A stretch of DNA of 64,000 nucleotides from Bacteroidota bacterium (GTDB lineage: Bacteria > Bacteroidota > Bacteroidia > B-17B0 > Aurantibacillaceae): contig JAUXZS010000024.1 in assembly GCA_030692515.1 (NCBI GenBank), positions 248,001 through 312,000 on the forward strand, in the 5' to 3' direction. The notes under the pieces are model-generated. The model saw only the letters and a program-made list of their open reading frames with translations, was not told where the DNA came from and did not search any database. Shown in pieces: positions 1 to 64,000 of the stretch. Position numbers and translations under genes: made by a program. The first letter of the stretch is position 1. Every line of letters starts with the position of its first letter.

Positions 1-822
1 GGTATAATAGGTGCTAATATTTTGAAAAATTCTATATGGCAGATAAACTATGAAACTAAGGAGCTTATGGTCGCAGATAAGCTAAGTAAATTGAATAATA
101 TAAATGACGCTATCAAAATTCCGTTTACCCCGGCTTCAATAACCGGAAGCCCAATATTAAGTATTGTATTGAATGATAGCTTAACAATGAATTGGATTTT
201 AGATACAGGGTTTAATGGTTTTATTACATTCTCAAACGCAGACAAAGATATTTTCTTAAAAAAAATTCCGAAAAAAGATATTGTATCTAATTACAGTCTA
301 GGGTATAATACAATTTACGGCAAAGATACTTCAACAGCCATAGCTTATCTTTTAAATGCATCCCTTAACATAGGAGAACATAATTTTTCAAACGTGCCAG
401 TAACGTTTGGGAAATACAAAAACATTAGCAGGAAAAAAAATGGAGTAATAGGAAATAAATTTTTAGAAAATTTTATTGTAACAATCGACTGGAAAGAAAA
501 CTACATCTACCTATTACCAATACAAAGTCATCAACTTCCACACAACCAAGTAAGTTATGGAATCAATTATGGATTTGAAAACGGCAAATTAATAGTAGGA
601 GCCATTTGGAAAAATTCAGATGCCGAAAAACAAGGGATTAAAATTGGGGATCAAATAACCCAATTTAATGGGAAAAAGGCAATTGAAATTTCTCAAAAAG
701 AAATTTGTAATTTTTTTGATGGAAACACTACTTTGATGGATGGTCAAACACTGAATATAACAATACTAAAAAAAAACTTTGAGGTAAATTACACGTTAAA
801 AGCATACAACTTATTTCAATAG
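1..822 (+). CDS. Retropepsin-like aspartyl protease with PDZ domain (5' end outside window)
   Basis: The frame is open from base 1, so the gene begins before the window. The first codons read GIIGANILKN, the usual end of a first retropepsin lobe (the G-hydrophobic-IG motif). A second lobe follows, with the catalytic-type D-T-G at 202-210 and its own GVIGNKFLENF near 440-470. A PDZ-like domain at about 556-800 carries the typical 'A.KQGIK.GD.I..FNG' pattern. The family cleaves peptides at a pair of aspartates and, in Bacteroidota, is usually secreted or periplasmic. The signal peptide, if any, lies upstream. A TTG at 22 could be mistaken for the start, but the homologous motif before it argues against that. 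Confidence 0.75.
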   Translation, partial: GIIGANILKNSIWQINYETKELMVADKLSKLNNINDAIKIPFTPASITGSPILSIVLNDSLTMNWILDTGFNGFITFSNADKDIFLKKIPKKDIVSNYSLGYNTIYGKDTSTAIAYLLNASLNIGEHNFSNVPVTFGKYKNISRKKNGVIGNKFLENFIVTIDWKENYIYLLPIQSHQLPHNQVSYGINYGFENGKLIVGAIWKNSDAEKQGIKIGDQITQFNGKKAIEISQKEICNFFDGNTTLMDGQTLNITILKKNFEVNYTLKAYNLFQ

Positions 823-906
823 GATATTCTATTCAGGATAGTTGAATCAATGCTCTTTAAATAAAGACAAGCTACTTTTTACCGTTAATTTTTATACTTT
901 AGTAGA

Positions 907-2895
907 ATGAAAAAATTACAATGGATATTCATTATCTTTTCCATATGTGTAAGTGTAGCCCGTTCACAAACAAGTAATATTGATTCTTTAAAAGAGTGTT
1001 TGAGAACACTTGATGTGAATGATACCAATAAAGTAAATCTTCTGCATAAAATAGGGTACTTTTATTCTGCAACTTCTACTGACACAGCTATGAAGTATGC
1101 AAATCGGGAGATTTTGTTGGCGAAAGAACTTAAGTTTCAAAAAGGAATCGCCCAGAGTTATTTGCTGATTGGTATGATATATCAGTATAAAAATATTTAT
1201 GAAGATGCTTTAAAATATTATTTACTCTCCTTAAAAACAAGCGAACAAACGGGTGATAAAAAAGCAATGGCGAATGCTATGGTTGGCGTTGGCTTAATAT
1301 ACCAAAACACAGGAGATGCACAAAAGGCCATCGATTATTATATGAAGGCTTTAAAAATAAGGGAGACAATAAATGATAAGCCCGGTATAATGGCTTGTTT
1401 AAATAATCTATCAGGTCTATATTATTACAGAGGTGATAGAAAAAAAGCTAAAGAATACATTTTTCGCTGCTTGAAAATTGGCGAAGAGATTGGTAATAAA
1501 AATGGAATCGCAGCGAGTTTAAACGGAATTGCGAGCATTTCTTTGGAAGAAGGCGATTTGCCTAAAGCCCTCGAATATTTTCAAAAAGCATTGCAAGTAC
1601 ACGAGAAAATAAATAACAGTTATGATGTAGCAATGGTTTCAAATAATATTGGTCAGGTGTATTTTAAAATGCGAAATTATAAGGAAGCATTAAACTGGTA
1701 CGAAAAATCTTTAAGCGTAGCTCAAAAGTATAACATTCTTGAATTAGCTGTAGACGCTAAAGAAGGGCTATCACAGGTTTACGAAAAAACCGGGAATTAT
1801 ACACTTGCTTATAGATATCATAAAGAATATTCTACGTTAAAGGATAGCATGCTCACGATACAAACTCATAATCAAATTCTTGAAATGGGGACTAAATATG
1901 AATCGGAAAAAAAGCAAAAGGAAATTGAATTATTAAATAAAGATCGCGAGAAACAAACAGCCCTTGCTGAAGCCGAAAATAGGAAAAACAATATCATCAT
2001 TTGGTCTGTTGCTTTGGGCTTAGTTTTTACTATTATATTTTCAGGTTTTTTATTCAACAGATTTAGAGTAACAAAAAAGCAAAAAACAATTATTGAAGCG
2101 AAAGAAAAAGAAACACAACATCAAAAGCATTTAGTTGATGAAAAAAACAAAGAAATAACAGATAGTATAACTTATGCAAAACGTTTGCAGGAGGCTATAT
2201 TACCATCGCAAGAATATATAAATCTTTATCTGCCTGAGAACTTTGTATTATATAAACCCAAAGACATTGTTGCCGGTGATTTTTACTGGATGGAAAAGGT
2301 GGATGATCTAATTTTTATTGCTGCTGCTGATAGCACGGGACATGGAGTTCCCGGCGCTATGGTTTCGGTTGTGTGCAGTAATGCCCTTAACAGAACAATA
2401 AATGAATTAGGTCTGCGTGATACAGGTAAAATACTGGATAAAACAAGAGAGTTGGTATTGGCCACCTTTGCTAAAAGTATAAATGATGTCAAGGACGGCA
2501 TGGATATTTCACTGCTTTGTATTGATAAAACTAAAAAGAGAATTAACTGGAGTGGCGCAAATAATCCTTTATGGTTTATTCAGAATAACGAGTTAAAAGA
2601 AATTAAAGCAGATAAGCAATCCATAGGTAAAACCGATAATCCCAAACCGTTTACCACTCACGAAATAGACTATACTTCAAATATGATTTTCTATTTATTT
2701 ACGGATGGCTTTGCTGATCAATTTGGTGGAGAGAAAGGAAAAAAATATAAATACAAACAATTGGCAGATTTGCTCTTAACAATAAATAACGAATCATTAG
2801 AAAAACAAAAAAGTAACTTAGAAAATTCGTTTAATTTGTGGATAGGAAATCTTGAGCAGGTGGACGATGTAACTATAATTGGATTTAAAATATAG
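907..2895 (+). CDS. TPR-repeat membrane protein with SpoIIE/PP2C phosphatase domain
   Basis: 662 aa. Residues 1-21 look like a signal peptide ending ...VARSQ. About six tetratricopeptide repeats fill residues 45-330 in a periplasmic-type sensor region, a membrane segment lies at about 362-384, a short coiled coil follows, and a SpoIIE domain occupies about 419-662. The metal-binding Asp motifs are visible in AGDFYW and AADSTGHGVPG and near the C-terminus in TDGFADQFGG and VDDVTIIGF. Such proteins are common in Bacteroidota and are thought to dephosphorylate STAS-type anti-anti-sigma partners. No partner kinase or STAS gene is adjacent; the STAS-like protein at 37096 is far away. Function beyond Ser/Thr phosphatase is inference. 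Confidence 0.85.
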   Translation: MKKLQWIFIIFSICVSVARSQTSNIDSLKECLRTLDVNDTNKVNLLHKIGYFYSATSTDTAMKYANREILLAKELKFQKGIAQSYLLIGMIYQYKNIYEDALKYYLLSLKTSEQTGDKKAMANAMVGVGLIYQNTGDAQKAIDYYMKALKIRETINDKPGIMACLNNLSGLYYYRGDRKKAKEYIFRCLKIGEEIGNKNGIAASLNGIASISLEEGDLPKALEYFQKALQVHEKINNSYDVAMVSNNIGQVYFKMRNYKEALNWYEKSLSVAQKYNILELAVDAKEGLSQVYEKTGNYTLAYRYHKEYSTLKDSMLTIQTHNQILEMGTKYESEKKQKEIELLNKDREKQTALAEAENRKNNIIIWSVALGLVFTIIFSGFLFNRFRVTKKQKTIIEAKEKETQHQKHLVDEKNKEITDSITYAKRLQEAILPSQEYINLYLPENFVLYKPKDIVAGDFYWMEKVDDLIFIAAADSTGHGVPGAMVSVVCSNALNRTINELGLRDTGKILDKTRELVLATFAKSINDVKDGMDISLLCIDKTKKRINWSGANNPLWFIQNNELKEIKADKQSIGKTDNPKPFTTHEIDYTSNMIFYLFTDGFADQFGGEKGKKYKYKQLADLLLTINNESLEKQKSNLENSFNLWIGNLEQVDDVTIIGFKI

Positions 2896-2943
2896 TTGCA
2901 ACTTTTTTTTCGTAAAACAATCCAATAGAAAAATTTGCTAAAT

Positions 2944-2970
2944 CCCGTATTTTACGGGCAAAAACCCGTA
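2944..2970. other. Three-part CCCGTA / TACGGG / CCCGTA repeat, possible alternative hairpin
   Basis: CCCGTA (2944-2949) can pair with TACGGG (2953-2958), which can instead pair with a second CCCGTA (2965-2970). The layout lets one central arm choose between two partners. It lies just after the SpoIIE gene and before the small Cys-rich gene. No U-run follows, so a plain terminator is unlikely. Function unknown. Confidence 0.35.
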
Positions 2971-3019
2971 TAAAACAAGCTAAAATATACTCCTTAGATG
3001 TTAATTTTGCTAAAAAAAT

Positions 3020-3289
3020 ATGACAGCAAAAACTTCCAACATCCAATTGTATTCTTTGTGTAAACACAAAGAAACGTTAGAATACCATATTTTTCTTGCT
3101 CGTAAAACAGATGATAAATGTTTTTTTTCATCGAAAATATCTCTTTGTGGCGCAATGAGTACGGAGGAAAGAAGTACATGCATAAGCAATTGTGCAACCG
3201 AAGAGGAAATCAGGGAAAGAGCAGCAACAATAGGTGATCGTGTTTGCGGCAACTGCATGAAAACAATTTACAAAACAGAGAACGAATAG
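3020..3289 (+). CDS. Small Cys-rich protein, function unknown
   Basis: 89 aa with seven cysteines. The C-terminal part, CISNCATEEEIRERA followed by RVCGNCMKTIY, has CxxC-type spacing that could bind zinc. It reads in the direction of the RteC-type gene that follows. Three reverse-strand frames cover the same bases, but the cysteine pattern and the composition favour this one. I do not recognise a family. It may be an accessory gene of the mobile-element remnant marked by RteC. Confidence 0.45.
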   Translation: MTAKTSNIQLYSLCKHKETLEYHIFLARKTDDKCFFSSKISLCGAMSTEERSTCISNCATEEEIRERAATIGDRVCGNCMKTIYKTENE

Positions 3290-3343
3290 GCCTCTTGCGA
3301 TTTTTTTCATGTTAAGTAAATAAATTATGCGAACAATATTTGT

Positions 3344-4177
3344 GTGGAAAGACAGGTGAAAAAACTACTTGAAGAATTACATAAAAACCTGCATTTTCTT
3401 TCACTTGAACAAGATAATACCATAAAATTGTGCGAAGAAGGTGTTCGGATATGCAACCGTGCTTTGGAACAATGCAAAAAGTATTTAACACAAAAAGAAT
3501 TTAAAACTAAAGCGGAAGAGATAAAATTTTTCAAGGAATTAAAACCTGTTATCACATCAAAATTAAAATACTATCATTTAGTATTTAAAGTGGAAAACGG
3601 TAAACCACAAAGCGAAGAAGCTCAGAAACTATATTATGAAAAAGAATTAGCATCAATTGATAATTATTTTCAATCCAACATCGAATTTATTACTTATTAT
3701 AAAACGGGTAATGAATATATGGATGTAAATTATTTTACTCGTTCAAATACCGAAGTGAATTTAATGGCAGATGACAATTACTATCTTTCTGATAAGAAGT
3801 TTTCTACTCCCTATGATTCTAAAGTAGCATTAATGATTGCCTATGAACTTCTCGCGATTTATATTCGAAATGAAATTAAAAAAATTGAAAAACGTGCAGG
3901 AATGGAACCAATTAAACCTTATTACAAAACACTTGTATGGACGGATAGCAAAGTATCTTTGGTTGAATTAATTTATGCTTTACATATATCAGGATGTTTT
4001 AATCGAGGAACTCTTGAGATAAAAGAGTTAGCAGAAACAATTTCAGAAATATTCCATATTGATATAGGAGATTTTTATCGCACATGGGCTGAAATAAAAT
4101 CACGAAAGGACACAACTAAATTCCTTGACGCTTTAAAAACAACTTTAGATAATAAGATCAAAGAAGATTTCAAGTAA
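3344..4177 (+). CDS. rteC-like: RteC-family regulator of a conjugative transposon
   Basis: 277 aa from a GTG start; no in-frame ATG exists between the upstream stop (3317) and this point. The protein matches the RteC pattern along its length: FFKELKPVITSKLKYYHLVFKVE near residue 65, a YYKTGNEYMDVNYFTR block in the middle, and TDSKVSLVELIYALHISGCFN followed by IKELAETISEIF and YRTWAEIKSRK at the C-terminus. In CTnDOT-type elements, RteC activates excision and transfer genes under RteA/RteB. No RteA/RteB, integrase or tra genes lie beside it, so it is probably a remnant or a reused regulator. A small HTH gene follows after a palindrome. Confidence 0.8.
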   Translation: MERQVKKLLEELHKNLHFLSLEQDNTIKLCEEGVRICNRALEQCKKYLTQKEFKTKAEEIKFFKELKPVITSKLKYYHLVFKVENGKPQSEEAQKLYYEKELASIDNYFQSNIEFITYYKTGNEYMDVNYFTRSNTEVNLMADDNYYLSDKKFSTPYDSKVALMIAYELLAIYIRNEIKKIEKRAGMEPIKPYYKTLVWTDSKVSLVELIYALHISGCFNRGTLEIKELAETISEIFHIDIGDFYRTWAEIKSRKDTTKFLDALKTTLDNKIKEDFK

Positions 4178-4205
4178 TTTCCTTGTTATAATATTTCAAA
4201 AAACA

Positions 4206-4225
4206 CCGAGTTAAATTTAACTCGG
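4206..4225. repeat. Perfect 20-bp palindrome between RteC and HTH genes
   Basis: Two 10-base arms, CCGAGTTAAA and TTTAACTCGG, are perfectly complementary with no loop spacing. Shorter complementary flanks (ACACC at 4202-4206 and GGTGT further downstream) may extend it. It could be an operator for the small HTH protein or the RteC-like protein, or a weak terminator of the RteC gene. Confidence 0.5.
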
Positions 4226-4288
4226 TTCAACTTGGGTGTTTAACTTGATTGATTTTTTCATTTTTGCCGTCTCATAAAATTTAAAACG

Positions 4289-4483
4289 ATGATAGCAATT
4301 GAAAAAATTCAAATCAAACCCTACTCCAAACAAGAATTAGCGGATATGTATAAAATTGGAGTGCGCTCTATGACAACGTGGTTACAGCCGTTTGAAAAAG
4401 CAATTGGCAAACGACATGGTCGATATTACAATATGAAACAAGTGAGATATATTTTTGATAAGCTTGGACTACCGGGGGATTAA
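4289..4483 (+). CDS. Small helix-turn-helix protein (copy 1)
   Basis: 64 aa. The pattern KPYSKQELADMYKIGVRSMTTWLQPF...GRYYNMKQVRYIFDKLGLPG is a compact winged-helix or MerR-like fold: a first HTH helix pair, then an arginine/tyrosine-rich stretch before 'KQV..I.DKLG'. A clear paralogue lies at 9828-10040, with the same spacing of PYS/AYS, MY, W, YY and 'KLG.PG'. Proteins of this type in Bacteroidota usually sit on mobile elements as excisionase-like or regulatory factors, but the exact role is not known to me. The start is the ATG after an A-rich leader. Confidence 0.65.
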   Translation: MIAIEKIQIKPYSKQELADMYKIGVRSMTTWLQPFEKAIGKRHGRYYNMKQVRYIFDKLGLPGD

Positions 4484-4548
4484 CCTAAAGTTAGTAGTGT
4501 CGTACTTACAAAATCCTTATCTTTATTGCATTCAAAATATTAAATAAA

Positions 4549-6015
4549 ATGAAAAATAAACTATTTACTCTTTTTACAATAATTATGTTTGTGTTTAATG
4601 CTTCTGCTCAAGAATGTAATTGTAGTGAATCGTTTGACTGGATGGTGAATACTTTTGAAAAAAATGATGCGGGATTTCAATATGTTATTGATAAAAAAGG
4701 AGAAGATGAGTATAAAAAACATACTGCTCTTTATAAAGAAAAGGCTAAGGGCATAACAAATTTAAATGATTGTCAGGCTATAATGTACGGTTGGTTACGC
4801 TATTTCAGACCGGGACATATATTTGTAAATATAAAAGAATCGGAAAAAAATGGCAAAGAACCATCCGATGAAGAAATAAGACTCCAATATAAAAATGCAA
4901 AAACAATTGACCTTACAGAAAAACAGTTAATAAATAGTTTAGAAAAAAAACACAATAAAAATCCAATTGAAGGTGTTTGGAGCAATGGTGATTATAGTAT
5001 AGGAATTATTAGCGAAGAAAAATCAAGTAAAAATTTTACTGCCTTTATAATTAAGGCTGATAGTGTTTATTGGTTGCCCAAACAAATAAAAGCTGAATTT
5101 ACACTTAATGATGATGCTAAAATATTTTCTGTAGACTATTATATGCGAAATCATTCTAAGGAAGTTACACAAGCAAAATTTATTGATGCTTCATGCACTT
5201 TGCTTTCCTTGTACGGTAATTATTGGACAAGGATATATCCTAAAAGTGCTTTAACAAAAAAAGAAGATCTGCTTATTTCATTTTCTAAATCCAACTTGCC
5301 CTTTGTTGAAAAATTAAGTGACAAAACTATTTACTTACGCATTCCATCTTTTGCCTCAGAGCAGAAAAAAAATATCGACAGTGTACTTGCTAAATATGAC
5401 AAGCAAATTTCAAGCACCCAAAATTTGATTATTGATATCCGTAACGGCACAGGAGGAAGTGATGATTCTTATAGCAATTTAGTCCCTTACCTATACACTA
5501 ATCCTATAAGAGGCATGGGCGTTCAATTATTGGCAACAGAATTAAATGCTAAAGGTTACGAGCGCTATGCAAAACAGTATTCTGATACAGAAAATATTAA
5601 TTACTGTAATGGAGTTGCGGCAAAGATGAGAGCTAACCTTGGTAAATTTATCGCATTATCTGATAAAACTTACGGCATCGACAGTTTAGCTAAAGTGCTG
5701 CCATATCCTCAAAAAGTAGCTGTCATTTGTAATCAAAATAATGGTAGTACAGACGAGCAGTTTTTATTAGAGGCCAAGCAAAGCCGTAAAGTGAAAGTAT
5801 TTGGCAGACCTACAGGTGGAATGTTAGATATTTCAAATATGAATGTGATTGATTTTCCGAATGGTAAATTTGTATTAGGTTATTGCATGAGTAAAAGTTA
5901 TCGCATCCCGAATTATTGTATTGATGGGGTAGGAATTCAACCGGATTATTTTATTGATGACGCAATCAGTGATGAGGATTGGATTGAATACACAAAATCG
6001 GTATTAGAACAGTAA
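4549..6015 (+). CDS. Secreted S41-family (C-terminal processing type) peptidase
   Basis: 488 aa with a signal peptide (residues 1-21, ending ...NASAQ) followed by a Cys pair. The C-terminal half shows the S41 fold: 'LIIDIRNGTGGSDDSY', then 'VAVICNQNNGSTDEQFLLEAKQ' with the expected serine in GST, then 'GRPTGG' and a terminal 'DGVGIQPD'. No separate PDZ domain is obvious; the N-terminal 250 residues are a helical and beta region of unknown role. S41 enzymes cleave unstructured C-termini. It is probably monocistronic. Confidence 0.8.
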   Translation: MKNKLFTLFTIIMFVFNASAQECNCSESFDWMVNTFEKNDAGFQYVIDKKGEDEYKKHTALYKEKAKGITNLNDCQAIMYGWLRYFRPGHIFVNIKESEKNGKEPSDEEIRLQYKNAKTIDLTEKQLINSLEKKHNKNPIEGVWSNGDYSIGIISEEKSSKNFTAFIIKADSVYWLPKQIKAEFTLNDDAKIFSVDYYMRNHSKEVTQAKFIDASCTLLSLYGNYWTRIYPKSALTKKEDLLISFSKSNLPFVEKLSDKTIYLRIPSFASEQKKNIDSVLAKYDKQISSTQNLIIDIRNGTGGSDDSYSNLVPYLYTNPIRGMGVQLLATELNAKGYERYAKQYSDTENINYCNGVAAKMRANLGKFIALSDKTYGIDSLAKVLPYPQKVAVICNQNNGSTDEQFLLEAKQSRKVKVFGRPTGGMLDISNMNVIDFPNGKFVLGYCMSKSYRIPNYCIDGVGIQPDYFIDDAISDEDWIEYTKSVLEQ

Positions 6016-6103
6016 TACATCAATAGCAAATAAGAACAATAAGTATATCACCCTGCCTTGGGAATTTATAGCTAATTTTTTTCTTTTAAATCACAACTCA
6101 ACC

Positions 6104-6220
6104 ACTATGCACTTTCTGTGATGTTGAACGGAATTTAAAAAGAGAATAAAAATAAATTTTAATAATTACCTACTAAAAAAGGTTTGTAGAAACTGAAAGC
6201 CTTGCGCTAAAGTGCATAGT
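6104..6220. repeat. Spaced 12-bp inverted repeat with local hairpins
   Basis: ACTATGCACTTT (6104-6115) and its exact complement AAAGTGCATAGT (6209-6220) bracket about 90 bases of noncoding sequence. The right arm lies inside a further small stem-loop region (CTGAAA...TTTCAG). It sits between the S41 gene and a possible 31-aa membrane protein. It could be a structured RNA, a transposon relic or chance. Confidence 0.4.
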
Positions 6221-6243
6221 TTCAGCGTTTGGAGGCGCTTACA

Positions 6244-6339
6244 TTAGTTGCCTTTCTTTTTCCTTTTATAAGTCAAGACGATAATTACAGGAATGATAAC
6301 ACAAGATGCTACGGCAATAATTAATGAAAGATTATCCAT
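6244..6339 (-). CDS. Possible 31-aa single-span membrane protein
   Basis: The reverse strand reads an ATG at 6339 and a TAA at 6244. The product is MDNLSLIIAVASC, then a hydrophobic stretch, then a strongly basic tail TYKRKKKGN: an N-terminal membrane helix followed by a positively charged cytoplasmic end. That arrangement is typical of real small membrane proteins and unlike a random frame. No Shine-Dalgarno sequence is present, which is normal for this phylum. Function unknown. Confidence 0.4.
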   Translation of the reverse strand: MDNLSLIIAVASCVIIPVIIVLTYKRKKKGN

Positions 6340-6464
6340 TTTATCTAAATTTTAGTTGTTAATGTTTAAAATCGTCAATACGAATATAACACTTTATTTT
6401 TATACCAGCACATAGATTAGACAAAGTTGCCTGAAACGTTTTCGAGAACCATTTTAGTAAATTT

Positions 6465-6881
6465 TTATTTTCTTAGCCTGTCTATTTGCGCCATTAATTT
6501 GTCCCCTGTCAGAGGCTTTGAAATAAACCCCGAAACGTTATTATTATTATTTGCTCTGCTAATTTCCTCAGAGTTTAAAGAAGAAGAAAGCATAAAAATA
6601 TCAACGGGGTTTTGTTTGAATATTTTGAGTTTATCAAACTCTACAAGAAATCCAAAGCCGTCCATAATAGGCATATTGATATCAAGCAGAATAATTTGTG
6701 GGGCGAATAAACGGTGATAGGCGTTAATGTCTTCAATAAGTTTAAGATAATTCAAAGCGTCTACCGCACCACTGAATGTCTGAATACGTTCAATGAATTT
6801 TAAACTTTCAATTACTTTTTGATTAAGGAAAATGTCGATTGCATTATCATCAATGAGCATAATTGATTTAATTTTTTTCAT
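6465..6881 (-). CDS. Single-domain response regulator (receiver only)
   Basis: 138 aa, one receiver domain: acidic pair D11-D12, phospho-acceptor D67 in LLDINMP, switch serine near S100, and conserved K122 in SKPL. There is no output domain, so it probably relays phosphate or controls a partner by binding. A related receiver lies at 28237-28671, with the same 'MPIMDGF.FL' block. The nearest kinase is the soluble one at 7872-8654 on the same strand, separated by about 1 kb that includes a poly-G tract, and could be its partner. Confidence 0.85.
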   Translation of the reverse strand: MKKIKSIMLIDDNAIDIFLNQKVIESLKFIERIQTFSGAVDALNYLKLIEDINAYHRLFAPQIILLDINMPIMDGFGFLVEFDKLKIFKQNPVDIFMLSSSLNSEEISRANNNNNVSGFISKPLTGDKLMAQIDRLRK

Positions 6882-7477
6882 AGCTGTAAGTGTTAGATGT
6901 TTGATATGGTTTGTCTATGGAAACAAAAAATCACAAGTTTTGCCACGCAGAAAATGTGGCAAGAATTAATTTGCAATTTGAGGATAGTAAAAAAAGAAGT
7001 AGTGAAAGCTAGGACGCTTAAAGCCTCGTTAATAGTGCCACTGGCGCTGCGTGGGGGGGGGGGGGGGGTAGCAGATAGTGCACAAAAAAAAGCGTAATGC
7101 TGTTTTGGCGTTGTTTTATGGTGAAGATGTTGCTCGCTTAAATCCAATTGTCTGTTTGTTATTATTTTTCCGTTATCGTTTTAAATATGCGTTAACACAA
7201 AACTCATATGTTCACTGAAAGGCAAATATAGTTCTTTATAATAAAGAAAACAAAAAGTGAATTCTTTTATGTGCGGATCAACACCCCGAAGCGTTAGCAA
7301 ATGTGAGACATACTGTTTTTCATTACATAAATAGAAAATCGAAAATTAGCAAAACCTAATCCCTTAACACAGGAAAAAAAGTATAATTTAATTTTCAAAT
7401 ATTCTGTTATTGAAAAACAATAAATAAGATAAAATAAATTCAAAAAAGAGTTAAATTGCGTTCTTTTTAGAGCATTT
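6882..7477. other. Noncoding stretch containing a poly-G tract
   Basis: About 600 bases with no gene that I trust. The only striking item is the run of 16 G at 7053-7068. Short frames on both strands run through the G tract, but the resulting Gly or Pro runs and their composition do not look like proteins. Confidence 0.6.
7053..7068. repeat. Homopolymer of 16 G
   Basis: An unbroken run of 16 G in a region that is otherwise about two-thirds A+T. It is flanked by the G/C-rich patch GCCACTGGCGCTGCGTG on the left and TAGCAGATAG on the right. Runs of this length are prone to slippage and are used as phase-variation switches in other bacteria. Here no long gene is obviously switched, so it may act on a promoter or spacer, or be an assembly artefact. 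Confidence 0.8.
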
Positions 7478-7825
7478 ATGAAAAATTGGATTATCAACCG
7501 CAAACAAATCAGTTTAGAAAAAAACAAAGAGTTCTCTTTTAAAATTCCTGTTTTAATTATTCCGGCAGAATGTGAATTCATACTTGAAAGGACTGATAGT
7601 GTTTCGGATCAAGAGACTACTATTATGTTTCAGCTAAGACGTACTAAAACTGGGGCGGAGAACGAAAAAGAACAAGTTTCTGTACTTGTTGTAGATAAAA
7701 TTGCAACCACAGCATTTAAAGATCCAAAATTTGAAAGTGAATTTTTACTTTTAACTTGTACTGCAAATAAAAGTATTCAATTTACATTTAGCATTAATAG
7801 AAATTTTCAAAGGAGTTTGGGTTAA
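7478..7825 (+). CDS. Hypothetical 115-aa protein, probably beta-rich
   Basis: 115 aa. The composition and the alternation of hydrophobic and charged residues (KIPVLIIPAECEFILER, FLLLTCTANKSIQFTFSI) suggest a beta-sandwich. No signal peptide or membrane segment. I recognise no family. It converges with the kinase gene at 7872, with 46 bases between the stops. Confidence 0.5.
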   Translation: MKNWIINRKQISLEKNKEFSFKIPVLIIPAECEFILERTDSVSDQETTIMFQLRRTKTGAENEKEQVSVLVVDKIATTAFKDPKFESEFLLLTCTANKSIQFTFSINRNFQRSLG

Positions 7826-7871
7826 AGAACGCTGCCCTGATTTAAAAATAAGGGGCTTGAAAAAACTCACT

Positions 7872-8654
7872 TTAAACTATTCTTTTAAACTCAACAGATA
7901 CAGTAGTTCCAATATTTTCAGAACTATTAAGTGAAATTGTTCCATCATTCATTTCGATAATTTTTTTGGCGATTGTCAGCCCTAACCCTGTAGAATATTC
8001 GTTTTCAGTTCCCAATCGTTTTGCTTTAGTATAGGAGAAAAATAATTCTTTTTGCAGTTCCATCGGAATGCCAATTCCAGAATCAGAAATTTCCATTACA
8101 ACACTTTCTATAAACACATGCAGTTCAACCCGAATATTTCCTTCCCGTGAAGTAAATTTCACCGCATTCGATAAGAGATTATCGATGACTCTTTTTATAT
8201 CTTCAGTATTCACAAAACAATAAATATTTTCTTCAGGAATAATCATTATTAATTCTATTTCCTTTTTATGAGCGAGTAGCTGATGAATCCGAGATTGACA
8301 TTGAATCAAATCATTCAGTAAAACCAGTGAACGAGTTTGCTGATAGTCCTTTTTATGATTTAGTGAATCTTTGAAAATAAAATCACTTATCATTTGATTC
8401 CCTTGTTCACACACAGAATTTATCATGTTGCTATACTCAGTTACCTCAGAATTTGTATCATTGACCAGCTTCACTCTGAGTAAACTATTTAAACCAGAAA
8501 TCCTTCCAATTAACCCTTTTAAGTCGTGAGCAACATCGTATATGCTCAAGCCATCTTTTTTCTCGGTTATTGAATCTTTAATCTGAGTTGCTTCTTTTTC
8601 AGCACCAACAGAATTATTACTTTCCGCTGTATTAATGATTTCCGGTGTATTCAT
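7872..8654 (-). CDS. Soluble histidine kinase
   Basis: 260 aa. The DHp motif VAHDLKGLIGRI places the phospho-accepting histidine at H43. The ATP-binding domain has an N box around N159-N163 (NLLSNAVKF), DSGIG at 191-195, and GLGL at 223-226. There are no membrane segments and no sensor domain, so it is cytoplasmic and must take its signal from elsewhere. The first 35 residues are polar and probably disordered. Possible partner: the receiver protein at 6465-6881, transcribed in the same direction. Confidence 0.85.
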   Translation of the reverse strand: MNTPEIINTAESNNSVGAEKEATQIKDSITEKKDGLSIYDVAHDLKGLIGRISGLNSLLRVKLVNDTNSEVTEYSNMINSVCEQGNQMISDFIFKDSLNHKKDYQQTRSLVLLNDLIQCQSRIHQLLAHKKEIELIMIIPEENIYCFVNTEDIKRVIDNLLSNAVKFTSREGNIRVELHVFIESVVMEISDSGIGIPMELQKELFFSYTKAKRLGTENEYSTGLGLTIAKKIIEMNDGTISLNSSENIGTTVSVEFKRIV

Positions 8655-8705
8655 TTTTGATTTTTTTGGTTAACGCCAAAAAATCAGCGCAGGCTAATTG
8701 TAATA

Positions 8706-8824
8706 CTTGTATTCTGCGGGAGTCGAAGCCCGTACCTACAAAATAAAACAACGCCCACGCTTTTCCGTGAACATTACTAAATTTCCCTGTAGGTATTTTG
8801 AATTTTCGACTTTTCAGAATACAG
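8706..8824. repeat. Imperfect long inverted repeat
   Basis: The left arm 8706-8739 (containing TGTATTCTG, AGTCGAA and ACCTAC) is mirrored by the right arm 8789-8824 (GTAGGT, TTCGACT, CAGAATACA). The 50-base loop is relatively G/C-rich. It lies in the 560-base gap between the soluble kinase and the 14-gene module. It could be an end of a lost mobile element, a MITE, or a structured transcript. No gene fits inside it. Confidence 0.5.
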
Positions 8825-9217
8825 AATAATTTACGAAACGCTAATTTTTATATGTCTTGATTTCTATTTATGCCATTGTCCGATTTAGTATTTTTTAGTG
8901 TAACAAATATAAGGTTTTTGGATGCAAGTTAAAAAAATCAAATAACAGATTGAAATACAAAATATTAAAGTGGGTAACAAAACTGTTTTTTTGTTAGAAC
9001 AATCTTTTGAACGATGCTGTTGACTATGCTGTTTTAAGTGTAATTACTTATGGTTGAATATCAAAACAAAAGCACCAAAAACTCCCCAAATCTGCAAAAC
9101 CAACCCAAACCTACAATTTCAAACAAATTCTGCTCAAGTCTGCAATAACAAAGCATCTCGGCTGTTACCCAATCTCCTTGCCACACCTTTGCATCATAAA
9201 TTTTAAAATCAAAAAAT

Positions 9218-9835
9218 ATGACAACATTAAAACAAGAACATCACTCACACATGAGAGTGATAAAAGGTGGCAAACACCCAAGTAAAAAATTCTCTAGAAA
9301 ATCAAGATTCTATTTTTTAAAAAGAGAAGAAAAGCGAAAACAAAAACAGAAATACTTTGATTATGCAAAGATTTGTGTTGAAACATTGGGCTTGATGCAA
9401 AAAGTAGCACGGGCAATTAATCCGGCTTTCTACTTTGAGCGATTGGTACCGCATTACGAAGTATTGCGCAGTAGTATTTCTAATTCAACCGAGGCAGAAA
9501 CTTACAGCACCAACATTATTGAACGTGAGCTCTGCATCTACAAAAGCTTTGCACACCTTAATCCACAACGCCTGCAGGATTACAACAAAGTACTTATGAA
9601 AGGCGAAGATGAATATACTTCGCTATACAAAGAGCGAGAAGAAAATCACTTTGATAAAGTTTCGGGTTTACGATTCATTGCCAAAAAAATGATGCTTTAT
9701 GTTGCTAATTCAGAAGTGGAATTGTTTTTAGAGATCAACGAAAAACTCATCCAATACAAAGATGAAAAATTGACTCAACTTTTTTTCAACATCACTATTC
9801 ATTTAAACTTCTTAAATCAAAACAATCATGAGTAA
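9218..9835 (+). CDS. Hypothetical basic protein, first gene of the 14-gene module
   Basis: 205 aa. The N-terminal 45 residues are very basic (KGGKHPSKKFSRKSRFYFLKREEKRKQKQK), which suggests nucleic-acid binding; the rest is helical. No domain recognised. The upstream region carries an ACCTTTGCA element, close to the -7 box of this phylum, about 25 bases before the ATG. The stop overlaps the start of the following HTH gene by 8 bases, so the two are likely co-translated. A replication or regulatory role is possible but unproven. Confidence 0.6.
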   Translation: MTTLKQEHHSHMRVIKGGKHPSKKFSRKSRFYFLKREEKRKQKQKYFDYAKICVETLGLMQKVARAINPAFYFERLVPHYEVLRSSISNSTEAETYSTNIIERELCIYKSFAHLNPQRLQDYNKVLMKGEDEYTSLYKEREENHFDKVSGLRFIAKKMMLYVANSEVELFLEINEKLIQYKDEKLTQLFFNITIHLNFLNQNNHE

Positions 9836-10040
9836 TAAAATAGCCGAAGGGAAATTTATGTTAAAGGCATACTCGCCTAAAGAAGTTCGCAATATGTATG
9901 GTGTTTCAGCACTCACATATAGAAAATGGACGGAAGCTTTTAAAGATGAGATTGGCGAATTAAAAGGCAAGTACTACACCGTAGCGCAAGTAAAAATTAT
10001 CATTGATAAACTGGGCGCACCGGGCATTGTTGAACTGTGA
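9828..10040 (+). CDS. Small helix-turn-helix protein (copy 2)
   Basis: 70 aa, a paralogue of the protein at 4289-4483. It shares AYSPKEVRNMYGVSALTYRKW, KGKYYTVAQVKIIIDKLGAPG and the same overall length. It probably binds DNA. It overlaps the upstream gene by 8 bases and ends in CTGTGA, where a GTG overlaps the TGA. Two paralogues about 5 kb apart suggest that either two related mobile elements landed here or one region was duplicated. Confidence 0.65.
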   Translation: MSNKIAEGKFMLKAYSPKEVRNMYGVSALTYRKWTEAFKDEIGELKGKYYTVAQVKIIIDKLGAPGIVEL

Positions 10041-10471
10041 TCTGTAAAGCTATGGAACACATATTCGACAACCGCCATGTCTTACAAAGCTTCGTGGTTA
10101 AGGGAGGCTGCAAGACTTCTGTTTCGCCTTCTTCAAAAAAGTATATCAATTCATTTGAGGATGCTCAAAAAATGTTTTTTGATAATGTAACTGATTTAGA
10201 GTATCAAAAAATCAGAGAGTATTTATTCACAGAAACAAAAAACAAACAGAGTTACCAAAAAACAATTTCGTGGTGCAATGATGTACTTGAAAATACGATC
10301 AGAAACCATAGAGCCTATGATCACAATGGTACAAGGCGAGTGGGCTTAAGAGAACTGTTTATGGAACGAGTGGCGTTAAGAGGAAGTTGTTATGCCATTC
10401 TGTTTTTGAAAAAACATTACTACAATAAACCCGCTCATCCTAAAAAAATATGTTACAAAAATGCACTTTGA
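10037..10471 (+). CDS. Hypothetical protein of the module
   Basis: 144 aa from a GTG that overlaps the previous stop as GTGA; an in-frame ATG at 10052 is the other candidate start and gives 139 aa. The product is helical and charged, with SFEDAQKMFFDNVTDLEYQKIREYLF and a basic C-terminus containing RVALRGSCYAILFLKKHYY. No domain recognised. It probably belongs to the same early-gene group as the two preceding genes. Confidence 0.5.
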   Translation: MICKAMEHIFDNRHVLQSFVVKGGCKTSVSPSSKKYINSFEDAQKMFFDNVTDLEYQKIREYLFTETKNKQSYQKTISWCNDVLENTIRNHRAYDHNGTRRVGLRELFMERVALRGSCYAILFLKKHYYNKPAHPKKICYKNAL

Positions 10472-10595
10472 AATAGTATCCAAATAACACTTCGATGCGT
10501 TTGGATGCGCAAGATGAATCTAAACAGTAGTTTTCGGAAAGTGTCTAAAACCATTGCCATTCCTTTGTTCTCGTAAATTAATTACCACAATAAAA

Positions 10596-10603
10596 AAGGA
10601 GGG
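10596..10603 (+). promoter_or_regulatory. Strong Shine-Dalgarno AAGGAGGG
   Basis: AAGGAGGG lies 4 bases before the ATG at 10608. Clear Shine-Dalgarno sequences are rare in this phylum, so it supports this ATG over an upstream in-frame alternative at 10554 and suggests high translation or foreign origin. Confidence 0.6.
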
Positions 10604-10607
10604 CAAA

Positions 10608-10793
10608 ATGGAAAAAAATCAAAGTAGTACTGATAGCAGCAGCAATATGTTTCTAACAGGAACTATTCTACTCGCTAACCTAGACTACTCAGGACTTGCC
10701 GATTATGCTCTCAAAGCACTCGTGGGCGGAGTGATTTGGATGGCATTTAGAATCGCAGGAGACTACATCAGCGAACGAATAAAAAAGAAGTAA
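10608..10793 (+). CDS. Small membrane protein of the module
   Basis: 61 aa. A polar Ser/Asn-rich N-terminus is followed by a hydrophobic helix around residues 27-50 (LADYALKALVGGVIWMAF) and a basic end ERIKKK. The stop TAA overlaps the next ATG by one base, so it is coupled to the LEA-like protein. The architecture resembles small membrane-embedded virion proteins or holin-like peptides, but nothing more specific can be said. Confidence 0.6.
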   Translation: MEKNQSSTDSSSNMFLTGTILLANLDYSGLADYALKALVGGVIWMAFRIAGDYISERIKKK

Positions 10794-11284
10794 TGGAAAC
10801 TTGGAAAAAAATAACTGTAGGAACAATAATCGGAGGAGGCTTGATAGGCGGAACTATTTATCTGTTGCGACTCAATAAAATGAATGCTGAATTAGAAACA
10901 GTACCGATGGTAAAAATACACAAGTTGGATTTTTCGGGATTAACATTGAGAGTGGATGTGCAATTAAAAAACCCAACACGCACACCGTTCAAAATAAAAT
11001 TTCCATTTATCAAACTCGTGTACAAAGGAACAACGGTGGGTTCTTCACAGGTACTGGATAAAGATATTCATATACCGGCATTTGGAGAAGCCATCATTGA
11101 CAAGATAATGATTAAAGTTCCGCTCATGAATATTTTTTCTTTATCAGGAGGTTTGATAAGAGCTATACAAAACAAAGAAGGTGTTAAGCTCGATGTGAAA
11201 ACATTAACCAGTATTGACCTCGGTTGGAAAAAAGTACCCTACACCAAATCAGATACCATTACACTAAGCCAAGCGAAAGGATAA
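10793..11284 (+). CDS. Membrane-anchored LEA-2-like (water stress/hypersensitive type) protein
   Basis: 163 aa. A Gly-rich N-terminal helix (residues 8-26, TVGTIIGGGLIGGTIYLL) anchors a single beta-sandwich of LEA type 2 character: 'VKIHKLDFSGLTLRVDVQLKNPTRTPFKIKFPFIKLVYKG' is the family's usual core. In other bacteria such domains occur in stress and envelope proteins. It is flanked by one-base and two-base spacings, so it is in an operon with the small membrane protein and the transglutaminase-like gene. Confidence in the fold is moderate. Confidence 0.6.
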   Translation: METWKKITVGTIIGGGLIGGTIYLLRLNKMNAELETVPMVKIHKLDFSGLTLRVDVQLKNPTRTPFKIKFPFIKLVYKGTTVGSSQVLDKDIHIPAFGEAIIDKIMIKVPLMNIFSLSGGLIRAIQNKEGVKLDVKTLTSIDLGWKKVPYTKSDTITLSQAKG

Positions 11285-11286
11285 CG

Positions 11287-12993
11287 ATGGAAAGAAGAGA
11301 AGAAATAAAAGTAAGAAGCGGAAAAGAATACGACCATTTGTTTCCAAGAGCGATGCTCACAAGCATTACAAAAAAGCAAGGTGCAACGGTAGCGGATACA
11401 ATCAAGTTTATTCCAACAGTAGTCAGAGATACATTGTTTCATACGGAGAAAATTGCAAAAGTTTTAAAAGGAGATAACATCCGAGAAACCTGCTCTAACA
11501 TTTGGCACTTTGTTTACGATCATATCGCATACAAAAAAGATGAAGATGGAAAAGAACAGGTACGCAGTCCGGCAAGAGCATGGCACGACAGAGGAAACAT
11601 ACAAGGAGTAGATTGCGATTGCTACACAGTATTTATCAGCAGCATTCTGAGCAATTTAAATATCAGACACAAGCTACGAATTACCAAATACAAAGAAGAT
11701 CGCTTTCAACACATCTACCCTATTGTTCCTTTAAGTGATGGCTCATATATAACAATCGATTGTGTAGTAAGAAATTTTGATTACGAAGAACCCTACAGCG
11801 AAAAAAAAGACACAAACATGGATTTAGAATATTTAAATGGCCTCAGCGAGGCAAGCAATTACAAAAACAACACAGACTCATTGGACTTGGTCGGCATCTT
11901 TGATGATGGCCAAGCAATGGCAGATTTAGGAAAACTCTTCCGCAGAAAAGCAAAAAGCGGTGGAGGCTCCGAAGGCGGTGGCGGAAAGAAAAAAGGAAAG
12001 TTTAAGGCTATATTAAAAAAGGGCTTACACCTCACCAACATTTTAAATCCTGCCACAGCAACCATTCGTGCGGGAGTATTACTCTCAGCAAAATTAAATG
12101 TGATGAAAATCGGAGAGCGTTTAAAGTGGTCGTACCTAACTGAAGAAGCCGCTAAGAGTAAAGGCATCGACATGGGAAAGTTTGCTAAACTAAAAAGAAT
12201 ACGAGAAAAACTGGATAAGATTTTTTACGGTATGGGAGGCAAACCGGAAAATTTAAAGAAAGCGATTCTTACAGGAAAAGGTAACAAGAATAAAGAAGTA
12301 AATGGTTTAGGTGCGGGATACGACCCATTAGATGGGCTTGATGAAACATCCGATGCTTCAGCTATCCTGGGAACAGATATGTACCACGATGAACTATCAG
12401 GAGTGGAAGATGACTTCGGAGAATTAGGAGTTGTTACAGCCACAGCTATTGCATCCGCTACTGGTGTGATTGGAGCCATAGCCGCCTTATTAAAAAGTGT
12501 TGGCAACATCTTTCCCAAAAAAGGAAAAGAAGGCGAAGGATCGGGTGGAGAAGGTGCAGGAAGTGAAGAAAGCGGTGGTGGTTCATCATCTGAAGAAGGA
12601 GGCGGATCAAGTGATGAAGATAGTGGTGGGAATACTAAAAATAAAAAATCCGGTTCATCAGGAGGCGGAAGCGATGGCGATGATGATTCAGGAAATGATT
12701 CCAACATCAAAGGAAAAAGTAAGAGTAAAGAAAAAGATAATCCTGAAGATGATAAGCCCGAAGGCTTTTGGGACAAGAATAAAAAATGGATAAAACCTGT
12801 TGCGATTGGTGTTGGAAGTTTAGGATTACTCTTCGCGGGATATAAAATTGTTACACATAAAAAAGTAGAACCTGCACAGCCCGCACAACCCACATTAACC
12901 GGTGTGCCAAGAAGTAAAAAGAAACACAAGCACAAAAAACACAAGCATCTTAAAAGTAAAAAACACAAAAAGGAAGCAGTGGCATTACTGTAA
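11287..12993 (+). CDS. Transglutaminase-like cysteine protease-fold protein with C-terminal membrane segment
   Basis: 568 aa from the ATG two bases after the previous stop; a frame start at 11224 would overlap the LEA-like gene by 60 bases and is rejected. Residues 75-165 form a transglutaminase-like domain with a visible Cys-His-Asp triad: C112 (DCDCYTVF), H142 (FQHIYPIV) and D158 (TIDCVV). Residues 225-240 and 405-495 are Gly/Ser/acidic low complexity. A membrane helix is at about 503-523, and the tail is a Lys/His-rich repeat (KKHKHKKHKH). The enzyme could crosslink or cut proteins or peptidoglycan. The charged tail may bind nucleic acid or membrane. This is the largest protein of the module. 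Confidence 0.7.
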   Translation: MERREEIKVRSGKEYDHLFPRAMLTSITKKQGATVADTIKFIPTVVRDTLFHTEKIAKVLKGDNIRETCSNIWHFVYDHIAYKKDEDGKEQVRSPARAWHDRGNIQGVDCDCYTVFISSILSNLNIRHKLRITKYKEDRFQHIYPIVPLSDGSYITIDCVVRNFDYEEPYSEKKDTNMDLEYLNGLSEASNYKNNTDSLDLVGIFDDGQAMADLGKLFRRKAKSGGGSEGGGGKKKGKFKAILKKGLHLTNILNPATATIRAGVLLSAKLNVMKIGERLKWSYLTEEAAKSKGIDMGKFAKLKRIREKLDKIFYGMGGKPENLKKAILTGKGNKNKEVNGLGAGYDPLDGLDETSDASAILGTDMYHDELSGVEDDFGELGVVTATAIASATGVIGAIAALLKSVGNIFPKKGKEGEGSGGEGAGSEESGGGSSSEEGGGSSDEDSGGNTKNKKSGSSGGGSDGDDDSGNDSNIKGKSKSKEKDNPEDDKPEGFWDKNKKWIKPVAIGVGSLGLLFAGYKIVTHKKVEPAQPAQPTLTGVPRSKKKHKHKKHKHLKSKKHKKEAVALL

Positions 12994-13036
12994 GAGAAAA
13001 TAATTTTTGAGATCAATTAAATAACAAAAAGAAAAA

Positions 13037-13615
13037 ATGGGAAAAAGTAAAAACAGGTATGTAAAAAAAGCACATCAACACGAAGTATTGAATGGCGCAA
13101 ATCCACTTGCCAAAGGCGATTTTAAAAAGACAGCGATTGAAACAGGTCGGGATGTATTGATCGGAGCTATTGGAGGAGGCTTGGCGGGTGCGGTGGTGGG
13201 ACGTTCTTCTTTCCTTGTCGGGATTGCAGTAACAGGTGTTGGGCATTACATGGGCAGTAATGGCGCAGCAGCATTCGGTGTCGGCATGATGGCATCGGGC
13301 GGTTACCAAGCAGTAGCAGCAATGAATGGAACTGAAAGAGATGGCTTTGACGGAGTGAAAGACCGATTGATGGCATTCAAAGACGAGTTTAAACACAAAC
13401 TCTTTTTGGATAAGATCATCAAAAGCAAGGAAGAAGGCACTAACGGCATGGGCGAAGTACAATACATCACCTACCCGAATGGCAAAGAGCTCGAAGGAGC
13501 AATGGATGACTTAGACCGCATTGAAAGGCAAGTGGCAGAGTCAGCAAAAAACTTTGAGCGCAAACAATCTTTCTCAGGCGGGATTGGAGAACTAGGCGAA
13601 GAGCCTATTTTATAA
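13037..13615 (+). CDS. Glycine-rich membrane protein of the module
   Basis: 192 aa. A basic N-terminus (KSKNRYVKKAHQHE) is followed by a Gly/Ala-rich hydrophobic block at residues 38-95 (IGAIGGGLAGAVVG, FGVGMMASGGY) long enough for two membrane helices, and then a charged C-terminal half. The Gly-zipper look is typical of pore-forming or tightly packed membrane proteins, including some phage membrane proteins. No family recognised. Confidence 0.6.
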   Translation: MGKSKNRYVKKAHQHEVLNGANPLAKGDFKKTAIETGRDVLIGAIGGGLAGAVVGRSSFLVGIAVTGVGHYMGSNGAAAFGVGMMASGGYQAVAAMNGTERDGFDGVKDRLMAFKDEFKHKLFLDKIIKSKEEGTNGMGEVQYITYPNGKELEGAMDDLDRIERQVAESAKNFERKQSFSGGIGELGEEPIL

Positions 13616-13683
13616 AACCTGAAACCCTCATCATCAATTATCACATCAAACAAAAATTAATTACAAATTAAAAACAAAAAATT

Positions 13684-14403
13684 ATGTTAGGAGCATTAGA
13701 AGGAATAGAAGAATACAACAACTCAGCAGCATTGCTTGGTCTTGACGGCCCTGAAACGCAAGAGTTACTTGGCGCATTAGGACGCATGAACCCAATTCAG
13801 CGTATGCGTGTTATGAATAAAATGGCAGGAGGTGTTCCTGCAAGTAGGGGCTCACGTGCCGAAATGGAAAAACATTTTAATGAGTTACCACAACACATTA
13901 AAAACGGTTTATTAAAAGGAGAGTTGCGTTTGGCAGACACGATTATCTACAGCATCAAACCTGTAAATTCAAAAACAGTTAAAATGTTTGAGACACAGGA
14001 TGACAAAGAAGTAGGCTTGCGTAATATCAGTAATGCCAAATTACCAAAGAACCAAGCTTTGCTTGTAAGTGGTATCTTTTTATTGGCTTGTATTCCTGCT
14101 GATTTAACAAAAGATAAAGTGATCGGTTCTAAATTCGAAGGCATCGAAGATTTTGCAGCGATTGCCAACGGAGAGTTCAGTTTAAAAAGTAATAAGAAAA
14201 TTATTATGCCCGAAACGGTAAACACGATTTTCAAAACCAAAACGATGAACACCGTTCCTGTTGGTTATTACAAACTGGCAAATCCGCGCATGATCCACGA
14301 TGATATTTTGGTGGAAGCAACTATTGACTTAGGCTCAATGGAAGGCTTAGATCCGAAAACACATTTGTATGTGGGATTACACGGAACTATTACTACTCCA
14401 TAA
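13684..14403 (+). CDS. Candidate major structural protein of the module (unrecognised)
   Basis: 239 aa. It is set apart from its neighbours by a 68-base A-rich leader and by a strong hairpin after its stop, an isolated position typical of a highly expressed product. The first 65 residues are helical and Gly-rich; from about residue 75 the protein is beta-rich and ends YKLANPRMIHDD...DPKTHLYVGLHGTI. No signal peptide and no membrane segment. The size would suit a small double jelly-roll capsid protein (PM2-like), but no sequence motif proves this. A soluble scaffold or filament subunit is equally allowed. Confidence 0.55.
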   Translation: MLGALEGIEEYNNSAALLGLDGPETQELLGALGRMNPIQRMRVMNKMAGGVPASRGSRAEMEKHFNELPQHIKNGLLKGELRLADTIIYSIKPVNSKTVKMFETQDDKEVGLRNISNAKLPKNQALLVSGIFLLACIPADLTKDKVIGSKFEGIEDFAAIANGEFSLKSNKKIIMPETVNTIFKTKTMNTVPVGYYKLANPRMIHDDILVEATIDLGSMEGLDPKTHLYVGLHGTITTP

Positions 14404-14418
14404 TTTTTTAATAATTAA

Positions 14419-14487
14419 AAGTTTAGAAAGTTGGAAAGTTCTGAGCTCACAAACAGAACTTTCTAAACTTTCAAACTGATTAACTTT
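14419..14487 (+). terminator. Long imperfect hairpin after the 239-aa gene
   Basis: AAAGTTCTG (14435-14443) pairs perfectly with CAGAACTTT (14454-14462), and AGTTTAGAAAGTT (14420-14432) is the perfect complement of AACTTTCTAAACT (14457-14469). Two left arms therefore compete for one right arm. It may partly terminate or stabilise the transcript of the 239-aa gene and lower expression of the following genes. No strong U-run is present. Confidence 0.5.
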
Positions 14488-14500
14488 TAAACTAAAAAAG

Positions 14501-14884
14501 ATGCTAAAATATTATTCCAAGCAATTTGATGTGCAGATAACCGAAGCCGGAAAAACGGTAAAGAAAACCTTTGAGGTAGATAAAAGTGTGAAGACCATTT
14601 ATGGTGTGTGCATCCTTTCTAATCGTGATGACTTGGCTTATTACAGAGGTTCGTTCCGATTAGAGATCAACAAAGATGAAATCTATGCCGATGGTTATTC
14701 TACTAAAAAAATCATGTCATCGGAAAATGTAGAACCCAACAAACGTTGTTTTTACATCGGTAAAATAATTGTTGGTAACGGACTGATCACATTTGAATAT
14801 ACGGATAGTGAAGATGGCAGAACAGTCTTCGCACCTCATGTTGTGTCTTTAAGTGTGGATGGAGAAAGGGAGAGCGAGATATGA
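14501..14884 (+). CDS. Small beta-rich protein of the module
   Basis: 127 aa. Alternating hydrophobic pattern throughout (KTIYGVCILSNRDD, RGSFRLEINKDEIYADGY, CFYIGKIIVGNGLITFEY, HVVSLSVDG), compatible with a single beta-sandwich or jelly-roll. No membrane segment. Its stop overlaps the next ATG as ATGA, so it is translationally coupled to the 190-aa protein. Possibly a minor structural or spike protein if the module is viral; otherwise unknown. Confidence 0.55.
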   Translation: MLKYYSKQFDVQITEAGKTVKKTFEVDKSVKTIYGVCILSNRDDLAYYRGSFRLEINKDEIYADGYSTKKIMSSENVEPNKRCFYIGKIIVGNGLITFEYTDSEDGRTVFAPHVVSLSVDGERESEI

Positions 14885-15453
14885 GCAGAGTAAGAATCTT
14901 AGTAACGGAAACAAGTATTACCAAAGCAGGACAGGTTAAGCACTTTCAAATCAAATTATCCAAACACGCTTATAAAATTGTTGGTATTGAAACCGATGTG
15001 TTTTTAAAATCGAGATCAGGAAAAGAAATCATTGCTCCACTAGCCACAGCGGAAATTAAACCAACAGAAATTTTTGTTCCTACAAGAGAATTAAGAAAAG
15101 AAGGTTATTACAACGTAGCCGGAAAACTAAGTCTGCAAAGCATGGAAAGAGAAAATATATTTTTCTCGGATTGGGTAAGGGCATCTGTTTTTTATGAAGG
15201 ATTTTTAAGACCAAGTTCATTTCAGATACACACAGGATTAAAAGATATCCGTGGAAAAACCGCACCCAAAAAAGTAGATGTGCCTGTTGAGTCCACCGTG
15301 ATTAATGCTTTGTATCGAGATAACATCGGCAAGCATTTAAAACAGGATGTTACTTACACACTTAAAGTATTTGTGTGGATGGAAACAAACGAGCATCAAA
15401 ATGGAGTGGCTTTTGAATTTTTAAACAACGAAAAAGAATCAACTGAAAAATGA
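14881..15453 (+). CDS. Beta-rich protein of the module
   Basis: 190 aa. Strand-like segments dominate (VRILVTETSITKAGQVKHFQIKLS, AYKIVGIETDVFLKS, VTYTLKVFVWMETNEHQNGVAFEFL). It is coupled on both sides by ATGA overlaps (14881 and 15450), which suggests that the three short beta-rich proteins are made together in fixed ratio. No family recognised. Confidence 0.55.
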   Translation: MSRVRILVTETSITKAGQVKHFQIKLSKHAYKIVGIETDVFLKSRSGKEIIAPLATAEIKPTEIFVPTRELRKEGYYNVAGKLSLQSMERENIFFSDWVRASVFYEGFLRPSSFQIHTGLKDIRGKTAPKKVDVPVESTVINALYRDNIGKHLKQDVTYTLKVFVWMETNEHQNGVAFEFLNNEKESTEK

Positions 15454-15788
15454 CAACAGCACTCGCCTTGGAATACATCCCCCGCAGAATGGAAGAGTTG
15501 GGTTATGGTAAAAACTATTACATACGTTTCAGGCATTTAGTATTACAAGCTGGAGAACTACTAGAGTTAGAAGCATACAACCAATTTTACATTATGGTTG
15601 AAGATGCTCCGGTAAGCATTAGTATCATATCCGATTTTGGAATGTATGATTTAAGTTTTGGTAAAACTAACGAGCAGACCTACGAACATCAGGGCTTAAT
15701 CTACATCAACAACTACGCAACAACTGCAAATCACTTACGCTTCATACAAGTAATACCAAAGCATTTAAAAACGGAAGAGAAAAAATAA
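15450..15788 (+). CDS. Small beta-rich protein of the module
   Basis: 112 aa, the third of the coupled set. 'YYIRFRHLVLQAGELLELEAYNQFYIMVEDAPVSISIISDFGMYDLS' reads like a cupin or jelly-roll type sandwich, and the C-terminus 'TTANHLRFIQVIPKH' completes it. It is compact, without a signal or membrane segment. The ATG overlaps the preceding TGA. Role unknown. Confidence 0.55.
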   Translation: MTTALALEYIPRRMEELGYGKNYYIRFRHLVLQAGELLELEAYNQFYIMVEDAPVSISIISDFGMYDLSFGKTNEQTYEHQGLIYINNYATTANHLRFIQVIPKHLKTEEKK

Positions 15789-15789
15789 T

Positions 15790-16656
15790 ATGGCAATCAC
15801 AAGCGAAACATACGACCAGTTAAAAATCGACAAGCTAAAATTATATCTGCAAACACAAGCGGATAGAAATGCAGCACGTTATTATGAAATCTATGTCGAT
15901 AATTTAAAAGCCGTTCATAAAACAAGCGATATCCAAGAGTTTGATTCTTACGAGGATTATATGACGGAAGATACAGACCGCATCCGCATACTGGTGTACT
16001 CCACTAATCCTCAATCTCCACGCAACGACCAATATGTGTACCGCATGAAAAAGCAAGAAGAACAAAAAACAATTGTTCAACAGCAAGGCTTAAGCGGTAT
16101 CGAAATAGAAAATCGTATGGAGGAGAAACTTCAAACACATCGGGAACGATGGGAACATGAAGCCCTTGTAAAAGAACTGGAACAAACCAAACAGCAACTC
16201 AAGGAATCAGAAGAGTACGCTGAAAAATTAGTGGCGGAGTTGGCGGTATATCGAAGTAAAAAAATGCATTGGGGCAATGTGAACCTTGGAGAATTTGCAT
16301 CGGTGGTTGTAGAAGGTATTGTAAGACGCAATCCACAGATGGTTGCCAAACTACCCGGTGGAGAAGCTTTGGCAGGAATCATCGAAGATGACAATAGAGA
16401 AAGAGCCGCTACTACTCCAACACCTGAAACAGAAGTGAGCTTTAAAAAGAAAAGTGATACTCCCGAATTAAGTGAAGAGGAAAAAGGCTACTTAAACTTT
16501 ATGCGAGGCATTGCTGAAAGTTTTGATGATGAAGAGATAATTATTTTAACTCAAGTCATTACCAAACTCGAAGAGGATTCAACTCAACTCAAACCAGTTG
16601 CAGAGCTCTTAAATATTAATGTCAACGAAGTTCTGAAAAATATCGGCAAGAAGTAA
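15790..16656 (+). CDS. Coiled-coil protein of the module
   Basis: 288 aa. Residues 90-155 form a coiled coil rich in Glu, Gln and Lys (ALVKELEQTKQQLKESEEYAEKL). The N-terminus is acidic and helical, the middle contains GGEALAGII, and the last 70 residues are acidic and helical (PELSEEEKGYLNFMRGI...LLNINVNEVLKNIGKK). One base separates it from the previous stop. It could be a scaffold, linker or assembly factor. Not recognised. Confidence 0.55.
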   Translation: MAITSETYDQLKIDKLKLYLQTQADRNAARYYEIYVDNLKAVHKTSDIQEFDSYEDYMTEDTDRIRILVYSTNPQSPRNDQYVYRMKKQEEQKTIVQQQGLSGIEIENRMEEKLQTHRERWEHEALVKELEQTKQQLKESEEYAEKLVAELAVYRSKKMHWGNVNLGEFASVVVEGIVRRNPQMVAKLPGGEALAGIIEDDNRERAATTPTPETEVSFKKKSDTPELSEEEKGYLNFMRGIAESFDDEEIIILTQVITKLEEDSTQLKPVAELLNINVNEVLKNIGKK

Positions 16657-16682
16657 AATCAAAATTCATCTAAACAAAAAAT

Positions 16683-16718
16683 CTTTAAGCGGGCTGTAAA
16701 AAACAGCTCGCTTAAAAG
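16683..16718 (+). other. Stem-loop between coiled-coil and 60-aa genes
   Basis: CTTTAAGCGGGCTGT (16683-16697) pairs with ACAGCTCGCTTAAAAG (16703-16718), leaving one G-T wobble and a short A loop. It could be an attenuator or RNA-stability element that sets the ratio of the last two genes. Confidence 0.5.
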
Positions 16719-16743
16719 AAAACTGTGTCAACACGAAAAAAAC

Positions 16744-16926
16744 ATGGCAAAATATAATTACGATATCAGCATCGAAGCACCAACGGAACAAGAAGCGGAA
16801 ACAAAAATGAAAGCTTTAACGGTACTCGCTTCACGCCTTATTGCAAAGGAACTGGAGAAGTTAGCACACATAGTTAAAAACGATCCTGTAAAACTCGCAT
16901 TCGCAAAAAAAGCATTAGGAGTGTGA
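16744..16926 (+). CDS. Small helical protein of the module
   Basis: 60 aa: a short strand (KYNYDISIEAP) followed by two amphipathic helices (EQEAETKMKALTVLASRLIAKELEKLAHIV and DPVKLAFAKKALGV). It looks like a stable small folded protein rather than chance coding, and is preceded by a stem-loop. No family name can be given. Confidence 0.55.
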   Translation: MAKYNYDISIEAPTEQEAETKMKALTVLASRLIAKELEKLAHIVKNDPVKLAFAKKALGV

Positions 16927-16956
16927 GGCACACTATCCAATTAAAAAATAAAACGC

Positions 16957-17538
16957 ATGCAAGAAATAGTACCATATAATTATTCACCTGCTCTTAAAGA
17001 ACAAGGCATGAGTGTAAAAGAAAAACTTCTTTACTCAGTCATTGGTTTAGCGGTATTAGGAGGTGGTGTGTACTTCGGCAGAAAGTTGATTTTAAATAAG
17101 GTGGCAAACAAAGAAGAGAATCAAAGTTTTGAAGATGGTTCTTCAGCAACAATCGCCAAACAAATTAAAATGGCTTTTGAAAATGACGGATGGTTTGGAA
17201 CAAACACAACAGCTTTGAGAAATGCCCTTCGACAAATTAGTAGTAAAGATGAATTCGCAAAAATTCAAAAGTCCTATCAAAAACTTTACAATTCTAATTT
17301 ACTAAAGGACATGGCTGATGAATTGCAAAGCACCGAGTACAATGAGATGTTGCAGATCATTGCAGGTAAGCCTCCAAAGAAAGGGCAAGCGCCAACAGTT
17401 AATACTTACGATGCATGGGCGAAACGATTAAAAGCCGCCTTTGATAAAGTCTATGGTTTTTTACCAGGGACAGATGCGGACGCAGTCGTTGCAGTCTTTA
17501 ACGAAATCCCAACACAAACGGCTTTTATACATCGTTAG
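16957..17538 (+). CDS. Membrane-anchored annexin-like repeat protein, C-terminally truncated
   Basis: 193 aa. A membrane helix at residues 24-42 (LLYSVIGLAVLGGGVYFG) is followed by one complete annexin-like repeat (about 62-136: ATIAKQIKMAFENDGWFGTN...IQKSYQKLYNSNLLKDM...DELQSTEYNEML). A second repeat begins at about 153 with the matching 'GFLPGTDADAVVAVFNEIPTQTAF', but the protein stops after IHR, about 50 residues early. The break falls within 14 bases of the end of the reverse-strand PLD gene, so the gene was probably cut by insertion or deletion. Intact relatives would be expected to have the full second repeat. Confidence 0.6.
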   Translation: MQEIVPYNYSPALKEQGMSVKEKLLYSVIGLAVLGGGVYFGRKLILNKVANKEENQSFEDGSSATIAKQIKMAFENDGWFGTNTTALRNALRQISSKDEFAKIQKSYQKLYNSNLLKDMADELQSTEYNEMLQIIAGKPPKKGQAPTVNTYDAWAKRLKAAFDKVYGFLPGTDADAVVAVFNEIPTQTAFIHR

Positions 17539-18454
17539 CACTATTTCTCAGTATAACTTGAATTCTTAAGTGGTTAACAAAACTGTTATAATACCCTTCA
17601 TATAAATCTAAGTCCTCTCGACTTTTGCCGAAGTTCAACCAAATCGATTCCTTAGCAATATGATCATTCCCCCTTGAGTGAAAGTGCTGAGAAGTATATA
17701 AATTCCTTCGGTAAGGCAAATGGAGATTTGTAATATTATAATCGGGAAAAGAATCAATTATCATTTCACTCAATTCTATGAGTCTCTCCTTAACATTTGC
17801 TCTTAGTTCAACAGCCGAATCTGATGTGTCGTGTTGAGTAGATAAGGCAAAGGCATCAAAATCGCTTTGACGAAAGAATTGGCCAGAATCAATTACAAGA
17901 TTATTACCGGAAACTGGAGTATTATTGTTTATTATTTTATCAATATTAGATTTTTGAGTAGATGCTAATGCCTTATTCCTTTTATATGTAATCTCATAAT
18001 CGATAATATATTCTTCGTCGTATTTTTTTGCTGAAGCAAAAAGTCGATCAAACCATTTTTGAAGTCTTATACACTCTTCGTGATTTGTAATTGCAATACT
18101 CATTTCTATATTATGAGTAAAACCACCCCTTGTTGCATTAGCCGAGCCAATAAAGGCGATTAATTCACCGGATATCTTTTCTATTAAATAAACTTTAGGG
18201 TGATAATTTTCTTTCGAATCATAAATCCTTGTCGAAACTTGATTGGGATTGGTTTGCTGCAACTCTAAAAGTTTACGAAGTATATTTGGAGGTGTAGGCA
18301 AATCAATCCCAACTAAGTATTTTCTCTTACAGGTTTCCGGCAGACTATTTTCTATGATATGAAATCCGTAATCTTTTATTAGTGCAACGGCAATTGAAAT
18401 TGCTTTTGCATCTATTAAATTTACTATTAAATCAGACTCTATATATTCTAGCAT
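17525..18454 (-). CDS. Phospholipase D-like nuclease-fold protein
   Basis: 309 aa. One PLD-type motif is clear: H85-P-K87, then GSANAT at 103-108, then N115 and E117 (the HxK...GSxN...E layout). The second half is helical with no second HxK, so an active enzyme would be a dimer, as in Nuc-type and NgoFVII-like nucleases. There is no signal peptide. It lies downstream of the serine recombinase and a 96-aa gene on the same strand, the position where mobile elements carry cargo. A defence or DNA-processing role is plausible but not shown. Confidence 0.65.
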   Translation of the reverse strand: MLEYIESDLIVNLIDAKAISIAVALIKDYGFHIIENSLPETCKRKYLVGIDLPTPPNILRKLLELQQTNPNQVSTRIYDSKENYHPKVYLIEKISGELIAFIGSANATRGGFTHNIEMSIAITNHEECIRLQKWFDRLFASAKKYDEEYIIDYEITYKRNKALASTQKSNIDKIINNNTPVSGNNLVIDSGQFFRQSDFDAFALSTQHDTSDSAVELRANVKERLIELSEMIIDSFPDYNITNLHLPYRRNLYTSQHFHSRGNDHIAKESIWLNFGKSREDLDLYEGYYNSFVNHLRIQVILRNSANDV

Positions 18455-18459
18455 AGCAA

Positions 18460-18750
18460 TTAAATAGTAAGAATTGAGCTTAATCCATTTTTATTTAAGC
18501 AGGCAATTGCAACTCCTGATAAAATCTCCTTTTCATTAGCCCACTCTGCAAGTTGGGTTTTCAAAAATTTGATTGTATTATTATCAGTAATAGTTCTATC
18601 AGCAATGGAACACAGTGTAATAATTTCATTAATATTTCTTTGGCATGCTTGCCATTTAACTTTTCTTGCAGCCTTTAAGGGACTATGGTTTAAATGATAA
18701 TATTCTGCAGATGCTTTAACTCTATCACTTTCCCAAAGCCCACACAGCAC
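18460..18750 (-). CDS. Small helical protein between recombinase and PLD genes
   Basis: 96 aa from a GTG that lies inside the end of the recombinase gene (26-base overlap); its stop is 5 bases before the PLD start. The sequence is helical (KAARKVKWQACQRNINEIITLC, IKFLKTQLAEWANEKE), with four cysteines and no recognisable domain. The tight spacing suggests it works with the PLD-like protein, perhaps as a partner or antitoxin-like subunit. It could also be the remnant of a longer gene fused at the recombinase end. Confidence 0.45.
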   Translation of the reverse strand: MLCGLWESDRVKASAEYYHLNHSPLKAARKVKWQACQRNINEIITLCSIADRTITDNNTIKFLKTQLAEWANEKEILSGVAIACLNKNGLSSILTI

Positions 18751-20107
18751 GGAGTTTTGAGGCTAATTGGCAAGCAAAATTTATCAATTCTTTAGGGTTC
18801 GATAATTTTTGGTCGAGCTTCTCAAGGTCACCCAAAAGCTTCTCTTTTCGAACCTTCATTTCAGCCGAAAATTCTTCATAAATCTCCAAACTTACCGACC
18901 CAATTGCGTGCCTTTTACGGATGTTATAAAACTCTTCTTCTACCTCGCTTAATTTTAAGGAAAGGGCTTTTTTCTCGCTCGTGTTGGTTTCTGTTAGGTT
19001 TTCCCAAGTGTACTTCAATTGTATTTTTAGAGGCTCTATATGGGCAGGATTTACCGTATAAGTTGCAAGCAGTTCCATGAACTTTTCATGCATCATAAAG
19101 GCACTCCGGTTTATGCAGATTCCGATCCGATTTACCTTGTAATAATATCGCCCTTTCTTTTTTACAATATAGCCCGTAAATGGCACACCGCTATCAGCAT
19201 CTCTAACAAACACTTTTAACGGTAAATTATCGTTCGCAATATTTACTTTAAAACCATCTGTCCCCTTTAATTCATTTGCCCGAAGAAACAACTCCTCCTC
19301 GATTAATGCAGGGTGTTTTCCTTTTACAACTTCTCCATTCAAAAGATTGTGCGACATGAAACCGCAGTAAAATGGGTTTCGCAAAATATCGCCAAAGGTT
19401 TGCTTCGGCAGACGCATACCTAAGTGCTTGAGTTTTTCTACGATCTGATCGTAGGTCATTCCTTTAGCTCGCCAAACAAACGCTTGTTTTATCAGCGCAC
19501 CTTTTTCATTAATTATAATAGTTTGCTTTTCTGCCCCTTTGACAAATTCATATCCTGTAGGTGCTTGACCGATCCATTCACCTCTTAATAATTTCTCACG
19601 CATTCCATCAATCGTTTTCTGCCGTCTTAAATCATTATCGTATTTACCAAAGATGAACTGAATATTTTGTTGCAATGCTCCGGCATGAGAATTCGTATCG
19701 ATGGGTTGAGTAACTGCCATGATATTTACTCCGGTCTTTTTTAATTCGCTTGCAATAAAAATTGCGCTATCTCCAGTTCTGCTGAAGCGATCTAAACTAT
19801 AAACTAAGATGAAAGAAATTTTTTCCTTACTCGCTTTTACAAATTTCAGCATCCGAGTAAATTCTTTTCGCTCATCGCTTTTCGCACTTTCATAAGTCCC
19901 ACCAAAATAACCTTTGATATCAAGTTTGTTTTTAATGGCGTAATCCAAACAGTATTTTTTTTGCCACTCCAAACTTTGATTGGTGTCCATCTGCTCCTTG
20001 GAACTTACCCTTGTGTAAATCACACAATTTTGAATGCTCAAATCTTTTTCTTCAGCACCTTTGCCTTTTGCAAATTGCTTAAGCAGCGATTCGTTCTTGG
20101 TCTTCAT
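18725..20107 (-). CDS. Large serine recombinase (integrase/transposase type)
   Basis: 460 aa. The resolvase domain has the catalytic serine at S35 in YTRVSS and the arginine motif in YSLDRFSRTGD. It is followed by a Recombinase domain (GEWIGQAPTGYEFVKG, ILRNPFYCGFMSHNLLNGE) and a C-terminal coiled coil. The usual zinc ribbon region (SGVPFTGYIVKKKGRYYYKVNR) has lost its cysteine pairs. The ATG at 20107 is chosen over an upstream GTG at 20116 because that GTG is part of a perfect Shine-Dalgarno. Such enzymes integrate elements at attB sites without needing long homology. It probably mobilised the PLD unit. Confidence 0.85.
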   Translation of the reverse strand: MKTKNESLLKQFAKGKGAEEKDLSIQNCVIYTRVSSKEQMDTNQSLEWQKKYCLDYAIKNKLDIKGYFGGTYESAKSDERKEFTRMLKFVKASKEKISFILVYSLDRFSRTGDSAIFIASELKKTGVNIMAVTQPIDTNSHAGALQQNIQFIFGKYDNDLRRQKTIDGMREKLLRGEWIGQAPTGYEFVKGAEKQTIIINEKGALIKQAFVWRAKGMTYDQIVEKLKHLGMRLPKQTFGDILRNPFYCGFMSHNLLNGEVVKGKHPALIEEELFLRANELKGTDGFKVNIANDNLPLKVFVRDADSGVPFTGYIVKKKGRYYYKVNRIGICINRSAFMMHEKFMELLATYTVNPAHIEPLKIQLKYTWENLTETNTSEKKALSLKLSEVEEEFYNIRKRHAIGSVSLEIYEEFSAEMKVRKEKLLGDLEKLDQKLSNPKELINFACQLASKLRAVWALGK

Positions 20108-20112
20108 TATTT

Positions 20113-20122
20113 TCACCTCCTT
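20113..20122 (-). promoter_or_regulatory. Consensus Shine-Dalgarno of the serine recombinase
   Basis: On the reverse strand, AAGGAGGTGA precedes the ATG at 20107 with near-ideal spacing. It decides the start: the in-frame GTG at 20116 is inside it. Strong Shine-Dalgarno use is atypical for this phylum and fits a broad-host mobile gene. Confidence 0.65.
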
Positions 20123-20206
20123 TTATAAGAGTTAATTTTTGCTTGCATTGTCTTTGCTTCATGTGCAACTCATAAAACAGAATTGATAATTTTTCCAAAG
20201 TCATAA

Positions 20207-20620
20207 TTGTTTGCTCTGCTTAAGGAAGATTTAATTCAACAGGGGATTCGCTTTCCTGAAATTGAACCTCCCTATGCTAAACAAATTATTACGAACCTTG
20301 TTACCAATGCGATTAAGTTCACAGAAAAAGGAACAATAAATATCAATGCACGGATACATAAAACCGATATGATGAATTCTTCTATAGAGTTTTCTGTAAA
20401 AGATACAGGCATAGGAATACCAACGGATAAACTCGTTAATATATTTGACCGATTCCGACAGGTAGAAACACACAACGACAGGAAGCAGGGAGGGATAGGA
20501 CTTGGACTGAGCATCGTAAAACGTCTGGTTGAACTACAGGGTGGTACTTTGAAGGTTGAAAGTAAATTAAATGAAGGCTCCACTTTTAATATTTCTCTTC
20601 CATTCAAAAAATATTCTTGA
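20207..20620 (+). pseudogene. Histidine kinase remnant (ATP-binding domain only)
   Basis: About 137 codons remain, with N box ITNLVTNAIKF (around 29-38), G1 DTGIGIP (66-72), F box, and G2 GGIGLGLSIVKRL (95-107). This is the C-terminal half of a hybrid-type or PAS kinase. The phospho-histidine domain and sensor are missing: the frame hits a stop at 20204, only 97 bases from the recombinase start. The natural reading is that a serine-recombinase element inserted in, or a deletion removed, the 5' part. No matching 5' half is visible on either strand of this window. It ends in a true stop, followed by a terminator at 20740. Confidence 0.75.
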
Positions 20621-20739
20621 GCACTATCGATTGAAATTTAAGCCTCTTTTAACAGATGGCCATACAAGTCCCAAATCCGAGCAAGATCCCTTGTATCTTC
20701 AAGGATTTCGTTCATATTTGGTCTGGAAGGGGGTACGAT

Positions 20740-20771
20740 AGCAGACTATTTTTTAATAGTCTGCTTTTTTG
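20740..20771 (+). terminator. Rho-independent terminator
   Basis: AGCAGACTAT (20740-20749) and ATAGTCTGCT (20756-20765) form a perfect 10-bp stem with a T-rich loop, followed by TTTTTT. It ends transcription running through the kinase remnant. Confidence 0.8.
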
Positions 20772-20916
20772 TTTCTAAAACACAGTAGAATCAAGGTATT
20801 TCAAATAAAAAATCATTTCGATATTTTAGTGGATAATTTATCCGAATTTCTGTTTGCGTTGATAATGAATCATTTGCGAGTTAGAGTCCGGTTCACCCAA
20901 AACCAAACAAAAAATC

Positions 20917-21105
20917 ATGAACTCAAAATCTAAAAAACGTTTAAGTATTGACGAATTAAAATCATATCCCGGATTCGAAAACTACACAGATGAAATGGCT
21001 GAAGAAACAATAGCTAGCCTTGAAGCGTTATCAATTTTATTTTACGAGTATTATCAAAAAACCATTCAAGAGAAGGAAAGACTAAAAAACATTAGTTTAA
21101 AATAA
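20917..21105 (+). CDS. Hypothetical small helical protein
   Basis: 62 aa. A basic start (NSKSKKRLS) is followed by SIDELKSYPGFENYTDEMAEETIASLEAL and a helical, charged end. The pattern 'IDELKSYPGFENYTDEEAEE' is one I associate with small accessory proteins on Bacteroidota mobile elements, but I cannot name a family. The ATG follows an A-rich leader. Confidence 0.5.
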   Translation: MNSKSKKRLSIDELKSYPGFENYTDEMAEETIASLEALSILFYEYYQKTIQEKERLKNISLK

Positions 21106-21223
21106 ACAAAGTAATTCTCTTCTTATTGTCGTTCTTTTAAACTTTGAAAAGGAATAGACATAGATGTTTTGTATCATTTAAGTCGTAACCACAAAAAAGA
21201 TTAAATTTGTTCTATAATTTAAA

Positions 21224-21805
21224 ATGAAAACAAATCCTTTAATAAATTATTTTGAAAAGCTTATTCCTTTGAATGAGGAGGAGAAATTAATTGTAGAAGA
21301 CATTTTTAAAGAACGTAGAATTAAACGTAAACGGTTCATTCTACAAGAAGGCGACATTTGCAAACAAAATACATTCATAATTGAAGGGTGCTTCAGATCA
21401 TATACCGTTGACGATAAGGGAAAAGAGCACAATCTCCAGTTCGCAGTCGAGAATTGGTGGGTGGGTGACATAGGAAGTTTTCATTCTGAAAAACCAAGCA
21501 AACTTAATATTGAAGCAATTGAGAATTCCATTATTCTGCAATGTAAAAAAGAAGACCAAATAAAGCTCTTTGTTAAATACCCCAAATTCGATAGAATTTT
21601 CAGGGTTCTTGCTGAAAACGCAATGGTAAGTATGCAAAATAGAATCTTGCAAAACATAAGCTCTACTGCCGAAGAGCGATATCTTGATTTTGTTGAGCGC
21701 TTCCCACATTTTTTTAATAGAATAAGCAATGTGCAAATTGCTTCATACCTTGGCGTAACACCTGAATTTCTTAGCGCAATTAGAAAGAAAGTCGTAGAAT
21801 CTTAA
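21224..21805 (+). CDS. Crp/Fnr-family transcriptional regulator
   Basis: 193 aa. The N-terminal cyclic-nucleotide-binding fold is visible (KRFILQEGDICKQNTFIIEGCFRSYTVDDKGKEHNLQFA). The C-terminal part has the short HTH IASYLGVTPEFLSAIRKK. The ligand pocket arginine/serine signature of true Crp is absent, as is usual for this Bacteroidota subgroup. Two palindromes immediately follow the gene, and then an NmrA-type gene that it probably regulates. I infer an effector-free or redox or stress role. Confidence 0.85.
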   Translation: MKTNPLINYFEKLIPLNEEEKLIVEDIFKERRIKRKRFILQEGDICKQNTFIIEGCFRSYTVDDKGKEHNLQFAVENWWVGDIGSFHSEKPSKLNIEAIENSIILQCKKEDQIKLFVKYPKFDRIFRVLAENAMVSMQNRILQNISSTAEERYLDFVERFPHFFNRISNVQIASYLGVTPEFLSAIRKKVVES

Positions 21806-21841
21806 GATATCTTAAGATTATTTCTTAAGATATCTTATAAG
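21801..21841. promoter_or_regulatory. Tandem palindromes, probable regulator operators
   Basis: CTTAAGATATCTTAAG (21801-21816) is a perfect 16-bp palindrome. A near-identical copy starts at 21824 (CTTAAGATATCTTATAAG). The copies are 23 bases apart, about two helical turns. They lie between the Crp-type gene and the NmrA gene, about 60-100 bases before the latter's ATG. The first overlaps the regulator's stop codon. Confidence 0.6.
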
Positions 21842-21899
21842 CAAACCCCGTTCACCTTCTGCATCTTTGTAATGTTGTTAAACTAAAAAACATTACACT

Positions 21900-22778
21900 A
21901 TGGAAAAGAAAATTATTGCCGTAATAGGCGCAACAGGTTCACAAGGTAAAGGGGTTATTAATTCAATACTTAAAGATGGTACTTTCAAAGCCAGAGCAGT
22001 AACAAGAAATCCAGAAAAATACACTGGAAAGGCTGATGAAGTGGTAAAAGGTGATCTTACAGATTTAGCATCGTTAACAGAGGCATTTAAAAATGCACAT
22101 GGCGTTTTCGTTGTAACTAACTTTTGGGAAGGGGCTGACGAAATTGCACAAGGTAAAATTGCAATACAAGCTGCTAAAGATGCAGGAATAAATCATTTTA
22201 TATGGTCAACACTCCCAAATGTAGAAAAGATAAGTAATGGCAAGTTTGATGTTCCACATTTTACTGGTAAAGCAAAGGTTGATGAATTAGTGAAAAGCGC
22301 TGGATTCAAAAATTACACATTTGTTGAGCCTCCATTCTATTTCCAAAACCTAACAGGACAAATGGGTGCTCAAGCGCAACAAGACGGTTCTTTGGGTTGG
22401 ACTCTTCCCATCGATCCTGCAAAAAAAGCAATTCACATGTCTGACATAAACGACTTAGGGAAAGTAGTTACAGGAGCATTCTTAAATCCGGAAAAAGTAG
22501 GAAATGGAAGCTATTTATCACTCGCTACAGAACTCAATAGCTTCAATGATATTTTGGATACTTTCAAAACTAATGGGAAAGAATATAGCTTTAATCAAGT
22601 TCCTGTTGAAGTATTCTCAACCTTTTTTCAAGGTGCTGGAGAGATCGCGCAAATGCTAGCTTATTTTGAAGCTCATACTTATATGGGGCCAAATTCGGAA
22701 GCACAAATTCAATTGGCTAAGGAAATTGCAACAGAGGAATTCACATCACTTAATGCATGGATTAATCAAACAAATTAA
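21900..22778 (+). CDS. NmrA-like NAD(P)-binding protein
   Basis: 292 aa. The Rossmann glycine motif IAVIGATGSQGKG is at residues 5-17, followed by 'GDLTDLASLTEAFKNAHGVFVVTNFW' and 'INHFIWSTLPNV', all typical of the NmrA family of atypical short-chain dehydrogenases. These often act as redox sensors or quinone or flavonoid reductases rather than classical enzymes. It is followed after 3 bases by a DUF4440-type lipoprotein and preceded by the Crp-type regulator with tandem palindromes. Confidence 0.85.
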   Translation: MEKKIIAVIGATGSQGKGVINSILKDGTFKARAVTRNPEKYTGKADEVVKGDLTDLASLTEAFKNAHGVFVVTNFWEGADEIAQGKIAIQAAKDAGINHFIWSTLPNVEKISNGKFDVPHFTGKAKVDELVKSAGFKNYTFVEPPFYFQNLTGQMGAQAQQDGSLGWTLPIDPAKKAIHMSDINDLGKVVTGAFLNPEKVGNGSYLSLATELNSFNDILDTFKTNGKEYSFNQVPVEVFSTFFQGAGEIAQMLAYFEAHTYMGPNSEAQIQLAKEIATEEFTSLNAWINQTN

Positions 22779-22781
22779 GAA

Positions 22782-23267
22782 ATGAAAAATAAAATTCTTT
22801 TAGCATTAATCATTGGAACAATGATATCATGCAATCAAAACGAAAAATCAGAAACAATTAATAATACAAATACAGAAATCATGGAAAAACAAGAAAAACA
22901 AAAAATCGAAGAATTACTGAACACGTATAAAAAATCGTTAAATAGATCAGATGCCAAATTGGCTCAATCTCTTTATACTAAAGATGGAATATTCATGCCA
23001 ACTAATGGGCCTTCAGGGATTGGATCTGAAGGAATCCTAAAGTCATATGAATATGTCTTTTCACAAATTCAACTGAATATTGAATTCTTCATTGAAGAAA
23101 TTCAAGTAGAGGGGAATATGGCTTTTGCAGTAACCAGTTCCAAAGGCACTACCCTTATTCATGCAACTAAGGAAACTGTTCCAGAGGAAAACAGAGAGCT
23201 GTTTGTGTTCGAGAAAGTCGATGGAGAATGGAAAATTGCTCGTTACATGTTCAATAAGACAAAATAA
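22782..23267 (+). CDS. NTF2-like (DUF4440/SnoaL-type) lipoprotein
   Basis: 161 aa. The N-terminus has a lipoprotein signal peptide with the cysteine in IGTMISC. The rest is an NTF2-like cone fold (EELLNTYKKSLNRSDAKLAQSLYTKDGIFMPTNG, then FVFEKVDGEWKIARYMFN). It follows the NmrA gene by 3 bases and is surely co-transcribed. A ligand-binding or isomerase-like role in the cell envelope is inferred from the family only. Confidence 0.8.
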   Translation: MKNKILLALIIGTMISCNQNEKSETINNTNTEIMEKQEKQKIEELLNTYKKSLNRSDAKLAQSLYTKDGIFMPTNGPSGIGSEGILKSYEYVFSQIQLNIEFFIEEIQVEGNMAFAVTSSKGTTLIHATKETVPEENRELFVFEKVDGEWKIARYMFNKTK

Positions 23268-23846
23268 ACAGACAGTAAATCTTCTTATAGCAGCTGATTA
23301 TCAAAAGAGGTTGTTTTTTGGTAAGTAGTCGAAGTGCGTGGATTGTTTTCTTATTGATGTCTAAAAGACCGATTTCCAGTCTCGAGAATTCATTAGGATT
23401 CTAATCGCCTGAAAATCATCAATAAAGTTCGATAAATCCAACCCGTAGGGTACGAAAACAGAAAGAGAAACAAAGCGAGAGCGGCGTTTCTCTTTCTGTT
23501 TTTACATCATTCTCTTTCTCATTCTCAGTTAAGAAATCAATAATCGAATTTTTTTCAAATACTTAAACTTACATTCTCTGCATTTATATTTTAATTTATT
23601 TTTCGCAAAGGGGCTTCAAAGAAATAATGGCGTGAAAAAAAATGAAAATTTGACATTTTGATAAAACAAATCTGAAATTTTTTCTTTTTTCTTTAACAGC
23701 TATTAACAAAAACCCCGTCAAAATTTCATTTTATATCCAATGGTATAACAATTGTTTCTGTTCGAATAATAATCAATAAAAAAAGGAAATAGTTATTATC
23801 AATTCTTAAAGTTCAGACTTTGTTTAATAAATAAAACAGAAGAAAA
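23268..23846. other. Noncoding stretch with a strong terminator
   Basis: Apart from the 17-bp hairpin at 23455-23502, I see no gene here. The second half is very AT-rich (long A and T runs around 23630-23780), and might contain the promoter for the next genes. Confidence 0.5.
23455..23505 (+). terminator. Strong hairpin with T-rich tail
   Basis: AAAACAGAAAGAGAAAC (23455-23471) is the exact complement of GTTTCTCTTTCTGTTTT (23486-23502), a 17-bp stem around a G/C-rich 14-base loop. T residues follow. The symmetric A and T runs make it able to work in both directions. It lies 190 bases after the DUF4440 gene. Confidence 0.7.
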
Positions 23847-24161
23847 ATGAAAAGAGTGAAATTAATATCAACCTTAGTCCATTCGCGAATTCAAATTTTT
23901 GAGCTTTCAACTTCTAAACTTTGTAATCCATTTAAGATTAATTTTATTTCACATATACCGTATTTAAACATTGGATTTGATAGGTTGAGAAGCAACTTTA
24001 AAAAAAATTACAATTCGCACCTCGTAAAATATAGCCTAGAAAATTTACAGCGTCATAATTGCACAATACCATTATTGTCATTATTAAAGAAAGAAAAAGA
24101 ACATAAATACAAACCAAATACAGTCGGCCTAAATAGTATTCTAGTTAAAGTACCGCCTTAA
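23847..24161 (+). CDS. Doubtful 104-aa reading frame
   Basis: 104 aa, basic, without a recognisable domain, signal or membrane segment. It begins with an ATG after an A-rich leader that looks like a normal translation start for this phylum, which is the main reason to keep it. The composition is not convincing. Confidence 0.25.
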   Translation: MKRVKLISTLVHSRIQIFELSTSKLCNPFKINFISHIPYLNIGFDRLRSNFKKNYNSHLVKYSLENLQRHNCTIPLLSLLKKEKEHKYKPNTVGLNSILVKVPP

Positions 24162-24318
24162 ATAAAAAAATTAATCGTAGTAGATTGTAAATCTAAATGA
24201 TTTAAAAACTAGGGAAATAAAACAATGGTTTACTTAGGTTAGCCAATTCCCATTAAATAAATCAAAACTATTTCAACAAATTTATAATTAAACTAAATAA
24301 ATAATTATTTCAAAAAAA

Positions 24319-24326
24319 AAGGAGGT
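24319..24326 (+). promoter_or_regulatory. Strong Shine-Dalgarno of hsp20
   Basis: AAGGAGGT lies 4 bases before the ATG at 24331. It is one of only three perfect Shine-Dalgarno sequences I see in the window and suggests rapid, strong translation of the heat-shock protein. Confidence 0.6.
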
Positions 24327-24330
24327 CAAA

Positions 24331-24798
24331 ATGAAATCTTTAATTAAATTAAACAGTAACAACAACAATTTAATGTTCCCTGAATTTCCATTGTTATTCG
24401 ATGACTTTTTAACAAGAGATTTTTTTAATCCAACTCTCAAAAGTACTTTTAATCAGAACTCAATGCCTGCAGTAAACGTAAAAGAAACAGATGTAGCCTT
24501 TGAACTTGAAATCGCAGCACCGGGAATGGAAAAGCAGGATTTTAAAATCGAACTAGAGCAAAACACTCTTATGATTTCAGCTCAACAAGAAAACAAAGTT
24601 GAAGATAAAGAAGAAGAAGGTAAATACACAATAAAGGAATTCAGTTACCGTTCTTTCAAGCGCTCATTTCATTTACCTGAAAATTTGGTAAATGATAACG
24701 AAATAATAGCGAATTACAAAGATGGAATATTGCACATATGTATCCCTAAAAAAGAACCTACAAAGCAAAAAATAATAAAAGAAATCTCAATTACATAA
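24331..24798 (+). CDS. hsp20: Small heat-shock protein (Hsp20/alpha-crystallin)
   Basis: 155 aa. The alpha-crystallin domain spans about 45-145 (MPAVNVKETDVAFELEIAAPGMEKQDFKIELE, YRSFKRSFHLPENL, YKDGILHICIPKKE), with the usual 'A.PG' and 'DGIL.I..PK' signatures. The N-terminus MFPEFPLLFDDFLTRDFF is the aromatic-rich arm. It acts as an ATP-independent holdase in the cytoplasm. It has a strong Shine-Dalgarno and its own terminator, so it is monocistronic. Confident. Confidence 0.95.
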   Translation: MKSLIKLNSNNNNLMFPEFPLLFDDFLTRDFFNPTLKSTFNQNSMPAVNVKETDVAFELEIAAPGMEKQDFKIELEQNTLMISAQQENKVEDKEEEGKYTIKEFSYRSFKRSFHLPENLVNDNEIIANYKDGILHICIPKKEPTKQKIIKEISIT

Positions 24799-24804
24799 CT
24801 AAAT

Positions 24805-24841
24805 AAAGGGGGCGGTTAATTTAAGCCCTGCCCCCTTTTTT
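24805..24841 (+). terminator. Rho-independent terminator of hsp20
   Basis: AAAGGGGGC (24805-24813) pairs with GCCCCCTTT (24830-24838) and T residues follow. G/C content is far above the surroundings. Confidence 0.85.
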
Positions 24842-24877
24842 AAATTAATAATTAACAACACAAAATAAATTATTATC

Positions 24878-25387
24878 ATGGCAACATTTGATTTGTTTAG
24901 AAACAAGAACTTGTTGGATAACAAGCGGTTTCACAGAAATAATTCCGATGATACCATTCATAAAATTTGTTTAAAGAATGGTCTTCTAACATCAGTACTT
25001 TTAATCATGAGTTTTCTTGCATTCTGCGGTTATACGCATCGCTTAGAAATTCATCAACTAAGTGTAGCTAACATGGTTTTGCTTGCATTTGGGGTTTATT
25101 TCGCAATTGAAAACATAAGCCCAAATGGCAAAGCAGGTAGTGTTGATTATTTTGAAGGTTTTAAGGTTGGCTTATATACAGCAATAGTTGCAGTTGTATC
25201 ACACGCCTTATTTTTAATGATCTATACATATTTCAATAATTCTATATTACTAGAAATTAAAAATGGGCGCTATGGTATTGCTATAAACCCTTTAACGGTT
25301 GCTGGTGTAACATTGTTTGAAGAATTTGCTGCCGCAATAATCATTACATTTTGTTTAATGCAGTACTTCAAAAAAAATGAGTATTAA
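24878..25387 (+). CDS. Four-helix membrane protein (DUF4199-like)
   Basis: 169 aa with four hydrophobic segments at about 33-52, 61-82, 95-118 and 140-163. The layout (cytoplasmic start, GF..G...A connection between helices 2 and 3, final helix before a Lys/Asn end) resembles DUF4199 proteins, which are common in Bacteroidota and uncharacterised. The assignment to that family is tentative. It lies between two terminators, so it is a single-gene unit. Confidence 0.65.
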   Translation: MATFDLFRNKNLLDNKRFHRNNSDDTIHKICLKNGLLTSVLLIMSFLAFCGYTHRLEIHQLSVANMVLLAFGVYFAIENISPNGKAGSVDYFEGFKVGLYTAIVAVVSHALFLMIYTYFNNSILLEIKNGRYGIAINPLTVAGVTLFEEFAAAIIITFCLMQYFKKNEY

Positions 25388-25389
25388 TA

Positions 25390-25418
25390 AACCGTTGACT
25401 AAACGTCAACGGTTTTAT
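25390..25418 (+). terminator. Rho-independent terminator
   Basis: AACCGTTGAC (25390-25399) and GTCAACGGTT (25405-25414) form a perfect 10-bp stem with a 5-base loop, followed by TTAT. It follows the DUF4199-like gene by 2 bases. Confidence 0.8.
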
Positions 25419-25467
25419 AATTAATTTAAGTTTCAAGAAAAGTTTAGTTTTTAAAAAAAATTGTACT

Positions 25468-25689
25468 ATGGAAGAATTTGTTTTAAGTTTAATTGGTTTA
25501 CTTGGGTTAATTATTTTAGCAAATAGTTGTTTTACCAAAGGTAAAGAAAAACATGGCTTAGAAATAAATAATGAGGTTAATAATGAAAAAAAATTTTCAA
25601 ATATTGAAAGTACTTACAATAAAAATTTTATTTTAAAAAATAACCAGAAAGATTTTTTAGATTTTTCAGGGGGGACATTAGGTATTTAA
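25468..25689 (+). CDS. Small single-span membrane protein
   Basis: 73 aa. One N-terminal membrane helix (FVLSLIGLLGLIILANSC, residues 4-21) is followed by a polar, Asn/Lys-rich tail. The start is an ATG after an A-rich leader. No family recognised. Confidence 0.45.
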   Translation: MEEFVLSLIGLLGLIILANSCFTKGKEKHGLEINNEVNNEKKFSNIESTYNKNFILKNNQKDFLDFSGGTLGI

Positions 25690-25711
25690 AAAAAGCGTAA
25701 ATAAAAAACCA

Positions 25712-26734
25712 TCAATATCTTCTGCCACAAATTCTTTCCCACAAATCAACAAAGCTATCTTTGAAATTCACGTTTTTTTGATTAGCATCTTCCATACCCA
25801 TCATTTCTTTGCCATCTTTTTGATACAATTTGTAATAAAAAACAAATGTTTTTTTTAGTTCACTTTCCTTCATGTTTGTTCTACCAAATTTTACAGCGTA
25901 CAAATTAAGCGTATCACCGTTGGCCTCGGCAATGGTATAGGGGTCGCCAAACCATCTCACTATTTCTACATCTTTTTTGTTTTTGCATTGCTGCATTAAA
26001 TATTGATTACGTGGGTAGCTATACCATGTAATTGGATTTTGTTTATGTAACAAACTAAACTCCCCTATAAAAACAGTAGTATCGTTACTAGCAACTGAAT
26101 ACCATAAAACATTATTAAGCATTGTTGGATTTGTAATATGAGAGGTGGCAGGAATATTATTTTTTAAAATAGATGCTTGCACAATATTCTCTGCTTGAGC
26201 TTTATTAACAAAAGTAAGTCCTAGATAAACAAAACAATAAATCAAAGATGCTTGAGCAAGCTTATTCCTTCGCACTGCATTTTTTTTATAAAAAACAGCA
26301 ATCAACACTAATATTAACATTGGCAACGTAAATAATAAATCAACAATGGCCAGGTTATTTAGCGAGTAATTTTCATTTGTAAAAGGCAGCAACAATTGAG
26401 TACCAAAATTAGTACACCAATCTAACAATGAATGACCCCATAAACAAGCCAACATAAAAGTGAGCATTCGCGGAAATGAAACCTTTTGTCTAAATATTTT
26501 AACTAACAACCAAGCTATTGGTATAGCATAAAGTGCTTCTATAAATAAAGAATGTGTATGTGCCCTATGTTCGCACATGTAGGCTCTTGGGTCACTCAAT
26601 CCGGTGTAAAATAAATCAAAATCAGGAACGCTTTTTGCAATGGCTCCTAACAACATTCCCCATCGCCCTATTTTTTTCCCTAAAAACGTTTCGCCAATCG
26701 CAGCACCAATAACGATATGTGATAGAGAATCCAT
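25712..26734 (-). CDS. YdjM-type membrane-bound metal-dependent hydrolase
   Basis: 340 aa. The N-terminus DSLSHIVIGAAIGETFLG and the later PDFD and EHRAHTHSLF motifs supply the His/Asp residues of the LexA-binding YdjM family (PF04307). Membrane helices follow (residues 75-180). The C-terminal 150 residues are soluble and extracytoplasmic, which is the Bacteroidota form of the family. Substrate unknown. It converges with the small membrane protein at 25468. Confidence 0.8.
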   Translation of the reverse strand: MDSLSHIVIGAAIGETFLGKKIGRWGMLLGAIAKSVPDFDLFYTGLSDPRAYMCEHRAHTHSLFIEALYAIPIAWLLVKIFRQKVSFPRMLTFMLACLWGHSLLDWCTNFGTQLLLPFTNENYSLNNLAIVDLLFTLPMLILVLIAVFYKKNAVRRNKLAQASLIYCFVYLGLTFVNKAQAENIVQASILKNNIPATSHITNPTMLNNVLWYSVASNDTTVFIGEFSLLHKQNPITWYSYPRNQYLMQQCKNKKDVEIVRWFGDPYTIAEANGDTLNLYAVKFGRTNMKESELKKTFVFYYKLYQKDGKEMMGMEDANQKNVNFKDSFVDLWERICGRRY

Positions 26735-26913
26735 TTTTTTCTTGTTTCCCCTCTATTAACTTATTTTTAATAATAATAATTGCATTCGCTTTTTGTTTGT
26801 ATCTGAAAATAAATAAAGCAGGTAAAAAAACTAAAATCTATAACACCTTATCATCTTGATAATTAACGGGACTAAAAGGCTTTCTATTTTTAATTCAACA
26901 AATTAATCTGATT

Positions 26914-28044
26914 TTAATCCGTACCAAAAATTTCAGAATCGCTCTTAAATTCTGTACATTTTGGCGCAGGTCGCGGGGTGATAACAACTTCCTGTGGTTT
27001 TATTGACTTTGCAGATTTATCATATTTTAAAGTAATCTTAACTTCCGATTTTACTGTAAATCCTCCTTTAACAGCAGGATTCCATGAATCCATACTTTTA
27101 ACAGCCAAACTCACAAAATCGTTCAACGCCACATTAGCGCCATTAACCATGGCCTTTTTTATAGACCCATCAAAATTTAGCGAAAGTTTTAAAATAGAAA
27201 CATCGCCCTTAACTTGACGTCTTTGTTTTTTGCTAAGTACAATATTATCTTTAAAAAAAATATTTAAATCTTCTTCACCTGTGCCATAAAAAGGTGGTCT
27301 ACATGCTTTCGGGTTTTTCGCCTTTCTGGGTTTATTATTTCCTGGCTTCTTTTTCTGAACTGCTGAAAGATCGATAGAACTGGTTTCTTTTGGTCCATCG
27401 GTAGTAGCAGTCATATCCTCCTCTTTTTCTTCAGTCTTCTCTTCTTTCTTTACTTCTTTTACAACTTCCTTCTTTTCTTTTACAGGCTCTTCAACCTTCT
27501 TGGATTCTTTTAACTCTTTATTTTCTTTTGTTTCCTTTTTTTCAACTTTAGCAACTTCTTTAACCTCTGCTTTTTCTTCTTTTGCAACTGCAACTGGGGT
27601 TTCTACTTTTGGTGCTAACTTGTAATAAATATAAAAGCCTTGTGTTGGTTTTAACGCTTCTCCATCCCCACCAATAACACATTGGCAAATGTTTTTGTAG
27701 TTAGTGTTAAACTGAAAAAATTCGGGGTAAGTAACCATTAAATTTTCCCAACGCTCACGATTATCATCTTCTCGAGTTATAGAGGCGTCTTCGTTTGTTT
27801 CAGAAAAAACTAAAATAATGTCGGTGATCTCAGCCTTTTTAATTGCATCCACAGTAGCAACTTTTGGTAATCCTCCAGTACCCTTCTTGGATTTTAAAAC
27901 CTCAAAGCTTTTACCTATAGGTTTATACGGCGTTTTTATTTCATCTTCATCAAAAACTAGGTCGTCATAAGCAGGTGCTTGACCAAAAATTGACGTGCAT
28001 GAAACAAACAAACATATTGTTACAAAAGATTTTATTGACCTCAT
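26914..28044 (-). CDS. Secreted protein with Lys/Glu-rich linker and TonB-C-like end
   Basis: 376 aa. Signal peptide 1-22 (ending SIFGQ). Residues 145-215 are a low-complexity Lys/Glu/Val repeat (AKEEKAEVKEVAKVEKKETKENKE). The C-terminal part has a TonB C-terminal-type fold: 'VSILKLSLNFDGSIKKAMVNGANVALNDFVSLAVKSMDSWNPAVKGGFTV' matches the 'G.I....V..g....lD..a...v..m..W.PA...G' pattern. It has no membrane anchor, so it is unlikely to be a working TonB. It may span the periplasm. Confidence 0.6.
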   Translation of the reverse strand: MRSIKSFVTICLFVSCTSIFGQAPAYDDLVFDEDEIKTPYKPIGKSFEVLKSKKGTGGLPKVATVDAIKKAEITDIILVFSETNEDASITREDDNRERWENLMVTYPEFFQFNTNYKNICQCVIGGDGEALKPTQGFYIYYKLAPKVETPVAVAKEEKAEVKEVAKVEKKETKENKELKESKKVEEPVKEKKEVVKEVKKEEKTEEKEEDMTATTDGPKETSSIDLSAVQKKKPGNNKPRKAKNPKACRPPFYGTGEEDLNIFFKDNIVLSKKQRRQVKGDVSILKLSLNFDGSIKKAMVNGANVALNDFVSLAVKSMDSWNPAVKGGFTVKSEVKITLKYDKSAKSIKPQEVVITPRPAPKCTEFKSDSEIFGTD

Positions 28045-28168
28045 GATTTTTTTATGTAATTATAAAAAAAATATTCTGTAAAATTAAAGGTAAAAAGAAG
28101 GTATATCAACAAATCTCTTTTAATATGTTGTTTTTAAAAGGAAAACCATAACCAAATAAACATATTTG

Positions 28169-28240
28169 TTAAAAATGTAGTGGAAAAGAGAATGTTCTGC
28201 CTTTTTTGCAAGAAGCAAAGCTAACAGCCAAAGCCATCAT
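28169..28240 (-). pseudogene. Fragment of a lipoprotein gene, duplicate of the 5' part of the 28853 gene
   Basis: The reverse strand reads MMALAVSFASCKKGRTFSF and stops after 23 codons. It matches ALAFCFASCKKDRTC of the intact lipoprotein at 28853-29089, and the DNA is similar over about 35 bases (GTTCTG..TTTTTTGCAAGAAGC). The ATG overlaps the stop of the receiver gene as ATGA. It is probably a relic of a partial duplication, unlikely to be functional. Confidence 0.5.
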
Positions 28241-28671
28241 AAAACTTTTAATTTGTCTGAGGATGGGTTTTCAATTAATAAACTAACAATTTTGATAAAT
28301 TTTTCCTTAGTAATAGGTTTAATAATATAATCAGATACTTCGCTTATTTGATTTACTCTTTCAATATCAGCTTGTGAAATAGATGATGAAACTACGTAAA
28401 TGGTTATTTTTTTACCAAGTTTAGGTGATAATACAATATATTTTTCCAAAAACTCAAAACCATCCATTATTGGCATATTCAAATCAAGTAAAATAATTTC
28501 AGGAAGTAAATCTGGGTTGTTTGAATTAGCTTTTAGAAAATTAAAAGCGTCTTCTCCGTTTGAAAACGTTTTAATTTTTTCTACAAGTTCTGTACTTTTA
28601 ATCACGGCACTTTCGATAAATTGAACGATTTCATCATCATCAATAAGGGCCACTAAATTTATTGGTTTCAT
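28237..28671 (-). CDS. Single-domain response regulator (receiver only)
   Basis: 144 aa: acidic residues D11-D12, phospho-acceptor D63 in LLDLNMP, switch serines near 95-97, K118 in IIKPI. No output domain. It is similar in layout to the receiver at 6465-6881 (shared MPIMDGF.FL), so both may belong to the same phosphorelay family. No kinase is adjacent. The promoter side is AT-rich and faces a divergent 180-base gap. Confidence 0.85.
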   Translation of the reverse strand: MKPINLVALIDDDEIVQFIESAVIKSTELVEKIKTFSNGEDAFNFLKANSNNPDLLPEIILLDLNMPIMDGFEFLEKYIVLSPKLGKKITIYVVSSSISQADIERVNQISEVSDYIIKPITKEKFIKIVSLLIENPSSDKLKVL

Positions 28672-28835
28672 CTACTATATTTTAAATTAATTACTAATAA
28701 AGATAATGCATTTTTCGTCATAGTAAAATAATTTGCATAAATATGCTAAATATCACAATACCCCCTAATAGAATTATATTTATCTGGGGTTTTTGTATCG
28801 ATAAAAGGCTATTTAAATTGAAGAAGAAAAAAATA

Positions 28836-28860
28836 ATTTAATTTAATTTAATTTAATTTA
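28836..28860. repeat. ATTTA pentanucleotide microsatellite (5 copies)
   Basis: Five ATTTA units in a row; the last two overlap the stop-codon end of the small lipoprotein gene on the reverse strand. It may vary in length by slippage, which would leave the protein unchanged unless the stop is affected. Confidence 0.7.
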
Positions 28861-29089
28861 ATGAGCAATTTCTAACCTCTACCTTATTTGGCTCTGTAGG
28901 ATCATAAGAATTACCAGAATTACATGTTGCAAGAGCCGTTTTTTTAGAAACATTAGAATAGTTAGTTATTTGAGTCTCTGAACTCGATGCCCAAGATTTA
29001 TAATATGTACAAGTACATGTTCTGTCTTTTTTGCAAGAAGCAAAACAAAAGGCTAAAGCCACTAATGTAATAAATGCTATTTTTTTCAT
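28853..29089 (-). CDS. Small Cys-rich lipoprotein
   Basis: 78 aa. The signal peptide ends in the lipobox LAFCFASC. The mature part has several cysteines (RTCTCTYYKSW, ALATCNSG, VRNCSLN). It is probably an outer or inner membrane lipoprotein; the cysteines may bridge. A truncated relative lies at 28169. No known function. Confidence 0.6.
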   Translation of the reverse strand: MKKIAFITLVALAFCFASCKKDRTCTCTYYKSWASSSETQITNYSNVSKKTALATCNSGNSYDPTEPNKVEVRNCSLN

Positions 29090-29117
29090 TGTCTATTTTT
29101 TAAGTGTTTAAATTATT

Positions 29118-29657
29118 TTATTTTTTTCCTTTTCCGCCACCATGAGATTTTCCGCCACCTTTTTTCTCATGAGAATTTCCTTTGTAATTTTTTTGCTCGC
29201 CTTTATTTCCTCCATTATTATTTTTTTGTTTGGCAGGTGAGCTTTCAAAATTATTTTTTGAATTACCTTTTCCAGGTTTTGACCCGATTGTTTTTTGGGC
29301 GGCACCACGATAACCTTTTTTATATTTTATTTTATATTCTTTATGATGATGATAAGGTTGATTACCATGATAGTCAACCATCACCACTTTATAACCAGAG
29401 TAAAGATCATAGTGTCTATAACGCGTGGGAAGATAAGTTCTGTGTAGCCACACACCATTTCCAAAATAAATAAACATCGATGACTGAACATCATAATATG
29501 CCTCAACATCCGGTAAATAATAATAACGAGTTTCTGTGTATCCTACAGGCCCCCACGCTGGCGGCGAACCAACATTTATATTTACAGAAACTTGCGCTTT
29601 TGTAGCGCCTAATATAAAAAACAGTATGCCAATAATGACTAATTTTAAATAATTCAT
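29118..29657 (-). CDS. Secreted His/Tyr-rich protein with Gly/Lys tail
   Basis: 179 aa. The signal peptide (residues 1-21) ends ATKAQ. The mature protein begins VSVNINVGSPPAWGPVGYTETRYYYLPDVEAYYDV, a pattern shared by a well-populated but uncharacterised Bacteroidota family, followed by HHHKEYKIKYKKGYRG and a disordered Gly/Lys/Asn-rich tail. It is probably on the cell surface or in the periplasm. Function unknown. Confidence 0.7.
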   Translation of the reverse strand: MNYLKLVIIGILFFILGATKAQVSVNINVGSPPAWGPVGYTETRYYYLPDVEAYYDVQSSMFIYFGNGVWLHRTYLPTRYRHYDLYSGYKVVMVDYHGNQPYHHHKEYKIKYKKGYRGAAQKTIGSKPGKGNSKNNFESSPAKQKNNNGGNKGEQKNYKGNSHEKKGGGKSHGGGKGKK

Positions 29658-30157
29658 TTTGTTAAATTTTAACTTCTTTTAATGATTTGTAGTTCTATTT
29701 TCATGTTTCAAAATTGGGTAAATAGAACACAACAAGTGTTATATAACTTTGGTTATTACTTACATTATTCACACATATAATTTATGCGATGCGAGGGAAT
29801 ATCTGCAGGAAATTAATAATTTTTTTTAGTGATATTTTGTCCATTTCGCTGAATTTACTGGGGTGAAATGACAATAATTTCAAACAAATACTTCCGCTGG
29901 AAAATAAATTGTTTGATTTTATCAAAATGGGGTTGCTTAAAAGCTAATTAAAATGAAAAATATAATAATTGTTCCCGACAATTAAAATCTTATAAGTGTG
30001 GCGAAACTTCAAAAAAATGATTGGATTATAATTAATTATCTTTTTTTGAAAGATTAAATGAATCCAAAATATATCTTCAATATTTAATATATTTTTATTA
30101 CTACTTTTTTAAATCGTGATAAATAAATTACCTTTAGATTACAAACAAAAAAATTGT
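29658..30157. other. Noncoding divergent region
   Basis: About 500 bases between two divergently read genes. I see only AT-rich sequence and no repeats, hairpins or coding frame worth naming. It should hold promoters of both genes. Confidence 0.5.
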
Positions 30158-30550
30158 ATGGCAAAAGTAAACGCAAAAACAAATAAAGCTCACTATAAAA
30201 CGGATATTGCTTCTGGAGATAACAAAATAATTTCCGACGAACCGTTTGATAAAGGCGGACAGAATCTTGGCTTGACCCCGAGTGAATTATTATGCGCATC
30301 ACTCGCTGCATGCACATCTATAACGCTAAGAATGTATTCAGACCGAAAAGAATGGCCTCTCGAAAAAATAGAGGTAGATGTAGAACTTAACAGAGATAAC
30401 GAAAACAACATAACTAATTTTACCAGAAATATTCGTCTTGTTGGAACATTAGATGACGAGCAAAAAAAGAGACTGCTTCTAATTGCAGATAAGTGCCCAG
30501 TTCACAAAATATTATCTCATCAAATATTAATTACAACAATTGAAATATAA
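30158..30550 (+). CDS. OsmC-family peroxiredoxin-like protein
   Basis: 130 aa from ATG 30158; an upstream GTG frame start at 30116 adds 14 residues that do not fit the family. The OsmC fold is clear: 'DKGGQNLGLTPSELLCASLAACTSITLRMYSDRKEWPLEKIEVDVE' contains the first redox cysteine (LAAC) and 'IADKCPVHKIL' the second. It reduces organic hydroperoxides by a cysteine pair. It lies in convergent orientation with the efflux operon. Confidence 0.9.
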   Translation: MAKVNAKTNKAHYKTDIASGDNKIISDEPFDKGGQNLGLTPSELLCASLAACTSITLRMYSDRKEWPLEKIEVDVELNRDNENNITNFTRNIRLVGTLDDEQKKRLLLIADKCPVHKILSHQILITTIEI

Positions 30551-30565
30551 AAAGCAAAAATAAAC

Positions 30566-31999
30566 TTATTGCCAACCTCCACCCAATGCTTTATAAATAT
30601 TTATTGTGGCAGTAAATTGGTTTTGACGTGTATATAATAATTCGCGCTTTGATTGTAGCGAACTCTTCTGTGTCATTAATATTTCTATATACGTAGCTCT
30701 TCCAGTTTTAAAAAGAGTGGTAGATGTTTCTATAGCTTTTGCTAAAACAGCCACTTCTTTTGTTTTTAATTCGTAAATTTTTTCAAGATTAGAAATGTTA
30801 TTTAACTGATTGTACACTTCTATATACCCGTTAATAATACTTTTTTGATATGTATATAATGCTTGTTGTTGATTAGCATTCGCTGTTTTAAACTCGGCTT
30901 TTATTGCTTTTCTATTAATTAAAGGAGCAACTAAGTTTCCAAGAATTGAATAGGCTAGTGATTGCGGAGTAGTTAATAAAAATCCGGTTTTAAAAGCCTG
31001 CAAACCCAAGCCTGCTGATATATTAAAAGATGGGTAAAATGCAGCTTTCGCTGCTCTAACATCTGCTTTTGATTGTAATAGTCCAAATTCAGCCTGCCGT
31101 ATATCAGGTCGGTTTTTTAAGAGATTTGATGGGATACCAACAGCTATTTTAACTGGAAGAGTTTGTTTAAGTATTAATTGATTGCGCTTAACGCTCTGTG
31201 GAAATCTTCCGAGCAGAAAATTAATTTTATTTTCGCTCTCAGTAATTTTTTGAAGCGTTTCAAATTCCAATGCCATCGAATTCAATAATTGGGCTTCAAA
31301 TTGCTCAACAGCTAACTCATTGGCAGCTCCGGCTTCCTTTTGTATGCTCACTAATTCAAAAGCACTTTTTTGAAGTTTTATTGTTTCAATAATTATATCT
31401 AGTTCATTATCCAAAGTAAGTATGCCATAATATGTATTTGCAATTTCTGCAATTAAAGAAGTTACAATCAAGTTTTTCCCTTCAATACTAGAAAGATATC
31501 TTGCAAGTGCAGCCTTTTTTTTATTACGCAATTTCCCCCAAACATCTACTTCCCAGCTTGTTTGTAAACCAACGTAATAATCTGGAAGTTGAATTGGTAC
31601 AATTTGACCTGGTGTAATCTCAGTACTAATGTTACCAGCTCCATCCATGGTGTAAAGTCCAAATCTTTTTTGCGATGCAGCTACATTTAAATTTAAATCA
31701 GGAAATAAAGCACCCTTTCTAAATTTAAAACTCGCGTTTGCAATTTCAATTTTTTGAAGAGCGCTTAATAAATCTAAATTATTTTTTAAAGCAATATCTA
31801 TTAATGTTGTAAGATTTGAATCGTTAAAGTAATCTCTCCATTTTATATTAGCCGAATTAATGGAGTCTTTTGCAGAAGAGAAAGAATCTGGTATTTTTTT
31901 TAGATTATCTTTTTCTGAGATAACAGTTGTCTTACATCCAACAATTATTATTGAGATAATTAAAGAAAAGAAAATGATATTAAATTTATTAAAGCTCAT
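30566..31999 (-). CDS. Outer-membrane efflux protein (OprM/NodT type)
   Basis: 477 aa lipoprotein (lipobox near IIIVGCKTT). Two long helical repeats typical of TolC/OprM (LLSALQKIEIANASFKFRKGALFPDLN..., PDIRQAEFGLLQSKADVRAAKAAFYPSFN) form the periplasmic alpha barrel. It is the exit channel for the RND pump encoded by the two preceding genes (reverse-strand order: fusion protein, pump, channel), and starts 4 bases after the pump's stop. Confidence 0.95.
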   Translation of the reverse strand: MSFNKFNIIFFSLIISIIIVGCKTTVISEKDNLKKIPDSFSSAKDSINSANIKWRDYFNDSNLTTLIDIALKNNLDLLSALQKIEIANASFKFRKGALFPDLNLNVAASQKRFGLYTMDGAGNISTEITPGQIVPIQLPDYYVGLQTSWEVDVWGKLRNKKKAALARYLSSIEGKNLIVTSLIAEIANTYYGILTLDNELDIIIETIKLQKSAFELVSIQKEAGAANELAVEQFEAQLLNSMALEFETLQKITESENKINFLLGRFPQSVKRNQLILKQTLPVKIAVGIPSNLLKNRPDIRQAEFGLLQSKADVRAAKAAFYPSFNISAGLGLQAFKTGFLLTTPQSLAYSILGNLVAPLINRKAIKAEFKTANANQQQALYTYQKSIINGYIEVYNQLNNISNLEKIYELKTKEVAVLAKAIETSTTLFKTGRATYIEILMTQKSSLQSKRELLYTRQNQFTATINIYKALGGGWQ

Positions 32000-32003
32000 A
32001 ATT

Positions 32004-35000
32004 TTAAAACTCTTCCGTTAAAGCAATTGGTTCTTTCTTATTTTTCTTTGACATTTTTAATGAAAGCGTGGCAAAAATCAGGTATAATCCCGGAATAATA
32101 ATTACACCAAAAACAGTCCCAAAGAGCATTCCACCGGCTGCAGCCGCGCCAATTGTTTTATTCCCTATTGCCCCTGCTCCACTTGCAAACATTAAAGGCG
32201 TTAATCCGGCTATAAAAGCAAACGAAGTCATAAGGATTGGCCTAAGGCGTAATTCAGCAGCTTCAATAACTGCTTTATAAGGTGTTTTTCCTTCCCTTTG
32301 CTTAAGTGTTGCAAATTCAATAATTAAAATTGCATTTTTACCTAATAGTCCAATTAACATAATCATGGCAACTTGAGCATAAATATTGTTTTCTAAACCC
32401 ATCAATTGAAGTAAAAAAAATGCGCCGAAAATTCCAGTTGGTAAAGAAAAAATAACCGGAAGCGGTAACAAAAAACTCTCGTATTGAGCAGATAAAAGTA
32501 AATACACAAATAACAAACAAATAATAAAAATATAAATAGCTTCATTTCCCGAATTTGCTTCGTCGCGTGAAGAGCCTGCCCAATCAAAATCATAACCTTT
32601 AGGAAGAGTTTCTTTTGCAACCTGCTTAACCGCATCAATTGCCTGACCACTACTATATCCTAATGCAGCCTCCCCATTTAACATAGAAGAAGGGTACATA
32701 TTATAACGCGTTACTTGTTCGGGACCATAAACTTTATCAATAGTAATAAAAGCCGACATAGGTACCATTTCGTTTTTTGTATTTTTAACTGATAATTTTA
32801 AAATATCAGAAGGCTTTGCTCTATATTCAGGTAAAGCTTGCACCATAACTTTATACATTTGACCAAAGCGAATAAAATTTGTAGCGTACTCGCTCCCAAG
32901 AAATGTTTGTAAAGTATTTAAAACGGCCGAAACAATTACACTTTTTTGTGCTGCCTTAGCATTGTCTATATTTACCAATAATTGAGGGAAACTCGCATCA
33001 AATGTTGTATAAGCGTTGTCAACCTCCAGACGGTTGTTCAACTCAGTCACGAATTTATTAGATACCTCTTCAAGATTTTTTAAATCTCCCATCCCACTTT
33101 TATCTAACAATCGTAATTCAAACCCACTTGAATTACCATAGCCAGGAACAGGCGGAGGTGTAAAGAATTCGATTTTAGCATCCTTAATAAAAGCCGTTTT
33201 TTCTTTTAATAATTCAATAATTTCTTTGTCTGATTTATCCCTTTTATTCCAACTTTTTAAACTTATTAAATTCATACCATAAGTTGAACCTGTTCCGTCT
33301 GATAAAACACTAAAGCCAGCAAGGGTTGATATAGATTGAATGCCCGGAATTTTTTCAGACGCTTTCTGAATTGCATCTACAACCCGCTCTGTTCTTTCTA
33401 ATGTTGCACCTGCGGGAGTTGTAATACTTGCGTAAATTGTTCCCTGATCCTCATTAGGAATAAAGCCGGCCGGAACTAACTTCCCCAATAAACCAGTTGC
33501 AATACAAAAAACCAAAAGGAATAAAACAGTAAATACTTTTCTATTAACAATTAAATTAAGAAGTTTTATGTATGAATTTGAAAGGCTGTTATACCAACGA
33601 TTAAAACCAGAAAAAAATCTACTTAAACCATTTTTTTTGTTTGCTGATGAATGAACTCTTTTTAATAATAACGCGCACAAAGCTGGAGTTAGTGTTAAGG
33701 CAATTATACCGGATAAAATAATCGATACCGCCATTGTAAGAGAAAATTGGCGATAAAAAATTCCGGTAGGTCCTGGTATAAAAGCTACTGGAATAAAAAC
33801 AGCCGACATAACAAGAGTAATTGCTATAATAGCACCACTTATTTCTTTCATCGCTTTTTCGGTTGCTTGCTTTGGTCCTATACCCTCCTTTTCCATTTTT
33901 GTGTGAACAGCTTCAACAACAACAATAGCATTATCAACTACAATCCCAATTGCAAGCACTAAAGCAAACAACGTAATTAAATTTAAAGAGAACCCAAACA
34001 ATTGCATAAAAAACAAAGTTCCAATTAAAGAAACCGGAACGGCAATTGCTGGTATTAATGTAGAACGCCAATCTTGTAAAAAAATAAAAACAACAAGAGA
34101 AACTAATAAAAAAGCTTCTAACAATGTTTTTAAAACTTCATCAATAGAAGCATCTAAAAACTCTGAAACATCATAACTTACCGTATAATCAACGCCAGCC
34201 GGAAACGATTTTTTTAATTCATTCATTCTACTTTTGATGTTGTGAATTACTTCGCTGGCATTACTTCCCGGACGTTGCTTTAACATTATTGCGGCAGAGG
34301 GCTTGCCGTTTTCTTTTGATATTACATCATAATCTTGCGACCCAAATTCTACATCGGCAATATCTTTTAATCTTAATAGTTCTCCATCTTCATTACTTCG
34401 TATAATAACATTTTCATATTGTTCCTTGGTATTATATTTACCAGTGTATTTTAATATGTATTGGAGTGATTGAGATTTTTTGCCTGAACTCTCTCCAATT
34501 TTTCCCGGAGCAGCCTCTACATTTTGTTGCTTTAAACTTGTAATTACTTCTTCTGTAGAAATATCATACACATTCATTTTTACAGGATTAAGCCAAATAC
34601 GCATGGAATATTCTCTGGAACCCATAATATAGGCATAACCTACACCCTCTATTCTTTTTAATTCGGCAAGAATATTTATATCTGTGTAATTGTACAAAAA
34701 CTTTTCGTCCATTGTAGAATCTTTACTCAAAAGATTTATGTAGAGCAACATACTATTTTGAATTTTTTCTACAATTACACCAGATTTAATAGCCTCCTCA
34801 GGCAATTCATCCAAAACAGAAGCAACTCTATTTTGAACATTAACCGCGGCAATTTCAGGATCAGTGCCTGCTTTAAATATTATCTGTATTACACTTGTCC
34901 CGTCGTTACCAGAAACAGAAGACATATAAGCCATGCCGGGCACACCATTAATAGCACGCTCAAGAGGTGTAACCACTGCCTTTACACATGTAATAGCATT

Positions 35001-35156
35001 AGCTCCTGTGTATTTTGTTGTAACATTAACTTCAGGAGGCGCAATATCCGGAAACTGTGTTACAGGTAAGGTACCTAATGCCAATAATCCAAGCAAAGTA
35101 ATAATCAATGATACAACAATAGATAAAACTGGCCTATGTATAAATTTGGAAGTCAT
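32004..35156 (-). CDS. RND multidrug efflux transporter (HAE1 family)
   Basis: 1050 aa, typical AcrB/MexB length. Twelve membrane helices are arranged as 1+6+5 with two large periplasmic loops. The proton-relay region reads ALVLAIGIVVDNAIVVVEAVH, and GPTGIFYRQFSLTMA is also recognisable. The C-terminus has the repeated helix block (LMGLENNIYAQVAMIMLIGLLGKNAILIIEFA). It lies between its fusion protein and outer-membrane channel. It exports drugs or other amphiphiles using proton force. Confidence 0.95.
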   Translation of the reverse strand: MTSKFIHRPVLSIVVSLIITLLGLLALGTLPVTQFPDIAPPEVNVTTKYTGANAITCVKAVVTPLERAINGVPGMAYMSSVSGNDGTSVIQIIFKAGTDPEIAAVNVQNRVASVLDELPEEAIKSGVIVEKIQNSMLLYINLLSKDSTMDEKFLYNYTDINILAELKRIEGVGYAYIMGSREYSMRIWLNPVKMNVYDISTEEVITSLKQQNVEAAPGKIGESSGKKSQSLQYILKYTGKYNTKEQYENVIIRSNEDGELLRLKDIADVEFGSQDYDVISKENGKPSAAIMLKQRPGSNASEVIHNIKSRMNELKKSFPAGVDYTVSYDVSEFLDASIDEVLKTLLEAFLLVSLVVFIFLQDWRSTLIPAIAVPVSLIGTLFFMQLFGFSLNLITLFALVLAIGIVVDNAIVVVEAVHTKMEKEGIGPKQATEKAMKEISGAIIAITLVMSAVFIPVAFIPGPTGIFYRQFSLTMAVSIILSGIIALTLTPALCALLLKRVHSSANKKNGLSRFFSGFNRWYNSLSNSYIKLLNLIVNRKVFTVLFLLVFCIATGLLGKLVPAGFIPNEDQGTIYASITTPAGATLERTERVVDAIQKASEKIPGIQSISTLAGFSVLSDGTGSTYGMNLISLKSWNKRDKSDKEIIELLKEKTAFIKDAKIEFFTPPPVPGYGNSSGFELRLLDKSGMGDLKNLEEVSNKFVTELNNRLEVDNAYTTFDASFPQLLVNIDNAKAAQKSVIVSAVLNTLQTFLGSEYATNFIRFGQMYKVMVQALPEYRAKPSDILKLSVKNTKNEMVPMSAFITIDKVYGPEQVTRYNMYPSSMLNGEAALGYSSGQAIDAVKQVAKETLPKGYDFDWAGSSRDEANSGNEAIYIFIICLLFVYLLLSAQYESFLLPLPVIFSLPTGIFGAFFLLQLMGLENNIYAQVAMIMLIGLLGKNAILIIEFATLKQREGKTPYKAVIEAAELRLRPILMTSFAFIAGLTPLMFASGAGAIGNKTIGAAAAGGMLFGTVFGVIIIPGLYLIFATLSLKMSKKNKKEPIALTEEF

Positions 35157-35181
35157 TTCTTAAACTTTTTTTCTCTAAAAA

Positions 35182-36312
35182 TTATTTTGATTCGGCAGCA
35201 ATTTTATCTCTTAACAAAACAAGCTCAGATATAATTTTATCACCGTCTTTAATTTGTTGAATACCTTCGTATACAATTCTATCGTCGGGTTTTAAGCCAG
35301 ATGCAATAACATATAAAAACCGAAGCCTTAATCTTGGTTTAACCAATCGCATTTGAGCGATGTTATTTTTATCAACAACAAAAACATAAATTTTATCTTG
35401 TATTTCGAAAGTTGATTTTTGAGGGATAATTAAAGCGTTTTTTAATTCCGCTTTTAATTGAATTTTTCCGCTAGAACCATTTTTTAATAATTCATCAGGA
35501 TTTGAAAACCTAGCTCTGAAGGCTATATTGCCGGTAGTTTTGTCAAATTCTCCTTCAACAGTTTCAATTGTTCCTTTAATTGGATATATTGTATTATTAG
35601 CTAATACAAGGCTCACTTCTGTTTTTTGTGCTGCACCTTTTTTTGAAGCAATATCAAGATACTCTCGTTCGGAAACATTAAAATAAGCGAAAACTTCTTT
35701 GTTATTTGAAAGTGTAGTTAAAAGAGTTTCTTCATTAATTAAACTTCCAGTTTTATTTGGTATTCTATTAATTATGCCATCAAATGGCGCCCTAATATCG
35801 GTTAGTGATAAATTAAGTACCGCGCTAGATTCATTAGATTTTGCTACTTCTACGCGAGCATTTGCAGCATCAAGATTTGATTGACCAATTTCTAATTTTC
35901 CTATTGAAACAACATTTTTATCAACCAATAAACGTATGTTTTTTAATTCCAGCTCCGAAGATTTAGCTTCTGCAATGGCGCTTTTTAAAAATGCTTTTGC
36001 TTTTAAAAGTTCTTCTTTATAACGGTTGCAACTAATGCTAAAAAGCTTTTGACCTGCTTTAACATGTTTTCCTTCATCTACATATATGGCTTCAAGATAT
36101 CCCTTTACTCTGGCTCGTATTTCAACATTTTGAAGCGAATGAATATCGGCTACGTATTCGTTTACGTAAACAGTATCAATAATTAAAGGATTAACTAATT
36201 GATATTCTACAAGGTTTTCTGGTTGTTTTTCCGCAGAATTACAAGCTGTTAGCAAGAATAAAAGTATGACAAACGGATATTTATTAATACAACTTAAAAC
36301 ATTTTTAACCAT
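35182..36312 (-). CDS. RND membrane-fusion (adaptor) lipoprotein
   Basis: 376 aa. Lipoprotein signal with the cysteine in LLTACNSAEKQ. The lipoyl-like 'VKGYLEAIYVDEGKHVKAGQKLFSI' is followed by a helical hairpin and the second half-motif 'LTDIRAPFDGIINRIPNKTGSLINEETLL', and then the beta-barrel domain. It is the first gene of the three-gene efflux operon (26 bases before the pump gene). It links pump and outer-membrane channel. Confidence 0.95.
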   Translation of the reverse strand: MVKNVLSCINKYPFVILLFLLTACNSAEKQPENLVEYQLVNPLIIDTVYVNEYVADIHSLQNVEIRARVKGYLEAIYVDEGKHVKAGQKLFSISCNRYKEELLKAKAFLKSAIAEAKSSELELKNIRLLVDKNVVSIGKLEIGQSNLDAANARVEVAKSNESSAVLNLSLTDIRAPFDGIINRIPNKTGSLINEETLLTTLSNNKEVFAYFNVSEREYLDIASKKGAAQKTEVSLVLANNTIYPIKGTIETVEGEFDKTTGNIAFRARFSNPDELLKNGSSGKIQLKAELKNALIIPQKSTFEIQDKIYVFVVDKNNIAQMRLVKPRLRLRFLYVIASGLKPDDRIVYEGIQQIKDGDKIISELVLLRDKIAAESK

Positions 36313-36465
36313 AATAATTTTCTATTCAAACAAGATAATGGGATACATAATTATAATAAACGAACAGTAAAAATAAATTACTTACTAACTGAGACAATAA
36401 TGAAATGAATTAGTCGGTAAGGTATTATCTGAACTAAAGCTATATTTACTATTTTTCTTTAAGCT

Positions 36466-36684
36466 TCATATCCGCAACCTTTCTCTTCGCTTAAATCTAT
36501 TTTCAGAAACATTTATCGAAAATTTAGGGTTAAAAACACCCTGTGTCTTTTCAGTTAAACGAAAATCATTCTCCGAAAATTTAAAAATAATTTTACGAAT
36601 GCCTTTAATCTGTGTTTCACTAAGACTATACTTCGTTAAAACGATTTCACCATTTTGTTTAATAAATAATTGAGTTTTTTTCAT
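36466..36684 (-). CDS. Hypothetical small basic protein
   Basis: 72 aa, rich in Lys, Arg and Phe (RKIIFKFSENDFRLTEKTQGVFNPKFSI, then KRRERLRI). No membrane segment or known domain. It is separated from the efflux operon by about 150 bases. It could be a short real gene or a chance frame. Confidence 0.4.
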   Translation of the reverse strand: MKKTQLFIKQNGEIVLTKYSLSETQIKGIRKIIFKFSENDFRLTEKTQGVFNPKFSINVSENRFKRRERLRI

Positions 36685-37095
36685 ATTGAAGATCTAATAA
36701 CAAACTAATAACCAAAATATTTAATAGATGATGGCCTTTAGTTGATACTAATATTTAAATAATTTAAAAATAGTATGCGCTGCAAGATGTAAAATTTAAA
36801 GAGAAATGATATTGACAAATATCAATTAATAAATATATTCTTACTAAAATTTGCTCCGTGCATAGTTAGCATTTTTAAAACCTGGATTCAAATAAACTCT
36901 AGCGATATCAAAAAAGTAACTACTAGAAATGCCTTAAGCACGAATATTGGTGCGGCAATAATTAACACCTTATTTTATAGCAAAAACAAATAAAATAACT
37001 ACACTTTTATCACGAAAGAAAATATTACTTTTAAATCAGAAAAAAAGTAATAATTTTCAGACAGAACTACTACTAATTTGATATTTGCAACTTTT
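36685..37095. other. Noncoding gap
   Basis: About 410 AT-rich bases upstream of the STAS-like gene. I see no repeats, palindromes or coding frame. Confidence 0.5.
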
Positions 37096-37482
37096 ATGGA
37101 CTATGTTTTTTATAAAGAATATGATGGTTATTCTCTTAAATTAAGAAGGGATGGTATTATGCATTTACATTTTATACTTGCAGGAAAAATTGATATTGAA
37201 AAATATAAAGAAATCATAAATAATGTTGGCGAAATATTAGAATACAAGAAAGCACCTTTTTTAATCTCCACAGAGCCTTTTGAAATTATTAATGATGAGA
37301 TTCGTGATTTTGTGGCAACAGAAGAAGGAGCTCCATACTCAGTCGCTGATGCTATACTTTCTGATGGAATTGGATTTACATTGTTGGCAAACTTTTACAT
37401 CCGAATGAAAAAACCCCTTCGCCCCACAAAATTATTTACCAATGAAGCAGAGGCATTAAAATGGCTAAATAAATTTATTTAA
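37096..37482 (+). CDS. STAS-like protein (DUF7793 type)
   Basis: 128 aa from the ATG at 37096; a TTG frame start at 37078 is less likely. The order 'RRDGIMHLHFILAGKIDIEKYKEIINNVGEIL...PFLISTEPFEIINDEIRDFVATEEG' and 'FYIRMKKPLRPTKLFTNEAEALKWLNKF' is the layout of STAS/SpoIIAA-like Bacteroidota proteins that lack a clear phospho-serine motif. It could be an anti-sigma or phosphatase partner, or a structural sensor protein. It lies upstream of the PAS kinase in the same direction. Confidence 0.65.
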   Translation: MDYVFYKEYDGYSLKLRRDGIMHLHFILAGKIDIEKYKEIINNVGEILEYKKAPFLISTEPFEIINDEIRDFVATEEGAPYSVADAILSDGIGFTLLANFYIRMKKPLRPTKLFTNEAEALKWLNKFI

Positions 37483-37709
37483 TTTATATTCGCAATCCAT
37501 CTTACTCGATAAAAAATTCTTAGAGTTTTTATCTTATTTTCCTTACAAACGTATTATTAGTGAAAATAAAATTTAACGACTAGCAAAAAATCATGTAAGG
37601 CCGATAAATAATTTTATTAAAACTCAACTTCATAGTTAATTAAACTAATTTATAAATCTCTATCATAAACATTCATTTATAACCACCAAATCTCTTTTAT
37701 TCAATAAAT

Positions 37710-39131
37710 ATGGCTATTTTTGATTCGGAAACATTTTTGATGACTAACGATAATATTTATTTAAAGTATATTGATTCAAGCGAGTATTTTCAAAGTTTAG
37801 CAAATGCTATTCCGGAAATTATTATCTTAGTTGATCCCGTTTACTTTAAGATTAAATACATCAATCATATTCAACCTGGTTACAACAAAAATGATGTTTT
37901 AGGAGCGGATGTATTTAATTTCGTTTATCCAGAACACATTAATCAATACCGCAAAATTTTAAACGAAACAATCGTTACAAAACAAACTAATACGATAGAA
38001 TTAGAAACTTTAAACCCCGAAAATGAAAACGGTAAAGCCTGGTATTATTGCACAATTTCTCCCATAAATAACAAAAACGATCAAATCGAAAGTTTACTTA
38101 TTATATCGAAAGACGTTACTTCAATTAAACTTCAAGAAATTGAAGTTCATGATAAAAAAGAGAAATTATATGCAATTATTAATAATACAAAAGACGTAAT
38201 AACATCTATTGACAGAAATCTAAATTTAACTGAATACAACTCGGTTTTTGGTTCGTTAGTTGAACAAGGTTTTGGGAAAATAAAACTCATTGAAACAAAT
38301 ATTTTAAATTATATTGACCCAAAAAAACATGACCACCTTAAGGCCATTTATGCTAAAGTTTTTAATGGAGAAAATGTTACAGATATAGAAAGCTTTGAAA
38401 TGTTTCCAGGAAAAAAATTTTATATGGAAACGAGCTATCATCCAATAAACAATTTTAACCAAAAAATCACGGGTATTTCGATTTTTTCACGCGACATTAC
38501 AGAGCGGGTTATAAATGATCAAAAATTAAAAAATACAATAAAGGAAAGAGAAATATTGCTTGCAGAAATACATCATCGTATAAAAAATAATCTGGCTATA
38601 GTTTCAAGCATGCTTCAACTAAAAGAGTTAAACCTTGATAATGAAATAGCAAAAATAGCCTTGAGCGACAGTCGGAAACGAATAAAATCAACTGCATTAG
38701 TTCACGAAATGCTCTATAGAAATGACACCTTCGATAATATTAAGCTACATGATTATATTACCGAACTTTTTAAAAACCTAAATTCAAATCCCAGCATTTC
38801 TCTTATTCTTGAAGGAGAAAATTATGTTTTAGACCATAACAAAGCTCTACCCTTTGGATTACTAGTGCATGAATTGATGATGAACTCATTTAAGCACTCG
38901 TTTAAAGGTCGAGAAAAAGCCAAATTAAAAATAAACTCAAAAGTTACCGATAAAGTTTTAAATATTGAATATTGTGATTGTAGTGGCACATTTGCTAACA
39001 ATGTTGATTTTTATAATACAGCTACAACAGGTTTAATGCTAATTCATACATTTATTGAACAATTGGAAGGTTCCATTAAATTAACCTGCAAGGAGCCTCC
39101 AGCCTATTCAATTAACATTCCCTTAAGCTAA
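37710..39131 (+). CDS. PAS-domain histidine kinase of the HisKA_2 type
   Basis: 473 aa. Two PAS domains occupy about 20-140 and 150-275 (for the second: IDRNLNLTEYNSVFGSLVEQGFGK). The DHp motif AEIHHRIKNNLAIVSSML places the histidine at H288 or H289. The ATP domain has ALPFGLLVHELMMNSFKHSF and ends in IEQLEGSIKLTC. No membrane segments, so it senses inside the cell, maybe a ligand bound by the PAS domains. It overlaps the receiver gene by one base (TAATG), a classical two-component pair. Confidence 0.9.
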   Translation: MAIFDSETFLMTNDNIYLKYIDSSEYFQSLANAIPEIIILVDPVYFKIKYINHIQPGYNKNDVLGADVFNFVYPEHINQYRKILNETIVTKQTNTIELETLNPENENGKAWYYCTISPINNKNDQIESLLIISKDVTSIKLQEIEVHDKKEKLYAIINNTKDVITSIDRNLNLTEYNSVFGSLVEQGFGKIKLIETNILNYIDPKKHDHLKAIYAKVFNGENVTDIESFEMFPGKKFYMETSYHPINNFNQKITGISIFSRDITERVINDQKLKNTIKEREILLAEIHHRIKNNLAIVSSMLQLKELNLDNEIAKIALSDSRKRIKSTALVHEMLYRNDTFDNIKLHDYITELFKNLNSNPSISLILEGENYVLDHNKALPFGLLVHELMMNSFKHSFKGREKAKLKINSKVTDKVLNIEYCDCSGTFANNVDFYNTATTGLMLIHTFIEQLEGSIKLTCKEPPAYSINIPLS

Positions 39132-39493
39132 TGGTAATTAAAAAAATATTAATTGCCGAAGATGAAATACTTGTAGGAAGAGTTTTAAAAATTGTTTTAG
39201 AACAGAAAAATTTTGAAGTTATACATGTAGTTGACGAAGAAAGTGCTATTGCTGTTGCATCAGATTTTAAACCAGATTTACTTATAATGGATGTTTTTCT
39301 AAAAAACAAAACAAGTGGTTTAAATGCAGGAAGACAGATCAGAAAAAATGGAATATTTAGCCCGATACTATTTACAACAGGTAATTCTTACGACCAAACC
39401 AAAAAAGAAATACTTAACATCGAAAATAGTCACCTTTTTATTAAACCAGTAGATATTGATCAATTACTAAAATACATAGAAACTACTTTTTAG
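39131..39493 (+). CDS. Response regulator (receiver only), partner of the PAS kinase
   Basis: 120 aa. Conserved E10-D11, phospho-acceptor D54 in LIMDVFL, T82-T83, K105 in FIKPV. No output domain. Its start overlaps the kinase stop by one base, so it is the partner of that kinase and likely translated at equal amounts. Downstream targets are unknown. Confidence 0.9.
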   Translation: MVIKKILIAEDEILVGRVLKIVLEQKNFEVIHVVDEESAIAVASDFKPDLLIMDVFLKNKTSGLNAGRQIRKNGIFSPILFTTGNSYDQTKKEILNIENSHLFIKPVDIDQLLKYIETTF

Positions 39494-39661
39494 AATCAGT
39501 GCTCGATTTTAATTCTATATTCAAAACAAAGCTTTTCAAAATCTAATCAGCGACTATAGCATTTTCTTAACTTTGCGTATACAATTAGTTCATTATTTTC
39601 TATGATTATTGTCATTTCTATTTAATCGCAATAAATAGAAATTTGAGAAAACAATTCTCAA

Positions 39662-40306
39662 ATGAAATTAACTGAAACTAAAGAAACGTCTAAATCGTAT
39701 AGCAACGAAATTATTAAAACAATTTTTGAAAGACGCGCGGTAAGAAAGTTTAAAGAAAAACCAGTTGAAAATGAAATAATTCTTGAACTATTAGAAGCAG
39801 CTCGTATGGCACCTTCTGCCATGAACAAACAACCCTGGCATTTTTATATCTTAACCGATAAAGAAAAAATTCAACTATTCTCGAAAGCAATTTTACATAA
39901 TTCAAAACTAGCCATGTTAAAAGCCGGTGTTAAAGAAATTGTTAATCATATATTGCACCCAAATTCATTTCATTTAAAAGATGGGATTGATTTTTTTAAA
40001 ACCGACGATCCAATTTTTCATGCTGCTCCTGTAGTAATTTTTATTTCTTCTGATAGAAGTAACGATTGGGCGCATTTAGACGTGGGGATGTGCGCACAAA
40101 ATATGATGTTAGCAGCAAAATCGTTAGGACTAGATTCTTGCCCTGTAGGTTTTGCAAAGTTTATTGAAAATACTGATGAATACAAAAAACTTAATATCCC
40201 CTCCTCTGAAGAAATTAACCTTGCTATAATTATTGGATATGGAAATGAAAATCCAAAATTCCATGATCGAAAAAAAGATAACGCCACATTTATTAATAAT
40301 ATGTAA
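39662..40306 (+). CDS. Nitroreductase-family flavoprotein
   Basis: 214 aa. The FMN-binding signature 'RRAVRKFKEKPVENEIILELLEAARMAPSAMNKQPWHFYIL' and a later 'SLGLDSCPVGF' match the nitroreductase fold; 'WAHLDVGMCAQNMMLAAKSLG' is the helix with the FMN phosphate contacts. It reduces nitro compounds, quinones or similar, using NAD(P)H. A second paralogue lies at 42109. Confidence 0.9.
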   Translation: MKLTETKETSKSYSNEIIKTIFERRAVRKFKEKPVENEIILELLEAARMAPSAMNKQPWHFYILTDKEKIQLFSKAILHNSKLAMLKAGVKEIVNHILHPNSFHLKDGIDFFKTDDPIFHAAPVVIFISSDRSNDWAHLDVGMCAQNMMLAAKSLGLDSCPVGFAKFIENTDEYKKLNIPSSEEINLAIIIGYGNENPKFHDRKKDNATFINNM

Positions 40307-40371
40307 TTCATTTATTTAAATATTAAGTATATTTAATATCAGTAGGAATTAATATTACATCTGATATTATT

Positions 40372-40833
40372 ATGTTTAAACTTATACTTTTTTTAGTAAT
40401 AAATTTTGCCGCTCTCGGCATTGGAGGAATTCTAATTGGCAATCCATCAACAAACGAATGGTATCAATCTGTAAACAAGGCTCCATGGACTCCTCCAGGT
40501 TGGATGTTTGGTTTTGCTTGGACAACAATTATGCTTTGTTTTTCAATTTTTTTATTTCAGGCATCAAACAAGTTTTCATTTAACGACTTAAAAGTATTTT
40601 ATATTTTGTTTACAGTACAATGGATCCTAAACATTTTATGGAACCCGATATTTTTCAGATTTCATTTTGTATTTTTTGGATTAATAATTATAATTCTATT
40701 AACGCTTCTAGTTGGTTGGTTTTTCTATTGGGGCATTAAAGAAGTTGGCCATTCTGGCTTTTTTGTTTTACCCTACTTTATTTGGCTTTTAATTGCGACC
40801 TCACTAAATGCTTATATTTATTTTAAAAATTAA
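40372..40833 (+). CDS. tspO: TspO/MBR-family membrane protein
   Basis: 153 aa. Five membrane helices and the typical 'WYQSVNKAPWTPPGWMFGFAWTT' region, followed by 'QWILNILWNPIFF', match TspO. These proteins bind porphyrins and take part in stress responses. It is a separate unit between the nitroreductase and the beta-lactamase-fold gene. Confidence 0.95.
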   Translation: MFKLILFLVINFAALGIGGILIGNPSTNEWYQSVNKAPWTPPGWMFGFAWTTIMLCFSIFLFQASNKFSFNDLKVFYILFTVQWILNILWNPIFFRFHFVFFGLIIIILLTLLVGWFFYWGIKEVGHSGFFVLPYFIWLLIATSLNAYIYFKN

Positions 40834-40891
40834 ACTAAACAAATACACTATGATTAAGAACTATTACTTTACACTATAATTTATACTAATA

Positions 40892-41971
40892 TTATTGAAT
40901 TATCTTAAAATATTTTAGTTGATTTAATATTATTTGAGAATAATTTTTATGATTGTTGCTCAAGCAAATTATAGTTAAATCTTTTTCCGGAAAAAAAATA
41001 ATAGTTGAACTAAAAGCACATTGATTACTTGAGTATTCAATATTATTAGCATGATTAGCAAACCAACAAAGTCCGTGAGAATTTGAATTTAGATAGTTGC
41101 CTTGCATTGGAGAACTAAACTGTTCTGATAATTTAATATTTAAGCTATCTAAAAACAAATTGTATTTTAAAGCATACATGTATTTTCGAAGATCAACAAT
41201 ATTCGTCCATATTCCCGCAGAACTTATTGTTTCCATTTTTGGGCATTCACCTTTATCGTACTCCTTATACTTTTTTTTTAATTTCAAGTATGCATGAGCA
41301 ACTTTTTCGTTGGGAAAATCATTTTCAGTTACTTTAGTAAAACTCATGCCAGAAGGAGTTAAAATATTTTGTTTAACAAACTCATGAAATTTTAAATTAC
41401 TAACCTTTTCGATAATCAAAACTAAACCACTATAAGCTTTATCAGAGTATGCAAAATTACTTCCGGGTTCAAATGCCAATTTATTAACATGCTTTAATGA
41501 CTCAAAATTTTGAGCGTCTGAAATTTTCAAAGAAACTAAACTATCCTTCTTTGAGAGAGGCGAATCTATTAACCCAGAAGTATGCATCATTAAATTTTTT
41601 ATCTTTACTGATGAAGCAATTTCTTTATTATTAAAATCAGAAAAATACAAACTAATTGGGTCTTCTATAGAAAGCTTGCCTTGTTTTTGTAAAATCAAAA
41701 TGCTATAGGCGATAAATGTTTTTGAAATGCCACCAATATTGGAAACAGTATACTCAGAAAATTTTTCTTTGGTTTTTATATCTGCCAGTCCAAATGATTT
41801 CGAATAAATAATTTGATTTCCTTGTTCAATATGAACACTTCCGCCTGGATCATTTATGTTATTTTCAGATAACACAGAGTCCAAACTCACCTTCAATAAT
41901 TCAACATTAACTTGTGATTTAGCAAATGAAGTTAAAATTAAAAGAAATAAAATATTTATAGTACTACGCAT
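40892..41971 (-). CDS. Secreted beta-lactamase-fold protein with degenerate active site
   Basis: 359 aa with a signal peptide (1-20, ...FAKSQ). The overall fold matches class C beta-lactamase/esterase family (PF00144): 'TFIAYSILILQKQGKLSIEDPISLYF' and 'HTSGLIDSPLS' are in place. However, the SxxK position reads G81-I-S-K84 instead of S-x-S-K, the Y-x-N position reads YSD, and the H-x-G near the C-terminus reads QCAFSS. The protein is therefore probably not a normal hydrolase. It may bind peptidoglycan or act as a regulator. Confidence 0.75.
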   Translation of the reverse strand: MRSTINILFLLILTSFAKSQVNVELLKVSLDSVLSENNINDPGGSVHIEQGNQIIYSKSFGLADIKTKEKFSEYTVSNIGGISKTFIAYSILILQKQGKLSIEDPISLYFSDFNNKEIASSVKIKNLMMHTSGLIDSPLSKKDSLVSLKISDAQNFESLKHVNKLAFEPGSNFAYSDKAYSGLVLIIEKVSNLKFHEFVKQNILTPSGMSFTKVTENDFPNEKVAHAYLKLKKKYKEYDKGECPKMETISSAGIWTNIVDLRKYMYALKYNLFLDSLNIKLSEQFSSPMQGNYLNSNSHGLCWFANHANNIEYSSNQCAFSSTIIFFPEKDLTIICLSNNHKNYSQIILNQLKYFKIIQ

Positions 41972-42108
41972 TCTAAATAAAGGTATTTAAAATTTTCTAT
42001 AAAAAACTAAAATAAAAACATAACAACAAATTGAACTTAACGCTCTAAATAAGGGTAATTATAATTAAATTAGCATCTGAATATTCGACACCAAATAACT
42101 TTTCTACT

Positions 42109-42771
42109 ATGGAAACTAAACTTATTCCCTATTCAAAAAAACTTTTAAAAGGAACAGAATTATTAAACGAAAGTAAAAGTCATTATGAATTTATGAACGG
42201 CAGAAGAACTATTAGAGAGTTTTCTACAGAATCTGTTTCTATTGAAGTAATAGACAATTTAATCATGGCAGCGTCTACTGCCCCTTCAGGCGCAAACAAA
42301 CAGCCATGGGTTTTTTGTGTGGTAACTAATCCTGAAATGAAATCAAAAATACGTGTGGAAGCAGAAAAAGAGGAATACGAGAGTTATAATGGACGAATGC
42401 CTCAGGACTGGCTCGATGATTTAAGTTATTTAGGAACAGATTGGCACAAACCGTTTCTAGAAGATGCTCCTGCATTAATAATCGTATTCAGAAAACCATA
42501 TGAATTAGTGGATGGTAAAAAGAAAAATAATTACTATGTACCAGAGTCTGTTGGATTAGCCTGTGGATTCTTATTACAAGCTATTCATCAATGCGGTTTA
42601 GTGGCACTAACCCACACCCCAAGTCCAATGAATTTTTTATGCAAATTATTAAACCGACCAGAAAACGAAAAACCTTATTTATTGATTCCGGTTGGCTACC
42701 CTGCTGAAAATGTAATGGTGCCGGATATTAAAAGAAAAAATGCAGACAATGTATTAGTACATTATATATAA
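42109..42771 (+). CDS. Nitroreductase-family flavoprotein (second copy)
   Basis: 220 aa. 'NGRRTIREFSTESVSIEVIDNLIMAASTAPSGANKQPWVFCVV' is the FMN motif, and 'VPESVGLACGFLLQAIHQCGLVALTHTPSPM' the second half. This subgroup resembles BluB/iodotyrosine-deiodinase-like nitroreductases more than NfsB. Not in the same operon as the first copy; it is separated by two other genes. Confidence 0.9.
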   Translation: METKLIPYSKKLLKGTELLNESKSHYEFMNGRRTIREFSTESVSIEVIDNLIMAASTAPSGANKQPWVFCVVTNPEMKSKIRVEAEKEEYESYNGRMPQDWLDDLSYLGTDWHKPFLEDAPALIIVFRKPYELVDGKKKNNYYVPESVGLACGFLLQAIHQCGLVALTHTPSPMNFLCKLLNRPENEKPYLLIPVGYPAENVMVPDIKRKNADNVLVHYI

Positions 42772-42794
42772 TTTTAAAATATACACTACTAATT

Positions 42795-45278
42795 TTATTT
42801 CTTAAAACTTCGCCCCTTTGCAACTGCGGGAGCTGTCCATGGATCATCAGGCCAGGAATGTTTTGGGTAACGACGTTGCAATTCCTTTTTAACTTCGAAA
42901 TATAAATTATTCCAAAAACTTTTTAAGTCTGAAGTAACTTGCACAGGCTTATACCCCGGAGATAATAAATGCATTACTACTTTTGTTTTTCCATTATTAA
43001 TGATTGGTGTATCGCTCAAACCAAAAACTTCTTGTAACCGAACTGATAAAACGGGTATAGCCCCATTAGAAAAATAATTAATACTAATAGTTGACCCACT
43101 TGGCACTTCTATCTTTTGAGGAGCTAATACATCTAAGAGCTGTTGCTTTTCCCATTCTAAAGAATGATACAAAGCATCAGCAAGATTTATTTTCTTTAGG
43201 TCTTCGGGTTTTTTCAAAGATTTTAAATAAGGTCCTAACCAAATTTTATTTGAATTTAATAATTCACTAGTAGAAACATCAGGCCAATTTTCATCGGGAT
43301 TCCATATTCCTAAACTTAAAATTCGATTTTGAAGTTGTATCATCTTTTCATCAAAATTCAAAATAGCTTCTCCTTCTGTTTTTATTGCATTTGAAATGGC
43401 TTCAGCAATAAGCTCTTCATTTGCCAGAGTTAAAGGTTTTGATTGTAAAACCAAACTTCCAATTTTTAATTCTTTAGTTGCTAAAATTCCACCTTTACGA
43501 GTATCCCAAACTATTGTCTCCTGTTCTTTTACAATTGGCAAAAGGTCCTTAGGGTTTAAAGGAGCTGCTAAAAATATTTTCCCTAAACCATCTCTCAAAT
43601 CCATATTTGCAACCGCTAACCATGGCTCATGAGACAAATCATCTTTATGACCAACCATTGCATATTTGCCATTAGCTAATTGAAATTGCGCATTGTTTCC
43701 TGGCCTTGCAAACGCAATGCGCTCGGGATAGGCATAAGCTAATAACAATCCTGTTTCAAATACTTCTACAAAACCATTGTCAACATCCACTTTTAAAAGT
43801 TTACGATAAGAAGATGCAATTTTTTCAATTCTAGCAAAACGCCCTAAACTATTATTCATTCTTGCCCTCCGTAAAGCTTCAATACGTAAGTTAATATCTA
43901 TGCCGCTTTCTCTAGGTAAAGGATCTCGTTCTTCTAAAATAGCTGCAATGTCAGTAGCCAATTTTATACTATTATCGTCGCTCGCCATTATAAGCATGTG
44001 TGCAATACGCGGATGACAGGCCATCCTATGAATTTGTTTACCATGTTCGGTAATACGATTATTATCTAAGGCATTTATTTGATGTAAAGTTTCGATAGCC
44101 TGTGCTAAAGCAATTTTTGGTGGTGGAGTTAACCATGTTAAGGACTGAATATTGTTAACACCCCATTGTGCCATATCTAAAACTAATGATGATAAATCTG
44201 CCTCCATTATTTCAGGAATTCGATGCTCTAATAATCTTGAATGAGTCGCTTGTGTCCACATACGATAACAAACGCCGCTGCTCAATCTTCCGGCGCGACC
44301 GGCGCGTTGATCTGCCGAGTCTTTTGATACGCGTTGCGTTTCTAATCGCGACAAACCTGATTTGGAATCAAATCTTGATGTTCGCATAAAACCACTATCA
44401 ATAACAATTCTAACGCCCTCAATTGTTAAACTAGTTTCTGCTATAGATGTTGCAAGTACAATTTTTCGTTTTCCAAATTTATTTGGCAGAATGGCAAGAA
44501 ATTGTTCTTGAGGCGATAGCTGCCCATATAAAGGATGAATACAGAAATTATTTAACTGGTTTCTTAATAGCTCATCGCATTTTTTTATCTCAGCTTCACC
44601 TGGAAGGAATACGAGTACATCTCCTTCATTTTCCTGCACTGCTTTTACTACTGTCCTAGCCGCCAATTCAGGAAGCAGTTTTTCATCCGAATCACCGCCG
44701 TAAATAATATCAACAGGAAACTGTTTCCCTTTACTTTCCGCAACCGGTGCATTTAAAAGTGAAGTCAGTTGTGGCATATTTAAAGTGGCCGACATAATCA
44801 TGATCCGTAAATCGGATCGCAAAACTTGTTGAGCTTCGCGACACAAAGCCAATGCTATATCTGCATTTAAACTACGTTCATGAAATTCATCAAAAATAAC
44901 AAGACCAACATCCTCTAATGCATTATCCCGTTGAAGCATTCTTGTAAGAATGCCCTCAGTAACAACTTCTATTCGTGTGTTGTTACTAACGCGATTTTCG
45001 AAACGGATACGATACCCTACACTTTGCCCTATCTCATCATCTAAAAGTGAAGCCATACGAGCAGCAATTGTTTTTGCAGCAAGTCTACGAGGCTCTAGCA
45101 TAATTATTTTTTTTCCATTAAGCCAAGGTTCATTCATTAAAGCCAAAGGCAATAAAGTGCTTTTACCAGCTCCAGGAGGAGCATTTACGATTAAAGTATT
45201 TTGAAGAATTAATTGTTCCCTTACAAAAGAAATAATATCAATTACCGGCAAGTTTATTTTAAAAGGGTCGAATGACAA
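42795..45278 (-). CDS. hrpB: ATP-dependent helicase HrpB
   Basis: 827 aa. Walker A APPGAGKST, DEFH box (IFDEFHERS), SAT motif (IMSATLN), and QRAGRAGR in the second RecA domain match DEAH-box helicases, and the C-terminal HrpB domain ends in 'RYPKHSWPDDPWTA', a HrpB hallmark. The start is a TTG at 45278; no ATG exists in frame nearby. Acts on RNA or RNA-DNA; the exact role is not settled. Confidence 0.95.
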   Translation of the reverse strand: MSFDPFKINLPVIDIISFVREQLILQNTLIVNAPPGAGKSTLLPLALMNEPWLNGKKIIMLEPRRLAAKTIAARMASLLDDEIGQSVGYRIRFENRVSNNTRIEVVTEGILTRMLQRDNALEDVGLVIFDEFHERSLNADIALALCREAQQVLRSDLRIMIMSATLNMPQLTSLLNAPVAESKGKQFPVDIIYGGDSDEKLLPELAARTVVKAVQENEGDVLVFLPGEAEIKKCDELLRNQLNNFCIHPLYGQLSPQEQFLAILPNKFGKRKIVLATSIAETSLTIEGVRIVIDSGFMRTSRFDSKSGLSRLETQRVSKDSADQRAGRAGRLSSGVCYRMWTQATHSRLLEHRIPEIMEADLSSLVLDMAQWGVNNIQSLTWLTPPPKIALAQAIETLHQINALDNNRITEHGKQIHRMACHPRIAHMLIMASDDNSIKLATDIAAILEERDPLPRESGIDINLRIEALRRARMNNSLGRFARIEKIASSYRKLLKVDVDNGFVEVFETGLLLAYAYPERIAFARPGNNAQFQLANGKYAMVGHKDDLSHEPWLAVANMDLRDGLGKIFLAAPLNPKDLLPIVKEQETIVWDTRKGGILATKELKIGSLVLQSKPLTLANEELIAEAISNAIKTEGEAILNFDEKMIQLQNRILSLGIWNPDENWPDVSTSELLNSNKIWLGPYLKSLKKPEDLKKINLADALYHSLEWEKQQLLDVLAPQKIEVPSGSTISINYFSNGAIPVLSVRLQEVFGLSDTPIINNGKTKVVMHLLSPGYKPVQVTSDLKSFWNNLYFEVKKELQRRYPKHSWPDDPWTAPAVAKGRSFKK

Positions 45279-45537
45279 GGAAAAGTATAATTTAATTTTA
45301 GTAAAGATAATGAAAAAGTAAACGTTGTTTCAGTATCAATAAAATCCAATTGTATCCAAAATAACAAAAATATTTAGTCGAACCTCAAATTCTATGTAAT
45401 CCTTACTAAGTTGGTATTCCTAAGTAAGCAATATGTTTTTAAAATGCCGTAAAGCTTAATAATATTTTATTTTTTTATAGAAAATAAATTTTTCCATTTT
45501 GAGTTTTGGTTACATCTAGGATAGTGCGGTGGCTAAG

Positions 45538-45843
45538 GGCGATTTGGAGCGAACCCGAATTTTTCGGTAGGAGGGACGTGGGCTTAGGCATTTGGCGAAA
45601 AATTCAGGTTGGCAAATCGCCTTGATTTCTTTTGTTACTTTTCTTCATCAAGGAAGAAAAGTAAGTTCTAAAAATTAAAATGATTTTTTGAAGGATTACT
45701 TTTTAATAAAAATTCCAACCGTTCTTTTGTCTTGATACAAAAGAACCAAAAAATCAAGACTCCAAACAAATTCCTTAATTTGATGTTTTAATTTTTTTCT
45801 GTCGCCTACAAACTCGCTCATTCCTCGCTCAAGCAGCGTAGGC
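45538..45843. repeat. Four-hairpin intergenic repeat element
   Basis: Four stem-loops in a row inside the gap between hrpB and the TerB gene. (1) GGCGATTTG (45538-45546) with CAAATCGCC (45613-45621), with a nested AACC/GAATTTTTCG pair and its complement. (2) TTACTTTTCTTC (45635-45646) with GAAGAAAAGTAA (45653-45664). (3) GTTCTTTTGT (45721-45730) with ACAAAAGAAC (45737-45746). (4) GCCTAC (45804-45809) with GTAGGC (45838-45843). No open frame fits. It resembles a dispersed intergenic repeat of Bacteroidota chromosomes. Confidence 0.65.
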
Positions 45844-45972
45844 TCAAGGATTTCATTATGCAGCAATACCGCTAAAATACAATGATTTGTTTATGCATAT
45901 TGAAATCTACTGTGAGAAAAAATTAAAACACAAATTCTACGGAATTTCTTTGAGGTCGGTACCTCATACCAT

Positions 45973-46728
45973 CTAACTCATCCCTTTATTCTTCTTAATG
46001 TTTTCGTAAGCCTCTTGTATTTTTTGAAATTTTTCTTTTGCTCCCTTTTGATATTCCTCGCCCATGTGAATTACCTTATCAGGGTGATAACGCACTACCA
46101 TTTGACGATAAGCTTTTTTAATATCTTCTTCAGTAGCGTTATTCTCTATTCCTAAAACGCGGTAATCAGAATTAACATCTCGGTAAAACATATTTTTTAC
46201 ACTTTCAAAATCTGAATTTGGGATTTCCAATAAACGCGCAATATTATTCAAAACTTTTATCTCTTCGTCTGCCACATGCCCATCTGCTTTAGCAATCCCA
46301 AATAAATAATGCAATAATTGTACACGAACTTCAACAGTCATTCGTAGTTTAATATCACCACAAATTTGGGCCAACGGAATATCTCCACCATCCAAAAAAT
46401 GCTTTAAAGTTTGTAAATGAATACTGGAAAATTGAGGTCCGAACTGTTGTGCGAAAAAAGATTTGATATATTCTAACTCTACTTTTAAAGTACGGCCGTC
46501 TGCTTTCATAACAGCTGCAGACAATGCCATGAGCATAGTTGCAAAATCTTGATTGCTTCTACCTGCATGTTGCTTATAATAATCAAAAACACTTTCGCCA
46601 TTAGCACCTTTAGCACGCGGCGAAATGAAATTATCAATAACTGAGCCAACAACAAAACCAGCTATTATACCAAAGAAATTTCTTCCTAAAAAGAAATAAC
46701 CTAAAGCCGCTAAAATAAATTTAAACAA
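45973..46728 (-). CDS. TerB plus DnaJ (DjlA-like) protein
   Basis: 251 aa from a TTG start. An N-terminal hydrophobic, Gly-rich stretch (residues 1-30) is followed by a TerB-like helical domain (KQHAGRSNQDFATMLMALSAAVMKADG). The last 65 residues are a J domain with the HPD motif (YHPDKV). This is the DjlA arrangement: a membrane-anchored co-chaperone for DnaK. The TTG start comes from the absence of any ATG in frame. Confidence 0.85.
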   Translation of the reverse strand: MFKFILAALGYFFLGRNFFGIIAGFVVGSVIDNFISPRAKGANGESVFDYYKQHAGRSNQDFATMLMALSAAVMKADGRTLKVELEYIKSFFAQQFGPQFSSIHLQTLKHFLDGGDIPLAQICGDIKLRMTVEVRVQLLHYLFGIAKADGHVADEEIKVLNNIARLLEIPNSDFESVKNMFYRDVNSDYRVLGIENNATEEDIKKAYRQMVVRYHPDKVIHMGEEYQKGAKEKFQKIQEAYENIKKNKGMS

Positions 46729-46778
46729 AGCGTTACGTTTTAATTAATAATGATTGCAAATATACAACTAAGCCTTAA

Positions 46779-47267
46779 TTATTCCTTTTCACAAGAGGTA
46801 GAATCTCCGGGAGCACAACACTCCTCAGATGGGGCTGAACATTCACTTGCAGCAGACTCTGCTGATTTGGCACTCTGATATTTAGAAAATTCAAAATAGC
46901 TTAAGAATCCAATACTTAAAATTAAGCCTAACCAAAAAACCGTTTTATTTAATTTAATTTTGCGTTTTTCTTTATCAGATGGGCCGCATTCGCAAGAATT
47001 TTCAGTAGAACAATTTGATTTGGGTAAAACATAAAGAGAATAATAAGAAACGGTAAATGAAACAGCGCTAATTGCGATTAACAATGGTTCCAGTGCATTT
47101 ACTACAGGTGAACTTGCAATGGTTGCGGAAGAAACTCCAAATAGAGAAGCTATTGGACTGGCACAAACGCCAACGCAAGCTCCACTTTTACAGCAAGATA
47201 ATAAGATGGGTGCTGCGGAAGTAAGTCCGCCAGTAATACTTGTCCAAATAGATTTTTTTCCTTTCAT
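46779..47267 (-). CDS. Cys-rich membrane protein, MerT-like
   Basis: 162 aa. The N-terminal segment has the Cys pattern LSCCKSGACVGVC close to a membrane helix, a second membrane segment lies around residues 52-75, and Cys-rich soluble parts appear in the middle and at the end (EECCAPGDSTSCEKE). The arrangement recalls mercury-transport MerT-type proteins. It is the last gene of the arsenic-type operon. A metal- or metalloid-binding role is inferred from context. Confidence 0.6.
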   Translation of the reverse strand: MKGKKSIWTSITGGLTSAAPILLSCCKSGACVGVCASPIASLFGVSSATIASSPVVNALEPLLIAISAVSFTVSYYSLYVLPKSNCSTENSCECGPSDKEKRKIKLNKTVFWLGLILSIGFLSYFEFSKYQSAKSAESAASECSAPSEECCAPGDSTSCEKE

Positions 47268-47268
47268 A

Positions 47269-47901
47269 TTATTTCAATTTTTTTAAAGTCCGTGAGCTTA
47301 CTATTGCTAAAACGCCACCAACAACCGGGGCCAAAATATATATCCAAAGATGTTCTAAATGACCCGAAACTAGGGCCGGGCCAATAGAACGTGCTGGATT
47401 CATAGAAGCACCAGTTATTGGACCCGCAAAATAGGCTTCTAAGCCAACAACTGTACCAATTATAAAAGCTGAAAAAATGAGCTTTGAACCAGAATTTAAA
47501 ATGGTTAACATTAAAATAAACATTAATAAAATTTCTATAAAAAAAGATTGGCTAGAACTTCCCGATGGCAAAGTGGAACCTAAAAAACTATTTTCGGGGA
47601 ATAGTATTTTCAAAACAAAACTAGCAGCTATAGCCCCTATTAATTGAAATATGCAATACGGTAAAACATCTTTCCATTTAAATTTATTATCGATAGCTAA
47701 ACAAATAGTAACAGCTGGATTAATATGCGAGCCGGATAATTTTCCAAATAAAACAATCATTAAAAAAACAGAAATGCCAAATGAAAAAGAAATTACAAGA
47801 TGGTTTACAAAATGAAAACCAGATTGGCTAAGCACAACAGAACCGGTTCCAAACAAAACCAAAAGAAAAGTACCGAAAAACTCAGCGAAATACTTTTTCA
47901 T
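47269..47901 (-). CDS. MIP-family channel (aquaglyceroporin, AqpS-like)
   Basis: 210 aa from ATG 47901 (a GTG at 47916 is another possibility). Both NPA motifs are present: SHINPAVT and SMNPARS. Six membrane helices. In ars operons of several bacteria, an AqpS-type channel lets arsenite leave the cell downhill after reduction of arsenate, replacing an ArsB or Acr3 pump. The gene is embedded in such an operon here. It is separated by one base from the Cys-rich gene. Confidence 0.9.
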   Translation of the reverse strand: MKKYFAEFFGTFLLVLFGTGSVVLSQSGFHFVNHLVISFSFGISVFLMIVLFGKLSGSHINPAVTICLAIDNKFKWKDVLPYCIFQLIGAIAASFVLKILFPENSFLGSTLPSGSSSQSFFIEILLMFILMLTILNSGSKLIFSAFIIGTVVGLEAYFAGPITGASMNPARSIGPALVSGHLEHLWIYILAPVVGGVLAIVSSRTLKKLK

Positions 47902-47931
47902 ATTTTCATGAAACACTAAATTATGTTTAAT

Positions 47932-48558
47932 TTAAATAGAAGTACTGATTTTTTTAAAACTACAAAAAATAAAATTTTGTATAGTATTAAAGGGAGTTTG
48001 ATGATCGACCGTAACACATTTAATTTTTTTGAAAAATTGACTCAGTCTTTCAGAAATCGAAACTTCTGAATATTGCTTTATTTCTATTCCACTGCATTTA
48101 GTTGGGCCGGTTTCAGAGAATGTCCCAACAACTAAAACACCATTTAAGTTAAGATAATTTTTTATTGTATCAATATAATTTTTTATTTCAGTTTCTTCAG
48201 TTAAAAAATGAAATGCAGCCCTATCATGCCAAAAATCATATTTTTCGGTTGGAATAAATTTAGCTGCGTCTGCTACAATCCACTTTACAGCGCTAGCTTT
48301 TTCACCCAATCTCATTTTCGCTCTTTCGAGTGCTGTTTCAGAAATATCCAATACAGTAATGTCTGAATAACCTAATTCAATTAAATGATCTACAAAAAAA
48401 CTATCTCCACCTCCAACATCTATAATCTTTGCTGATTTCGCAACATTAAACTCTTCCAAAAACTCAAGTGAAGTTGTAGGTTTAGCTTGATACCAACTAA
48501 CATCTTTTAGTTCTTTAGTTTGGTAGATATTTTCCCAATGTTTTTTTTTATTTTCCAT
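47932..48558 (-). CDS. Class I SAM-dependent methyltransferase
   Basis: 208 aa. Motif I 'IIDVGGGDSFFVDHLI', acidic D in 'ITVLDIS', and motif 'VLVVGTFSE' match Class I methyltransferases (Methyltransf_25/TAM type). The Cys quartet of ArsM is not present, so it may methylate another compound. It lies in the ars-type operon, between the arsenate-reductase-like gene and the channel. Possibly a thiol methyltransferase in detoxification; not provable from sequence. Confidence 0.75.
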   Translation of the reverse strand: MENKKKHWENIYQTKELKDVSWYQAKPTTSLEFLEEFNVAKSAKIIDVGGGDSFFVDHLIELGYSDITVLDISETALERAKMRLGEKASAVKWIVADAAKFIPTEKYDFWHDRAAFHFLTEETEIKNYIDTIKNYLNLNGVLVVGTFSETGPTKCSGIEIKQYSEVSISERLSQFFKKIKCVTVDHQTPFNTIQNFIFCSFKKISTSI

Positions 48559-48574
48559 AATTAAAATTTATTAA

Positions 48575-49198
48575 TCAGTCAATTTTTTTAATATTTATTC
48601 TTGAAAAAACATAAAATGTTTCAGTTGCAATTTGTCGGCATCGTTCATCATACATTTCATCCTGCATTGGTGTATTATCATACAACTTTGGATCATCGTA
48701 TGTTGTAGCAATGCGAATTTCAGCACCATCAATAAAAGGGCAATTTTCATCCGCATCACTGCAGGTCATAATTGCAGCAAAATCTTTTTGAGGGTTAATG
48801 GAATTATTATAAACTTTTGAAAAGCACTCTATAGGTTCTTCATTATCCCCATAAGCAACTTGATAAACCGGATTTTCATTTTCCGTTAAAGATTCGACAC
48901 TAAAACCAATTCGATTTAAGGCATTAATGGCATTTAAATTAAAAGACGTTGCTTCTGTTCCACCAGAAAAAGAATTTATATTTTTAATTTTATAATAACT
49001 GCTTGCTACATTGGCCCAAACCTGTCCAAAATGACTTCGTCTAGAATTATGAGTACAGATATAAACTAAATTAACCGGAAGGTTATTTTTAGAGATTATG
49101 TAATCAGCAATTTTTCCCAAAACTTCTTTCCGATTAGATGGAATATTAACAAATTCATTAATAATAGTGTCACAATATGCTTTTATATTAGCAAACAT
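48575..49198 (-). CDS. arsC-like: Arsenate reductase-like low-molecular-weight phosphatase
   Basis: 207 aa from ATG 49198; a longer frame to 49306 would overlap the upstream gene and adds a Lys/Trp-rich stretch that does not fit. The P-loop CTHNSRRS is the Cx5R motif of the LMW-phosphatase/ArsC fold. A second cysteine pair (CSDADENCP) further on may act as redox partner. It reduces arsenate to arsenite or removes phosphate. Bacteroidota ars operons usually contain this form next to DUF6428. Confidence 0.8.
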   Translation of the reverse strand: MFANIKAYCDTIINEFVNIPSNRKEVLGKIADYIISKNNLPVNLVYICTHNSRRSHFGQVWANVASSYYKIKNINSFSGGTEATSFNLNAINALNRIGFSVESLTENENPVYQVAYGDNEEPIECFSKVYNNSINPQKDFAAIMTCSDADENCPFIDGAEIRIATTYDDPKLYDNTPMQDEMYDERCRQIATETFYVFSRINIKKID

Positions 49199-49212
49199 AA
49201 TAATCCTTTTTA

Positions 49213-49686
49213 TTAGCAACAACCACCACCAGGGGTGCAACAACTGTTGCTTGTATTTTGTAATTCGTTTAAATTTACTTTTAATTTTTCTGCTGGAATA
49301 CCACACTTATCCGGTGCCAAACAATTGGTTTGCTTAGCGGTAAGCATAAAGTTTGCTCCATCAAAATCTAAACCAAATTTTTGAATGGTGTCGCCTTGAT
49401 ATTCAACTTCAATCTCTGCATCTTCAACCTTTAATACTTTTTCGGAAAGGGATATTATACCAGCTAATTTTTCAGGCGCTAAACGATGATCAAAATCATT
49501 AGCTTCCCATAATTGAAAATTAACAACTTTTTCATTACGAACTGTTCCTCCACAATCAATAAAGTGCTTGGTTACTTGCCCTACTTCCGTTACATGGAAA
49601 TGTTTAGGAACAATAGTTCCATTTGGTAATACAAAAATTAACTCTTTAGTATTACTTAACTGTTTTTTAAATTCTGATAATTTCAT
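49213..49686 (-). CDS. DUF6428 family protein of the arsenic operon
   Basis: 157 aa from ATG 49686. 'SEFKKQLSNTKELIFVLPNGTIVPKHFHVTEVGQVTKHFIDCGGTVRNE' matches the DUF6428 family, which is found next to arsR and arsC-like genes in Bacteroidota. The C-terminus ends in the metal-binding-like CCTPGGGCC. Function unknown; perhaps a metalloid chaperone. A second ArsR box lies right in front of it. Confidence 0.75.
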   Translation of the reverse strand: MKLSEFKKQLSNTKELIFVLPNGTIVPKHFHVTEVGQVTKHFIDCGGTVRNEKVVNFQLWEANDFDHRLAPEKLAGIISLSEKVLKVEDAEIEVEYQGDTIQKFGLDFDGANFMLTAKQTNCLAPDKCGIPAEKLKVNLNELQNTSNSCCTPGGGCC

Positions 49687-49703
49687 GATGTTTTTTTTAA
49701 TTA

Positions 49704-49719
49704 ATCGTAATATTACAAT
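49704..49719. promoter_or_regulatory. Second ArsR box (one mismatch)
   Basis: ATCGTAATATTACAAT matches the first box (ATCGTAA-NN-TTACGAT) with one mismatch in the right arm. It lies between the arsR stop and the DUF6428 start and could give the rest of the operon extra repression. Confidence 0.65.
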
Positions 49720-49734
49720 AATTGACAAAATTGT

Positions 49735-50064
49735 TTAGCAGCATTTTGATTTCTTTACATAGGATGAAAATAAAGTGCTTAAATATGATTTAGCATTTTC
49801 CCATTCCTTTTCGTCAATACAATAACAAACCTTTGCGCCTTCGGTATCTCCTTTTATTAAACCCGATTCCTTTAACTCTTTAAGATGCTGTGACACCGTG
49901 CTCTGCGACAGAGGCAAGTCATCCACAATGTCTCCGCAAATGCAAGTTTGTTTTTTAATTAGAAGCTCTAAAATTGCAATTCTGGCTGGATGCGCTAGTG
50001 CTTTTGCATAACCAGCAAGCTTGTTTTGTTTAATTGTAAACTCTTCTGTTTTAGTTGCGCCCAT
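49735..50064 (-). CDS. arsR: ArsR-family repressor
   Basis: 109 aa. The winged-helix layout is standard: 'ALAHPARIAILELLIKKQTCICGDIVDDLPLSQSTVSQHLKELKESGLIKGDTEGAKVCYCIDEKEW'. The metal-binding-like cysteines C-I-C are in the recognition helix region, as expected for arsenite or similar sensing, and the C-terminus has two more (KSKCC). It is the first gene of the operon and probably controls it through the palindromes at 50081 and 49704. Confidence 0.95.
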   Translation of the reverse strand: MGATKTEEFTIKQNKLAGYAKALAHPARIAILELLIKKQTCICGDIVDDLPLSQSTVSQHLKELKESGLIKGDTEGAKVCYCIDEKEWENAKSYLSTLFSSYVKKSKCC

Positions 50065-50080
50065 CTAATAATTCTATTAT

Positions 50081-50096
50081 ATCGTAAAATTACGAT
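50081..50096. promoter_or_regulatory. ArsR box upstream of arsR
   Basis: ATCGTAA-AA-TTACGAT is a perfect palindrome (7-base arms, 2-base centre) 17 bases upstream of the arsR start. A near-copy lies in front of the next gene. Position and sequence match ArsR autoregulation. Confidence 0.75.
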
Positions 50097-50227
50097 TAAT
50101 AATTAGTCAAATAAAATATAAAATGTTAAAAAACGAAAAAAAGGATATTAAGCTAAAACTCAAATAGATGAATTTTAAGTTAGATTAAAAAACACTGCTA
50201 AAGAAAACAAATAAGAGGGCTAAAAAA

Positions 50228-51382
50228 TTATTCTTCTGAAAAACTTCCGCTTTTAATAACAGTAAACTTATGCTTTAATTTTAAAAACCACGACTCAAAG
50301 TAATGATACGATAACCAAGCAACTAAAATAGTTAACAATATTGCTCCAGAATAAACAACTAGCTGAGAAACAAAAGAATTATCAACTTGAAATCCAATAT
50401 ATTTTAAAAACCCAATAAATGCTGCAACAACAATTAAATGATACATATATAAACCATAAGAAATATTCCCTAAGAAGATAAATAATTTATTTTCAATTTT
50501 TATAACAGACATTGTATTTAAAGAGACATTTAGAATAATAATTAAAAATAAAACAGAATACACTAAAAAAATTCCGTCTTGAATAGTAGAAGGTGTAAAG
50601 TAAATTAAAGCAATTACTGCGACAAGAGAAAAAATTAAAACAGTATTACTTAATACTTTCTGAAAATATTTTTTCTTAAAAACCATCCACGCCCCTACCC
50701 CTCCAATAGCCATACTTTCAATCTTAAACATTGCGATGAAATTTTTAAGGATCAATAAATTAGCATTTTGTGGATTCAATTTAAAAACGAATAAAACAAT
50801 AATCTTGATTGATATTAATAAAGCGATAATAATACAAAGTGTTTTTAAAATATTTTTTGAATTTTTTACAACCCATGGCCAAATTAAATAAAATTGCTCT
50901 TCGACCCCTATACTCCAAGATTGACCAATGTGAGGTATAGGTTTAAAAATGGCGAAAGCGAGGTTAGGCAACATCACTAAAAACAAAATTAAATTCAGAA
51001 TTGATAGATGGGCCTCAAATTTAGAAAAATAAGGGATGTCCATAAAATGGAAATGAGGCAATACAAAAAACCCAAGTATAGTAATTAAAAAATACAAAGG
51101 CCATATTCGCAAAATCCTCCTTAAATAAAACTTTTTTACATCAATAGTCCCTGCTTTTTCTTTCTCTTTTAAAAGTAAATAAGTAATTAAAAAACCACTT
51201 AAAACAAAAAAGAAAACTACACCTAATCCCCCTAATTCAAAGAAAATTTTATTTGCCAAATACAAACTGGGGTAACCCATTTGCCATTTAATTAATTCAA
51301 TATGCGTAACAATTACTGCAAGGGCAGCAAAAAAACGAAGTCCGTTTAAACCACTAAAATAAATATTTTTATTATCGGTCAT
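50228..51382 (-). CDS. Acyltransferase 3 family (OafA/YrhL-like) membrane protein
   Basis: 384 aa. About ten membrane helices. Typical motifs: 'GLNGLRFFAALAVIVTHI', 'FFVLSGFLITYLLL', 'SWSIGVEEQFYLIWPWVV'. These enzymes O-acetylate sugars at the cell envelope. The start overlaps the MBOAT stop by one base, so it is coupled to that gene. Part of an O-acylation cluster with two SGNH proteins and MBOAT. Confidence 0.95.
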   Translation of the reverse strand: MTDNKNIYFSGLNGLRFFAALAVIVTHIELIKWQMGYPSLYLANKIFFELGGLGVVFFFVLSGFLITYLLLKEKEKAGTIDVKKFYLRRILRIWPLYFLITILGFFVLPHFHFMDIPYFSKFEAHLSILNLILFLVMLPNLAFAIFKPIPHIGQSWSIGVEEQFYLIWPWVVKNSKNILKTLCIIIALLISIKIIVLFVFKLNPQNANLLILKNFIAMFKIESMAIGGVGAWMVFKKKYFQKVLSNTVLIFSLVAVIALIYFTPSTIQDGIFLVYSVLFLIIILNVSLNTMSVIKIENKLFIFLGNISYGLYMYHLIVVAAFIGFLKYIGFQVDNSFVSQLVVYSGAILLTILVAWLSYHYFESWFLKLKHKFTVIKSGSFSEE

Positions 51383-53037
51383 TAAAACTGAAAATAAATA
51401 AAGGGTTGCATTTCACCACTCATTAATTGATACATCATAAAAACTGCTAATATAATCATTGCACCCATAGAATAATATGGTAAGCTTGCAAACCAGTTAC
51501 GGTAAGTGATCTTATGTTTTTCGGGTATCCAATGAATTAAGTAACCAATTAACATTAAAGCAAACACCCCTCTATAGCCATAAATTACTTGAAAAATAAG
51601 TTCGAGGCCAAAATGATTACTTATCCTGTAAAAAATTGTGTCTACAATTTGCATACTACTACTTCTAAAAAAAATCCTAGTGAAACTTATAAAAGTTAAA
51701 GTAATAATTACGCAAGCGATTTTATAACCATAACTTTCATTATTTTTAAATGGTGATATTTTAGTCCACTGTTTATGAACGATTAAACCTATGCCATTTA
51801 AGCCGCCCCAAATTAGAAACAACCAACTACTACCATGCCACAAGCCACCTAGCAACATAGTTACCATTAAATTAATGTTGGTGGTAAATCCCTTTTTAAT
51901 CTTTGGGAAAAAATAAGCTAACATCAATAAAAAAACAGCTGTAAACATTAAAACCAACAGCAGCCATATTTTACCACTCAATAAAACCATGAATAAAGCT
52001 AAAATGGAAATTGCAATATAAGAGCCTATTGTTCCTTTTCTATTTCCTCCCAAAGGGAAATATAAATATTCTTGCAACCAACTTGATAGCGAAATATGCC
52101 AACGTTTCCAAAACTCACTTGTGCTAGCCGCTTTATAAGGAGACATGAAATTCGTTTTTAATCGGTAACCTAAAATTAAAGCTAATCCAATAGCCATGTC
52201 TGTATAACCACTAAAATCCATATATATTTGTAATGAGTATCCGAAAATTCCAAAAACCATTTCTAGCCCACTATAATAAGTAGGGCTATCAAAAATTCTA
52301 TCAATAAAATTTACGGCAATATAATCAGCAACAATTTTTTTACAAAAGCCATTAATTATCCAAAATGCCGCCATGCCAAACTCGAACTTACTTAATTTAT
52401 ACGGCTGATAAATTTGGTGAACAAACTCATTTGCTTTTACAATTGGGCCTGCAACTAAATGAGGAAAAAAACAAACAAAAAAACCATAATCAAAAATACT
52501 ATTAACAGTTTTTATTTTACTTCGATACAAATCAATGGTATAAGAAAGTGATTGAAACGTAAAAAAAGAAACACCTACAGGTAACAATAATTTATCTACA
52601 CTAAAAGATGTAGAAAAATAAGTATTTGAAAATTGAGCAAAATGATTGAAAAATTTAAAATGACTATCGGTTATCTCATTAAAACTATCTGCAAAAAAAT
52701 ATGCGTATTTAAAATAACACAATAAGGTTAAATTTAAAATAACACTTATTGTTAGGTATAGTTTTTTCTTGGTGGTTGAATTTGTTTTTTCAATTTGTTT
52801 ACCCCAGTTGTAATCACTAATAATTGTAAATAATAGTAAAATAACAAAAACACCGCTCGTTTTAAAATAAAAAAACAAACTAACCGCCAATAAATAAATT
52901 GTGCGTGCTTTATTTACTTTATAAACGGCAGAATAAATTAAAAGTACAATTGAAAAGAAAGCCCAAAAAAACAATTGGGTAAAAAGCAAGGGTTTATCTT
53001 GCGAGTAAGCTACTAAACTATTTAAAAAATCTATCAG
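51382..53037 (-). CDS. MBOAT O-acyltransferase (AlgI-like) with non-ATG start
   Basis: The family features are clear: multiple membrane helices, 'FSGYTDMAIGLALILGYRL' and 'EFWKRWHISLSSWLQEYLYFPLGGNRKG', and 'GGLWHGSSWLFLIWGGLNG' with the catalytic histidine. An in-frame TTG at 52989 would give 535 aa, but the frame stays open up to 53037, adding LIDFLNSLVAYSQDKP, which looks like the normal N-terminus. The codon at 53037 is CTG, overlapping the upstream TGA as CTGA (or ATA follows). No ATG, GTG or TTG is available there. It moves acyl groups across the membrane for the SGNH proteins upstream. Confidence 0.9.
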   Translation of the reverse strand: MIDFLNSLVAYSQDKPLLFTQLFFWAFFSIVLLIYSAVYKVNKARTIYLLAVSLFFYFKTSGVFVILLLFTIISDYNWGKQIEKTNSTTKKKLYLTISVILNLTLLCYFKYAYFFADSFNEITDSHFKFFNHFAQFSNTYFSTSFSVDKLLLPVGVSFFTFQSLSYTIDLYRSKIKTVNSIFDYGFFVCFFPHLVAGPIVKANEFVHQIYQPYKLSKFEFGMAAFWIINGFCKKIVADYIAVNFIDRIFDSPTYYSGLEMVFGIFGYSLQIYMDFSGYTDMAIGLALILGYRLKTNFMSPYKAASTSEFWKRWHISLSSWLQEYLYFPLGGNRKGTIGSYIAISILALFMVLLSGKIWLLLVLMFTAVFLLMLAYFFPKIKKGFTTNINLMVTMLLGGLWHGSSWLFLIWGGLNGIGLIVHKQWTKISPFKNNESYGYKIACVIITLTFISFTRIFFRSSSMQIVDTIFYRISNHFGLELIFQVIYGYRGVFALMLIGYLIHWIPEKHKITYRNWFASLPYYSMGAMIILAVFMMYQLMSGEMQPFIYFQF

Positions 53038-54281
53038 TTAATTTTTTTTTGATTTGCAGAATACGATTTATAAACAGCTTCGTACATAAGATTCCCTAAT
53101 AACACATAACCTTTAGGCGAAAAATGAACCCTGTCTTTCCCTGCCAAACCAGCTTTTTGCCATTTCATCATAGATTTGTAGCCACCCATTAATGAAAACA
53201 AATCCCAAACTGCGATATTATGCTTTTCCATTAATTCAAACATTGCGTCTTTTGCTATGATTGTTTTTTTATTAGATGTTTTTCTTTTTATAAAATTATC
53301 GGTGGTGGTTGTTAAGATAATAGCAGCATCGGGATTTGCTTTTTTAATTACCATTATTAAACTGTCATAGTTTTCAATATACTCTTCCTTCGCAAAATTA
53401 CTAGCTTGTGTGTCATTCACGCCTAACGACATTATAACTAAATCGGGTCCAAGGCTTGTAAACTGAGAAGTAAGATCGCCACACTTTAAAAAAGAGCCAC
53501 TAGCTGCTCCATTCGCACCTAATCCTGCAAAATAAAAACCTGGCTGCAAATTATTATCCAAACTAAAACCAAATAATATAAAATCTTGATGAAGGGAATC
53601 TTTTCTTACTAGTTTAAAATTAATTGAGTCTATAGGTAATTCAAAGTCAAATAATGTATAACCAAATTCTTTAAAATCTTTTCTTATTGGAATATAATTA
53701 TGGATGCTATCCACAGCAAATTCAAAGCCATCTGTAAAATTATGATAGACTTTAATAGAGTTAAAACTTTTGCAAATTGCTTTTTTTGTTAAGGCTACAC
53801 CAAAGTTTGTTGCGCTGTCGTGATAAGAAACGCTAAGCGCACACATTCCAAGCGGAACACAATAATCTTTTCCAATAGCCCTAAATCTTTTCCATTTTCC
53901 ATCTGAAAATGTTGTAGCAAATGGTTGTCCATTTGTTTTTGCAATTTTATAGGGAAATACAAAATACCCGCCACCGGTAGTTTTAAATTCGGATTGAAAA
54001 TTATTTACAAAGGTAGTGCTCCATGTACCAGCTTGTACGTGGGAGCCTCCAAAATGGACAACGCCAACTTTATTTGAATTTTTTAACTTTAAATCATTCA
54101 TTTTTTTATATAATTTCAAGAAGCTACTGCTGTCTTTCGAAAAATATAAATGGTTATATTCCATATTCATAAAAGGATATGGATTAATTTTTTCCTGTGA
54201 ATTTATTTTAATGAATACACCTAAACATAAATAGGCAAGTAAATTAATCTTTAAATATTTTATAAATCTTCTCTCTCTCAT
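53034..54281 (-). CDS. SGNH/GDSL-type protein, O-acylation cluster (first motif altered)
   Basis: 415 aa with a signal peptide or anchor (residues 8-29). Block I reads VVHFGGSHVQAGTW, with Gly in place of the Asp of GDS but the Ser kept. Block III GVNDTQ and final block DRVHFSPKGY (D, H) are present. Such proteins transfer acetyl groups to polysaccharides with MBOAT partners (AlgJ/X-like). Overlaps the upstream SGNH gene by four bases (ATGA) and the MBOAT start downstream. Confidence 0.8.
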   Translation of the reverse strand: MRERRFIKYLKINLLAYLCLGVFIKINSQEKINPYPFMNMEYNHLYFSKDSSSFLKLYKKMNDLKLKNSNKVGVVHFGGSHVQAGTWSTTFVNNFQSEFKTTGGGYFVFPYKIAKTNGQPFATTFSDGKWKRFRAIGKDYCVPLGMCALSVSYHDSATNFGVALTKKAICKSFNSIKVYHNFTDGFEFAVDSIHNYIPIRKDFKEFGYTLFDFELPIDSINFKLVRKDSLHQDFILFGFSLDNNLQPGFYFAGLGANGAASGSFLKCGDLTSQFTSLGPDLVIMSLGVNDTQASNFAKEEYIENYDSLIMVIKKANPDAAIILTTTTDNFIKRKTSNKKTIIAKDAMFELMEKHNIAVWDLFSLMGGYKSMMKWQKAGLAGKDRVHFSPKGYVLLGNLMYEAVYKSYSANQKKIN

Positions 54282-55729
54282 TTTTTGCTTTTTAAATACG
54301 AATTATAATCATTAATTAATGCTGAATACAATAATGTTGCCATCTTTCTAGCACCCTGTGGACTAAAATGGATATAATCAGTTGCAGCTAATTTTTGGTC
54401 GACCCAAACCGGCATGCTATTTTTTCCACCCATACAATCGTACATATCAAAAAATGCACAACCACTTTCCAACACTACACGTTTTATCTCATTACGTGTA
54501 GTTTCTAATAAAGGATAGGTTTCATACTCTGTGCCATTTTTTACACTCATGTCAGCAGGACCAATAAATAATATACTGGCATTAGGCGCTGCTTTCTTTA
54601 TAATAGAAATTTGAGAACGTAAATAACTTGCATAATTCGCACTCATTTTTTCATCTTTAATGGATGGTGTTGCATTACCACCAAATTGCAGAATAATTAA
54701 TTTTACGTTCAAATAATCGTAAAATTGTTTTAATTGTCCGTTATTTATTTGATGAAAAAAAGTTCCGCTACTGCCTCTTAATGCAATATTATCTACCAAC
54801 ACTCCTGTTTCGCTTTCCAAAGAAACTGCATAAAAATCAGGGCTATCTTTTCCAGTAAACTTTAACTGGTGAGTATTAGAACCATTTCCAACATTATATT
54901 CTTTTATTCTAAATGAACCTCCCTCATCAAGACTATCAGCAGCAATTAAAGCAGGGCCATCATAAAACTCACACCATGTTTTAGTTTGCGCACCTCCATA
55001 AAATAATTTTAATTTTTTATAGGCTAATGCGTTTGAGCCTCCTAATTTAGTTGTTGTAATGGTTATACTAGATGTAACCAATGAACTGGAGTCGTTTACC
55101 TTTTTATAATTACTAAACCGGTTAAAACTGGCTAGTACACCGTAATTACTATGCGGTACACGTTTATCCTTACTTGTAAAAACATTATATCTGTCCCAAC
55201 CCGGGCCTATGTTAATTTTATTTATTACACTGGGAGCAATTGGCATTAATGAAATTAATCCAGGTCCATGGCCTCCAAACTGACCTTGTAATTTTAAACG
55301 CAAATAGTCTGTAATCCTATCCCCTTCAATCTGGCTATCTCCATAATGAAGCACGCGAATTGCTTTTGGATTTGTTTTTAATTCGGTTAAAGCATTGAAG
55401 AAATTGTGTAAAGCAGATTTATTTGTTGTTTGTATGCTCGTGATTAATTTTACAGTTGAATCTTTTTCAGTTTTATTTAGAGTTGTTGCAGTTGGAGCTG
55501 CTAACGTATCGTTGATTGCAAAAGTGGTATCAATCTCATTTAGAGAGCTAATTATTTTAGAAACTTCTTTTTCTTTTGTTTTTTCCTCAAACAATGTATT
55601 AAAACTCGGAAATTCTAATTTTAAGCTAGAGGAAATAATTATACCATCCTTTGGAAAAGTAAAACTTAAAAGTCCAAGCACTAAAAAAATAAGAATTACA
55701 AAGATTAAACTTTGTTGTGGTTTATGCAT
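54278..55729 (-). CDS. SGNH/GDSL-type protein, O-acylation cluster
   Basis: 483 aa. A membrane helix at residues 8-25 (LIFVILIFLVLGLLSFTF) is followed by a linker and an SGNH domain: block I VLHYGDSQIEGDRITDY (full GDS), block III QFGGNA, final block TDYIHFSPQGARKM (D and H). It is the first gene of the four-gene cluster. It is probably the periplasmic transferase that accepts acyl groups from MBOAT. Substrate not predictable. Confidence 0.8.
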   Translation of the reverse strand: MHKPQQSLIFVILIFLVLGLLSFTFPKDGIIISSSLKLEFPSFNTLFEEKTKEKEVSKIISSLNEIDTTFAINDTLAAPTATTLNKTEKDSTVKLITSIQTTNKSALHNFFNALTELKTNPKAIRVLHYGDSQIEGDRITDYLRLKLQGQFGGHGPGLISLMPIAPSVINKINIGPGWDRYNVFTSKDKRVPHSNYGVLASFNRFSNYKKVNDSSSLVTSSITITTTKLGGSNALAYKKLKLFYGGAQTKTWCEFYDGPALIAADSLDEGGSFRIKEYNVGNGSNTHQLKFTGKDSPDFYAVSLESETGVLVDNIALRGSSGTFFHQINNGQLKQFYDYLNVKLIILQFGGNATPSIKDEKMSANYASYLRSQISIIKKAAPNASILFIGPADMSVKNGTEYETYPLLETTRNEIKRVVLESGCAFFDMYDCMGGKNSMPVWVDQKLAATDYIHFSPQGARKMATLLYSALINDYNSYLKSKK

Positions 55730-55795
55730 GTCCTAAATATACCAAAGTGATAAAAACATTCATAAAACTAAAAAAAAGAGTTGTTCACAAACGAT

Positions 55796-55829
55796 TTTGA
55801 ATAATTATTTAGATTAAAAACTACCTTTG
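55796..55829 (+). promoter_or_regulatory. Consensus Bacteroidota promoter of miaA
   Basis: TTTG at 55796-55799 (-33 box) and TACCTTTG at 55822-55829 (-7 box, matching TAnnTTTG exactly) are 22 bases apart. The predicted start of transcription is at about 55834, which coincides with the first possible miaA codon, so the mRNA may be leaderless. Confidence 0.7.
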
Positions 55830-55833
55830 TGTT

Positions 55834-56763
55834 ATCCAATTAAGTGAAAATAAATATTTAATAGTAATTACCGGCCCAACAGCAGTAGGTAAAACAGCAA
55901 TAGCAATTAACTTAGCAAAGATATACGATACAGTTATACTTTCGGCAGATTCAAGGCAGTTTTATAAAGAATTAACGATAGGAACTGCAAAACCAACAAA
56001 TGAAGAACTGTCTGCCGTAAAACATTATTTTATTAACACCAAAAGCATTTCTGAATTATATGGTGCTGGCCATTTTGAAAAAGATGCTTTAGCAACATTA
56101 AATGAGTTATTTAAAACAAAAAATATTGTTTTTTTAGTTGGTGGTTCTGGTTTATATATAAATGCTCTGATAAATGGCGTAGATGATTTTATTGAAGTGC
56201 CAATTGAAATTAGAGATGAGTTAAATAAAAAATTTGAATTAAATGGATTAGAGTGGCTACAAAATGAAGTTAAGACACTAGATGAAACTTATTTCAATTC
56301 TGTAGACACTCATAATCCCCAACGCTTAATCAGAGCGCTGGAGGTTTGCCAATACACAGGTAAACCCTATTCTTCCTTTTTAAATCAACCAAAAGCAGAA
56401 CGTAATTTTAAAGTCATAAAAATTTTAATTAACACCAATAGAGAACAACTTTATTCTCAAATAAATAATCGTGTAGATAAAATGATGGCGAGCGGTTTAC
56501 TAGAAGAGGTAAAACAACTCGCTAATCAAAAACATTTAAACGCTTTAAAAACTGTGGGCTACAAAGAACTTTATGCTTATTTAGACGCGAGTTACAATTT
56601 AAATACAGCAATAGACAAAATAAAACAACACAGCCGCAACTACGCCAAAAGGCAATTAACCTGGTTTAAAAATCAAGACAAATTTGAGGAATTTGAACCC
56701 ACTGAACTTGAAAAAATTCAAAGCTATATTAATTCTATAGTTTTAAAGAACAATGGCAACTAA
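55834..56763 (+). CDS. miaA: tRNA dimethylallyltransferase MiaA with non-ATG start (ATC)
   Basis: 309 aa if translation starts at ATC 55834. Walker A GPTAVGKT at residues 14-21, 'SADSRQFYKELTIGTAKP' and 'VGGSGLYINALINGV' are MiaA signatures, with 'PQRLIRALEVCQYTGKP' further on. MiaA adds a dimethylallyl group to A37 of tRNAs reading UNN codons. The frame between the in-frame stop at 55810 and the Walker motif has no ATG, GTG or TTG. Using the in-frame ATG near 56197 would delete the whole ATP-binding part. The end overlaps the converging gene by 21 bases. Confidence 0.9.
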   Translation: MQLSENKYLIVITGPTAVGKTAIAINLAKIYDTVILSADSRQFYKELTIGTAKPTNEELSAVKHYFINTKSISELYGAGHFEKDALATLNELFKTKNIVFLVGGSGLYINALINGVDDFIEVPIEIRDELNKKFELNGLEWLQNEVKTLDETYFNSVDTHNPQRLIRALEVCQYTGKPYSSFLNQPKAERNFKVIKILINTNREQLYSQINNRVDKMMASGLLEEVKQLANQKHLNALKTVGYKELYAYLDASYNLNTAIDKIKQHSRNYAKRQLTWFKNQDKFEEFEPTELEKIQSYINSIVLKNNGN

Positions 56764-57516
56764 TAATAAAAATAATATAAATAAAGCTACAAATCCTGGT
56801 ATTACTGCAATTGTTGCCATCCATTTCCCTTTATATTCATCAGGATTTTTCTTTATTTGATGTAATGCTATTAGTCCGAAAATAAATGGCAAAGGCGCTA
56901 AAATAATTGTAAAATATAATATAAAGGTTGCAATACTAGCAATTGCAAAATCATTATACTTTTTCTTTACTATAGGCTTTTGCTCAATTGGTTGCACATA
57001 AAATTCTTGAGGCTTTTCATTTTTAACCTCTTCGCTCTTAAAAACTTCCTTGGTTCCGTTTGCGTATTTTATCATAAAAACAGATTCAATGCTAGCTACA
57101 ATTATTGGCCCATTTAAATTATTACAGCGTTTATACTTAATTAGCTTTGAGCTTACTTCTATTACTTTTCCCTCAATATCACTTCCATCTCTCATTGTAA
57201 TAATATCAGCGCAACTATCATTAATCAACGTTAAAGGTTTAATTGATAAACTCTTTACTTCTGCATTATTTGATTTATTTGCTGAAACACAAAGTGGCTC
57301 TTGTACATTAGAATATTTGATAATTTGAATTTTAGAAAGCGTGCTTTTTTCTTCCAATTGTTTTGCATCAACTTGCTTAGCAACTTTTAAAACAGGGCTA
57401 GCTTTCTTATTCCATGAAACATAATATCCTTTACGATATGATCTTTTTTGAACCGTGCAATTGGTTATAGTCGCAACAATAAAAAGAATAATTAAGGAGC
57501 TAGCAAATTTTTTCAT
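56743..57516 (-). CDS. Hypothetical lipoprotein-like membrane protein with DUF4190-like end
   Basis: 257 aa. The N-terminal signal ends in the lipobox ATITNC. The middle carries 'DIITMRDGSDIEGKVIEVSSKLIKYKRCNNLNGPIIVASIESVFMIKYANGTKEVF'. The C-terminal 75 residues hold two membrane helices (FAIASIATFILYF..., MATIAVIPGFVALFILFLL) in DUF4190 style. The middle block is repeated in the neighbouring gene at 57544. Role unknown. The last 21 bases overlap miaA, convergent. Confidence 0.7.
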   Translation of the reverse strand: MKKFASSLIILFIVATITNCTVQKRSYRKGYYVSWNKKASPVLKVAKQVDAKQLEEKSTLSKIQIIKYSNVQEPLCVSANKSNNAEVKSLSIKPLTLINDSCADIITMRDGSDIEGKVIEVSSKLIKYKRCNNLNGPIIVASIESVFMIKYANGTKEVFKSEEVKNEKPQEFYVQPIEQKPIVKKKYNDFAIASIATFILYFTIILAPLPFIFGLIALHQIKKNPDEYKGKWMATIAVIPGFVALFILFLLLVAIVL

Positions 57517-57543
57517 TTTCTTCTAGTTTTAGTATAATAAAGA

Positions 57544-58479
57544 TTATTTTTTTCTATAGTTAAATCCAACCAATAAAGACAATTTGAAGCCGGTAGAAAT
57601 TTTATCTTTATCATGAAAAGTTCTATCCAAATCCTTATTGTAAAAATCTCCTTTTACTACACTGCCAATTCCAGGAACAAAGGCTAATGTTACAGGAAAA
57701 TAAATATTTCCGCTTTTGAAACTAGTTCCTACAGCAACTACTACACCAAAAGATCCAACCGTATTTGATTTATAATCTTTTGTCACGGAAAAATTGGGTC
57801 CAATTCCAAATTCAAAAATATGTTTACCATCTGTTCTTAATCCAAGCAATACACTTGCGCTTGGAATAAATAATCCTTGTTCTATACCACCAATTAAAGG
57901 CACGAATTCAATAAGTCCTTGGGTTCCATTATCAGTAGTAAACAGTCTACCCTCAAACTGCCAACCAAATTGGGTAATCAATGGTTGTTTTCCATCATTG
58001 CTAATAAAATCCGATGCAATTCCACTCCCCAAATAGGTTAAACCAATACGTGGTCCACCAAATCTTTTACGTCTAGGGTTTGCAAAATCCGAAGAGTCTT
58101 TATCAAATTGATTTTTGATTGGCTCAGGTTCTTGAATAATCACTTGCTTTACAGGTCCAGAATTATTTTGGTATAATGGTCCGGTATTATTATTGATAGT
58201 TTTTATTGGTTCAACATTAAAAACATCTTTAGTTCCATTTTCATATTTAACAGAAAAAATTTCAGATTTTAAAGCTACGCGAGTTGGTCCCTCAAGATTG
58301 CCGGTTTTTTTAAACTTAATTTCGTTATCGTTTATTTCGATAACCTTAACTTCTATTTCATCGCCATTTTTATAAGTTAATATATCCTGTGCGTTACTTG
58401 AAGTACAAAAAAATAAGAATAGACCTAAGGTTACTAATCCTTTTTTAAAATTGATGGTTTGTTTGTTGTAAGCTTTCAT
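57544..58479 (-). CDS. Secreted beta-barrel-like protein, paralogue block with the 56743 gene
   Basis: 311 aa. Signal peptide (residues 11-31, ...SSNAQ). Residues 32-92 repeat the block of the neighbouring gene: 'DILTYKNGDEIEVKVIEINDNEIKFKKTGNLEGP' and 'SVKYENGTKDVF'. The remaining 180 residues alternate hydrophobic and polar (GPRIGLTYLGSGIAS, FEFGIGPNFSV, ISTGFKLSLLVGFNY) like an outer-membrane beta barrel. 27 bases from the neighbour, same strand, likely one operon. Confidence 0.7.
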   Translation of the reverse strand: MKAYNKQTINFKKGLVTLGLFLFFCTSSNAQDILTYKNGDEIEVKVIEINDNEIKFKKTGNLEGPTRVALKSEIFSVKYENGTKDVFNVEPIKTINNNTGPLYQNNSGPVKQVIIQEPEPIKNQFDKDSSDFANPRRKRFGGPRIGLTYLGSGIASDFISNDGKQPLITQFGWQFEGRLFTTDNGTQGLIEFVPLIGGIEQGLFIPSASVLLGLRTDGKHIFEFGIGPNFSVTKDYKSNTVGSFGVVVAVGTSFKSGNIYFPVTLAFVPGIGSVVKGDFYNKDLDRTFHDKDKISTGFKLSLLVGFNYRKK

Positions 58480-58774
58480 AATTTCTAGTTTTTTAATTGA
58501 TTAATTTCTTGAGTCAAAATTAGTTCGATTGAAAGCCCTAATAAAACTGGTTTCCGCAAGCAATTTTGAGAAAAAAATGTTTGGTAATTATCCTAATGAT
58601 TTAGAATAATAATTTTGCGGCTAATGACATAAAATGATAAGTAGACCACTTAATTTGCGTTTTTTGCAATTATTAATACTTTTGTTATCGATATTTGCAC
58701 GATAAAAAATAAAAATATCAAAATTCCTCAATTATAAACCAAGGCCAAATCTCAATAAACAACCAAAAAACTAC

Positions 58775-60043
58775 ATGGCTAAGCTGTTTTCATTCATTAA
58801 TGATTATAAAAATTTAGAGAAAGCAGTACTAAATGTAATTATCTCTGAATTCTTTATTCAAATGGTAAACGCCACGTTTATGAATATTTTACCTCTGTAT
58901 ATGACACGCAAAGGTTTTACAGACGAAGAAATTGCCCTTTTTATTACTTTCCGTTTTTTAGGTGTTTTTATTTTAGCTCTACCATTAGGCAATTTAATAA
59001 AAGGAAGAAAATTGATGCCCTTATTTTACCTCTCAAATATTTGTGTGCCAATTTTTGGTATTGCTATTGTATTATCAATTGCCTTTCATTTAAAATATTT
59101 AACCTTAATATCACTGTTATTGTGGGGAGCTTCATTTACATTTATGCAAATTCCTGTTGCGCCTTTTATTTTACGAAACACAAAAAAATCAGACCATACC
59201 GCTGGAATTTCTTTAAGTTATAGTACTTGGAGTTTTGGTGGAATAATAAGCGGAATAATCATCGCCATCCTAGATAAAATAAATCCAGCATTTTTTGATG
59301 AGCAATTCGTTCTGATTTTATTTTCATTATTAGGTTTTGGTGGATTATTTTTTTTAACAAGAATTAAAAATTTTAAAGAAACAGCTTCTGAAGTTTTTAA
59401 TACTTCAGATAAAAAAGAAAAGAAAAAGAAACCTACAGAATGGTTTTTAATTTTTAAAGCACTTGTGCCAACATTTATTATCGCAACAGGTGCGGGATTA
59501 ACTATTCCATTTATTAGTTTATTTTTTGATAAAATTCATCATGTTGATAAAGGAGGCTTTTCTGCATTAAGCGCTATTGCCTCAATTTTAGTAGCTTATA
59601 GTGCCATGTTAGTTCCAAAAATTAAAAATAATATTGGTTATAAAGTTGCCATTCCTACAACACAATCATTGGCAGTTATTTCTTTAGTTGCTTTAGCTAC
59701 AACTCAGTTTTATAGTCAATATTCAGTGGCTGTAATTATTGCATCCATTTGTTACTTATTGCGGCAACCATTAATGAATATGGCAGGTCCAATGACCACT
59801 GAAATAGTATTAAATTATGTTGGAAAAAACAATCGCGAAATAACAAGTGCATTAACTGCGGCAATTTGGAGTGGCAGCTGGGTAGTAAGTGGTTTTATGG
59901 TTAAAATATTATTATCTCATGGTATACAATTTGTAAATATTTTTCTAATCACCTCTTTACTATATGGATTTGGTGTGATAATGTATTATTTACTTATATT
60001 AGACTATAATAAACGTGAAGCAAAAGGATTAATTGAAAACTAA
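58775..60043 (+). CDS. MFS transporter
   Basis: 422 aa, twelve membrane helices split 6+6 by a Lys-rich loop (residues 205-222, KKEKKKKPTEW). The first-half loop 'RFLGVFILALPLGNLIKGRKLMPLFY' matches the MFS loop 2-3 signature loosely. The substrate cannot be inferred. The stop overlaps the next gene by 11 bases. Confidence 0.9.
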   Translation: MAKLFSFINDYKNLEKAVLNVIISEFFIQMVNATFMNILPLYMTRKGFTDEEIALFITFRFLGVFILALPLGNLIKGRKLMPLFYLSNICVPIFGIAIVLSIAFHLKYLTLISLLLWGASFTFMQIPVAPFILRNTKKSDHTAGISLSYSTWSFGGIISGIIIAILDKINPAFFDEQFVLILFSLLGFGGLFFLTRIKNFKETASEVFNTSDKKEKKKKPTEWFLIFKALVPTFIIATGAGLTIPFISLFFDKIHHVDKGGFSALSAIASILVAYSAMLVPKIKNNIGYKVAIPTTQSLAVISLVALATTQFYSQYSVAVIIASICYLLRQPLMNMAGPMTTEIVLNYVGKNNREITSALTAAIWSGSWVVSGFMVKILLSHGIQFVNIFLITSLLYGFGVIMYYLLILDYNKREAKGLIEN

Positions 60044-61520
60044 TAATTTATATACCTTTTACTTATGCCTTGTGCCGATAATTTTTTTCGCTCAAACAAA
60101 ACAATTTAATTTAACCAAAAGTAATTGCCAATTATTTAATGGTTCCATTTATACATTTGGTATTTCGTCACAAAATAAAAATACGGCATGTACTATTTAT
60201 AAACTCAATCAACAATTAAATATTACAGATAGTTTTAGCGTTGATTTAAATAAAGTGGCTCCCGATAATTTTTTGCTGCTATATTCTGACACACTGCATG
60301 GTTTTTTAAATGTTTATTTACAGCGTAAAGATAAAAAATTGATTACCGTATTAAGATTTAATAAATTATTTGAACATGTTGTTACGATTGATAACGTTGA
60401 TGTAGCCAGGCTCAACAGCATCTCAAATTTTGAGAATGAATTATTTTATTATAAAAATGATGTTTACACTATCAAAAACCAAATCGATACTTCAGGGAAA
60501 CAATTTTACTTAAACAAATACACACTAAAATCCGAATTGAAAAATTTCGACTATGAGCCTATCTGGCAATTTCCTTTCGAAAGAAAAAACATTAACTCGG
60601 CTCATATTTTTTATACCGATTCAAATTTAGTATTGTTGTATGTAAATGTTTTAAGTGGCGCAAAAAGCGGACAATGGATTTTAAAAATAAATTCTAAAAC
60701 CGGAAAATTAATCAGAGGCACTAAACTAAATGATAAAGCAGAAACAAATACCTATCAATACGGAACATTTTTATTAGACACCGCAACAAAAACACTCTCA
60801 TTTATAGGGCAGCGCTTTACAGAATCGCAATTCAATCAACAAGCAAATAAATTAACGATTTCGAACTCTCCGTTTGCTTCTATTTATCTTATTGAAATTG
60901 ATTCTGCAGGAGAAGTACTTTCCAAACAAGACTTTAAATTACCAATTAATGAACCTAAAACAACATCAAAAAAAATAACTATTAATTACATTTTAAAATT
61001 TAATTCCCTTATTAAAAGCAGAGATGGTTCTTTTTCTTTTGAAAGCGATATTTATAAAAATTCAGATAACAGCCTTTGTTATTTTTATGCAAATACTGCC
61101 GTATACAATTTATTACAAGACGAAGAAACTTTAATGCTTGAAAGAGCTACATTAAGCTCAAACCTGCTGATAGAAAAATATTATTTTAATAATGATAAAT
61201 TAGACATGAATGGTAAGCTATGTATAGATAGCCTTTCACAATTTGAAACACTCTTTTATAAACGACTTACTCTACCTGTTAAAATACAATTTAAAATTCA
61301 TGACGATAATGCTAATTGGCTTCTCACTCGATCGGATATTAAAAAGAATAGTATTAATTATACGATTTTACGTCCGGAAAATAAAATTTACCAATTAGCA
61401 AAAATTGATGAAATATTAAAACAAAAAGACCCTTGTTTTATCCCAATAAACTCAAACTTATTTTTAATTGCCACACAGGAAGAAGGAAACAAATTTCAAT
61501 TAAAAATTACTGAATGGTAA
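60033..61520 (+). CDS. Secreted protein of unknown function
   Basis: 495 aa from a TTG that overlaps the MFS stop. Residues 1-21 (MKTNNLYTFYLCLVPIIFFAQ) are a signal peptide. The mature protein is beta-rich with repeated strands and polar turns, possibly a beta-propeller-like or lectin-like fold, but no motif is clear. Coupled to the MFS gene, so it may support the transporter at the surface. Confidence 0.65.
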   Translation: MKTNNLYTFYLCLVPIIFFAQTKQFNLTKSNCQLFNGSIYTFGISSQNKNTACTIYKLNQQLNITDSFSVDLNKVAPDNFLLLYSDTLHGFLNVYLQRKDKKLITVLRFNKLFEHVVTIDNVDVARLNSISNFENELFYYKNDVYTIKNQIDTSGKQFYLNKYTLKSELKNFDYEPIWQFPFERKNINSAHIFYTDSNLVLLYVNVLSGAKSGQWILKINSKTGKLIRGTKLNDKAETNTYQYGTFLLDTATKTLSFIGQRFTESQFNQQANKLTISNSPFASIYLIEIDSAGEVLSKQDFKLPINEPKTTSKKITINYILKFNSLIKSRDGSFSFESDIYKNSDNSLCYFYANTAVYNLLQDEETLMLERATLSSNLLIEKYYFNNDKLDMNGKLCIDSLSQFETLFYKRLTLPVKIQFKIHDDNANWLLTRSDIKKNSINYTILRPENKIYQLAKIDEILKQKDPCFIPINSNLFLIATQEEGNKFQLKITEW

Positions 61521-61579
61521 ATTTTAAAAAAAACATAACTTTTTACTTTTGATTTACAACAATTTCTTAATTTTAAACC

Positions 61580-62029
61580 ATGATACAACGTAAACAATCT
61601 CTATTCTTAATACAAGTTATTTTTTTAGGGCTCTCGCTCCTCTTTGTTCCTTGCCAAACCATATTTACAAAAGCTGTTGCTACAAATGTATATATAATGC
61701 CACTTACAAATTTTGAATCTACAATAGGGCATTTATTTGCAGTAGTTCTAAATTTTATTGGTTTAATATTAGCGGTTTTAGCACTGTTTTTATTTAAAAA
61801 AAGAACTCTACAAGTAAAATTATGTTACAGCTTAATTACTATTTGGTTAGTTTTAATTGCGATGATGTTATTTTGTCCTTTTGTTATTAAAACAGAAGAA
61901 ATTATTGAAATAAGAATAAATTATTTTGTTGTTGCTATTGGCTTATTCTCTGTGTTAGCTTCATACATAGCAGCTCATTTTATTAAAAAAGATATTGCAC
62001 TATTAAAAAGTGCCGATAGAATTCGTTAA
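61580..62029 (+). CDS. DUF4293 family membrane protein
   Basis: 149 aa with four membrane helices (about 7-27, 48-72, 79-100, 112-135). The start 'MIQRKQSLFL' and the overall layout match DUF4293, a protein restricted to Bacteroidota and uncharacterised. It sits between the secreted protein and the M23 peptidase. Confidence 0.85.
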   Translation: MIQRKQSLFLIQVIFLGLSLLFVPCQTIFTKAVATNVYIMPLTNFESTIGHLFAVVLNFIGLILAVLALFLFKKRTLQVKLCYSLITIWLVLIAMMLFCPFVIKTEEIIEIRINYFVVAIGLFSVLASYIAAHFIKKDIALLKSADRIR

Positions 62030-62101
62030 AACATCTGTTTCTCTTATTTTTTTTGACTCTAAAATTTGCTTTTTAGCTCTAAAGCCTTATTTTAGTAGTC
62101 T

Positions 62102-63205
62102 ATTTTTAAATCTCTCTATATAATCGTTCTATTTAGTGTGTGTAAACCTATGTTTTCGCACAACGACCCTGTTTCCACAAAAAATGATTCTATCAAACAT
62201 TACAAAGTAGTGAGTAAGATTGAATTGGCGCAACTAATTGATTCTGTTTTTGAACTAGAAACCGTTACATCAAAAGACTTAGATTTAATGAGTTATTATG
62301 CCTCTCTTCTCAATAGCACAAAAAGTGATTCTGTAAAGATTTTAAAGTTCAGGTCAAATAATGTTATGACAAGAGCAAAACTCTCACGATTAATAGATTC
62401 AGTTTTAGAATTAAAACATGTTACTACAAAAGAAGTTGATTTACTAAATTACTATACAAGTTTATTAAATAGCAATAATACCAATGTTGTAAAAATTTCC
62501 TCTTTTAATTTAAACGAATTAAATTTTTATTCTGAAGAAGAAGAAAAAATATTATTTCCATTAACGCCAACAGATAGTTTACCGAAATCATTTAATCTAA
62601 TACTTGAAAATGATTTATTAAGTTATTATGTAGCGCCATTTAAAGGAGTTGTCACTTCTAATTATGGCTGGCGCGATAAAAAAATGCATAATGGAATTGA
62701 TATCGATTTAAATAAAGGCGATAAAGTCGCTGCCGCATTTGATGGTAAAGTGCGTGTGGCAAAAAAACAAGGAGGATTTGGAAACGTGGTGATATTGATG
62801 CATCCAAACGGATTAGAAACAGTTTATGCGCATTTATCAAAATTAAAAGTAAAAACAGGGGATGTTGTTTTAAGTGGGCAAACTATTGGCTTAGGAGGAA
62901 ATACTGGTCATAGCCATGGTTCACATTTACATTTAGAAATTCGTTATAAAGGTCATGCGATAAACCCGGCAACAATTATTTCATTTACAAATCACAAATT
63001 ATACCATCATACTATTACATTAAAATCAAATAAACAAAAATTGGCAGCCTACCCTACAAACAGAAATTTGCACAGGGTTTCAAGAGGCGAAAGTTGGAGC
63101 TATATCGCCTCTCAATATGGAATATCAACTCAAAAATTAATGGTGCTTAATGGTGTTAGTAAGCGTTATTATTTAAAAGCGGGGCAAAACTTAAGAGTGA
63201 ATTAA
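62102..63205 (+). CDS. M23-family peptidase with LysM domain, non-ATG start
   Basis: The frame stays open from 62099, and IFKSLYIIVLFSVCKPMFS from ATT 62102 forms a clean signal peptide; GTG 62138 or ATG 62150 would remove it. After a 150-residue repeat-like helical part (two similar segments 'LIDSV.ELETVTSKDLDLMSYYASLLNS' and 'LIDSVLELKHVTTKEVDLLNYYTSLLNS'), the M23 domain shows 'NYGWRDKKMHNGIDID' (HxxxD) and 'HGSHLHLEIR' (HxH). The C-terminal 45 residues are a LysM domain. It cuts peptidoglycan crosslinks outside the cell. Confidence 0.85.
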   Translation: MFKSLYIIVLFSVCKPMFSHNDPVSTKNDSIKHYKVVSKIELAQLIDSVFELETVTSKDLDLMSYYASLLNSTKSDSVKILKFRSNNVMTRAKLSRLIDSVLELKHVTTKEVDLLNYYTSLLNSNNTNVVKISSFNLNELNFYSEEEEKILFPLTPTDSLPKSFNLILENDLLSYYVAPFKGVVTSNYGWRDKKMHNGIDIDLNKGDKVAAAFDGKVRVAKKQGGFGNVVILMHPNGLETVYAHLSKLKVKTGDVVLSGQTIGLGGNTGHSHGSHLHLEIRYKGHAINPATIISFTNHKLYHHTITLKSNKQKLAAYPTNRNLHRVSRGESWSYIASQYGISTQKLMVLNGVSKRYYLKAGQNLRVN

Positions 63206-63210
63206 ATAAA

Positions 63211-64000
63211 CTAAAAAGTTAGATTAAATTTTTTTAATTCTTCGTTTCTCACTACTTCAATGTTAGTTGTATCGCCTTTTTTAAAATTGGATAATGCTTT
63301 CATATAATCTTGTACATTTTTAACCTCTGTATCTCCTAATTTTATTACCACATCGCCTTTAATTAATCCTGCCTTAGATGCAGGTTTTCCATCAGTAACG
63401 CCATCAATTCGCATACCTTCACCATCATAGGTGTAGTCTGGCATTACTCCCATGGTAACCTTAAATCCTTTTCTACCTGTATCTGGATTTCTAGTTTTAC
63501 TAAAAATTAATTTTGGATAGTTGTATGTTTTTTCGATAATTTGAATGATATAATTTAAAACATCAACCTCACCTTTAAAATTAATTTTTTCAATATCATC
63601 GCTTGGTTTATGATAGTCGCTATGTTGACCGGTAAAAAAATGTAACACCGGAATATCTTTTAAATAAAAAGAAGTTTGATCGCTTGGACCTATTCCACTA
63701 CTATCTGTTTTTAAACTAAAACCTGTTTTAATTGAATCTAACAAAGGAACCCAACTTGGAGACGTTCCAACACCATAAATTAAAAGCTTTTTTGTTGAAT
63801 CATTCAATCTGCCTATCATATCCATATTAATCATGTAATTGATTTTTGATAAATCGATATCAGGATTCTCGCACCACTTTTTTGAACCTAATAAGCCTAA
63901 TTCTTCACCACTAAAGCAAATAAATAAAAAATTAAAGGGTTCAACGAATTTATTTTTACTAAAATAATTTGCCAATGCAATTACTCCTGCAGTTCCACTA
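63211..64000 (-). CDS. M28-type peptidase with PDZ domain (partial, 5' end outside window)
   Basis: The reverse strand is open from 64000. It begins GTAGVIALANYF, the usual M28 sequence after the catalytic Asp, then 'FICFSGEELGLLGSKKW' (metal-binding Glu pair), 'MINMDMIGR' (Asp), and 'SDYHKPSDDIEKINFKG' (His). A PDZ domain follows at the end (about 63220-63430, 'VTDGKPASKAGLIKGDVVIKLGDTEVKN'). It is a secreted aminopeptidase-type enzyme; the signal peptide lies outside. It converges with the M23 gene, with 5 bases between the stops. Confidence 0.9.
   Translation of the reverse strand, partial: SGTAGVIALANYFSKNKFVEPFNFLFICFSGEELGLLGSKKWCENPDIDLSKINYMINMDMIGRLNDSTKKLLIYGVGTSPSWVPLLDSIKTGFSLKTDSSGIGPSDQTSFYLKDIPVLHFFTGQHSDYHKPSDDIEKINFKGEVDVLNYIIQIIEKTYNYPKLIFSKTRNPDTGRKGFKVTMGVMPDYTYDGEGMRIDGVTDGKPASKAGLIKGDVVIKLGDTEVKNVQDYMKALSNFKKGDTTNIEVVRNEELKKFNLTF

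Follow-up and report, generated by a model that had tools for sequence, protein, structure and literature searches.

A probably leaderless miaA mRNA with a proposed AUC or AUU start codon in a genus of Bacteroidota

IF3 discriminates against AUU as a start codon and autoregulates infC, and the Shine-Dalgarno sequence is rarely used in Bacteroidota, a phylum in which most such sequences have been given up. Leaderless mRNAs, whose promoters place +1 on the start codon, are described in mycobacteria (PMC4633059) and in Bacteroidota (PMC9723704, PMC7366714). They are a minority in the phylum, with 5.5% of mRNAs reported as leaderless in Flavobacterium psychrophilum (PMC9723704) and about 3.7% of 5' UTRs shorter than 10 nt in B. 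thetaiotaomicron (PMC7366714). In the M. smegmatis tests reported in PMC4633059, leaderless initiation occurred at ATG and GTG only, ATC being the presumed negative control; in leadered constructs ATT was substantially enriched and ATC was slightly above background. Leaderless translation has been said, citing E. coli work, to appear AUG-dependent, in a paper that gives one of 61,358 ancestral AUG starts as switched to AUU (PMC5622118).

The miaA gene described here lies in a window of 64,000 nucleotides, the whole stretch of DNA that was analysed. Its mRNA would, if translated as we propose, work like other leaderless mRNAs, but with AUC, or AUU in relatives, as the 5'-terminal codon, where the M. 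smegmatis leaderless mRNAs in the reported tests began with AUG or GUG. Reporter tests have led to the rule that leaderless initiation needs AUG in E. coli and AUG or GUG in mycobacteria, a rule that would be broken by a housekeeping gene in which AUC or AUU recurs at the predicted 5' end. If the proposal is right, the ribosomes of these Bacteroidota take codons at a leaderless 5' end that mycobacterial ribosomes did not take in reporter tests, and miaA is a natural test case for the requirements of leaderless starts, in a phylum mostly without Shine-Dalgarno sequences. Titles and abstract openings in the open-licence literature yielded no leaderless gene starting with AUC or AUU, which is weak evidence of novelty, and we found no report there of a miaA with an AUU start codon.

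The miaA frame and its promoter

The frame from 55813 to the stop at 56761-56763 encodes a complete MiaA; the first-pass annotation had named the gene miaA. It matches TIGR00174 at 270.7 bits (cut-off 148.65, NCBIfam profile search) and IPPT in Pfam, and its P-loop, the Walker A motif GPTAVGKT, is intact. The protein shares its family and domain layout with canonical MiaA and differs only in the start codon and the 5' end. Taken from the ATC, it aligns with the solved MiaA structures (six distinct sequences) from residue 7-10 onwards.

After the TAG stop at 55810-55812 the frame reads ATT AAA AAC TAC CTT TGT GTT ATC CAA and continues to the Walker A motif. The same annotation had claimed that no ATG, GTG or TTG lies in this stretch and that automatic annotation would begin at 56197, losing the ATP-binding domain. 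Both points hold: the first in-frame canonical codon is the GTG at 56197, where the open reading frame listing starts a protein that lacks the P-loop. Gene callers limited to ATG, GTG and TTG would lose this part of MiaA in such genomes. Over 117 codons from Walker A, dN/dS was 0.06-0.12 against eight of the ten genomes compared (G012, G019, G006, G021, G035, G007, G026 and G030); synonymous sites were saturated in the other two comparisons (G029, G022). The ten codons 5' of Walker A are under weak constraint, with dN/dS, calculated from few sites, of 0.14-0.94 in nine comparisons and 0 in one. The low ratios over the 117 codons indicate that the stretch upstream of the first canonical codon is translated and under purifying selection.

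Exactly 4 nt separate the end of the -7 box TACCTTTG from the ATC. The -7 box of F. psychrophilum is described at positions -12 to -5 (PMC9723704), and the same geometry at miaA would put +1 on the A of the ATC, so that the mRNA would be essentially without a leader. The promoter is thus placed as in leaderless mRNAs, and this spacing recurs in the genus, but the codon it points to is ATC, or ATT and ATC in relatives, and not ATG or GTG. No Shine-Dalgarno sequence (GGAGG) precedes the ATC; the -7 box fills that place. The left boundary given in the first-pass annotation, 55796, is the start of the TTTG, and its interval covered promoter and gene together.

We consider it probable that a conserved leaderless mRNA with an AUC or AUU start carries miaA, and that the complete protein is made from a 5'-terminal AUC. 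Transcription would begin from the sigma-A type -7 box, with +1 at, or within about one base of, the A at 55834. The ribosome with IF2 and the initiator tRNA would then initiate on the AUC, the initiator tRNA presumably decoding it, to give fMet-Gln-Leu-Ser-Glu-Asn-Lys-Tyr-Leu and the rest of MiaA. In more of the relatives AUU would take the place of AUC. Expression of miaA may well be low or regulated.

Table 1. Features of the miaA region, with infC of the same genome (positions in the window unless a locus is named)
Feature	Position	Strand	Basis or remark
miaA, tRNA (adenosine(37)-N6)-dimethylallyltransferase, 309 aa + stop	55834..56763	+	TIGR00174, IPPT, PDB homologues
Shortened 188-aa ORF, expected from a canonical-start gene caller	56197..56763	+	ORF listing; P-loop absent
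Putative -33 element TTTG	55796..55799	+	22 nt before -7 box; consensus as given in PMC7366714
-7 box TACCTTTG (TAnnTTTG)	55822..55829	+	Sequence and relatives
Predicted +1 (A, 55834) and putative miaA start codon ATC	55834..55836	+	4 nt after box; ATT/ATC likewise placed in relatives
Conserved intergenic element AAAGAGTTGTTCACAA-N4-TTTTGAATAATTATT, ~35 bp	55775..55809		Between divergent GDSL and miaA genes; overlaps miaA -33 region
Divergent GDSL-type lipase/acylhydrolase gene	54278..55729	-	Leaderless geometry too: TATATTTA + GGAC + ATG, 4 nt
infC	L197 984-1634	-	AUC with strong Shine-Dalgarno

miaA start codons in the genus and beyond

We compared 40 genomes of the genus, this one (G000) included, and could read the miaA start in 34. 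The rows left out had no miaA match (G005, G023, G033), a paralogue only (G020, G032) or a gene cut by a contig end (G062). To count as usable, a canonical start had to be 4-25 codons from Walker A on its 5' side and could not precede the -7 box. By this measure a usable canonical start is missing from 18 genes, and the others start with ATG (7) or with GTG or TTG (9); the ATG class includes G025, whose gene sits on a very long branch and is perhaps not orthologous. Ten of the 34 (G000, G012, G007, G026, G036, G029, G002, G022, G004, G011) lack ATG, GTG and TTG altogether in the interval from the stop to Walker A. Four public records (L033-L036) have start regions identical to those of G019, G021, G035 and G007, and are therefore probably the same genomes.

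Twelve of the 18 non-canonical genes have an in-frame codon 4-6 nt after a TAnnTTTN box that is either ATC (G000, G007, G026, G036) or ATT (G019, G021, G035, G029, G022, G001, G010, G011). In G006 and G030 a GTT stands 4 nt and an ATT 7 nt after the box. The box of G012, TACCATTA, is imperfect and goes with an ATC, and G018 has a box with no AUY close by, only ATA. The same placement is found in genes with canonical starts, which follow the box by 4-5 nt in G016, G015 and G061 (ATG), G014 (TTG) and G009 (GTG); in G017 and G003 the box is followed by an ATT, at 5 and 4 nt, and the first or second codon after this ATT is TTG or ATG. In the sampled genome 27% of the codons for isoleucine are ATA and 9.5% are ATC, but the box-proximal codon is ATA in none of the 12 genes and ATC in four. 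The nearest eight genomes differ from this one at 58-73% of synonymous sites. In this eight-genome clade the codon 13 before Walker A is ATC or ATT in seven, the remaining one having GTT and then ATT, while codons 14, 12, 11 and 10 are variable. This recurrence of AUY after the -7 box supports the ATC start put forward in the first-pass annotation, and the promoter geometry lends comparative support to its view that the mRNA is probably leaderless.

An AUY start could also be real on an mRNA with a short or ordinary leader made from another start site. This would suit the minority share of leaderless mRNAs in the phylum, as given in the two studies above, and the miaA genes of G002 and G004, which have no recognisable box near the start. 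Against it, the box stands 4-6 nt before ATT or ATC in 14 of 32 genus miaA genes and before ATG, GTG or TTG in four more; for the whole set of 18, counted at 3-6 nt, 1000 shuffles, which ignore relatedness, averaged 0.35 and never exceeded 4. We regard such a leader as unlikely, though it deserves more weight than the readings that follow.

Another near-cognate codon might be used in place of the ATC, such as the ATT at 55813, which directly follows the stop in this genome, or an ATA inside the first strand. The ATT lies before the box, however, and starting further downstream would remove part of the region where the solved homologues begin to align. In four relatives (G007, G036, G029, G022) the -7 box begins with the very TAA that serves as the in-frame stop, which makes an upstream start impossible there, and in G012 a single GGC lies between stop and ATC. 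Translation must thus begin in these genomes within the few codons that hold the ATC or ATT, and a different near-cognate start has little chance of being correct.

A frameshift from an out-of-frame canonical codon was considered and rejected, as such a codon is absent in most cases: over the 31 nt that lie 43 to 13 nt ahead of Walker A, 15 of the 18 genes have no ATG, GTG or TTG, whatever the frame. The exceptions are G000, with an out-of-frame GTG, G006 and G030.

The gene might also be a pseudogene, or encode only the 188-aa protein from GTG 56197, since the genome has a second MiaA family gene (G000:C25:34377-35204; L196 14377-15204, minus strand; TIGR00174 195.2 bits, 33% identical). The strong purifying selection upstream of 56197 and the intact Walker A motif speak against this, the shortened form would lack the P-loop, and we rejected the pseudogene on dN/dS; the chance that either form is right is slimmer still. 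The paralogue is present in most genus genomes, and of the 35 distinct genes read 34 begin with a canonical codon (18 ATG, 16 GTG or TTG) and one, L354 in G011, has neither (rows L369 and L370 repeat L140 and L143).

An ATG misread as ATC, the error that the first-pass annotation had warned of, is the least probable reading and very unlikely even in a window from a 68-contig assembly, because 17 other genus genomes also lack a usable canonical start, among them G001, a single 4.6-Mb contig, and 11 of the 17 have ATT or ATC 4-6 nt after the -7 box.

The probable leaderless AUY start does not follow the miaA phylogeny closely. On a tree of 32 miaA genes with few well-supported branches, start-codon class was unclustered, with nine changes (the minimum number of non-AUG changes) against a shuffled mean of 10.7 and a value as low in 101 of 500 shuffles. 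The trait is thus labile within the genus.

Outside the genus, the same 4-25 codon interval held ATG in 51 of 67 other Bacteroidota loci (L046-L112), only GTG or TTG in 14, and neither in two. Among 22 class genomes read (L115-L136, with G044 left out) a canonical start was found in 21 and none in one (L127). As canonical starts prevail in both samples, the non-canonical miaA start is mostly a trait of this genus. The miaA genes with no canonical start near the expected place were those of Hyunsoonleella pacifica (L062), a Spirosoma fluviale MAG (L075) and the class genome G059 (L127).

infC, control genes and IF3

We read coaE, gmk, cmk and infC in the 30 loci returned for each, which are fewer than all genomes; the motif was not matched in the coaE row L236 or the cmk row L303, and neither was counted. 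A further intended control family, dTMP kinase, gave only matches under the cut-off and was not used. The start is ATG in 29 of 29 coaE and 30 of 30 gmk genes, and canonical in 29 of 29 cmk genes (ATG 13, GTG or TTG 16). The box lies 3-6 nt before the start in 28/30 gmk, 25/29 cmk and 1/29 coaE. In gmk the distance to ATG or GTG is 3-4 nt in the 28, mostly 3 nt, and in cmk the distance to ATG, GTG or TTG is 4-5 nt in the 25. By this geometry cmk (L288-L317), in which GTG is frequent, and gmk (L258-L287) look leaderless throughout the genus. If gmk is leaderless, +1 does not lie exactly 4 nt after the box at every promoter. A leaderless layout thus appears usual for some genes of the genus, and the oddity of miaA is its AUY codon.

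A scan of 347 kb, about 8% of this genome, covered 313 non-overlapping frames of at least 80 codons and is blind to non-canonical starts soon followed by an internal ATG, GTG or TTG. In three frames the first canonical start came after 50 or more codons: miaA (128), infC (61) and a 90-codon frame in the window at 36404-36673 on the plus strand (65), which may be non-coding. The only comparable known gene in the scan is infC, in which an ATC follows GCGGAGG and a canonical start is missing. Across the genus, GGAGG is followed after 2-12 nt by an in-frame ATC or ATT in 30 of 31 infC genes read (19 ATC, 11 ATT, three of the latter with ATC directly next), and 24 of the 31 have no canonical codon between the stop and the anchor motif. 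The exception is L153 (infC loci L153-L182), an additional infC gene of G002 that starts with ATG. The absence of a canonical start and the recurring AUY are common to miaA and infC, both AUC in this genome, but infC is leadered with a Shine-Dalgarno sequence, whereas miaA has none and, by its geometry, no leader.

A higher IF2/IF3 ratio is reported to favour leaderless mRNAs (PMC10783764). Together with the discrimination of IF3 against AUU, this suggests that MiaA synthesis may be weak and perhaps IF3-sensitive; control of miaA by IF3 is speculation. It is a tentative and rather doubtful extension that miaA and infC form an AUY-started pair sensed by IF3 in this genus, on ribosomes that accept AUC or AUU at a leaderless 5' end. 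If this were so, both IF3 and tRNA A37 modification would go up whenever IF3 is in short supply relative to ribosomes.

The conserved block upstream of miaA

Of 32 genus loci, 20 have the intergenic element of Table 1 upstream of miaA, 19 of them recognised by pattern and G012 by eye, with partial look-alikes in G015 and G024 counted as absent. A search of 55600-56000 against Rfam gave no RNA match at E up to 1. GC skew, from sparse samples of G001 and the window, showed no turn at miaA that would indicate a replication origin, and tracked gene strand. The 16-mer of the block has one exact copy in the genome and 10 places with at most two mismatches, against six for a reversed control. Its distance to the -7 box varies by clade, from TTTG to box 22 nt here and 29 nt in G029, so the block is more than a -33 box. 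Lying between two divergent leaderless-type promoters, it is perhaps a site for a shared regulator. A usable canonical miaA start is missing in 15 of the 20 genomes with the block and in 3 of the 12 without it, a comparison uncorrected for relatedness.
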